This document shows positions 1 through 33,530 of a stretch of 33,530 nucleotides of DNA, piece after piece. The DNA is from Treponema sp. (GTDB taxonomy: Bacteria; Spirochaetota; Spirochaetia; Treponematales; Breznakiellaceae). How positions within the stretch are numbered: the first letter of the stretch is position 1; every line of letters begins with the position of its first letter. Made by a program: the position numbers and the translations under genes. The notes under the pieces are model-generated. The model had not been told where the DNA came from. It did not search any database and saw only the letters and a program-made list of their open reading frames with translations. The stretch is taken from the NCBI GenBank assembly GCA_009778545.1, contig WRJO01000013.1, forward strand, positions 1-33,530, read 5' to 3'.

Positions 1-637
1 CGCCAAATGCCACTTCCCGGCTAAAGTTGAAATACGCGGTTTTGGCTTCCTGTTTGGCCGCCTGTTCACCGGCAAGTATTGCGCCTAACACGGCGGGATC
101 GGCGGAGGCGGCAAGCTGTTCCAGGCGGGCGGCGGCGGAAGGGTCATCCATAAGCGATTTAAAATTCGCCGTAAGTTTGGAGGCTTCTTTTGCCGAAAGA
201 ACCCCGCCGTCGGTAAGGCCGAATTTCAGGCCGTTATGCCCAACGGGGTTGTGGCTTGCAGAAATGTAGATGAATCCAATGTCCCCAGCCCCTATATTCC
301 GTGCCCAGGCCATTATTTCCGGCGCGGCGAGGATGCCGGCATACCGCACACGGCAATCGCAGGCCGCCAGCGCCGCGATGATCGCCGCGGCGATAGTTTT
401 GCCGGTGGGACGGGTATCGCAGCCGACCAGCACCAGAGGGCTGCTGCCCGCACCCGCCTTTTCCCGCAGATATTCGGCAAAGGCCAAGGCGGCGCCGGCG
501 GCGATGGTCTTATGGCTGTCGCCGATTTCGGCTGTTTTGTCTTCTTCCCCGCCCGAAGCGGCAAAAACGCCGCGCCAGCCGGAGTGCGACAGAATCATTG
601 CTGAAAGGGAATTCCTCAATTCGTCCGAAGAAACCAT
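1..637 (-). CDS. Phosphoglucomutase/phosphomannomutase, 5' part (runs off window)
   Basis: This alpha-D-phosphohexomutase interconverts hexose 1- and 6-phosphates in the cytoplasm. About 212 N-terminal residues are visible; the rest lies beyond base 1. The phosphoserine loop ISASHNPVGHNGLKFG is present with the active-site Ser near residue 128, and the N-terminal SGWRGVFA block is typical of the family's substrate/phosphate-binding start. I chose ATG at 637 because the residues between it and a second ATG at 598 (ELRNSLSAM) read as coding sequence; no strong Shine-Dalgarno precedes 637, and a GAGGAA lies 14 nt before 598, so 598 remains possible. It is divergent from the membrane-protein gene at 694. 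Which sugar it prefers cannot be told from this part. Confidence 0.88.
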   Translation of the reverse strand, partial: MVSSDELRNSLSAMILSHSGWRGVFAASGGEEDKTAEIGDSHKTIAAGAALAFAEYLREKAGAGSSPLVLVGCDTRPTGKTIAAAIIAALAACDCRVRYAGILAAPEIMAWARNIGAGDIGFIYISASHNPVGHNGLKFGLTDGGVLSAKEASKLTANFKSLMDDPSAAARLEQLAASADPAVLGAILAGEQAAKQEAKTAYFNFSREVAFG

Positions 638-693
638 ACCGAAGTATATCCGGTTGTCTTGCTATTTTCTACCGGTAGCGCATAGAATAAGCA

Positions 694-1317
694 ATGAGCA
701 TTTTCTGCCTGTTGTGGATACCGGCGTTCTGCCTGTTCCGGCGTACCGCTTTTGCCGGCAGGGGCGCAGTGTACCTGTGGGCATTGCTGACGGGCAGCGT
801 GATTACGCTTGTTCAGTACTATGCCGGCCCAATGGCAGTGCCGGGCGGGTTTGGTTTTTCCCGCTGGCTGGCCGGCTTTATCGATATAGCCAGCCTTCCG
901 GCAGTTGTACCGCTTGTGGTTTGCATTCTGCTGATAAAGCTGCGAATGCTGCCCGCCGGCACCGATCATGCGGGTTTTACCCTGTTCAGCCTTATTCCCC
1001 TGGCCGCCTACCGTTCGATAAGCTGGAATTCGCCCGCATCGCCGGTATTGCTTGTTCTGGTTCCCCTGCTCTGGACGGCGCAGGCAGCGGGGATGCCCTG
1101 GTTTTTCCGTTTCACTGCGCGGGGATCCCGCTGGTATATTGTGGCCCCCGCGATCCTCGCCATCGCCGCCCTGCCTGCCGCCGCCGCCGCATCATGGTGG
1201 GCGTTCTTCTCCCAGCACACCCTCATCGCCTGGCTGTTGTTATGCGTAACATTTGCCCCCGCTGTTATCTCGGGTTTTAAAGAATCTTATCTAAAATATC
1301 TCACACAGAGGCACTAA
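694..1317 (+). CDS. Conserved-type integral membrane protein, unknown function
   Basis: A 207-residue protein made almost entirely of hydrophobic stretches, with about six likely transmembrane segments (for example residues 26-44, 66-84, 92-112, 122-135, 148-168 and 174-192) and short polar loops. I do not recognise the family. It starts at ATG 694 with a possible promoter (TTGCTA, 18 nt, TAGAAT) at 659-688 in the divergent gap. Its last residues (YLTQRH) and stop codon are encoded by the left arm of a dispersed palindromic repeat, so the original C-terminus may have been replaced when the repeat inserted. Confidence 0.7.
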   Translation: MSIFCLLWIPAFCLFRRTAFAGRGAVYLWALLTGSVITLVQYYAGPMAVPGGFGFSRWLAGFIDIASLPAVVPLVVCILLIKLRMLPAGTDHAGFTLFSLIPLAAYRSISWNSPASPVLLVLVPLLWTAQAAGMPWFFRFTARGSRWYIVAPAILAIAALPAAAAASWWAFFSQHTLIAWLLLCVTFAPAVISGFKESYLKYLTQRH

Positions 1318-1408
1318 GGCACAGGGAACACAGAGTAAAGATGGGGCTTCGGATTACGCCCATCCTGCCCTTCCTCAATCTCCGTGCCGCTGTGCCTCCG
1401 TGAGAGGT
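1296..1408. repeat. Dispersed palindromic repeat, copy 1
   Basis: The left arm (1298-1328) carries CTCACACAGAGGCAC followed by TAAGGCACAGGG. The right arm (1378-1408) carries CCGTGCCGCTGTGCCTCCG and TGAGAG. The arms are imperfect reverse complements separated by a ~50-bp core not shared with the other copies. It lies between convergent genes and supplies the stop codon of the upstream membrane-protein gene. Copies 2, 3 and 4 are at 10218, 24845 and 25597. Confidence 0.85.
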
Positions 1409-1422
1409 TCTTTCAAATCAAC

Positions 1423-2421
1423 TTACGCTTGTCCGGCGGAGCCGAGGACGTTCTGGTTCTTGTGGGCGTAGAGCTTTTTCAGTTCGTCGCGCGCCGGGCC
1501 CATGTACTTGCGGGGGTCAAATTCGTCAGGCTTCTCGAAGAACACCGTGCGGATGGCAGCAGTCATCGCAAGCCGCCCATCGGAGTCGATGTTGATCTTG
1601 CAGACGGCGCTTTTGGCGGCCCTGCGGAGCTGCTCTTCGGGGATGCCGACTGAGTCGGTCAGTTTGCCGCCGTATTTCTCGATAATTTCGACGTACTCGA
1701 TGGGGACCGACGAGGAGCCGTGCAGCACGATGGGGAAGCCGGGAATCTTCTTTTCAATTTCTTCGAGGATGTCGAAGCGCAGCGGGGGAGGGATCAGGAT
1801 GCCGTGGGCGTCCCTGGTGCATTGTTCCGGTTTGAATTTTGTCCGGCCGTGGCTGGTGCCGATCGAAATGGCGAGCGAGTCGACCTTGGTCTTGCTGACA
1901 AAGTCGATTACCTCTTCCGGCTCGGTGTAGTGGCTGTGTTCCGAGGAAACGTCGTCCTCGACCCCGGCCAGCACTCCCAGTTCTCCCTCGACCGTCACAT
2001 AGTCCTTCTGGGAATGGGCAAATTCGCAGACTTTTTTGGTCAGCGCCACGTTTTCGTCGTATGAAAAATGGGAACCGTCGATCATCACCGAGGAAAATCC
2101 GGTCTCGATGCAGTCTTTGCACAGTTCAAAAGTGTCTCCGTGGTCCAAATGGAGGACGATGGGGATGTCGTAGCCCAATTCGTGGGCATATTCCACCGCT
2201 CCCCGCGCCATGTTTTTCAGAATATTCTGGTTGGCGTACTTGCGCGCCCCCGAAGACACCTGGAGGATAACCGGCGATTTGGTTTCCACGCACGCCTGGA
2301 TAATCGCCTGCATCTGTTCCATGTTGTTGAAGTTATATGCCGGAATAGCGTATCCGCCCGAAACCGCTTTCTTGAACATTTCCCTGGTATTTACCAGGCC
2401 CAATTCGGTGTAACTGGTCAT
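1423..2421 (-). CDS. fba: Fructose-bisphosphate aldolase, class II
   Basis: This zinc-dependent aldolase cleaves fructose 1,6-bisphosphate to glyceraldehyde 3-phosphate and dihydroxyacetone phosphate in glycolysis and gluconeogenesis. The 332-residue protein has the family landmarks: AIPAYNFNNMEQ near the N-terminus, HLDHGD (zinc His and catalytic Asp), MIDGSHFSYDEN, EGELG, ISIGTSHG, VLHGSSSVP (second zinc His) and NIDSDGR for phosphate binding. The length fits the ~330-residue class II type common in anaerobes. ATG 2421 is preceded by AAGGAG at 8-nt spacing and a good promoter. It is monocistronic in this window and convergent with the upstream membrane-protein gene, with a palindromic repeat between them. 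Confidence 0.97.
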   Translation of the reverse strand: MTSYTELGLVNTREMFKKAVSGGYAIPAYNFNNMEQMQAIIQACVETKSPVILQVSSGARKYANQNILKNMARGAVEYAHELGYDIPIVLHLDHGDTFELCKDCIETGFSSVMIDGSHFSYDENVALTKKVCEFAHSQKDYVTVEGELGVLAGVEDDVSSEHSHYTEPEEVIDFVSKTKVDSLAISIGTSHGRTKFKPEQCTRDAHGILIPPPLRFDILEEIEKKIPGFPIVLHGSSSVPIEYVEIIEKYGGKLTDSVGIPEEQLRRAAKSAVCKINIDSDGRLAMTAAIRTVFFEKPDEFDPRKYMGPARDELKKLYAHKNQNVLGSAGQA

Positions 2422-2451
2422 AAAACACTCCTTATTATTGATCTGCCATCA

Positions 2452-2480
2452 ATACTATTGCTTATAAGCCCATACGTCAA
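2452..2480 (-). promoter_or_regulatory. Sigma-70-type promoter of fba
   Basis: On the minus strand: TTGACG (2480-2475), exactly 17 nt, then TAGTAT (2457-2452), about 30 nt upstream of the aldolase start and its AAGGAG ribosome site. The -35 box abuts the terminal inverted repeat of the palindromic element at 2481. Confidence 0.6.
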
Positions 2481-2783
2481 GCTAAACTTGCCCCACAATT
2501 TTTCTTGCAATCCCCCGGCGGGGCGGGCAGCGCGGGGGCGGCGAAATCTGGGGGAGTCCGCCTACGGAGCCGCTGACCAGCCTTTTTTTGTCCATGCAAT
2601 AGAGAGCGGCTCCGAAAATTAGCGTGAATATCATGTTCCTCATGCTGGTCAGCCTTTTCTGTACCCTAAGTTTTTGATTCTACTCCCTCGTCTCCTTCGG
2701 CGGGGAGGCCCAGAAATTTTCGCCGCCCCCGCGCTGCCCGCCCCGCCGGGGCATTAGACGAGTAACTGTGGGTCAAGTTTAGC
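2481..2783. repeat. 303-bp nested palindromic element (MITE-like)
   Basis: The outer ends are GCTAAACTTG (2481-2490) and its exact complement CAAGTTTAGC (2774-2783). Inside is a perfect 34-bp inverted repeat, 2513-2546 against 2718-2751, extremely G+C-rich. Further in, the arms continue as an imperfect pairing (2544-2568 with 2688-2718), and a perfect 10-bp pair GCTGACCAGC / GCTGGTCAGC lies at 2572-2581 and 2644-2653. No transposase is encoded. The rest of the 525-bp gap up to 2946 holds the aldolase promoter and a possible cassette junction at 2872; I see nothing else in it. Confidence 0.75.
2482..2643 (-). CDS. Possible 53-residue ORF inside the palindromic element
   Basis: An open frame runs from ATG at 2643 to a TAG inside the terminal inverted repeat at 2482. 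The product would start with a hydrophobic stretch (MRNMIFTLIFGAALYC) and end in a Pro/Arg-rich tail (SPPPRCPPRRG) encoded by the G+C-rich arm. AAAAGG lies nine bases upstream. The tail is what this arm gives by chance in this frame, so it may not be a gene; conservation of the frame in other copies would decide. Confidence 0.2.
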   Translation of the reverse strand: MRNMIFTLIFGAALYCMDKKRLVSGSVGGLPQISPPPRCPPRRGIARKIVGQV

Positions 2784-2871
2784 CGCCTAGGGGGCGGGTA
2801 GGGGACAGGGGTTCGAAAATCAGCGCTTTTTTTTTCCGTGATCCTATGGTATTGTAGAGCCAGGCGCTCTA

Positions 2872-2881
2872 GTTAACGCCT
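2872..2881. other. Possible left junction of the cassette island
   Basis: The sequence GTTAACGCCTTTGTTG resembles the 3' end of the attC-like site at 6811 (GTTAAACGCCATTGTGC), with one base missing and few substitutions. It marks where base composition shifts from G+C-rich to A+T-rich. No paired left arm was found, so this is weak. Confidence 0.3.
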
Positions 2882-2946
2882 TTGTTGTCAGGCACCGTAG
2901 CGATTACACTAAAAACAACCAATAATTACAATTCTGGAGGAGAATT

Positions 2947-3735
2947 ATGACAGATAAATATATCTTTGGAGCAATTGCTGGTGATATAATTGGTTCTGCT
3001 TATGAATTCTATAATATAAAATCTCTTGATTTTGAGCTTTTTACTAATGATACCTTCTTCACGGACGATAGTGTCATGACAATTGCAACAATGTATGTAC
3101 TGTTAAACTCTGTTGATTATGCGAAAACATATCACAGTATTGGAAGAAGATTTCCCCATAGGGGCTATGGTGGATGTTTCAAGAAATGGCTTTTATCAGA
3201 TGATCCTAAACCATACAACAGTTATGGTAATGGCTCAGCAATGCGTGTAAGCCCTATTGGATGGTATTGTAATAAAATTAATGATGTATTGGTAGAAGCA
3301 AAAAAAAGTGCAGAAGTTACCCATAACCACCCCGAAGGCATAAAAGGAGCACAATCCGCCGCTCTCGCTGTTTTTTTGGCACGAACTGGAAAAAGCAAAA
3401 AAGAAATCAAGAAAGGTATTGAAGAAAGATTTGACTATGATCTTTCCCGGACAATTGATAAAATTAGACCTGTTTATGAATTTGAAGAAAGTTGTCAAGG
3501 CACAGTTCCCGAGGCAATTATCGCATTTTTAGAAAGTACAGATTATGAAAACGCTGTAAGACTTGCTGTTTCAATAGGAGGTGACAGCGATACATTAGCA
3601 GCTATTACAGGCAGCATAGCCGAGGCGTTTTACAAGGAAATTCCTGAAGATATAACCGACTTTGTTCGAGTTATTTTGGGACCTGATTTAATGAAAGATG
3701 TGGTTATGCCGTTTTCAGAAAAGTATGGTTATTAA
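2947..3735 (+). CDS. ADP-ribosylglycohydrolase (DraG/ARH-like)
   Basis: The family hydrolyses ADP-ribose from modified proteins, nucleic acids or small molecules using two divalent metals. The 262-residue length fits a single catalytic domain. Visible landmarks: GAIAGDIIGSAYE at the N-terminus, the metal ligands FTDDSVMT (T39, D40, D41), HNHPEGIKGAQS (126-137), and IGGDSDTLAAITGSIAEA with the second metal motif D213-x-D215-T216. All expected metal ligands are present, so it is probably active. GGAGGAG lies seven bases before ATG 2947. It is the first gene of a four-gene A+T-rich operon; the next start is 11 bases downstream. What it de-ADP-ribosylates is not shown by sequence; its neighbours suggest an accessory, perhaps defensive or stress-signalling role. 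Confidence 0.9.
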   Translation: MTDKYIFGAIAGDIIGSAYEFYNIKSLDFELFTNDTFFTDDSVMTIATMYVLLNSVDYAKTYHSIGRRFPHRGYGGCFKKWLLSDDPKPYNSYGNGSAMRVSPIGWYCNKINDVLVEAKKSAEVTHNHPEGIKGAQSAALAVFLARTGKSKKEIKKGIEERFDYDLSRTIDKIRPVYEFEESCQGTVPEAIIAFLESTDYENAVRLAVSIGGDSDTLAAITGSIAEAFYKEIPEDITDFVRVILGPDLMKDVVMPFSEKYGY

Positions 3736-3746
3736 AAGGAGTATTT

Positions 3747-4658
3747 ATGTCAATTATGGAACACCCCATTTTAGGAAGAAGAGTTGATTACAATAGCTTA
3801 AACGCTAGGCAACAAGAAGCATTTAATTTTCAAAAAGTTTCTGCAATTTTTGCAGAATATGGCTATTTAGTAATAAAATTATCTGATGATTGGAATGGTC
3901 CCGATTTCATTGCTTTAGAATTTAATACTGACCATTATTTAAAAGTGCAATTAAAAGGCAGATTTAGTTTTTTCAAAAAATATTTAAACAAGAATATTCA
4001 CATATGCTTTCAAGATAAAGAGACAAGTATTTGGTATTTATATCCTCATGATGATCTTTGTGGAATTGTTATGAAAAAATCTGAAACTACCGCCTCTTGG
4101 AAAGATCAAGGAGGTTATTCTTTTCCTGTTATTTCTGGAGAAAATAGAAGTATTCTTGAGAAATATGCCTTAAAGTCTTCGAATTCAATATTTAATGATT
4201 CATTGAAGAATTTATCTTCAATGAATAAATCACAGGATAATGTTAAACATTCTTCTTTATTTGTCAATAAAATAAAAGAAAAAAAGGATGTTAGCATTAT
4301 TTCAAAATCACAAGCAATGATTTTAATAAACAAAAAGCATAACTTGCATTTGAATGACAACAACACAATGTTTTCTTCAATAAATCAGAACGTTGAACAA
4401 TGGAGCTTCAATAGAAAAAATATTCATTTCAGTAATGATACTCATATGATTTTAGTAAACCAATATTCTAAGGAGTTAAACTACTTTTTTTTAGAGCGTG
4501 GCACAATTGGATCACCACAAACAACTTTTGATCAAAGGAATGATGAACGAGTAAGAGATAGTTCAATAATTCGGATTATGGTTTCATCATATAATTTCAA
4601 AGAAGAAAACTCAGGATTTCCTTTTGGTGATTATAAAATTGATACATTTAAATATTAA
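3747..4658 (+). CDS. Two-domain protein with N-terminal PD-(D/E)XK-like nuclease fold
   Basis: Residues 1-140 resemble a widespread small family of putative restriction-endonuclease-fold proteins: VDYNSLNARQQEAFNFQ, then LSDDWNGPDFIAL and LKVQLKGRFSFFKKYL. The spacing D-x(n)-Q-x-K matches a degenerate PD-(D/E)XK catalytic core with Gln in the acidic position. Such proteins usually end near 150 residues. Here a Ser/Asn-rich linker (about 145-190) leads to a second alpha/beta-looking domain (190-303) that I do not recognise, with SKSQAMILINKKHNL and SFNRKNIHFSNDTHMI. It begins 11 bases after the ADP-ribosylglycohydrolase with AAAGGAG as ribosome site. Nuclease activity is inference; it could instead bind nucleic acid only. 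Confidence 0.6.
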   Translation: MSIMEHPILGRRVDYNSLNARQQEAFNFQKVSAIFAEYGYLVIKLSDDWNGPDFIALEFNTDHYLKVQLKGRFSFFKKYLNKNIHICFQDKETSIWYLYPHDDLCGIVMKKSETTASWKDQGGYSFPVISGENRSILEKYALKSSNSIFNDSLKNLSSMNKSQDNVKHSSLFVNKIKEKKDVSIISKSQAMILINKKHNLHLNDNNTMFSSINQNVEQWSFNRKNIHFSNDTHMILVNQYSKELNYFFLERGTIGSPQTTFDQRNDERVRDSSIIRIMVSSYNFKEENSGFPFGDYKIDTFKY

Positions 4659-4673
4659 GCAAGGTTAGCCTTT

Positions 4674-5024
4674 ATGCAAACACAAATGCCAAACAATTCG
4701 CAGCAGGATAATGAACCCAATATAAGTGTTTATCTTGCCATTATTCCTGGCATTTTTCTTACTGTTGTAATTATTTCAAATACTGATCTTCGTTGGTATT
4801 CATTTTTTTGGCTAATCTGGATAGTCATTTTTTGCACCGCTATGGTGTTTTCCCTTGTTTGGTATTTAATCGTATCACTTTTTAGGAAAATAAATTCTAA
4901 TCAAAATGAATATAATACAGTACAAGAAAATTATCAAAATCCACAACAAAATATTTCTTTAAATCAAAACACAATGACAAATCAGAATAAAAAGAAAGTT
5001 CCTAAAGATACAAAAAACTATTGA
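4674..5024 (+). CDS. Small two-pass membrane protein, unknown function
   Basis: A 116-residue protein with a short polar N-terminus, two hydrophobic segments (about residues 17-35 and 43-68, the second Trp/Phe-rich), and a Gln/Asn-rich cytoplasmic-looking tail ending in basic KKKVPKDTK. No family is recognised. It starts 15 bases after the nuclease-like gene, and its TGA overlaps the TTG start of the AAA+ gene by four bases (TTGA), which suggests translational coupling. It could anchor the ATPase or the nuclease-like protein at the membrane; this is inference from gene order only. Confidence 0.6.
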   Translation: MQTQMPNNSQQDNEPNISVYLAIIPGIFLTVVIISNTDLRWYSFFWLIWIVIFCTAMVFSLVWYLIVSLFRKINSNQNEYNTVQENYQNPQQNISLNQNTMTNQNKKKVPKDTKNY

Positions 5025-5809
5025 AAGAATTGAACAATTTAATTGGGTTACAACAGGTAAAAGATGAAGTTACATCTTTAATAAATACTATAAAGATAAA
5101 CATTTTACGCGAAGAAAAAGGTTTGAAGCAATCGCCTTTATCACTTCATTTAGTTTTTTCAGGTAATCCTGGAACAGGTAAAACAACAGTTGCTAGGATA
5201 CTCGGTAAAATTTATCGTAATCTTGGCATATTGTCTAAAGGTCATCTAATTGAGACAGATAGAGCAGGACTTGTTGCTGGTTACGTTGGTCAAACTGCAA
5301 TACAGACAAAACAAATAATAGAAAAAGCAAAAGGTGGCATACTTTTTATTGATGAGGCTTTTTCGCTTACACCTCAAAATGCTGGTTTCGATTTTGGACA
5401 AGAAGCAGTAGACACACTTTTAAAGGCAATGGAAGACTATCGTGATAATTTTATCGTTATTGTTGCAGGTTATCCAGAATTAATGAAAATATTTATAAAA
5501 TCAAACCCAGGTCTAGAATCACGTTTTAATACATTTATCAATTTTGTAGATTATAATCCGGATGAATTATTGGAAATATTTAAAACCTTATGTAAACAGC
5601 ATAATTATATTATTGATCCTAATGCAGAATCTACTTTAATCAAAATATTTCAAAATATTTATACAAACGCAGAAGAATCTTATGCTAATGCTCGCACAGT
5701 CCGTAATTTTTTTGAAAAAAGCATAAAACGTCAGGCTAATAGACTTACTAAAAGCGGTAAATTATCGGATATAGAATTACAGACATTTATTTTGGAAGAT
5801 TTTGTATAA
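5021..5809 (+). CDS. AAA+ ATPase, CbxX/CfqX (SpoVK-like) family
   Basis: A complete single AAA+ module of 262 residues. Seen: Walker A GNPGTGKT (48-55), pore/Rossmann segment AGLVAGYVGQTA (82-93), Walker B GGILFIDEA (105-113), sensor 1 VIVAGYP (146-152), arginine finger in NPGLESRF (162-169) and sensor 2 region ANARTVRNFFE. Family members (CbxX/CfqX rubisco activases, SpoVK, type VII EccA) form hexameric remodelling motors that act on partner proteins. The TTG start overlaps the previous stop and is the only start retaining the conserved LIGLQQVK opening. It is the last gene of the operon; an attC-like element follows 62 bases later. The substrate is probably one of the three co-transcribed proteins. 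Confidence 0.9.
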   Translation: MKELNNLIGLQQVKDEVTSLINTIKINILREEKGLKQSPLSLHLVFSGNPGTGKTTVARILGKIYRNLGILSKGHLIETDRAGLVAGYVGQTAIQTKQIIEKAKGGILFIDEAFSLTPQNAGFDFGQEAVDTLLKAMEDYRDNFIVIVAGYPELMKIFIKSNPGLESRFNTFINFVDYNPDELLEIFKTLCKQHNYIIDPNAESTLIKIFQNIYTNAEESYANARTVRNFFEKSIKRQANRLTKSGKLSDIELQTFILEDFV

Positions 5810-5871
5810 ATAATAGAATAAAATATTTAATAAATAAATATAAAAACAAAATATAGTACGGCGGCACAGCA

Positions 5872-6036
5872 TATAACAAACGGTTGCTGTACGCTCCCTT
5901 CGGTCGCGAAGCTACACAAAAACGCAGTCGGCACAAGTGCCTTTGTGCGTTTTTGTTCCGCCACAGTTTGGGCAGGAGTCGATGCTTCGCATTGCCCTCT
6001 TACCTGCCAAAACCGTCAGCAACCTAGACAATAGGT
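5872..6036. other. attC-like recombination site, copy A
   Basis: Starts ATATAACAAACGG and ends near CAATAGGTGCC. L-type arms: GGTTGCTGTACG (5882-5893) pairs with CGTCAGCAACC (6014-6024), leaving one bulged T. Two internal hairpins: AAAAACGCA (5918-5926) with TGCGTTTTT (5946-5954), enclosing GGCAC/GTGCC; and TTTGGGCAGG with CCTGCCAAAA. These pair again in copy B at 6647 with compensatory changes. The 3' core (AATAGGT) deviates from GTTRRRY, so this copy may be worn. Confidence 0.6.
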
Positions 6037-6086
6037 GCCATTTTGCAGATAATTAAAATAGGTACTTGTGTAAATATAAAAAATTG

Positions 6087-6092
6087 TATAAT
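6087..6092 (+). promoter_or_regulatory. Possible -10 element for the phosphatase cassette
   Basis: A perfect TATAAT lies just after the attC-like element in an A+T-rich stretch, with only a poor -35 (TTGTGT, 15 nt upstream). It would serve a 34-codon ORF at 6118 and the phosphatase-like gene at 6277. Confidence 0.3.
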
Positions 6093-6117
6093 ATATATAT
6101 AAGGTAGGGTTATTTTG

Positions 6118-6222
6118 ATGGCTTATGATAATATGAATACATTACCAGAGAATAATACTAAATTGACTTTTATCACTTCTCATACAAATAGTTTAAATCA
6201 AGAAAAGGGATTTATACATTAA
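6118..6222 (+). CDS. Possible 34-residue small ORF
   Basis: ATG 6118 follows AAGGTAGGGT at about eight bases and runs 34 codons to TAA 6220. The product is polar and Asn/Thr-rich with no recognisable motif. It lies between the attC-like site A and the phosphatase-like gene on the same strand, so it could be a leader or a degraded cassette gene. Chance is also plausible in such A+T-rich DNA. Confidence 0.25.
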   Translation: MAYDNMNTLPENNTKLTFITSHTNSLNQEKGFIH

Positions 6223-6276
6223 TGGAACATAAAATTTATAGAAATTTCAAATAAAATAAGTATTAAGGAAATGGTA

Positions 6277-6690
6277 ATGAAAATTTTGTTTGTTTGTTCC
6301 GCAAATATAGATAGAAGCCCAACTGCTGAACTCATTTATTCTAGCAAAAAAAATTTGGAAGTAAAATCAGCAGGTGTTTCCGATTATGCTATGACTCCTA
6401 TAACAATAGAACTGATACAATGGGCCGATATTATACTTTGTATGGAAAAAAAGCATATGCATAAAATTAAAAAAAAATATTCTGATATTGTACCGAGTAA
6501 AGTTATTGATTCTCTTAATGTTCCAGATGTTTATGAATACATGAATATAGAACTCGTAAATATAATTAGAGAAAAAACTGATATGTGGTTGAATAATTAT
6601 CATATAAAAAAATATAATAATGAATTAGTTGAAAAAGCAAAACGGCACATAACAAACGGTGACTGTACGCCGCCCTGTTCGGGCGGCTAG
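6277..6690 (+). CDS. Low-molecular-weight protein tyrosine phosphatase-like protein
   Basis: The opening MKILFVCSANIDRSPTAE carries the C-x5-R-S phosphate-binding loop of LMW phosphatases (canonical CxGNxCRSP; here SANID fills the loop). AGVSDYAMTP, WADIILCME and NVPDVYEYMN match the short ~110-residue bacterial subfamily, whose Asp acid lies in the last motif. ATG 6277 is preferred over 6271 because AAGGA sits seven bases before it. The last ~15 residues (from RHITNGD to PCSGG) are encoded by the attC-like site B, and the TAG lies in that site's stem, as is usual for genes in integron cassettes. Activity and target are unknown; arsenate reductase relatives share the fold but lack this pattern. 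Confidence 0.75.
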   Translation: MKILFVCSANIDRSPTAELIYSSKKNLEVKSAGVSDYAMTPITIELIQWADIILCMEKKHMHKIKKKYSDIVPSKVIDSLNVPDVYEYMNIELVNIIREKTDMWLNNYHIKKYNNELVEKAKRHITNGDCTPPCSGG

Positions 6691-6817
6691 GCTATGAAAA
6701 ACCGCAGTCGGCACTTCGTGCCTTAGTGCGGTTTTGTCTCCGCCATATTTGGGGCGGGGGTTAATGCTTACGCATTGCCCTATTACCCGCCCCAAACGTC
6801 AGTTCAGAACGTTAAAC
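6647..6817. other. attC-like recombination site, copy B
   Basis: Begins ACATAACAAACGG and ends at GTTAAAC (6811-6817), a perfect match to the GTTRRRY core. Arms ACTGTACG (6662-6669) and CGTCAGT (6797-6803) pair with one bulged T, as in copy A. The stems AAAACCGCA/TGCGGTTTT and TTTGGGGCGGG/CCCGCCCCAAA differ from copy A on both sides at once, so pairing is preserved. A further hairpin GCCGCCC/GGGCGGC lies near 6670. It overlaps the 3' end of the phosphatase-like gene. Confidence 0.7.
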
Positions 6818-6833
6818 GCCATTGTGCAATGTG

Positions 6834-6862
6834 TTGACAAGATGAAAAATACAGAATATACT
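6834..6862 (+). promoter_or_regulatory. Consensus sigma-70 promoter for the secreted-protein cassette
   Basis: TTGACA (6834-6839), 17 nt, TATACT (6857-6862), only 16 bases after the attC-like core and 23 bases before the start codon. It has the same hexamers and spacing as the flaA promoter at 8618. Cassette genes often lack their own promoter, so this one can be expressed anywhere in an array. Confidence 0.75.
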
Positions 6863-6885
6863 GTAAATAATTATAGGAGAAAGTA

Positions 6886-7374
6886 ATGAAATTATTTTTG
6901 AGAAAAAATATGAAAAAGATTTTATTTTTATTATTTTGCTTAATAATATATTTTCAATCATTTGCAGATAATTCAACAGGTATAAATCCTGAAGATGATC
7001 CTGATCTTGTGTATTTACGTGATAATCCAAATCAAATTCAAAATGTACCGCTTGTGTTAGTGGTCATGCAAAAATACGGAGTTCCTGACTTAAATGAAGA
7101 CGGAAAGGTTGATTGTATTGACTATTCAATATGGTTTCGTATGTTATATGGTTCTAATGCTAAAATAATTATAAATAACAATCCAAAAACTGGTATGAAT
7201 CATATGTTTATACGTATTTGGTATAACGGCTATGAAATAATGGACGTTGAACCGCAGGGTACACCGACACGTTATTCAATGGGTTTAATATGGGGTATGC
7301 GGTATAATCCCAATTATAATAAAGATGTAACCAGTCAATGGACACACGTTGTTGGAGGCATGGACGGAAGATAA
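6886..7374 (+). CDS. Secreted protein with EF-hand/dockerin-like loop and Cys/His/Asp pattern
   Basis: A 162-residue protein with a signal peptide (hydrophobic ILFLLFCLIIYFQSFA, likely cleaved before DNSTG). The mature part holds DLNEDGKVDCID, a D-x-N-x-D-G-x5-D loop typical of EF-hand and dockerin repeats. The Cys within it, the His in GMNHMFIRIW and the Asp in MDVEPQG could form a transglutaminase/papain-like triad, a pattern I have seen described for small secreted proteins, though I cannot name the family. AGGAGAAAGTA precedes ATG 6886; an internal ATG at 6910 is less well placed. It has its own promoter and sits alone between attC-like site B and the weak site at 7388. Confidence 0.65.
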   Translation: MKLFLRKNMKKILFLLFCLIIYFQSFADNSTGINPEDDPDLVYLRDNPNQIQNVPLVLVVMQKYGVPDLNEDGKVDCIDYSIWFRMLYGSNAKIIINNNPKTGMNHMFIRIWYNGYEIMDVEPQGTPTRYSMGLIWGMRYNPNYNKDVTSQWTHVVGGMDGR

Positions 7375-7387
7375 ATAAAATCCAAAT

Positions 7388-7435
7388 GGCGACGCGTTGG
7401 TGCCCGACCACCCAATTTGCCTAGTGTCGTTAGGT
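7388..7435. other. Short or truncated attC-like site at the right edge
   Basis: GCGAC (7389-7393) can pair with GTCGT (7427-7431) and TTGGTG with CACCCAA inside, ending in GTTAGGT (7429-7435), a standard attC core. It lacks the ~120-bp middle of copies A and B. After it the sequence returns to G+C-rich core DNA. Confidence 0.35.
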
Positions 7436-7440
7436 ATTAC

Positions 7441-7507
7441 CTTACGCTACCCGTAGTGTAAGACTATTTCCGCTGCGTTCTTTGCGCCTCCGCGCCTTTG
7501 CGTGTAG
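7441..7507. repeat. Hairpin plus half-copy of the dispersed repeat
   Basis: CTTACGCTAC and GTAGTGTAAG (7441-7462) form a 10-bp stem with one G-T pair and almost no loop; no T-run follows, so it is not a clear terminator. Bases 7470-7507 (GCGTTCTTTGCGCC, then TCCGCGCCTTTGCGTG) resemble one arm of the GGAGGCAC repeat family without a partner. The rest of the gap to 7653 shows nothing recognisable. Confidence 0.4.
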
Positions 7508-7653
7508 AATATTTAAAAAAATTTCTGAAACAATAAAGCAAATCGCAACATTGCTACGATGTGATAGAACATCAGGAACGTATGAAAATAGTCCGTGGAT
7601 ATACGGTTTTTATGTCATTGAACAATAGATTGCAATTAAGCCCTGTTGGGGGT

Positions 7654-8592
7654 ATGGTAAAAACCAGCATGAAATTATCCCGGCTGGTGGTTATTTTGGC
7701 GGCGGCGCTGGCCGTTGGGGCTTTGCCGGCGCTGGTGTATCTTGCCCGTTCCCCGGTGCTGATCGTAACCGATGCGCCGTTTGCCGCCCTCTACGGGCCT
7801 GACCGCATGAAAAAAGAACAATCCGCAGCTTCGCGCGCCCTGTTCCGCAGGGTAAGGCCGGTGCCGGTCGCCGATGGGGCCGGCCCTGATATAGTGGAAA
7901 TAGCCATCACCAAGGCTTCAGCGCGGCCGTTCTGCGTCCTGTTCCCCCGCCGGCTTTCTGTGGCGGCGGAACGCTACCATGGGCAGTTCCCGGATATCCG
8001 CTCGGTCATCATCGGCGGCACGACTCCCGCTTCCGAATTGCCGGCTCCGGACGATTCCCTGTTTGTGTACGGTACCGACCGGGATACCGATCTGTACCGG
8101 GCGGGGCTTCTCGCCGGGCTTCTTGCCGGTTTGAAGCAGGCGCCGCCGGGCGAGGAAGGGTTTCCGCCCCAGCGCACCATTGTTCTGTGGCAGGACAGGT
8201 TCGTTACCGCAGACCAGCGGGACCTTTTTTCCAGAGGGGCCATGGAGAGGGACGGCGAAACGGCGGTGGTCTTTATCAGAGGCTCCGGGGAGATGCCCGA
8301 AGCGGATACGTTGTCCTGCGTGGTGCTCGCCGGAACCGGCGTCGACTACCTGGACCGGCGCCCCCGATCCCCGGTCGTCTTTTTCAGTTGGCTGGATCCG
8401 GCAATGGCTTCGCCGGAAATTGCCGTGCTTTTTGACGATTCCCCATGGGGGTTGGCTGTTCCGGCGGCCATTTTGGCGGGAAAATCGCAGAATCAGGGGC
8501 AAATTCCGTCTAAAATCCTAATCCTTTCGGACAATATTGCCGATAATGGTATATTCCGGACCCTGAGGAAATCGGCCATAAAAATACCATGA
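7654..8592 (+). CDS. Exported protein of unknown function, periplasmic-binding-like
   Basis: A 312-residue protein with an N-terminal signal or anchor (LSRLVVILAAALAVGALPALVYLA). The body alternates hydrophobic strands and helices (VLIVTDAPF, IRSVIIGG, DSLFVYGTDRDTDLYRAGLLAGLLAGL, RTIVLWQDRF, TAVVFIRG, CVVLAGTG, VVFFSWLD), much like the type I periplasmic sugar/BMP-binding fold, but I see no decisive motif. ATG 7654 follows TTGGGGGT; ATG 7669 is an alternative, and an upstream GTG at 7561 is less likely. Its G+C-rich codon use is that of the core, so it marks the end of the A+T-rich island. Confidence 0.6.
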   Translation: MVKTSMKLSRLVVILAAALAVGALPALVYLARSPVLIVTDAPFAALYGPDRMKKEQSAASRALFRRVRPVPVADGAGPDIVEIAITKASARPFCVLFPRRLSVAAERYHGQFPDIRSVIIGGTTPASELPAPDDSLFVYGTDRDTDLYRAGLLAGLLAGLKQAPPGEEGFPPQRTIVLWQDRFVTADQRDLFSRGAMERDGETAVVFIRGSGEMPEADTLSCVVLAGTGVDYLDRRPRSPVVFFSWLDPAMASPEIAVLFDDSPWGLAVPAAILAGKSQNQGQIPSKILILSDNIADNGIFRTLRKSAIKIP

Positions 8593-8617
8593 ATTTTTTC
8601 AGAATCACCGGGAATCG

Positions 8618-8646
8618 TTGACAAAGAGTTGCCAAAGCAATATACT
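8618..8646 (+). promoter_or_regulatory. Consensus sigma-70 promoter of the flaA pair
   Basis: TTGACA (8618-8623), 17 nt, TATACT (8641-8646), 31 bases before the first flaA start. This suits the high expression of sheath proteins. No sigma-28 motif is seen here. Confidence 0.8.
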
Positions 8647-8677
8647 TTAGTAGAATGACTTTGCAAAGGAGAAATGG

Positions 8678-9469
8678 ATGAAATACGGCAGTATAAAAGC
8701 TATTTACCTTGTCGTCTTGGCATGTATAGTGGTTCTGTCAGCTACCGCAGACGAAGCAACCGTTGACCTTACCTCTATCGTGCTGGAGACCTTCAACGGC
8801 GAAACCGCTCATGAATGGCATGACGGCAGACACCCCAGAAATTTTGATTTTTCCTGGGCGCTGAATGCCAGCAAATTTGCCACAACGGCTACAGACGCCG
8901 ACGGAAATGAAGTTACCTACCCCCGCTCAACCTATGTTGACGCGTGGCCGATTGCCCTTTTCGGTTATAACCGCGACGGCAGGGATATCAAAAGCCTGGG
9001 TATCAACGGCCGCTTCGACCGGCAGGGCTACAACTGGATAGACGTATTTCCGGTTGAAGCCGACGGCACCACCCCGTTCGAGATACCGTTGCCGGGACGG
9101 GTTAGATACATGGACCTGTGGATATGGGGATCGAACCTCGATTACTATGTCGAGGCGTATGTCCGGGATTTCCAGGGAATTGTCCACATCATCCGGCTCG
9201 GCGGCATTGCACATACCGGCTGGAAAAACCTCCGGGCGCATATCCCCAACCACATACAGCAGTCAAAGCGGGTATTGCCGTCTCATGCCCAGCTGCAGTT
9301 TGTAAAATTCCGCCTGTGGACCCAGCCTACCGAAAGGGTCAACAATTTTTACGTCTACTTCAAGCAGTTCAAGATACTTACCGATACCTTTGAAAGTCTC
9401 TTTGACGGCGATGAACTGGCCGACCCGGATCTCATACCCCAGTTCTGGGCTGAGAACAGCAATAATTAA
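8678..9469 (+). CDS. Flagellar filament outer layer protein, FlaA family (first of two)
   Basis: FlaA proteins coat the periplasmic flagellar filaments of spirochaetes. The 263-residue protein has a signal peptide (AIYLVVLACIVVLSATA, cleaved before DE) and the family blocks VLETFNGE, RQGYNWIDVFP, PGRVRYMDLWIWGSNLDYYVEAYVRD, GWKNLRAHIPN, and YVYFKQFKILTD near the C-terminus. AAAGGAG lies at seven bases from ATG 8678. The gene is followed after 12 bases by a second FlaA-family gene. In T. pallidum a similar adjacent pair exists apart from the main flaA1, so this is probably one of the minor sheath paralogues rather than FlaA1. No cysteine is present. Confidence 0.88.
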   Translation: MKYGSIKAIYLVVLACIVVLSATADEATVDLTSIVLETFNGETAHEWHDGRHPRNFDFSWALNASKFATTATDADGNEVTYPRSTYVDAWPIALFGYNRDGRDIKSLGINGRFDRQGYNWIDVFPVEADGTTPFEIPLPGRVRYMDLWIWGSNLDYYVEAYVRDFQGIVHIIRLGGIAHTGWKNLRAHIPNHIQQSKRVLPSHAQLQFVKFRLWTQPTERVNNFYVYFKQFKILTDTFESLFDGDELADPDLIPQFWAENSNN

Positions 9470-9481
9470 AAGGAGAATAGA

Positions 9482-10201
9482 ATGAAACGGATAATAATTG
9501 TTGCGTTGTTTCTTGCAATTGCCGTCGGTTTGGTCTGTGCCCAGGAAATCGGCGAGCCGGATTCCATGTTGATGGGAATTGAATCAGCCCAGCAGATGCT
9601 TAAAGAAATATCTGTAGACAAGTTCGAGACCGACGGGTTTTGGTATTCGGGAATGTCGAGCGACGAGGGCTATACCGCGTCCAGGCTGTTTTTTGGCGGC
9701 CCCCACGCGAAAGAGCCGATCCCCGAAGAAGAAGGGCTGGACATTCCGGACGATTACGTTCTCGGCACCAGGGTGGATTTCCTCCGCCGGGGCTATAACA
9801 GCTTTACCATCCGCCCGATCCGCCCCATCCCCATTGAGGGCGTAACCAAGACCGTGTCCGTATGGATTGTCGGCCGTAATTTTAACCACGATGTAAAGCT
9901 CCTTATTCAGGATTTCTTTGGCAGAAACTACGAAATCTACATGGGCAAGCTGAATTACCAGGGCTGGAAGAAGCTCACCGTGGCTATTCCCCCGCAGTCG
10001 GCAGACGGGGTAAACGGAGTCACCCAGAGGAGCTACCATTACAACAACCAGATGGGGATTCGGATTACCGGTTTCCGCATCGACTGCGACCCGATGGAAG
10101 CCTACGGCAGCTACTACATCTACTTTGACGACCTCCGCGCGGTAACCGACCTCTTTGCCGAACATAACCGCGACCCCGACGACATGGCAGACGGCTGGTA
10201 A
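9482..10201 (+). CDS. Flagellar filament outer layer protein, FlaA family (second of two)
   Basis: A 239-residue exported protein: signal peptide ending LVCA before QEIG, then TRVDFLRRGYNSFTIRP, KTVSVWIVGRNFNHDVKLLIQDFFGRNYEIYMG, QGWKKLTVAIPP and YYIYFDDLRAVTDLFAE. These line up block for block with the preceding gene (structure-like repeats of strand-rich jelly-roll segments, then the YFxxxxxxTD tail), so the two are paralogues. AAAGGAG precedes ATG 9482. It shares the promoter at 8618, and a strong hairpin with a T-rich tail follows at 10236. Both proteins should be periplasmic sheath components, possibly forming mixed sheaths. Confidence 0.87.
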   Translation: MKRIIIVALFLAIAVGLVCAQEIGEPDSMLMGIESAQQMLKEISVDKFETDGFWYSGMSSDEGYTASRLFFGGPHAKEPIPEEEGLDIPDDYVLGTRVDFLRRGYNSFTIRPIRPIPIEGVTKTVSVWIVGRNFNHDVKLLIQDFFGRNYEIYMGKLNYQGWKKLTVAIPPQSADGVNGVTQRSYHYNNQMGIRITGFRIDCDPMEAYGSYYIYFDDLRAVTDLFAEHNRDPDDMADGW

Positions 10202-10217
10202 AAGCGATAAATTCACT

Positions 10218-10360
10218 ACCTCTCACGGAGGCACTAAGGCACGGGAAGGGCGCGTTGTTTGCACATTGCGCCGGAACCCGTGCCTTTTGTATTTTAAGGA
10301 GAATAATGTATTTACAAAAATCTGATCCTCCGTGCCTCTGTGCCTCCGTGTGAGATATAG
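10218..10360. repeat. Dispersed palindromic repeat, copy 2 (composite)
   Basis: The left arm CTCTCACGGAGGCAC plus TAAGGCACGGG (10219-10245) is complementary to the right arm CCTCCGTGCCTCTGTGCC plus TCCGTGTGAG (10327-10354). Between them an extra half-arm (CCCGTGCC, 10277-10284) pairs with the left arm. This copy ends at the stop just upstream of the gene at 10364. Confidence 0.8.
10236..10295 (+). terminator. Probable terminator of the flaA pair, built from the repeat
   Basis: A perfect 10-bp stem AAGGCACGGG (10236-10245) / CCCGTGCCTT (10277-10286), with inner GGCGC/GCGCC (10249-10253, 10268-10272), followed by TTTTGTATTTT. It lies 35 bases after the second flaA stop. Confidence 0.55.
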
Positions 10361-10363
10361 GGA

Positions 10364-11095
10364 ATGATATCTATCGGGACGAGGCGGGAAACCGCCCTGC
10401 ACCGGGAGCTTAAGTACAGCTACACGGGGCTGGACGGGCAGACCGAAGTGGAAGTCGCCGGGTATGTCGCCGACGGAATGAACGCCGGCGGCGAATATAT
10501 CGAAGTGCAGACGGGCAGCTTCGCACCCCTCAGGCAGAAGGCGCAGAAAATAGCCGCGCTGGGCAGGCTGAGGATCGTCTATCCGGTAATCGTCAACAAG
10601 TATATAGAAGTTTTTGATGCTGAAGGCACACGCCTCTACCGGCGAAAAAGCGGCAAACACCAAACCCCCTGGAACCTTTTTGACGCGCTGGTGTACGCGC
10701 CCGAGCTGCCCCTTGTCCGCGGCCTTGCTATCGAGATTGCCCTGGTTGACGCGGAAGAACGGCGCGTCCGGGACGGCAAGGGCTCGTGGCGGAGGGGCGG
10801 GGCAAGCATCTGCGACCGCCGGATGACGGCGCTGCATGAACGTATCTGCCTAAAAAAACCCGCCGACTACCATAGGTTTCTCCCCTTTGCAAACGGCGAG
10901 CGTTTCACTTCGGCGCTGCTGGCAGAAAAAGCGGGCATCGGCGCGGATTTGGCGCGGAAGGCGCTGTATGTGCTGGCGAAGATGGGCCTCGCGGAGAAAG
11001 CCGGAAAAGAAGGAAATGCCCTCGTCTACTCGATAGCCGGGAAAAAAATACGGAAAAACAGCCGCAACAAGTCAAATAAACCTACTACTACATAA
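10364..11095 (+). CDS. DUF8091-like protein with possible nuclease fold and C-terminal winged helix
   Basis: The N-terminal 110 residues (RRETALHRELKYSYTG, EVEVAGYVADGMN, EYIEVQTGSFAPLRQKAQKI, IVYPVIVNKYIEVF, LYRRKSGK) look like the DUF8091 type, which I recall as restriction-endonuclease-like with D and E-x-Q in the catalytic position. Residues 165-243 look like a winged helix (FTSALLAEKAGIGADLARKALYVLAKMGLAEKAG) with a basic tail. The only ATG in frame is 10364, directly at the end of repeat copy 2 and preceded by an in-frame TAG, with GGGA touching the start, so translation may be weak. Function unknown; a DNA-acting protein is an inference. Confidence 0.6.
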   Translation: MISIGTRRETALHRELKYSYTGLDGQTEVEVAGYVADGMNAGGEYIEVQTGSFAPLRQKAQKIAALGRLRIVYPVIVNKYIEVFDAEGTRLYRRKSGKHQTPWNLFDALVYAPELPLVRGLAIEIALVDAEERRVRDGKGSWRRGGASICDRRMTALHERICLKKPADYHRFLPFANGERFTSALLAEKAGIGADLARKALYVLAKMGLAEKAGKEGNALVYSIAGKKIRKNSRNKSNKPTTT

Positions 11096-11153
11096 ATGTA
11101 TAGGTAAAATCGATTTTTTTTTCATAAAACGCATATTTTTTTCAAAATGACGC

Positions 11154-11181
11154 TTGACCTTGTTGTATTATCGGGTAATTA
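11154..11181 (+). promoter_or_regulatory. Likely promoter of the division operon
   Basis: TTGACC (11154-11159), 16 nt, TAATTA (11176-11181). Transcription would begin near 11188, just before the MraZ boxes. Confidence 0.45.
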
Positions 11182-11190
11182 TGAAATATC

Positions 11191-11225
11191 TGGGGAATAT
11201 TGGGAAAGTCTGGGGAATATTGGTA
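11191..11225 (+). promoter_or_regulatory. MraZ operator: four TGGGN boxes with 10-bp period
   Basis: TGGGG (11191), TGGGA (11201), TGGGG (11211) and a degenerate TGGTA (11221), each separated by exactly five bases. MraZ of E. coli and mollicutes is known to bind TGGGN direct repeats with 5-nt spacers before its own gene. Here they end five bases before the mraZ start and replace a normal Shine-Dalgarno. Confidence 0.8.
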
Positions 11226-11229
11226 AAGT

Positions 11230-11754
11230 ATGTTTGGCGGTGAATTCAATGTTACGCTTGACGATACAGGAAGGATAAGCCTTCCTCGCCGACTGCGCGA
11301 CGTTTTGGAAAAAGGCAAGGTAGTTGTCACCAAGGGTATAAACCCATGTCTCTGGGTGTATACCGTAGAGCAATGGAAGGATCTGGAAAAAACCATTGTT
11401 GCGACCACTAACCAATTTTCTGCCAGGGATCTTGCTTTTAGGAGGCGCATCATTGGTCCGAACCAGGAACTTGACATAGACAGGCAGGGGAGGATTTTAA
11501 TTCCGCCCACGTTGCGTGATTTTGCCGGGCTTTCCAAGGATTGTGTTGTTTTGGGCCAGTATAACTACATAGAAATTTGGGCTGAGGATCGCTACAAGAC
11601 GTATCTGAACGCCAGCGAGGATGATTTTTGGGCCGGTTCGGAGGAATTTGGCAGAATTATAAAGGAAAGGGATTTGGGCGCTTATGGAAATAGCCCACAC
11701 TCCGGTGCTGCTGGAGGCGGTATTGGAATTTCTCGCCCCGAGGGGCAGGCGTGA
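11230..11754 (+). CDS. mraZ: Transcriptional regulator MraZ
   Basis: A ring-forming DNA-binding regulator of the division and cell wall cluster. It has two SpoVT/AbrB-like half-domains, each with the DxxxR signature: DDTGR with ISLPRRLRD near residues 11-22, and DRQGR with ILIPPTLRDFA near residues 82-97. The 174-residue length exceeds the usual ~150 because the 3' end overlaps rsmH by 71 bp; the extra tail is Gly/Ser-rich (GAAGGGIGIS) and probably unstructured. No clear ribosome site precedes ATG 11230, but MFGGEFNVTLDD is the normal beginning of the family. The TGGGN boxes immediately upstream indicate autoregulation. Confidence 0.95.
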   Translation: MFGGEFNVTLDDTGRISLPRRLRDVLEKGKVVVTKGINPCLWVYTVEQWKDLEKTIVATTNQFSARDLAFRRRIIGPNQELDIDRQGRILIPPTLRDFAGLSKDCVVLGQYNYIEIWAEDRYKTYLNASEDDFWAGSEEFGRIIKERDLGAYGNSPHSGAAGGGIGISRPEGQA

Positions 11755-12634
11755 GCTTATGGTAGACGCGACGATGGGCGAAGGCGGGCACAGCTACGCG
11801 TTTCTGTCCCGTTTTCCCGATCTTTCCGTGATAGGCGTCGATGCCGATCCTTCGGTTCAGGCTGTGGCACGGCGGCGGCTCGCCGAATTCGGCGATCGGG
11901 TGCAGTTTTTTACCGGCTGGTCGCAGGATTTCTTTGCCGCGTACCCCGCCGGCCTGAAAAAGCCCGATACGGTGCTTGCCGATTTGGGGATTAGCCTCTA
12001 CCACTACGAAAAAAGCGGCAGGGGCTTCAGCTTTGCCGGCGGCGAGCCGCTGGATATGCGGCTGGACACATCCTGCGGCGTTTCGGCGGCGGAACTTTTG
12101 GCGCGAATATCGGAGAAGGATATTGCCGATATTTTGTATAACAACGCCGGAGAACGTTTCTCGCGGCGAATCGCGCGGGCGATAGTACAGCAGCGGCAGC
12201 GGGGGGCCATTGCCACCAACGCCGCCCTGTCGGAATTGGTAAAGGGGGCAGTGCCGCCCGCATATCGGCACGGGCCTATACATCCGGCAACCAGGACCTT
12301 TATGGCCCTGCGGATAGCGGTTAACGGGGAGCTTGAAAGGCTTCCCGATCTCCTTGAGGGCGCTTTTGGGATCCTCGAGCCGGGGGGGAGGCTCGGGATC
12401 ATCAGTTTCCATTCGCTGGAGGACAGGATTGTGAAAAATTTCTTCAGAACGAAGAGCAAAGACTGCACCTGTCCTCCGCAAGCGCCTGCCTGTACCTGCG
12501 CGGGAAGGCGGTCGGTTAACATCCTGACGGGAAAGGGCATAACGGCGGACTATGCGGAAGTCGCCGGAAATCCGCCTTCCCGGAGCGCCCGGCTGCGGGC
12601 AGCTGAAAAAATAACGGAGACAGATGAGAAGTGA
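11684..12634 (+). CDS. rsmH: 16S rRNA (cytosine1402-N4)-methyltransferase RsmH
   Basis: RsmH (MraW) methylates C1402 of 16S rRNA using S-adenosylmethionine. The 316-residue protein starts with the family's HTPVLLEAVLEFL and has the SAM-binding DATMGEGGHSYAFL, GVDADPSV, DLGIS, the ATRTFMALRIAVNGELE block and IISFHSLEDRIVKNFF. ATG 11684 is fixed by this N-terminal block and lies 71 bp inside mraZ in another frame. Its TGA overlaps the GTG of the next gene by four bases. Cysteines cluster in the C-terminal segment CTCPPQAPACTC, as in many members. Position after mraZ is standard. Confidence 0.97.
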   Translation: MEIAHTPVLLEAVLEFLAPRGRRELMVDATMGEGGHSYAFLSRFPDLSVIGVDADPSVQAVARRRLAEFGDRVQFFTGWSQDFFAAYPAGLKKPDTVLADLGISLYHYEKSGRGFSFAGGEPLDMRLDTSCGVSAAELLARISEKDIADILYNNAGERFSRRIARAIVQQRQRGAIATNAALSELVKGAVPPAYRHGPIHPATRTFMALRIAVNGELERLPDLLEGAFGILEPGGRLGIISFHSLEDRIVKNFFRTKSKDCTCPPQAPACTCAGRRSVNILTGKGITADYAEVAGNPPSRSARLRAAEKITETDEK

Positions 12635-12924
12635 AAAAGTACTATGTGATGTTCTTCCTGATGGTTATTTCCATCCCCATCTTTCTTTTTTTCAACGTGT
12701 GGCAGTCGAATAAATGCGGCGAAATAAGGAACGAGATACGCAGCATTGAATACCGGCAGGAAAACTATGTGGAAAAAAACAGGACGGCCGCCGCCGATAT
12801 CGCCGACCTTCTTGCCATCGAAAAACTGGAACTTGACGCGCAGAGAAGACTGGGGCTGAAAAAAATTCGTCCCGAAAACATAAAATTAATCATCATGGGG
12901 GGGGAGAAGGGGCGTGAGCTGTAA
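12631..12924 (+). CDS. ftsL: FtsL-like bitopic cell division protein
   Basis: A 97-residue protein with a short cytoplasmic start, one transmembrane helix (YVMFFLMVISIPIFLFFNV, residues 4-22), a polar coiled-coil stretch (EIRNEIRSIEYRQENYVEKN) and a terminal segment LDAQRRLGLKKIRPENIKLI that matches the A-x-x-LGL ending of FtsL/DivIC proteins. Sequence identity in this family is always low, so the call rests on topology, length and position after rsmH. The GTG start overlaps the rsmH stop (GTGA). It should act at midcell with FtsQ and the FtsW complex; DivIC is an alternative name. Confidence 0.75.
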   Translation: MKKYYVMFFLMVISIPIFLFFNVWQSNKCGEIRNEIRSIEYRQENYVEKNRTAAADIADLLAIEKLELDAQRRLGLKKIRPENIKLIIMGGEKGREL

Positions 12925-14323
12925 CGGCGCTCGCAGCGGTTTGCTTTTTGAATTTAATGCTCTTTCCCAATCGCTGGGGGCCGATCTGCATTCCTGCGGG
13001 GAAACGCCGGCCTGCGGCTTTTCCTCGGTCTGCATCGATTCCCGCTCCGCGCGGGAAGGCTCTCTTTTTGTGGCGCTTCCCGGCGCGGCGAGCGACGGTC
13101 ACGGCTTTGTCGATGCCGCTTTCCGGAGCGGGGCTGCTGCGGCGATGGTTAACCGCAGTTCGCTTGATGCCTTTAGCCTGCTGCCGGTAATCAAAGAACA
13201 CGGCAAAACCCTTATCGCCGTAGACAATACCCTGCGGAGTTTGCAGGAAACGGCACGGCTGTACCTTGACAGGTTCCCCGGCCTTTTAAAAATCGGCATT
13301 ACCGGCTCGTCCGGCAAAACCACCACCAAGGAAATAGCGGCGGCAATTATCGGCGCGGAAAAAAACGTGGTGATGAATCCGGGGAACTACAACTCGGAGA
13401 CGGGGCTGCCCCTTGCGGCGTTCGAAGTTCGGGACTGCCATGAAGTTGGAATCTTTGAAATGGGCATGAACCATCCGGGGGAGATTGCCGATCTTGCGTC
13501 AATCCTTAATCCTCACATCGCGCTCATCACCAATATCGGTACTGCCCATATCGGAATTCTCGGCAGTATTGAGGCGATTGCCAAGGAAAAAAAAGAAATT
13601 TTTTCGTGTTTTAGCGGCAGCAATACCGCCCTTATCCCCGATGATTGCGGCTTTCGCGATTACCTGGCGGCGGGGCTGCGGGGCAGGGCGTCTTACTACG
13701 GCGCAAACGCCTTTGCCGAACTCGGCGGGGTGCGGAGCATGGGGCTGGATGGGAGCGAAATCCTCTGGGAAGGCCGGCCGGTCCGTTTCGCCCTGCCGGG
13801 AAAGCACAGCCTCGCCGATGCGCTGGCGGCGATAGCCATCGCGCGGGAGGTTCCCGTCGGCGATGAGGCGATCCGGCAGGGGCTGGAGTCGGCAAGGCCG
13901 CTGTTCGGGCGCGGCGAAATCCTGCGGGGCAGGGCGACGGTGATACGGGACTGCTATAACGCCAATCCCGAATCCCTTGCCGGCGCGCTGGAATTCTGCG
14001 ACAGCCTCGACTGGCAGGGCCGCCGGATCTATGTGATCGGGGATATGCTCGAACTGGGCGAAGCTTCCCGCAAGGCCCACGAAGATGCCGGCCGCCTTTT
14101 GCTTGGCTCAAAAGCGGACATGGTGTTTCTCTACGGAAAAGAAACCGCCGCCGTCGCCGAAGTCCTCCGGGGCGGGGCGGCGCGTTTTTCCCATACCTGC
14201 GACATGGACGAACTTTCCCGCGCCGTCGGCGGCTATGTTCGGGACGGGGATCTGGTCCTCCTTAAAGGTTCGCGGGGCTGCGCCCTGGAACGGCTATGCA
14301 GTGTGCTTGAGGGGGCCGCCTGA
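12914..14323 (+). CDS. murF: UDP-N-acetylmuramoyl-tripeptide-D-alanyl-D-alanine ligase MurF
   Basis: MurF adds D-Ala-D-Ala to UDP-MurNAc-tripeptide, the last cytoplasmic step of the peptidoglycan precursor. The 469-residue protein shows the ATP loop GITGSSGKTTTKEIAAAI, MNPGNYNSETGLPL, FEMGMNHPGEIADL and NIGTAHIG, and a C-terminal domain with RDCYNANPES and GDMLELG. The N-terminal domain has the MurF pattern FSSVCIDSRSAREGSLFVALPG. GTG 12914 overlaps the ftsL end by 11 bases and is preceded by a GGGGGGAGAAGGGG ribosome site. It follows ftsL directly: ftsI and murE, normally between them, are absent. Confidence 0.96.
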   Translation: MSCNGARSGLLFEFNALSQSLGADLHSCGETPACGFSSVCIDSRSAREGSLFVALPGAASDGHGFVDAAFRSGAAAAMVNRSSLDAFSLLPVIKEHGKTLIAVDNTLRSLQETARLYLDRFPGLLKIGITGSSGKTTTKEIAAAIIGAEKNVVMNPGNYNSETGLPLAAFEVRDCHEVGIFEMGMNHPGEIADLASILNPHIALITNIGTAHIGILGSIEAIAKEKKEIFSCFSGSNTALIPDDCGFRDYLAAGLRGRASYYGANAFAELGGVRSMGLDGSEILWEGRPVRFALPGKHSLADALAAIAIAREVPVGDEAIRQGLESARPLFGRGEILRGRATVIRDCYNANPESLAGALEFCDSLDWQGRRIYVIGDMLELGEASRKAHEDAGRLLLGSKADMVFLYGKETAAVAEVLRGGAARFSHTCDMDELSRAVGGYVRDGDLVLLKGSRGCALERLCSVLEGAA

Positions 14324-15402
14324 TGTTTTTTGAACTTGGCAGGGCCTTTACCAAATTTTTTACTCCGCTGAATGTTTTCAGCTACCTTACCTTCCGGGGC
14401 GCTTACGCGGCGCTGACGACGCTTTTGATCTGCTTCCTCTTCGGCGGCAGGATTATCGGGGCGCTGCGGAAGCTGAAAATAGGGCAGTCCGTCCGCACAG
14501 ACGGCCCCGCGACGCATCTGGCAAAAACCGGCACCCCGACGATGGGGGGGATCTTCATCATCGGCTCGGTGGTCATCTCCATGCTGCTGTGGGGAAACCC
14601 GGGAAGCAAGATGGTATGGATTGCCCTTATCTCGTTTATAGCCTTTGGGTCGATTGGCTTTTTTGACGATTACCTTAAAGTCACCAGGCATAATTCGGAG
14701 GGCCTGCCCGCATGGGCCAAGCTCGCAGGGCAGTTCGTCTTCGCCCTTGCCATCGTCCTGTACCTGTACTTTTCCATGGACAGCGATGTAACGTCGCTGT
14801 ACATACCGTTCTTCAAGAATCCCGTTATCGACATGGGCCCCCTGTGGATACCCTTCGGCGTGCTGCTCATAGTGGGCGAGTCGAACGCGGTAAATTTTAC
14901 CGATGGCCTGGACGGGCTTTTGGCGGGCCTGTTGATCCTTGTTTTTATCAGCCTGGCGATTGTCACCTACATATCGGGGCGGACCGACTTTTCGGCGTAC
15001 CTGGGCATACCCTACATCCCCGGCGCGGGAGAGCTCACCGTGCTCTGCCTTGCCATAGGCGGCGCGCTTATCGGCTTCCTATGGTTTAATTCGCACCCCG
15101 CCGAGGTGCTGATGGGCGACGTGGGCAGCCTTTCGCTGGGGGGAATCGTCGCCGTCATCTCCCTGATCATCAAAAAGGAAATTCTGCTGCTCATCATCGG
15201 CGGCGTGTTTGTGCTGGAAATTGCGTCGGTGATCATTCAGGTTGCGTCGTACAAACTGCGGAAGAAGCGGGTGTTTAAAATGGCGCCGCTTCATCATCAT
15301 TTTGAATTGTCCGGTTGGGCGGAGGCAAAGGTTGTCACCCGCTTCTGGATATTGGGGGGGCTTTTTGCGATCATTGCCCTCTCGACGCTGAAGATACAAT
15401 AG
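14323..15402 (+). CDS. mraY: Phospho-N-acetylmuramoyl-pentapeptide transferase MraY
   Basis: MraY transfers phospho-MurNAc-pentapeptide to undecaprenyl phosphate, making lipid I at the inner membrane. The 359-residue length and ~10 hydrophobic segments are typical. Catalytic signatures: HLAKTGTPTMGGIF, GFFDDYLKV (Mg-binding Asp pair), NAVNFTDGLDGLLAG, FNSHPAEVLMGDVGSLSLGG and MAPLHHHFELSGW with the conserved His cluster. Start and previous stop share one base (TGATG). Next gene begins eight bases after the stop. Confidence 0.97.
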   Translation: MFFELGRAFTKFFTPLNVFSYLTFRGAYAALTTLLICFLFGGRIIGALRKLKIGQSVRTDGPATHLAKTGTPTMGGIFIIGSVVISMLLWGNPGSKMVWIALISFIAFGSIGFFDDYLKVTRHNSEGLPAWAKLAGQFVFALAIVLYLYFSMDSDVTSLYIPFFKNPVIDMGPLWIPFGVLLIVGESNAVNFTDGLDGLLAGLLILVFISLAIVTYISGRTDFSAYLGIPYIPGAGELTVLCLAIGGALIGFLWFNSHPAEVLMGDVGSLSLGGIVAVISLIIKKEILLLIIGGVFVLEIASVIIQVASYKLRKKRVFKMAPLHHHFELSGWAEAKVVTRFWILGGLFAIIALSTLKIQ

Positions 15403-15410
15403 GGGGAACC

Positions 15411-16595
15411 GTGGCTTATCCGGGAAGGGAACGGGCGTTCAGATACGATTATTGCCTCATCGCCGTCACCGTGCTGCTGACTCTGCTCGGGCTGGTAACG
15501 CTGTTTTCGGCTTCGTATTTATTCGCGCTGAACCAGCCGGATCGGTTCAGAAGCGGCCTTACCCCGATCAACAGCAATATTATCGCCTCGGTAATAATGA
15601 TCTTCCTGTTTCCCCTGCTGGCGCTGGTGAAAATCGACTGGCTGAAGAGCGGATACCTGGTCTTTGCGCTCATGGCGGCAACCGCCGTGCTGAACATGCT
15701 TCCGTTTATCCCCTTTTTCCAGAAGGCGAACCACCGCGCCGGTGTTGACGCGATGCGCTGGATCGTAATCCGGGCGGGCGGCAGGGAGCAGAGCTTCCAG
15801 CCTTCAGAACTGATCAAGGTGGTGCTTCCCCTGTACCTCGCGTACATCCTTGACAAGAACAAGGACCGCCTCAACAAATTTATGTACGGCCCTTTGCCGC
15901 CGGCCCTCTGGACGGGGTTCTTTTGTTTTTTGGTGCTGCGCCAGAGCAATTTTTCCGAAGCGGCGCTCATCGCCCTGACCGGTTTTTCGATTTGCTTTAT
16001 CTCCGGCATCCGCCTGCACTGGTTTGTTATCGCGCTGGGCGTTCTGATCCTCGCGGGTTTTTCCCTTATTTACGGCGACCAGGACGGGCGCTGGTACCAG
16101 CGCATGTCCAACTTCGGACGGCAGCAGGCGGATCCCACCGATACGGGATATCAGATAACGCTCAGCGAGGACGCGATACGGTCGGGGGGCTTTTGGGGAA
16201 AGGGCATCGGGCAGGGAACGGTTAAAACCAGAACGCCCGAGGTTCACGGCGATTTTGTCTTTGCCTCGTATGCCGAAGAATCGGGCTTTATCGGGGTGGT
16301 GTTCTACATGGCGCTCGTGGGGATTTTTGCCTTCCTCTGCTATTACACCGCATGGCGCAGCAAAGTCTTTTTTGTCCAGCTTCTCGCCTTTGGGCTTGTT
16401 ACGCCGATCGTCACCCAGACGATGATGAACATCGCCGTCGTTGCGAACATGATCCCCACGACGGGCGTTCCCCTGCCCTTTGTTTCATCCGGCGGATCGT
16501 CGCTTTTAATGACCCTTACCGGGGCCGCGCTGCTGGTCAACCTCGCACGGCAGAACATTTTATCAGAAAGCGGGGAGGGCCGGTATGCTTGGTGA
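15411..16595 (+). CDS. ftsW: Septal peptidoglycan polymerase FtsW (SEDS family)
   Basis: A 394-residue polytopic protein of the SEDS family, which polymerises lipid II glycans with a partner class B PBP. Seen: LLTLLGLVTLFSAS in the first helix, QPSELIKVVLPLYLA, a long periplasmic part with QITLSEDAIRSGGFWGKGIGQG, and PTTGVPLPFVSSGGSSLLMTL in the last loop. GTG 15411 with AGGGGGAACC is preferred over an upstream ATG at 15315, which would extend into mraY and precede no ribosome site. RodA is closely related; placement between mraY and ftsQ argues for FtsW. Unlike in most bacteria, no ftsI partner gene is beside it. Its end overlaps ftsQ by 11 bases. Confidence 0.92.
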   Translation: MAYPGRERAFRYDYCLIAVTVLLTLLGLVTLFSASYLFALNQPDRFRSGLTPINSNIIASVIMIFLFPLLALVKIDWLKSGYLVFALMAATAVLNMLPFIPFFQKANHRAGVDAMRWIVIRAGGREQSFQPSELIKVVLPLYLAYILDKNKDRLNKFMYGPLPPALWTGFFCFLVLRQSNFSEAALIALTGFSICFISGIRLHWFVIALGVLILAGFSLIYGDQDGRWYQRMSNFGRQQADPTDTGYQITLSEDAIRSGGFWGKGIGQGTVKTRTPEVHGDFVFASYAEESGFIGVVFYMALVGIFAFLCYYTAWRSKVFFVQLLAFGLVTPIVTQTMMNIAVVANMIPTTGVPLPFVSSGGSSLLMTLTGAALLVNLARQNILSESGEGRYAW

Positions 16596-17442
16596 TTTTA
16601 TCTATTCCGAAGAAATGGAAAACCCGGCATATGCCGCCGGTACGCCCGCTAAGGCGGAAAAAACCGCTAAACGTTTTTTGCTGTTTGCGGTAATTTTTAT
16701 CGGCCTTGGCTTGATCTGGATTCTGGCAATTAGCCCCTGCATGGTTCCGGTAAGGGCCGACGTGAGGAGCTTTCCCGGGCTGGACAGGAAGGAGGCGATG
16801 GCTGTCGCCGGCATAGGCAGCAGAACCACCTTTGTTTCAGTTAACGCGGGAGAAGCGGAACTGCGGCTGGCGGGGCACCATCTGGTTGATTCGGCAAAAG
16901 TCGTCAAGCGGTTTCCCGACCGCCTCATGATTTACCTTGAGCCGCGAAAGGCCGTCGCCGTGGCTTTTGCCAGGGTTAACGGCAGGACCCAGCCGGTGTA
17001 CTTCGACCGGCACGGCGTGGCGTTCAGGATAGGCGGCGGCGCGGCAAATGCCGGCGCAGATGCGCCTCCGTCATGGCTGCCCGTTGTTTCGGGAATTTTT
17101 GACGCAAACCAGCAGATCTGGCCGGGAATGCGGCTTTCTGCCGCCGTGCTGCCGCTGTTTTCGCGGATTGGCTCGATAAGCGACGATGATCCGAATATCT
17201 GGAAGGCAATTTCGGAAATAAAAATTGCCAAAAAACAAAACGACCTGTATGACCTTGTTCTGTTTCCCCTCCATCACCCGATCAGGCTGAGGATGGGAAG
17301 CGACATAACAAAAGACAGCATATATTACGCGCTGTTGATGTTCGACGTATGCCGCCAGTTCGGGAACAATGTTCCCGAGGAGATCGACGTGCGTTCAGGC
17401 ATCGGCGTATTTAATACAAAGGAGGCCCGCTTTGGCGAATGA
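16585..17442 (+). CDS. ftsQ: Cell division protein FtsQ/DivIB
   Basis: A 285-residue bitopic protein: basic cytoplasmic tail of ~28 residues, one membrane helix (FLLFAVIFIGLGLIWILAI), then a POTRA-type domain (VPVRADVRSFPGLDRKEAMAVAG to IYLEPRKAVAVAF) with the typical RFPDRLMIYLEPR strand, and a beta domain. FtsQ links the FtsL/FtsB-type proteins to the division core. Starts at ATG 16585 within the ftsW end and ends inside the start region of ftsA. Identification rests on the POTRA pattern and position, as sequence conservation in the family is low. Confidence 0.85.
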   Translation: MLGDFIYSEEMENPAYAAGTPAKAEKTAKRFLLFAVIFIGLGLIWILAISPCMVPVRADVRSFPGLDRKEAMAVAGIGSRTTFVSVNAGEAELRLAGHHLVDSAKVVKRFPDRLMIYLEPRKAVAVAFARVNGRTQPVYFDRHGVAFRIGGGAANAGADAPPSWLPVVSGIFDANQQIWPGMRLSAAVLPLFSRIGSISDDDPNIWKAISEIKIAKKQNDLYDLVLFPLHHPIRLRMGSDITKDSIYYALLMFDVCRQFGNNVPEEIDVRSGIGVFNTKEARFGE

Positions 17443-18715
17443 GGATATGATTGTCGGCCTTGATATAGGAACGACAAAAGTATGCGTCGTTATCGGGGAA
17501 CGCAGCGAAAAGGGCATTATCGAAATAACCGGCGTGGGGGTAAGCCCTTCGGCGGGGATGAGAAAAGGGGTGGTGGTCAACATTGAGGCTACCATCAAAT
17601 CGATCATCGATGCGATTGAAGCGGCAGAGATGATGAGCGGCCGGGAGGTCCATGCCTGCTGGACGGGGATTGGCGGCATCCATATCGAGGGAATCAATTC
17701 GCGTGGCGTGGTGGCGATCACCGGGCAGAAGCGTGAAAACCGCGAAATCGGAAAGGATGACATGTACCGCGTCATTGAGGCGGCGCGGGCGGTGGTGATC
17801 CCCCTGGATCGCCAGATCATCCAGACAATACCCCAGTCATACATTGTCGACGACCACCGGGGCATCAAGGACCCGCTGGGCATGATCGGCGTTCGCCTGG
17901 AAGCAGAGGTGCACATTATCACTAGTTCGGCGACAAGCGCGGAAAACCTCCTGCGCTGCGTCAACCGCGCCGGGTTCAAGGCCAGCAAGTCGCTGCTGCT
18001 CCTCCAGGCGCTTGCCGCTGGCCGCGCCGTTTTAACGCCGGAAGAGCAGGACCTCGGCGTCGCCCTGATCGACCTTGGCGGCGGCACCACCGACGTGCTG
18101 GTGTATTACGACGGCGCGCCGTATTCGACGTTTACTATCCCCGTGGGCGGCTTTGAAGTGACAAAGGACATTTCCACGATTAAAAGCATTTCCATCGAGG
18201 CGGCGGAAAAGATCAAAACCGAATCGGCCTGCTGCTGGGAGCCCCTGCTCGAACATGCCGACGACATCCTCGTTCCCGGCGTAACGGGCCGCCCGCCGCT
18301 GGCGATTCCCCGCTCGCACATCTACGAGATCATAAAGCCGAGGATGGAGGAAATTTTCGAACTGGTAAAACAGAAGCTGGCCTGCCTCGGCCTGCCCCGC
18401 CCCTTAAGCGGCGGCGTGGTAATAACCGGGGGAGGGGCATCCCTTACCGGCGCGGTGGAACTTGCCGGGGATATTTTCAGGCTGCCGGCGAGGATGGGAA
18501 CGCCTATCCGCTTTGCCAACATGGGCGGGCTGGTGGACGAGTACCGCGATCCCGGCTACGCCACCGCCATCGGGCTGGTACTGGAAGGCGACAGGCGGGA
18601 AAATGAGGACTTTGCCGAGCACATTCCGCCGACGCGCCAGCAGTTGCCGCTGAAAAAAGATTCTGCCGGTCCTTTGGGAAAAGTTATTGATTGGGTAAAA
18701 AATGGCCTTTTTTAA
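17432..18715 (+). CDS. ftsA: Cell division protein FtsA
   Basis: FtsA is an actin-like ATPase that tethers FtsZ filaments to the membrane. The 427-residue protein shows the phosphate-1 loop VGLDIGTTKVCVVIG, the 1C subdomain (WTGIGGIHIEGINSRGVVAITG), the second phosphate loop ALIDLGGGTTDVLVYY, the adenosine motif VVITGGGASLTGAVEL and a C-terminal amphipathic helix (LGKVIDWVKNGLF) that binds the membrane. I chose TTG 17432 because AAAGGAGG sits six bases before it; ATG 17447 is the alternative. The upstream extension to 17369 would lie inside ftsQ without a ribosome site. Overlap with ftsQ is 11 bases. Confidence 0.96.
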   Translation: MANEDMIVGLDIGTTKVCVVIGERSEKGIIEITGVGVSPSAGMRKGVVVNIEATIKSIIDAIEAAEMMSGREVHACWTGIGGIHIEGINSRGVVAITGQKRENREIGKDDMYRVIEAARAVVIPLDRQIIQTIPQSYIVDDHRGIKDPLGMIGVRLEAEVHIITSSATSAENLLRCVNRAGFKASKSLLLLQALAAGRAVLTPEEQDLGVALIDLGGGTTDVLVYYDGAPYSTFTIPVGGFEVTKDISTIKSISIEAAEKIKTESACCWEPLLEHADDILVPGVTGRPPLAIPRSHIYEIIKPRMEEIFELVKQKLACLGLPRPLSGGVVITGGGASLTGAVELAGDIFRLPARMGTPIRFANMGGLVDEYRDPGYATAIGLVLEGDRRENEDFAEHIPPTRQQLPLKKDSAGPLGKVIDWVKNGLF

Positions 18716-18756
18716 GGTCATTAATAATAAAAGTATTTTCAGTTGGGAGGAATTGA

Positions 18757-20010
18757 ATGACAAGTCAGATGCAGATTTTTTCGGTTAAGGAGTTTGAGCC
18801 GATTGTAGAAGCCGCGTACGCGCATCCTTCTGCGGACATCAAGGTTATCGGTACCGGCGGCGGCGGTTCGAATGCCGTGAATCGCATGATCGAAAGCGGG
18901 CTTTCGGGAGTACAGTTCATCGCGGTTAATACCGACGTGCAGGACCTTATGAACAAAAGCAAGGCCGAGATTAAATTGCAGATCGGCGGCAAGCTTACCG
19001 GCGGCAGGGGGGCGGGAAACAAGCCTTCGGTCGGAGAAGACGCCGCCAAAGAGGATCATGAAAAGATCAGCGACATTCTGCGCGATGCCGACATGGTGTT
19101 TGTTACCGCCGGAATGGGCGGCGGCACAGGAACCGGCTCCGCTCCGATAATCGCCAAGATCGCCAGGGACCACGGGGCGCTGACCGTCGGCGTGGTCACC
19201 AAGCCGTTTGACTATGAGGCGAATGTAAAAAAGCAGGTTGCCGAAGAGGGGATCAGGAAACTCCGCGAGGCGGTTGACACCCTGATAGTCATTCCCAACC
19301 AGAACCTTTTCAAGATGGTAGATTCAAAGACGAGCTACCGCGATGCCTTTAAAATGGCAGACGACGTGCTGCGCCAGGGAGTGCAGGGCATATCCGATCT
19401 CATCACCAAAACAGGCCATGTCAACACCGACTTTGCCGACGTTGAGTCAACGATGAAGGGGCAGGGCGACGCCCTTATGGGCATCGGCATGGGCAGCGGC
19501 AATACCCGCGCTAAAGATGCCGCCGACAGATCCATCGACAATCCCCTTCTGGAAGACACCAGCATTGAAGGAGCGACCAAGCTGCTGGTTAACATTTCCG
19601 GCCCGGAGGATATCGCCATTACCGAGATAGACATAATTATGAATACGATAAAGGCAAAGGCGGATGCGAACGTCGAGATCATCCACGGCATTAACTACGA
19701 TCCCGATCTGGAAGAAAATATCAAGGTGACGGTTATCGCCACAGGATTCCATAATAAAAACGCCGCAGCGCGCAGGGACAATTCTCCGAAGAAAGCCGAA
19801 GCCGCGCCTATCAGCGAGATCATCAGCATCGAGCGTTTCAACGAGATGCGGGGCCAGGGATCCGGACGCAGCCACGACAGCTATTACGGAATTATGAAGC
19901 CCAGGGAATTCAAGGACGACCTGACGGTTGCTACTTATCTGCGGCGGAATAACCCCGAAGCGGACGGCGGCCATGTGGAAAAAGCCGTCGCAGGCGGCAG
20001 GAACGCCTGA
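18757..20010 (+). CDS. ftsZ: Cell division GTPase FtsZ
   Basis: Tubulin-like GTPase forming the division ring. In the 417-residue protein: [17 protein letters not shown] (28-44), the tubulin signature GGGTGTG (121-127), [11 protein letters not shown], and the catalytic T7 loop NTDFAD (223-228) with GMGSGNTRA. The linker after residue ~335 is short and charged. [12 protein letters not shown] near the C-terminus is a diverged form of the conserved peptide (usually DIPTFLRR) that binds FtsA. After it come 17 more residues, Gly/Ala-rich, longer than usual. GGGAGGAATTG precedes ATG 18757, 41 bases after ftsA; no promoter is evident, so it is likely co-transcribed. Confidence 0.98.
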
Positions 20011-20013
20011 CAG

Positions 20014-20922
20014 TTGACCGCCCAAGCGAAAAGCCTGCCCGAGCTTGAAAGGTTTTGTACGCGGCTGGCCGCAGTGGAACGCCGTTCTCATCAGACCGTC
20101 GTTACCTACCGGCTGGAACTGTGCCGTTTTCTCGATTACCTTGGCGGCAATGGGCTGGAGATTCGATCCGTAACGCCGGACGATGTCGCCGCCTACCTCG
20201 GAGGGCGAAGGGAAACTGACCATATATCCTCCCGGTCAACGGCAAAGGCAATATCCTGCCTGCGCTCCTTTTTCCGCTTCGCCATAGCCGAAGGCATCCG
20301 CGCCGACAACCCCGCCGCCTTTCTGGAAAGCCCCAAACGAAATGTGAGCCTTCCGGAAACGATGGACAGGGAAACGGTCGAACGGCTTCTTGCCGCAATA
20401 CCGGCGGACAGCCCGCTTGGGCTGCGGGACCGCGCGCTTTTCGAGCTGATCTATTCGTCCGGTTTGCGGATATCCGAAGCGGCGGGCCTCAACGTGCGGG
20501 ACATTGATTTTAGGGAAGGCATCGCCAGGGTGCGGGGAAAGGGCAGCAAGGAACGGCTTGCCGTTTTTGGAGGCGAGGCGGCGGCGTGGCTGAAACGCTA
20601 TATCGAGGAAGCACGGCCGGCCCTTGTCAATGGCGGCGGACGGGGCAATGCCCTGTTTGTCGGCAGGACAGGCAGGCGGCTGTCCCGCAAAGGGATATGG
20701 AAAAACTATGCCCGCTACGCCGCGCTTGCGGGAACGGGATCGCGGGTGCATACCCTGCGGCACAGTTTTGCCACCGCACTTTTAAACGGCGGTTCCGATT
20801 TACGAACGGTGCAGGCGCTTTTGGGACACGCCGATTTAACCACGACGCAAATATACACCCATGTTGATAACGGCCTGTTAAAAGAGAGCCATCGCAAATA
20901 TCTTCCCAAACTCGGAAAATAA
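20014..20922 (+). CDS. xerD: Tyrosine recombinase XerD/XerC type
   Basis: A 302-residue Xer-family site-specific recombinase that resolves chromosome dimers at dif. N-terminal SAM-like DNA-binding domain (1-110), then the catalytic set R152 (SSGLRISEA), K (GKGSKERL), HTLRHSFAT, LGHADLTTTQIYTHV with nucleophile Y281. All catalytic residues are present. Translation starts at TTG 20014, three bases after the ftsZ stop, so it extends the division operon. A second Xer protein at 24971 sits beside hslVU like codV/xerC of Bacillus, hence I call this one XerD-like; the reverse naming is possible because C and D types are hard to tell apart by eye. Confidence 0.85.
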   Translation: MTAQAKSLPELERFCTRLAAVERRSHQTVVTYRLELCRFLDYLGGNGLEIRSVTPDDVAAYLGGRRETDHISSRSTAKAISCLRSFFRFAIAEGIRADNPAAFLESPKRNVSLPETMDRETVERLLAAIPADSPLGLRDRALFELIYSSGLRISEAAGLNVRDIDFREGIARVRGKGSKERLAVFGGEAAAWLKRYIEEARPALVNGGGRGNALFVGRTGRRLSRKGIWKNYARYAALAGTGSRVHTLRHSFATALLNGGSDLRTVQALLGHADLTTTQIYTHVDNGLLKESHRKYLPKLGK

Positions 20923-20935
20923 GAGGGTGCAAACA

Positions 20936-21685
20936 ATGAAAAAAATTAGAGAAACGGTTATTGGCGTCATTGTAGTGGCAGCAATCATAGCCGGCGTGCT
21001 GTGGGTATATAACAACGAACGGAATAAGGTAAACCGCGATTTGGCAAAACGAATCTCCGCGCTCAGCCCCCGGGGCGGTCCGCCCAATACGATCGAAGGC
21101 CTTAGGGAGGCCATCGCCCTCTACGAGGCGCAGATTGAACGCAACGTGCAGGAAGGGGCGCAGACGGGCGCGTACTGGAAGATACTGGCCATACGGCTCG
21201 CCGACCGGGGAATGCACCGGGACGCACTCGATGCCATTGAACGGGCGATTTATTTTAATTCCGACGATCCGACGCTGTTTTACCTGACCGGCGAATATGC
21301 GTCGATAGTGGCGGCGGCGACGGTGGGTTTTTCGGCTAACGCCGCCGCAGATAAAGAACATTTTGTTCGCCTTGCCGAAAATTCATATTTGCGGGCGATA
21401 CAGATGGATGCCGGATATGCACGGCCCCTCCTGGGCCTTGGAATACTGTACACGTTTGACCAGAACCGTCCAGCCGAGGCGATCCCCCTTCTTGAACGGT
21501 ATTTGCAGCTTTTATCCAGCGACGTCAGGGGGATGTTTGTGCTTGCGCGGGCCTATTTTATGACCTCGAATTATGAAATGGCAATTGAGCTATACGACCG
21601 GATTATCGCCAGAACCAAGGATCAGAAAATAAAGGCAGAAGCGCAGAACAATATTGAGACTATCAGGAATCTGATGTATGGTTGA
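20936..21685 (+). CDS. Membrane-anchored TPR protein
   Basis: A 249-residue protein with an N-terminal membrane helix (VIGVIVVAAIIAGVLWVY, about 8-25) and about four tetratricopeptide-type helical pairs: YWKILAIRLADRGMHRDALDAIERAIYF, ENSYLRAIQMDAGYARPLLGLGILY, AIPLLERYLQLLSSDVRGMFVLARAYF and YEMAIELYDRIIARTK. TPRs are protein-binding scaffolds; the domain should face the periplasm or cytoplasm depending on insertion. ATG 20936 has GAGGG eight bases upstream; a GTG at 20927 overlaps that site. It overlaps dprA by eight bases. Its partner is unknown; its place between division and recombination genes hints at a cell envelope role. Confidence 0.75.
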   Translation: MKKIRETVIGVIVVAAIIAGVLWVYNNERNKVNRDLAKRISALSPRGGPPNTIEGLREAIALYEAQIERNVQEGAQTGAYWKILAIRLADRGMHRDALDAIERAIYFNSDDPTLFYLTGEYASIVAAATVGFSANAAADKEHFVRLAENSYLRAIQMDAGYARPLLGLGILYTFDQNRPAEAIPLLERYLQLLSSDVRGMFVLARAYFMTSNYEMAIELYDRIIARTKDQKIKAEAQNNIETIRNLMYG

Positions 21686-22655
21686 ATGCGGACTTTTGGG
21701 TTTGATGCTGGCCCGCCTTCCGGAACTTTCCTGCCGGGAGAGAATTGCCCTGTGTGAATCCGTTGACACAGAGGCCGGCCTCATCGAAAAATCCATGTCC
21801 GATGTTGAAGTGATCATAAACAGGAAGCTGAACGCCTTTTGGGACATAAATACGATCCGGCGGACGGCCGAGCAGGACGAGAAAAGGGCGCTGCGGCGCG
21901 GAATACGGTGGGTGTCCTGGCATGATCCGGCATACCCGCCGCTGCTGCGGGAAATGTACGATCCGCCGGTCCTCCTTTTTTACCGGGGGCGGCTCCCCGA
22001 TCCGCACAGGCCCCTTGCCGCAGTTGTGGGAACGAGAAAGCCCAGCCCGCAGGCGGCGGCTCAAGCCTTCGGCATCGCCAAAGACCTGGGACGCGCCGGC
22101 ATTTCCGTTGTTTCCGGCCTGGCGATCGGCATCGACGCGATGTCCCACCGGGGCAATATCGAAGGCGGCGGATCAACCGTCGCCGTTCTTGGCTCGGGTG
22201 TCGACGAGGTGTACCCCTCATCGAACCGGCCGCTTGCCGGACGGATTCTGGAAACGGGCGGCGTTTTGTTTTCGGAATACCCACCCGGCGCCCGCCCGAG
22301 AAAATGGACGTTTCCCGCCCGCAACAGGATCATTTCCGGCCTGTCGCGCGGCGTGGTAATTGCCGAAGCGCCGCAAAAATCGGGCGCGCTCATCACCGCC
22401 CGGTTTGCCCTTGACCAAAACAGGGATCTCTGGGTAGCATCTGCCGGTATCGAAATTGACCACGGGCGGCGGGCGTTTGACCGAAGGGGAACGGCGGCAT
22501 TGGCGGCAGACGGGGCGGCGGTGCTGGATTCGGCTTCCGGCATACTGGAAGCGTGGAATATTAAAGCGGCTGAAACCGAAAATAAAACCGGACAGACGGC
22601 ATCGGGCGTGCATCTTGCCGCAAACCTGGCCGGTTCATTAGGCATAGAATTGTAA
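21678..22655 (+). CDS. dprA: DNA-protecting protein DprA (Smf)
   Basis: DprA binds incoming single-stranded DNA in natural transformation and loads RecA; it is also conserved in species not known to be competent. The 325-residue protein has the Rossmann-like DprA domain: LAAVVGTRKPSP, VVSGLAIGIDAMSHRG, VAVLGSGVDEVYPSSNRPLA, PRKWTFPARNRIISGLSRGVVIAEAPQKSGALITARFALDQNRDLW. The N-terminal helical part is short and the C-terminal winged helix seems absent or minimal (ends soon after 315). It begins within the TPR gene and precedes topA by 17 bases, the common dprA-topA order. Confidence 0.95.
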   Translation: MVECGLLGLMLARLPELSCRERIALCESVDTEAGLIEKSMSDVEVIINRKLNAFWDINTIRRTAEQDEKRALRRGIRWVSWHDPAYPPLLREMYDPPVLLFYRGRLPDPHRPLAAVVGTRKPSPQAAAQAFGIAKDLGRAGISVVSGLAIGIDAMSHRGNIEGGGSTVAVLGSGVDEVYPSSNRPLAGRILETGGVLFSEYPPGARPRKWTFPARNRIISGLSRGVVIAEAPQKSGALITARFALDQNRDLWVASAGIEIDHGRRAFDRRGTAALAADGAAVLDSASGILEAWNIKAAETENKTGQTASGVHLAANLAGSLGIEL

Positions 22656-22672
22656 TTGAATAAGGAAAAAAC

Positions 22673-24829
22673 ATGGCGGTAAAGACAGTAAAAAAAACTT
22701 CCTCAAAAAAAAGCAGCCGTACCGGCGACAGGAAGATTCTCGTTATCGTGGAATCTCCGACCAAGGCTGCATCCTTTGAAAAATACCTCGGCTCGGAATA
22801 CGCGGTCCGGGCTTCAATGGGGCACCTTATCGATCTCCCCAAATCGCGCACCGGCGTTGACACGGAAAATAACTTTGAACCTGAGTACATAACCGTCCGG
22901 GGGCGGGCAAAGCTGCTCAAAGAGCTGCTCACCGAGGCAAAAAAATCGCAGATGGTCCTGCTGGCAAGCGACCCCGACCGCGAAGGCGAGGCAATCGCCT
23001 GGCATCTGAAAAATGCGATTCTTTCAAAAGTGGAAAACCTGGACGTTAAGCGGATCAGCTTTAACGAAGTAACGCCCATTGCTATCAGAGAGGCGGTCGG
23101 ACATCCGCGCCCCATCGACGAAGCCCTGGTTGAATCGCAGAAGGCCCGCAGGGTTCTCGATCGCCTGGTGGGGTACAGCCTGTCGCCGCTTCTGTGGAAG
23201 AAAGTGAAGAACGGCCTGTCGGCGGGGCGGGTGCAGTCCGTAGCCCTCCGCCTGATTTGCGACAGGGAAAAGGAAGTTGAGTCGTTCATCCCCGAAGAAT
23301 ACTGGACGCTGGAAGCGGACTTTAAGGCCGGCAGGTCGGCGTTTACCGCGCAGTTGGTCAAGTGGAAGGGCGCGAAACCGGAACTGAAAAACGAAGCGGC
23401 GGCGAAACTGATCATCGGCGCGCTGTCCGGCTGCGACGGCGAAGTTACCGACATCAAGGAAGTTGAAAGGACGATACGCCCCAAGCCGCCGTTCATCACG
23501 TCGGAACTGCAGAAGACCGCAGCAAACAGGCTGGGCTTTACATCGCGGAAGACCATGCAGGTAGCCCAGCAGTTGTACGAGGGCATTAACGTCGGCACGA
23601 CGCGCGTCGGCCTTATCACCTATATGCGAACGGATTCGGTGCGGGTGTCGGAAACCGCCCTTGCCGAACTGCGGGAATGGCTTGGCAAGAACTATCCCAA
23701 AGAGCTTCCCGAAAAGGCCATGGAATACAGCTCCGGAAAAAAAGCCCAGGACGCGCATGAAGCGATACGTCCCACCTATGTCAGCTATACTCCCGATTCG
23801 ATGCAGCAGTACCTGAACCGCGAACAGCTCAGGCTGTACACGATTATCTGGGAGCGCTTTGTTTCTAGCCAGATGATCAACGCAAAAACCCGCACTGTCA
23901 GCGCGGACATACGGGTCGTTTCCGCCGAGGGGGACGAGGGTATCTTCCGCGTGTCGGGGACAAAACTTATTGAAAAAGGTTTTTACAAAGTGATAAAACT
24001 CCTTTCATCAAAAGATGAAAAGGGGAATCCCTATCCCCCGCTGAAAGCCCAGGAAAAGGTAACGGTCGAAAAATTCCATCCGGAACAGCATTTTACCCAG
24101 GGCCCGCCCCGCTATACCGAGGCGTCGATCATCGACATTCTGCGGGAAAAAGACATCGGCAGGCCGTCTACCTACGCGCCGATCATCTCCGTGCTGCTTG
24201 ACCGCTACTATGTTACCCGGTCGAACAAGCAGTTGGTTCCCACCGTGCTGGGAAAAAAGATATGCGAAGTGCTCGTCGAATATTTTCCCGATTACATCGA
24301 CGCCGACTTTACCGCCTCGATGGAAACAAAACTCGACGAGGTTGAGGAAAGCAGGGTGAAATGGCCGGACATGCTCCGGGAATTCTGGGGGCCGTTCAAG
24401 GCGCAGGTAGACGAGGTGGGCAAGACGCTTGAGTCTTTCAAGGGGACGCTGGACGAGCCGACCGATTATGTATGCGAAAAGTGCGGCAAGCCCCTGGTAA
24501 AAAAGCTGGGGCGCTTCGGGTTTTTCCTTGCCTGCACCGGTTTCCCCGAATGCCGCAACGCCAAGTCGGTTCCCCTTGCCAAGTGCCCCAAATGCAGCGG
24601 TGACGTTGTCGCCAGAAAAACCAAGGGCCGCGGCAAGGAATTCTACGGCTGCGCGAATTACCCCGACTGCGACTTTATCAGCCACTTCAAACCGATAAGC
24701 CAGGACTGCCCCAAGTGCGGCCAGTTCATGGTAGAAAAGTACGACAAGAAAAACGGCAGCCACAAGGCGTGCATCAACCCGGAATGTGATTATCTGCATT
24801 CAGCAGAGGAAGAAGAGGTGAAGGAATGA
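22673..24829 (+). CDS. topA: DNA topoisomerase I (type IA)
   Basis: Relaxes negatively supercoiled DNA through a 5'-phosphotyrosine intermediate. The 718-residue protein has the Toprim domain (ILVIVESPTKAASFEKYLG; DPDREGEAIAWHL with the metal Asp pair), LSAGRVQSVALRLI, and the active site GLITYMRTDSVRVS with Tyr317. Near the C-terminus are three four-Cys zinc ribbons: CEKCGKPL...CTGFPEC, CPKCSGDV...CANYPDC and CPKCGQFM...CINPEC, as in the usual full-length form. The N-terminus has a short Lys/Ser-rich extension (KTVKKTSSKKSSRTG). ATG 22673 follows GAATAAGGAAAAAAC. A palindromic repeat copy separates it from xerC. Confidence 0.98.
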   Translation: MAVKTVKKTSSKKSSRTGDRKILVIVESPTKAASFEKYLGSEYAVRASMGHLIDLPKSRTGVDTENNFEPEYITVRGRAKLLKELLTEAKKSQMVLLASDPDREGEAIAWHLKNAILSKVENLDVKRISFNEVTPIAIREAVGHPRPIDEALVESQKARRVLDRLVGYSLSPLLWKKVKNGLSAGRVQSVALRLICDREKEVESFIPEEYWTLEADFKAGRSAFTAQLVKWKGAKPELKNEAAAKLIIGALSGCDGEVTDIKEVERTIRPKPPFITSELQKTAANRLGFTSRKTMQVAQQLYEGINVGTTRVGLITYMRTDSVRVSETALAELREWLGKNYPKELPEKAMEYSSGKKAQDAHEAIRPTYVSYTPDSMQQYLNREQLRLYTIIWERFVSSQMINAKTRTVSADIRVVSAEGDEGIFRVSGTKLIEKGFYKVIKLLSSKDEKGNPYPPLKAQEKVTVEKFHPEQHFTQGPPRYTEASIIDILREKDIGRPSTYAPIISVLLDRYYVTRSNKQLVPTVLGKKICEVLVEYFPDYIDADFTASMETKLDEVEESRVKWPDMLREFWGPFKAQVDEVGKTLESFKGTLDEPTDYVCEKCGKPLVKKLGRFGFFLACTGFPECRNAKSVPLAKCPKCSGDVVARKTKGRGKEFYGCANYPDCDFISHFKPISQDCPKCGQFMVEKYDKKNGSHKACINPECDYLHSAEEEEVKE

Positions 24830-24844
24830 GAAACCTGTTCTTGA

Positions 24845-24935
24845 GATACCTCACACAGAGGCACAGGGGCACAGATGAAGGCGAGTCGTTTGCGGGCAGC
24901 GCATTACTCTCCGTGCCTCCGTGCCTCCGTGAGAT
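24845..24935. repeat. Dispersed palindromic repeat, copy 3
   Basis: Left arm ACCTCACACAGAGGCAC plus AGGGGCACAG (24848-24874); right arm CTCTCCGTGCCTCCGTGCC plus TCCGTGAGAT (24907-24935). The ~32-bp core is unique to this copy. It fills the topA-xerC gap, 35 bases before the xerC start. Confidence 0.85.
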
Positions 24936-24970
24936 GAAATTTGGAACAAAGGGTGATTAGGAAAGGGAGT

Positions 24971-25987
24971 ATGGATTTACGTTCGGCACTGATACAGGAC
25001 TACCTCTCTTACCTGCAATCGGTGCGGCGGGTGGCGGCGCGGACGCTGGAGGCCTACGGGGACGATCTGTCCCGTTTTGCCGCATATTGCGATAACCACG
25101 GAATCGACCCTGAAACCGCGGATTCTTACGGGGTGCAGGGCTTTATCGCCGACCTGAGTTTCGAGGGGACGGCCGCCGCCAGCATTAACCGCAGGCTTTC
25201 TTCGATACGGGGCTTTTACCGCTGGCTTATCCGGTTTCGCGGCCGCATTGATAATCCCTGCGACGCGCTGCGGAACGTAAAGGTCCCGCAAAATTTGCCA
25301 TCGGTGCTGTGGGAAGACGAAATGGCCGGTTTTGCCGAACTGCCCGAAACGCGGAACATGCTCTGGCCGGCGCGGGACAAGGCGTTGATACTGACCATGT
25401 ATTCGGCAGGGCTTCGCATAGCCGAGCTGGTTTCGCTGTCGATGAACATGATCACGGGAAACATGGAGGGGGCGCGTATAACGGGCAAAGGCGGCAAGGA
25501 ACGCGCCGTATTTTTTTCCGACGAAGCCCGCGCCGCCCTTTTCGACTATATGCCCGAACGCGCCGCCAAAATCATGTCCTCCGGGCTTTTGTCGGAAAAT
25601 TCCTCGCACAGAGGCACAAAGGCACAGGGGGATAAAAAGAACAAGCAATATTTACCTAAGAATCCGTGCCTCCGTGCCTCCGTGAGAGATTTAGCGAATA
25701 ACGGCGCGGTTTTTATTAGCGCGAGGGGGCGGGCTATTTCGGTGCCGGGTGTGCGCTGGATTATCGGGCAATACGCGCAGGTTTCGGGGATGGGGAAAAA
25801 CATTCACCCCCACAGCCTCCGCCACAGCTTTGCCACGCACCTGGTTAACGCGGGGTGCGACGTGCGTATCGTTCAGGAAATGCTGGGCCATGCGAGCCTT
25901 TCCACTACCCAGCGTTACGCCCATGTCAACATCGAAAACTTAAAACGGGTGTATGCAAAGGCGCACCCTCATGCAGGCAGAAATTAG
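24971..25987 (+). CDS. xerC: Tyrosine recombinase XerC type, carrying an in-frame repeat insertion
   Basis: A 338-residue Xer recombinase; relatives are near 300. Catalytic set: R149 (SAGLRIAEL), K (GKGGKERA), HSLRHSFAT, LGHASLSTTQRYAHV with nucleophile Y316. Residues ~210-241 (from SSHRGTKAQ to LRASVRDL) are encoded by copy 4 of the dispersed palindromic repeat, placed between the Lys hairpin and the HxxR helix, a spot where loops vary in the family. Subtracting it puts the Tyr near 284, as usual. ATG 24971 has GAAAGGGAG directly upstream; TTG 24941 is an unlikely alternative. It is followed by hslV, like codV-clpQ in Bacillus. The insert may be tolerated as a surface loop; activity is not proven. 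Confidence 0.9.
   Translation: MDLRSALIQDYLSYLQSVRRVAARTLEAYGDDLSRFAAYCDNHGIDPETADSYGVQGFIADLSFEGTAAASINRRLSSIRGFYRWLIRFRGRIDNPCDALRNVKVPQNLPSVLWEDEMAGFAELPETRNMLWPARDKALILTMYSAGLRIAELVSLSMNMITGNMEGARITGKGGKERAVFFSDEARAALFDYMPERAAKIMSSGLLSENSSHRGTKAQGDKKNKQYLPKNPCLRASVRDLANNGAVFISARGRAISVPGVRWIIGQYAQVSGMGKNIHPHSLRHSFATHLVNAGCDVRIVQEMLGHASLSTTQRYAHVNIENLKRVYAKAHPHAGRN
25597..25693. repeat. Dispersed palindromic repeat, copy 4, inside xerC
   Basis: Left arm AAATTCCTCGCACAGAGGC plus ACAAAGGCACAGG (25597-25628), right arm AATCCGTGCCTCCGTGCC plus TCCGTGAGAGATTT (25661-25693). The whole copy is translated without a stop in the xerC frame. Its ~32-bp A-rich core differs from the other copies. Confidence 0.88.
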
Positions 25988-26003
25988 AAATGAGGAATGA
26001 AAA

Positions 26004-26549
26004 ATGAGCGATGAGATGAAAATGAGGTCGACGACGATTGTTACGGTGCGGAAGGATGGCAAGGTCGCCATGGCCGGGGACGGACAGGTTACTTTTGGCC
26101 AGACCGTTATGAAGAACAACGCCCGCAAGGTGCGCCGCCTGCTGGACGGCAAGGTGCTCTGCGGGTTTGCCGGCGCTACAGCCGATGCCTTTACCCTCTT
26201 TGACCGCTTCGAGGCAAAGCTCAGGGAATATTCCGGCGACCTCGCCCGCGCTTCGGTGGAACTTGCCAAGGAATGGCGCATGGACCGGAACCTGAGGCGG
26301 CTGGAAGCCATGCTCCTTGTCGCCGACGCCGCCAAGACATTTTTGGTTTCCGGTTCCGGCGACGTTGTTGAACCGGCGGAAGATGTCCTGGCTATCGGTT
26401 CCGGCGGCAACTATGCCTACGCCGCCGCGCTTGCCTACCTTGACGGCAGCAGCTACACGGCGGCGGAAATTGCCGAAAAAAGCCTGAAGGTTGCCGGCAA
26501 CATCTGTATCTATACCAATATGAATATCACCCTGGAGGAGTTGGGATGA
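26004..26549 (+). CDS. hslV: ATP-dependent protease peptidase subunit HslV (ClpQ)
   Basis: Proteasome-like threonine peptidase forming a double hexamer that is fed by HslU. The 181-residue protein has the N-terminal nucleophile region [25 protein letters not shown]. The catalytic Thr lies after a nine-residue leader (MSDEMKMRS), so a short propeptide must be removed. Also seen: [32 protein letters not shown] and [22 protein letters not shown] stands eight bases before ATG 26004. The preceding junction (TTAGAAATGAGGAATG) is a short purine-rich repeat. Its TGA overlaps the start of a micro-ORF by four bases. Confidence 0.96.
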
Positions 26550-26620
26550 AACAAGTTTCATCTTCGATAAAAATGTGCGGTTATACAACCGCACGAGAAA
26601 GAGGTTATCTTAATGACTGA
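26546..26620 (+). CDS. Possible 24-residue micro-ORF bridging hslV and hslU
   Basis: ATG 26546 overlaps the hslV stop (ATGA), has GGAGGAG about seven bases upstream, and ends at TGA 26618 within the hslU start region. The product starts [14 protein letters not shown] 50/60-base match occurs before fliG at 31269. The DNA also holds two hairpins: TGAAAC/GTTTCA (26547-26560) and GTGCGGTT/AACCGCAC (26575-26594). It may be a leader peptide coupling translation, an RNA structure, or both. Confidence 0.4.
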
Positions 26621-28208
26621 TAAAAATGCAAAAAAAGATGATTTGAACAAACTTACTCCCAGGGAAATAGTCGCCGAACTGGACAAGTACATCGTCGGCC
26701 AGAAAAAGGCCAAGCGCGCCGTGGCGGTCGCCCTGCGTAACCGTATCCGGCGGCTCAAACTCGATCCGGAACTGCGGGACGACGTCGCGCCGAAAAACAT
26801 CCTGATGATCGGGCCAACCGGCGTGGGCAAAACCGAGATTGCCCGCCGCCTTGCCAAACTTACCGGTTCTCCCTTCATTAAAGTTGAGGCGACCAAGTAC
26901 ACCGAGGTTGGCTATGTGGGGCGCGACGTGGAATCGATGGTGCGCGACCTTATGGCATCCGGTTTTCAGATGGTAAAACAGGAGATGCAGGAATCCTTTG
27001 TCGCCGACGCGGAAAAGCGCGCCGAAGAGGTGCTGCTCGACCTGCTCCTGCCCGGTTCGGGAAAAAAGCCCAGGGCGAAAAAACCCGCGCCCGCGCCGGT
27101 TGTCAGGCCGATGGGAACTTTTTCGTTCAACCCGGAAAACGGCGGCGGGGGAAACATTTTCGGAACGGCGATACAGGTGGGGATACCCGCCGCTGCCGGC
27201 CAGGAAGCCGAAGCCGAAAGCGCCGGGGCGGAAAACGCTGCGGCGGCTGAAGCAGAAAACGGCGAGCAAAACGAAACTGCCGACGCCGCTTTTGATGCTG
27301 CGGCCTCTGCCTCTGCCTCTGCCGGCACCGACGCGACCAGGGAAAAATTCAGGGCGATGCTCCACGAAGGAAAGCTGGAAGACAAGACCGTCGAATTGGT
27401 GGTCAATCAAAATCCACAGTTTCCCCCCTTCGAAATGATGGGGGTAAGCATGGAAGACATCGAATCCACCATGTCCGGCTTTGCCAGCTTCTTCGGCGGC
27501 GGCAAAAAGAAAAAAGTCGTTACCGTAGCCCGCGCGCGGGAGATACTCAAGGCCGAGGAACTGGAAAAACTGATCGACCGCGACCGGGTCAGCGACGAGG
27601 CCCGCCAGCGCGTAGAGGAAGCGGGCATCATCTTTATCGACGAGATAGATAAAATAGCCGTAAAAGGCGACCGGGGCGGAGGGCCGGACGTTTCCCGCGA
27701 GGGCGTACAGCGGGACATCCTTCCCATCGTGGAGGGCGCCACGGTCAGCACCAAGTGGGGGCCGGTCAACACCGACCACATACTCTTTATCGCCGCCGGG
27801 GCTTTTACGGTCAGCAAGCCCTCCGACCTTATCCCCGAGCTGCAAGGCCGCTTCCCGCTGCGGGTAGAGCTGGATTCGCTGGGAAAAGACGATTTTCTCC
27901 GCATCCTTACCGAGCCGAAGAACGCCCTTACCCGGCAGTACACGGAATTGCTCGCCACCGAGGGGATCGAAGTGGAATTTACCCCCGAAGCGATTGAACG
28001 GCTGGCGGTTCTTGCCGCCGACGTCAACTCAAAGCTGGAAAATATCGGGGCGCGCCGCCTCCACACGATAATGGAAGCCCTGCTGGAGGAGCTTTCCTTC
28101 GAGGCGCCGGACATCAGCCCGGCCAAAGTCCCCATAACGGTCGGTTATGTCGACGAAAAACTCGCCGGAATCGTCAAGGATCAGGACCTTGGACGATACA
28201 TGTTATAA
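26613..28208 (+). CDS. hslU: ATP-dependent protease ATPase subunit HslU (ClpY)
   Basis: AAA+ unfoldase that recognises substrates and passes them to HslV. The 531 residues exceed the usual ~450. Seen: LDKYIVGQKKAKRAVAVALRNR, Walker A GPTGVGKTEIARRLAK, YTEVGYVGRDVESMVRDLM (pore GYVG), Walker B GIIFIDEIDKIA, RGGGPDVSREGVQRDILPIVEG, and sensor 2 NIGARRLHTIMEALLE. It ends in GRYML, matching the C-terminal tail that docks into HslV. The excess lies in the I-domain, residues ~150-245, with a Lys/Pro stretch, then an Ala/Glu/Ser-rich acidic run (AEAESAGAENAAAAEAENGE). AAAGAGG is six to nine bases before ATG 26613. Confidence 0.97.
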   Translation: MTDKNAKKDDLNKLTPREIVAELDKYIVGQKKAKRAVAVALRNRIRRLKLDPELRDDVAPKNILMIGPTGVGKTEIARRLAKLTGSPFIKVEATKYTEVGYVGRDVESMVRDLMASGFQMVKQEMQESFVADAEKRAEEVLLDLLLPGSGKKPRAKKPAPAPVVRPMGTFSFNPENGGGGNIFGTAIQVGIPAAAGQEAEAESAGAENAAAAEAENGEQNETADAAFDAAASASASAGTDATREKFRAMLHEGKLEDKTVELVVNQNPQFPPFEMMGVSMEDIESTMSGFASFFGGGKKKKVVTVARAREILKAEELEKLIDRDRVSDEARQRVEEAGIIFIDEIDKIAVKGDRGGGPDVSREGVQRDILPIVEGATVSTKWGPVNTDHILFIAAGAFTVSKPSDLIPELQGRFPLRVELDSLGKDDFLRILTEPKNALTRQYTELLATEGIEVEFTPEAIERLAVLAADVNSKLENIGARRLHTIMEALLEELSFEAPDISPAKVPITVGYVDEKLAGIVKDQDLGRYML

Positions 28209-28221
28209 GGAAAATAAGGGT

Positions 28222-28250
28222 TAAATACACATTGGAATCTGCCGATGTGT
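28222..28250 (+). promoter_or_regulatory. Possible sigma-28 promoter (with hairpin) before flgB
   Basis: TAAA (28222-28225), exactly 15 nt, GCCGATGT (28241-28248): six of eight match to the FliA -10 GCCGATAA. The same stretch can form a hairpin, ACACAT (28227-28232) with ATGTGT (28245-28250) and GG/CC inside. Bases 28251-28276 hold an AGAGAGGGAG ribosome-site-like run. Confidence 0.45.
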
Positions 28251-28276
28251 AAAGAGAGGGAGTATAAGGGAAGAAA

Positions 28277-28690
28277 ATGAACAGTTTTCAGAAAACCGTT
28301 GACCTGCTGCACCGTTCCATGAGCGCCACTACGGTGCGCCGTTCGGTCATAGCCAACAATTTGTCAAACGCCAACGTCCCTAACTTTAAGCGTTCCAACG
28401 TGAATTTTGAGAGCGAACTGAAGCGGGCGCTTGATACGGAAAAGCAGCGGCCGGCGCTGGAGCTTAACCTGACCGATCCCAGGCACATTCCCAATTTCCG
28501 GGAACGCGACTACCGGGATGTGCAGATACGGCGGGTGCTGGACTATACCAGCACCTACAACAACAACGGGAACAACGTCGATCCCGAACAGGAAATAGCG
28601 CTTTTGACGCAGAACCAGATGTCCTACATGCTTCTGGCCCAGTCAATCGATTTTCAGTTCAACCAGGTAAATCAGGTGTTGAGAAATTAG
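28277..28690 (+). CDS. flgB: Flagellar basal-body rod protein FlgB
   Basis: Proximal rod subunit of the flagellar basal body. The 137-residue protein has the rod-protein N-terminus: SMSATTVRRSVIANNLSNANVPNFKRSNVNFES, with the ANNLSN motif, and a C-terminal heptad helix (EIALLTQNQMSYMLLAQSIDFQFNQVNQVL). Length is typical. It is the first gene of the flagellar operon here, 68 bases after hslU, as in B. subtilis except that codY is missing. Its TAG lies in a short purine-rich repeat (TTAGGAAGTAGGAAGCAGGA) that makes up the gap to flgC. Confidence 0.96.
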   Translation: MNSFQKTVDLLHRSMSATTVRRSVIANNLSNANVPNFKRSNVNFESELKRALDTEKQRPALELNLTDPRHIPNFRERDYRDVQIRRVLDYTSTYNNNGNNVDPEQEIALLTQNQMSYMLLAQSIDFQFNQVNQVLRN

Positions 28691-28712
28691 GAAGTAGGAA
28701 GCAGGAGTTAAT

Positions 28713-29174
28713 ATGGGGATTTTTAGTTCGATTAACATAGCGGCTTCGGGGTTATCGGCAAACCGTGTCCGGCTGGACGTGATTTCCGACAACATGGCAA
28801 ACATAAACACCACCCGCACCCCGGAAGGCGGCCCCTTCCGCCGCAGCCGGGTGATCATGCGGCCCAGGGTGGACAGCCCCTATTGGCGCTCGCCGTTTCT
28901 GCCGCAGTCCCTGGACAACGGCATTGGGCGCGGGGTACGGGTGGCGGAAATCCAAAAGGATTTTTCCAAGGAGAACCCCCTGCGCTGGGACCCGACCCAT
29001 CCCGACGCGATCAAATCCGGCCCCAGGGAGGGCTATGTGGAATTGCCCAACGTGGACATTGTCACCGAAATGGTGGACATGATTTCCGCCACGCGGTCTT
29101 ACGAGGCCAACGCGGCGATTATTGAAGGCTCAAAAGCGATGTTTCAGCGGGCGCTGAACATTGGAGGCAGATAA
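28713..29174 (+). CDS. flgC: Flagellar basal-body rod protein FlgC
   Basis: Second proximal rod protein. In 153 residues: INIAASGLSANRVRLDVISDNMANINTTRTPEGGPFRRSRV at the N-terminus and VDIVTEMVDMISATRSYEANAAIIEGSKAMFQRALNIG at the C-terminus, both diagnostic for FlgC. The TAA and the fliE ATG share one base (TAATG), indicating translational coupling. AAGCAGGAG precedes ATG 28713. Confidence 0.97.
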   Translation: MGIFSSINIAASGLSANRVRLDVISDNMANINTTRTPEGGPFRRSRVIMRPRVDSPYWRSPFLPQSLDNGIGRGVRVAEIQKDFSKENPLRWDPTHPDAIKSGPREGYVELPNVDIVTEMVDMISATRSYEANAAIIEGSKAMFQRALNIGGR

Positions 29175-29536
29175 TGGCAGAAATAACGGCATACGACGTT
29201 ACCATGCGGTATACCCATCCCAAGCACATGGGTCCGCTTAATAGCCCCTACGCGGGCAGCGGCAAGAACATACTCGCCCTTGAAAAAAAGATCGGAGCGG
29301 AAGGCATTACCCGTGCCGGTACTTTTGAAACGGCGATGCTCCAGGCCCTGGACAATGTTTCAGGCAGGGAAAAATATGCCGTGCAGCTTATGCAGGAAGC
29401 GATCACCGATCCCGATTCGGTGGATGTGCATGATATTACCATTGCCCAGGGAAAAGCAAATATGTCCCTTGGCATTACACGGATGGTATTGAGCCGTTTG
29501 GTGCAGGGCTGGAGAGACCTGATAAATACGAGATAG
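29174..29536 (+). CDS. fliE: Flagellar hook-basal body complex protein FliE
   Basis: FliE joins the MS ring to the rod. The 120-residue protein ends with the conserved ALDNVSGREKYAVQLMQEAITDPDSVDVHDITIAQGKANMSL and VLSRLVQGWRDLINTR segments. The N-terminal ~25 residues (with HPKHMGPLN) are variable in the family. It follows flgC with a one-base overlap and precedes fliF by 24 bases. Confidence 0.94.
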   Translation: MAEITAYDVTMRYTHPKHMGPLNSPYAGSGKNILALEKKIGAEGITRAGTFETAMLQALDNVSGREKYAVQLMQEAITDPDSVDVHDITIAQGKANMSLGITRMVLSRLVQGWRDLINTR

Positions 29537-29560
29537 GCAACTATAGACAGGGGAGGGGAC

Positions 29561-31267
29561 ATGAACGATTTAATAAAAAAATTAGTAACACACATGAAAA
29601 CATTGTGGGGCAAATGGAGTATGCTGCAGCGCCTTATCCTGGTGGGTATAGCCGTTGCGGTATTAGTGGGAGTTGTCGCCCTGTTCGGCGTTTCATCTTC
29701 GCCCAGCTATGTGCCGGTTATCGACGCGCCCATCAGCGACGAAGCGGCGCGGTATCGCATCCAGATGCGGATTAACGAAGAAGGCGTACGGACAATCGTC
29801 ACTCCCGCAGGGGTGGTACAGGTCGCCGACGAAAGCACGGCGCGCCGGATGAGGGCGATACTGATCCGCGAGGATCTTATCCCCACCGGCACCGATCCCT
29901 GGGCGATATTCGACCGTGAGCGCTGGACACTTACCGACTTTGAGCGGAACGTTAATTTCCGGCGCGCCCATACCCAGATGATCACCGATCACATCAAGGC
30001 AATAGACGATGTCGACGATGTCAACGTTGTTGTTGAAGTTCCTGCAACAGAATTGTTCGCATCCAATCAAAAACCCATATCGGCAAGCGTCATCATTTTT
30101 CCCAAGCCGGGCAGCGACATTATCGCGAACCGCAAAAAGATCGAAGGGATTCAAAAACTGCTCAAGATGGCCATTGCGGGGTTAAGTGACGAGAACATCG
30201 TTATTACCGATCAGAGCGGCAACCAGCTCAACGACTTTGCCGGTTTGGCGGCATGGGACAGGCAAACCCTTATAGAACGCGAACAGAAATTTATTCAGGC
30301 ACAGGAAGCCCAATACAGGGCGAAGATGCTTACGGCTTTGCAGCATACCTTTTCCGCCGACCGCGTCCGCGACCTTAACGTCAAGTTCGAAATAGATATG
30401 TCGGAAAAGACCGTTGATACCAAAGAAAGTTTTCCTGTTACCATACGGCCCCGGACTCCGGGACTGTCGTATGACGATTCCGAATGGCGGGAATCCATTC
30501 TTGTTTCGGAAAGCGCTACCGAAACCATTTGGGAAGGGACAGGCTATAACCCCGAAGGCCCTGCCGGCGTAGAAGGCCAGACCCCCCCGGCTTTCAAGGA
30601 CCTGCAGAACCTGTACGGCAGGATGACCCAAAGCACGAGAACCCATAACCAGGAAATAAACCAGAGGCATATCCAGGAAGTACGCAGTCCCCAGATAGAT
30701 CGCGTAACGGTCGCGGTAAACATCGACGGCAAGTGGAAGCGGAAATATGATGAAAAGGGCCAGCCGATAATGATGCCGGACGGTTCCATAGAACGGGAAT
30801 ATACCCCCATCTCCATGGAGGATCTCCGGAACGTCCAACTGCTGATTCAGGATGCCATCGGCTACAACCTGGCGCGCAGCGATTCGGTAACCGTGCGGAA
30901 CATACCTTTCGACAGGACAAAGGAATTCCACGACGAAGACGAGGCGTTCCTCAGGCAAAAGCAGATACAGACCACCATCATAGTGATAATTTCCGGTTTG
31001 ACATTATTGTTAGTTGGATTTATAATTTTCAGGATCATAGCCCGGGAGATGGAACGCCGCAGACGGGCAGCGGAGGAGGAACGCGCGCGCCGCGAACAGG
31101 CATTGCGGGAAAGCGCGATGCTGGAAGCCGAGCAGGAGGGCGTGGACGTTTCCATTTCGGTGGAAGAACGGACGCGCATGGAACTTATGGAATCGGTGGT
31201 CAACCTGGCAAAAGAACACCCGGAAGACTGCGCCCAGCTCATCAGAACCTGGCTTTTGGAGGAATAG
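29561..31267 (+). CDS. fliF: Flagellar MS-ring protein FliF
   Basis: FliF forms the membrane and supramembrane ring that houses export and carries the C ring. 568 residues: a first membrane helix (RLILVGIAVAVLVGVVALFG, ~24-44), periplasmic ring-building domains (SYVPVIDAPISDEAARYRIQMRINEEG; DDVDDVNVVVEVPATELFASNQKPISASVIIFPKPG), a second helix (TIIVIISGLTLLLVGFIIFRII, ~471-492), then a charged cytoplasmic tail ending in the FliG-binding segment MELMESVVNLAKEHPEDCAQLIRTWLLEE. GGGGAGGGGAC precedes ATG 29561. Its 3' GGAGG serves as ribosome site for a micro-ORF before fliG. Confidence 0.97.
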   Translation: MNDLIKKLVTHMKTLWGKWSMLQRLILVGIAVAVLVGVVALFGVSSSPSYVPVIDAPISDEAARYRIQMRINEEGVRTIVTPAGVVQVADESTARRMRAILIREDLIPTGTDPWAIFDRERWTLTDFERNVNFRRAHTQMITDHIKAIDDVDDVNVVVEVPATELFASNQKPISASVIIFPKPGSDIIANRKKIEGIQKLLKMAIAGLSDENIVITDQSGNQLNDFAGLAAWDRQTLIEREQKFIQAQEAQYRAKMLTALQHTFSADRVRDLNVKFEIDMSEKTVDTKESFPVTIRPRTPGLSYDDSEWRESILVSESATETIWEGTGYNPEGPAGVEGQTPPAFKDLQNLYGRMTQSTRTHNQEINQRHIQEVRSPQIDRVTVAVNIDGKWKRKYDEKGQPIMMPDGSIEREYTPISMEDLRNVQLLIQDAIGYNLARSDSVTVRNIPFDRTKEFHDEDEAFLRQKQIQTTIIVIISGLTLLLVGFIIFRIIAREMERRRRAAEEERARREQALRESAMLEAEQEGVDVSISVEERTRMELMESVVNLAKEHPEDCAQLIRTWLLEE

Positions 31268-31268
31268 C

Positions 31269-31331
31269 ATGAAACAAGTTTCATATTCGATAAATTTGTG
31301 CGGCTATTCATCCGCACCAGGGAGGGGTTAA
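31269..31331 (+). CDS. Possible 20-residue micro-ORF between fliF and fliG
   Basis: ATG 31269 lies one base after the fliF stop with GGAGG seven bases upstream; it ends at TAA three bases before the fliG start. The product begins MKQVSYSINLCGY and shares MKQVSxSIxxCGY with the micro-ORF before hslU (50 of 60 bases). The hairpins TGAAAC/GTTTCA (31270-31283) and GTGCGG/CCGCAC (31298-31317) are kept. Coding status is unproven; a repeated RNA leader is an alternative. Confidence 0.4.
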   Translation: MKQVSYSINLCGYSSAPGRG

Positions 31332-31334
31332 AAA

Positions 31335-32390
31335 ATGGCAAAATCAAGCGCAGCGGGCGGAGCCGCAGCCGGAACCAAGAAAAAAGGCCAGAAGGAATAT
31401 ACCGGACGCCAAAAGGCGGCAATTTTCCTCGTTACCATCGGATCGGAACTGTCATCCGAGATATTCAAATACCTCCGCGAGGATGAAATTGAGACGCTGA
31501 CTTTTGAGATAGCCCGCCTCGAAACGATCGATTCCGAGCAGAAGGACGCCATTCTGGACGAGTTCCGCGAACTCATGATGGCGAACCAGTTTATCTCCAC
31601 CGGCGGCATCGACTACGCCAGGGAACTGCTGGAAAAATCGCTGGGCAGCCAGAAGGCCATTGATATCATCAACCGGCTCACATCCAGCCTCCAGGTGCGG
31701 CCATTCGACTTTATCCGCCGCACCGATCCGGCGCACCTGCTGAACTTTATCCAGCAGGAACACCCCCAGACCATCGCCCTGATCCTCGCCTACCTGGAGC
31801 CGAACAAGGCATCGGTAATTCTGCAAAACCTCCCCCACGAGGTGCAGAGCGACGTGGCGCGCCGTATCGCTACGATGGACAGAACCAGCCCCGAAGTACT
31901 CCGCGAGGTTGAGCGGGTTCTTGAAAAGAAACTCTCCAGCCTTTCCAGCGAAGACTATACCGCAGCGGGCGGCGTTGAGAGCATCGTTGAGATTCTCAAC
32001 CTTGTCGACCGCGCATCGGAAAAGCAGATCATCGAGGCCCTGGAAGACGAAGACCCCGAACTTGCCGAAGAGATCAAGAAACGCATGTTCGTGTTCGAAG
32101 ATATCGTCCTCCTGTCCGACCGCGACATTCAGAAGGTTATGCGGGAAGTGGATTCGCAGGAACTTTCCAAAGCCCTCAAGAGCGTGGATACCGAAGTGCA
32201 GGACAAGATATTCAAGAACATGTCCAAACGCGCCGCTACCATGCTCAAGGAAGACATGGAATACATGGGGCCCGTGCGGCTTAAGGATGTTGAAGAAGCC
32301 CAGCAGAAGATCGTCTCGATCATCAGGCATCTGGAGGATACCGGCGAAATTGTTATCGCCCGTTCCGGCGAAGACGAGATGGTCGTATAG
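31335..32390 (+). CDS. fliG: Flagellar motor switch protein FliG
   Basis: Rotor protein of the C ring; it interacts with FliF, FliM and the stator. 351 residues, with an N-terminal Lys/Ala-rich extension of ~18 (AKSSAAGGAAAGTKKKGQK). FliF-binding domain KAAIFLVTIGSELSSEIFKYL, the EHPQT motif in IQQEHPQTIALILAYLEPNKASVILQ, and a C-terminal torque domain with charged residues VFEDIVLLSDRDIQKVMREVDSQELSKALKS and MSKRAATMLKEDMEYMGP. GGAGGGG precedes ATG 31335. Confidence 0.97.
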   Translation: MAKSSAAGGAAAGTKKKGQKEYTGRQKAAIFLVTIGSELSSEIFKYLREDEIETLTFEIARLETIDSEQKDAILDEFRELMMANQFISTGGIDYARELLEKSLGSQKAIDIINRLTSSLQVRPFDFIRRTDPAHLLNFIQQEHPQTIALILAYLEPNKASVILQNLPHEVQSDVARRIATMDRTSPEVLREVERVLEKKLSSLSSEDYTAAGGVESIVEILNLVDRASEKQIIEALEDEDPELAEEIKKRMFVFEDIVLLSDRDIQKVMREVDSQELSKALKSVDTEVQDKIFKNMSKRAATMLKEDMEYMGPVRLKDVEEAQQKIVSIIRHLEDTGEIVIARSGEDEMVV

Positions 32391-32397
32391 TTGTATA

Positions 32398-32433
32398 ATG
32401 GGGTTTCATGAAACCGCACTAGACAGAGGTTAA
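32398..32433 (+). other. Short leader with palindrome before fliH
   Basis: The palindrome GGTTTCATGAAACC (32402-32415) followed by GCAC and AGAGGTTAAGG echoes the elements before hslU and fliG in rearranged form. An 11-codon frame ending ALDRG spans it without its own ribosome site. The AGAGG at 32425 serves fliH. Confidence 0.35.
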
Positions 32434-32435
32434 GG

Positions 32436-33380
32436 ATGGCAAAGGCAGTATTCAGATCGGCGGAGCTTATCATGGTCAGCGACAAGGTGATGATAAGCAC
32501 CCCCGCTCCCTATGAGGATGTTGAAATAACCGCACCCCGGGAAGAAGATCAAGAGATTCATCCCATAGTGGAGGAATATACCGGTCCCACCGCCGAGGAA
32601 CTGCGCCATGAAGCCGAGGCATTCAAAGCCGAGTGGAAACTTGAAAAGGAATCGATGATCGAGGCGGCAAAAGCCGAGGCCAACGAGATAGTGCAGTCGG
32701 CGGATTTGTCCGCTGCAAGGAACAAGGAGCAGGCGGCAGAAGAAGCTGCCGCTGCAAAAGCCCAGGCGCAGCAGGAGGCGGAAAAAATTATCGCCGAAGC
32801 GCAGGGGCAGGCGCAGCAGTTGGCAGACCAGATTCGCGGCACCCTTGACGACGAGCGAAAAGAGGCCCTTGAAAAGGGCAGGGAAGAGGGCCGGACGGAA
32901 GGCTACGCAGAAGGCAAGGCCGAGGTAGACCGGCTGATCGAACGGACGCAGACCGTATTGGAACGGGCGCAGGACAAGCGGGGCGAAATACTCACCGAGA
33001 CCGAGCGGGAACTTATCGAACTGGTGCTGCTCATCTCCCGGAAAATTGTCAAGATCATTTCAGAAAATCAGCGCGAGGTGGTAGTATCCAACGTGCTTGA
33101 GGCTCTTAAAAAGGTGCGGGATCGGGGCAATGTCATTGTCCGTGTTAACCTTGCCGATTTGGAACTTGCCACGGAGCATAAAAAAGAATTTATCCAGGCG
33201 CTTGAGGGGGCAAAGTCGATACAGGTGATGGAAGATTCGTCGGTAGATTCCGGCGGCTGCATCATCGAAACGGACTTTGGCGAGATCGATGCCCGCATCT
33301 CCAGCCAGCTTGCCGAACTGGAAGCAAGGATACTGGAAATTTCTCCGATAAAGTCAAGGATAAAATCGAGAAGTGGTTAG
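32436..33380 (+). CDS. fliH: Flagellar assembly protein FliH
   Basis: FliH binds and restrains the export ATPase FliI. The 314-residue protein has a variable N-terminus, a long Ala/Glu/Gln-rich coiled coil (AEEAAAAKAQAQQEAEKIIAEAQGQAQQLADQI), the glycine-repeat segment GREEGRTEGYAEGKAEVD typical of FliH, and the C-terminal FliI-binding domain (LVLLISRKIVKIISENQREVVVSNVLEALKKV; DSGGCIIETDFGEIDARISSQLAELEARIL). Its last codons and TAG fall within a short AGTGGTTAGTG-type repeat leading to fliI. Confidence 0.93.
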   Translation: MAKAVFRSAELIMVSDKVMISTPAPYEDVEITAPREEDQEIHPIVEEYTGPTAEELRHEAEAFKAEWKLEKESMIEAAKAEANEIVQSADLSAARNKEQAAEEAAAAKAQAQQEAEKIIAEAQGQAQQLADQIRGTLDDERKEALEKGREEGRTEGYAEGKAEVDRLIERTQTVLERAQDKRGEILTETERELIELVLLISRKIVKIISENQREVVVSNVLEALKKVRDRGNVIVRVNLADLELATEHKKEFIQALEGAKSIQVMEDSSVDSGGCIIETDFGEIDARISSQLAELEARILEISPIKSRIKSRSG

Positions 33381-33400
33381 TGAATAGTGGTTAGTGGTTG
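33375..33400. repeat. Short direct repeat between fliH and fliI
   Basis: Three GTGGTTAGTG-like units (AGTGGTTAGTGAATAGTGG, then TTAGTGGTTG) run from the end of fliH into the gap. Comparable purine-rich TTAGxAA runs sit at the ends of flgB (28688) and xerC (25985). Confidence 0.6.
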
Positions 33401-33412
33401 AGAGGGAGGGGC

Positions 33413-33530
33413 GTGGAAACCGCTGTATTTGAAAAATATTTTGAAACCGCAGAACGTACCGATCCCATAAAATGCACGGGCAGGGTTATCAAGGTACAGG
33501 GACTCCTCGTCGAAAGCAGGGGGCCCCAGG
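33413..33530 (+). CDS. fliI: Flagellum-specific export ATPase FliI, 5' part (runs off window)
   Basis: Only 39 residues are visible: an N-terminal helix (FEKYFETAERTDPIK) followed by CTGRVIKVQGLLVESRGP, the start of the beta-barrel domain shared by F1-type ATPases of flagellar and type III export. GTG 33413 is preceded by GAGGGAGGGG. Position after fliH is standard. The Walker motifs lie beyond the window. Confidence 0.9.
   Translation, partial: METAVFEKYFETAERTDPIKCTGRVIKVQGLLVESRGPQ

Follow-up and report, generated by a model that had tools for sequence, protein, structure and literature searches.

The 33,530-nucleotide stretch of Treponema sp. DNA analyzed here (the window) carries a 303-bp nested palindrome directly against the promoter of fba, the gene for fructose-bisphosphate aldolase, and this raises the question of what kind of sequence it is and whether it moves. 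The initial annotation had described three nested repeat pairs (terminal 10 bp, perfect 34 nt, and inner 10 nt), each of which we found at its place in the nesting, and had proposed a nonautonomous element that could be mobile and that contains a 53-codon frame. We consider it probable that the palindrome is one copy of a multicopy, nonautonomous mobile element that is conserved as a long minus-strand hairpin, with the folded strand serving as the substrate.

Structure of the window copy

The features of the palindrome and its surroundings are listed in Table 1. Overall, the arms comprise 66 nt at 88%. Folded as RNA, the element reached -181 kcal/mol; relative to dinucleotide shuffles this is a z of -11.9, so the palindrome is not a product of chance.

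Table 1. Coordinates of the palindrome, its parts, and the adjacent genes in the window
Feature	Position	Strand	Remark
fba, host gene downstream	1423..2421	-	fructose-bisphosphate aldolase
fba promoter	2452..2480	-	-35 TTGACG 2480-2475, 17 nt, -10 TAGTAT 2457-2452; host sequence, outside the element
Whole element	2481..2783 (303 bp)	unstranded	folded/selected strand is minus, reading toward fba
Left terminal inverted repeat, GCTAAACTTG	2481..2490	+	family end is TAAACTTGMCCCRC
53-codon ORF	2482..2643 (2643-2482)	-	judged noncoding
Outer stem, left arm (34 nt, perfect)	2513..2546	+	pairs with 2718-2751
Conserved core, 3' strand of folded minus strand, GGCUCCGUAGGCGGACUCCCCCAG	2548..2571	-	
Inner variable stem, one arm (10 nt)	2572..2581	+	heavy compensatory change
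Inner variable stem, other arm (10 nt)	2644..2653	+	partner of 2572-2581
Conserved core, 5' strand of folded minus strand, CUGGGCCUCCCCGCCGAAGGAGAC	2690..2713	-	contains the 3x3 GNA/GNA loop and the bulged A
Outer stem, right arm (34 nt, perfect)	2718..2751	-	pairs with 2513-2546
Right terminal inverted repeat	2774..2783	-	10-bp partner of 2481-2490
ADP-ribosylglycohydrolase gene, other flank of the element	2947-3735	+	

Copies in the same genome

The assembly that contains the window (G000) is a 68%-complete MAG of 1.99 Mb in 135 contigs. A BLAST search within it gave 93 matches at about 40 distinct places, which makes the palindrome a dispersed repeat, and a search with a core covariance model found 46. 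Full copies were 264 to 321 bp long with sharp ends (TAAACTTGMCCCRC...GYGGGKCAAGTTTA) and unrelated flanks; sharp terminal inverted repeats TAAACTTGMCCCRC were present at 66 places. The bases outside the element end showed a weak GC preference only, the terminal repeat was extended in some copies, and in some the ends outside GC followed by TAAACTTGACCC were diffuse. Three palindromes of 66 to 70 bp were internal-deletion forms. At two paralogous loci with the same flanks, a full copy (C24:157-472) stood against a 70-bp internal-deletion copy (C79:1960-2029), a pair in which DNA-level hairpin instability is seen also to shape the copies.

The terminal inverted repeats that the scattered copies have in common, the small size (270 to 320 bp), the absence of an ORF, and intergenic placement (125 of 134 copies) would suit an ordinary MITE, that is, a deletion derivative of a DNA transposon whose transposase reads the double-stranded terminal repeats and whose palindrome is incidental. 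The lack of an ORF of its own agrees with the element having been called nonautonomous. The 53-codon minus-strand frame does exist in the window copy, but its meaning as a frame did not hold up: differences among copies were equal across codon positions (1419:1455:1400), and most copies had stops in the frame or had lost its start, and a coding function was rejected.

Among copies less than about 450 bp apart, with pairs taken from the hit table, 18 of 20 were arranged (+,-), two (-,-), and none (-,+), giving inverted doublets of the kind known from REPINs. One doublet with an identical 70-bp spacer recurred in the genome (C49, C50, and C64, with a related one at C45). A promoter scan on the RNA 5' side of the copies found no excess over shuffled sequence. 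A longer variant has about 150 nt of extra structured sequence in the 5' core; it was seen at L018, L022, L028, L042, L076, and L077, where the extra domain is TGCCTAAGAACAAGCACTGCGTCAAGCAGTG..., and L076 contains further repeats of its parts.

Distribution among genomes

Covariance-model hits were obtained in 30 of the 40 genomes of the genus, with 1 to 68 copies each; without the window's own genome, 29 of 39 congeners were positive. Across the order, nine genera (eight besides that of the window) had hits, all within one family, and with stricter filters there were none outside that family among 294 evenly drawn genomes. A single contig of 4,059,867 bp makes up one of the positive genomes. 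The pattern search for named relatives, comprising 67 stretches, pointed to Treponema MAGs and one Spirochaetaceae MAG, whose source, read from isolate codes, was apparently termite guts. Rfam contained no family above the gathering cutoff and relaxed searches were also negative, and a known RNA family was rejected; a plasmid or phage origin was rejected for the absence of matches in plasmid collections, phage collections, and, by pattern, IMG/VR. No description of the element was found in the literature searched. The palindrome belongs to a real, mobile, and undescribed repeat family whose habit is like that of REPINs and MITEs and which fits neither definition fully. A second dispersed repeat, CTCACGCAGAGGCGCAGAGGCGCAGAGCACGCAGAGG, is also spread in the genus, occurring in the flank of contig C26 of the window's genome and at many places in G013, G041, G042, and G053.

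Structural conservation and strand choice

The minimal core kept across species reads, on the minus strand, CTGG-loop-CCGCC-GNA-GGAG-A-CC ... GG-CTCC-GNA-GGCGG-loop-CCAG. From one species to another, unrelated sequence that is still self-complementary takes the place of the outer stem, the inner stem, and the terminal repeats. RNAalifold on 35 copies yielded 24 pairs, 15 of them with changes on both sides. In 172 distinct cores, pairs switched (C-G to A-T, C-G to T-A, G-C to C-G, and so on) and nearly always stayed intact. Parsimony reconstruction on a tree of these cores, with a rough alignment, counted 50 double compensatory changes over the core helices and, among one-sided changes on the plus strand, 26 A.C against 3 G.T. 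The outer stems of 166 copies had 297 A.C and 142 G.T on the plus strand (p ~1e-13), and their arms matched their own partners far better than the arms of other copies. An A.C on the plus strand is a G.U wobble on the minus strand. Mutation bias does not explain the excess, because the unpaired loop has no surplus of G>A (0.016 per site, against 0.022 for C>T).

Compensatory pairs with wobble intermediates on one strand, the signature of a structured nucleic acid under selection, were present. The 3x3 loop reads GNA/GNA on the minus strand only, with possible sheared G.A pairs, and in minimal copies the minus strand folded more stably in seven of seven. We take the minus-strand wobble excess, free of mutational bias in the loop, to indicate that selection acts on the minus strand in its folded, single-stranded form, RNA and ssDNA being indistinguishable from the sequence. 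Evolution that preserves a precise rod on one strand suggests some function for the folded strand itself. The conserved, strand-specific structure with relatives across genera goes beyond the nested palindrome and had been missed in the initial annotation.

Two other explanations bear on these observations. Template switching of DNA could make and homogenize a palindrome, so that the compensation would be arm-to-arm copying instead of selection, and both the private insertions common to the two arms of single copies (e.g., C24 and C32) and the hairpin deletions (C24/C79) are consistent with it. Under such copying, however, conserved internal loops (GNA/GNA, AAUUC/AUUCC, and the bulged A) would not survive, and it would leave A.C and G.T residues in equal numbers, whereas we observed 26:3 and 297:142, and we find it scarcely credible. 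The element might instead be a structured RNA that serves the host (as an mRNA processing or stability site, or an RNase III or protein-binding element) and was dispersed by recombination. RNA typically shows the kind of one-strand wobble and internal-loop conservation seen here, and a very long dsRNA rod would be a strong RNase III substrate. However, singletons lay in the same sense as flanking genes in 25 cases and antisense in 15 (p = 0.15, not significant), and the fixed orientation of a cis-regulator was rejected; copy number ranged from 0 to 68 between congeners; and no gene class shared among neighbors of the copies was noticed. A host-function RNA is very unlikely on these grounds.

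On the reading that we favor, a mobile element conserved as a minus-strand hairpin, the rod would consist, in order, of a variable outer stem, an internal loop, a CCGCC/GGCGG stem, the 3x3 GNA/GNA loop, a GGAG-A-CC/GG-CUCC stem, and a variable inner hairpin, without branches. The folded single minus strand, either RNA or ssDNA exposed in replication, would be the substrate of a putative host- or element-encoded enzyme, which would recognize it by structure and move it to new intergenic sites without detectable target duplication; stem and end sequences could be swapped provided that the fold persists. Alternatively, the folded minus strand could act in the cell as RNA. We propose only tentatively that the element represents a new class of structured nucleic acid that moves, confined to one spirochaete family. 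Such an element would encode no protein, would transpose as a folded RNA or ssDNA rod recognized by structure alone, and could have its stems and ends replaced while the core fold stays.

Mobility and insertion sites

At a locus between cysE and era (both named by eye), six relatives aligned continuously across the junction with the genes nearly abutting, whereas the window's genome has 416 bp between them; the exact junction is unreadable in the diverged flanks. The absence of the copy in the six relatives indicates that the element inserts. The fba region also varied: 24 of 29 relatives lacked the element in the fetched flanks, and the other five (G005, G009, G011, G022, and G044) had copies near fba that were placed or oriented differently. 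The precise ends of copies whose flanks are unrelated, the empty cysE-era site, and the variation near fba indicate that the element is mobile on evolutionary time, as the initial annotation had thought possible, and that copies come and go without inheritance at fixed sites. Instead of a unique sequence held by relatives at one locus, we found dispersed copies whose sites differ.

The target duplications and the autonomous parent envisaged at the outset did not turn up. Inspection of about 27 two-ended copies revealed no flanking direct repeat beyond the palindromic GC, and a TA duplication of the IS630 type was rejected, as the ends vary together (TAAAC/CAAAC/CGAAC) with no target-site duplication. 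No autonomous element with the same ends was found around the terminal repeats or between spaced pairs in these fragmented, incomplete MAGs, which break at repeats; the spaced inverted pairs enclosed ordinary genes only. An ordinary MITE is unlikely: its terminal repeats would be expected to persist while the interior drifts, whereas here the ends differ between species and the core stays, its pairs and loops being conserved by compensation with strand-specific wobble, and target-site duplications are missing.

Search for a mobilizing enzyme

Inverted doublets, intergenic copies, a strand-specific fold, and the absence of target duplications would also accord with a REPIN/BIME-like element, in which ssDNA hairpins are moved by RAYT, an HUH/Y1 tyrosine transposase, and the doublet is the mobile unit; the REPIN/RAYT literature follows the same logic (PMC3116915, PMC8266576, PMC3733652). 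However, PF01797 (Y1/RAYT) had no hits in the 68%-complete window genome, and no Y1 transposase was detected in the high-copy relatives G018, G001, and G008. Where RAYT-like loci elsewhere in the genus had clear flanking inverted repeats, the repeat was a different one. At L370, a RAYT-like gene had one copy of the element about 1 kb away, but this copy was not among the flanking repeats of the gene, and a RAYT/Y1 partner was rejected. REPs are defined as units of 20 to 40 nt with a GTAG/CGTC foot (PMC3733652), whereas the element ends in TAAACTTGACCC or GGCAACAGCATTTAC, shows no such foot, and is about 10 times longer. We regard a REPIN-like origin as decidedly unlikely. The repeat at the RAYT-like Y1 transposase genes of termite Treponema is itself dispersed and inverted (GGTGACAGTCACC..., GGTGTCAATCACC...; L370:1625-1667 / 2207-2250 and L372:1213-1257 / 2347-2388).

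A reverse transcriptase partner was likewise rejected, since RVT_1 was absent from the window's genome. In two other genomes, copies (L349:836-917 and L352:2643-2777) lay within about 0.6 kb of RT genes that looked DGR-like by eye, each having a gene for a variable-protein-like product close by; we judged both to be likely coincidence and a lead only.

Comparison with known systems

The element shares with RAYT (TnpA_REP)-mobilized REPINs and BIMEs its dispersed intergenic palindromes, inverted doublets, nonautonomy, and dependence on a fold, with no target duplication seen, but at about 300 bp it has a conserved multiloop core where REP units are short, RAYT was not detected in the window's genome, and the RAYT-like loci of relatives have another repeat. 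Some MITEs have RNA-level structure, e.g., Correia/NEMIS and the Bacillus cereus bcr elements, which are likewise short, repeated, bounded by terminal inverted repeats, and foldable when transcribed. In contrast to these, the terminal repeats of the element change between species, its core is kept across genera with compensation, and neither a parent transposon nor a target duplication was found. IS200/IS605 elements have a subterminal hairpin that is recognized on one strand and make no target duplication; the one-strand structure and lack of duplication are similar, but the element has no transposase ORF and its hairpin is the whole element.

Integron attC sites resemble the element in that their hairpin folds on a specific strand and has a bulged base, a spacer without pairing, and a terminal structure that varies. 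Their R''/R' boxes read RYYYAAC/GTTRRRY, which the ends GCTCAAC/GTTGAGC in G018 fit by eye. The boxes did not fit three other cases: the window copy has GCTAAAC/GTTTAGC, which differs at one position, G009 has GGGCAAC, and the single-contig genome did not match either. Element copies also differ in being isolated and intergenic, without cassette arrays. AAC/GTT triplets characterize attC, and termite treponemes have been reported without integrons, none being present in T. primitia or T. azotonutricium (PMC3607928).

The element is present at high copy in uncultured symbionts, and its more than 170 distinct copies reveal the folding strand and the kept loops, making the fold directly testable. 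To our knowledge, most dispersed palindromes of bacteria are known merely as sequence repeats. Identifying the mobilizer could reveal structure-guided movement of DNA.

The copy next to fba

The left end of the window copy directly abuts the -35 of the fba promoter, in line with the initial annotation, since TTGACG adjoins position 2481; about 30 congeners have a promoter of the TTGACC-N17-TATAAT type ahead of fba. This copy probably acts mainly as the upstream boundary of the promoter, and it may insulate or alter it. Nothing points to a dedicated regulatory role.

The element was near fba in five other species (L310, L313, L317, L334, and L336), above the approximately 0.5 expected from a density estimate. 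One of these, a 2,790-bp contig of G005 (L317), has the fba promoter repeated in inverted orientation at its end, probably through an assembly fold-back at the hairpin. In G051, a genome with no core hits, a solo end resembling the terminal repeat (GCTAAACTTGCCCTGCAATTACTCCG) lies near the -35 upstream of fba (L326). On the other side of the window copy, near the ADP-ribosylglycohydrolase gene, positions 5021-5809 encode an AAA ATPase with an AAA_lid_6 domain (CbbX-like), in the region that the initial annotation had called a cassette island.
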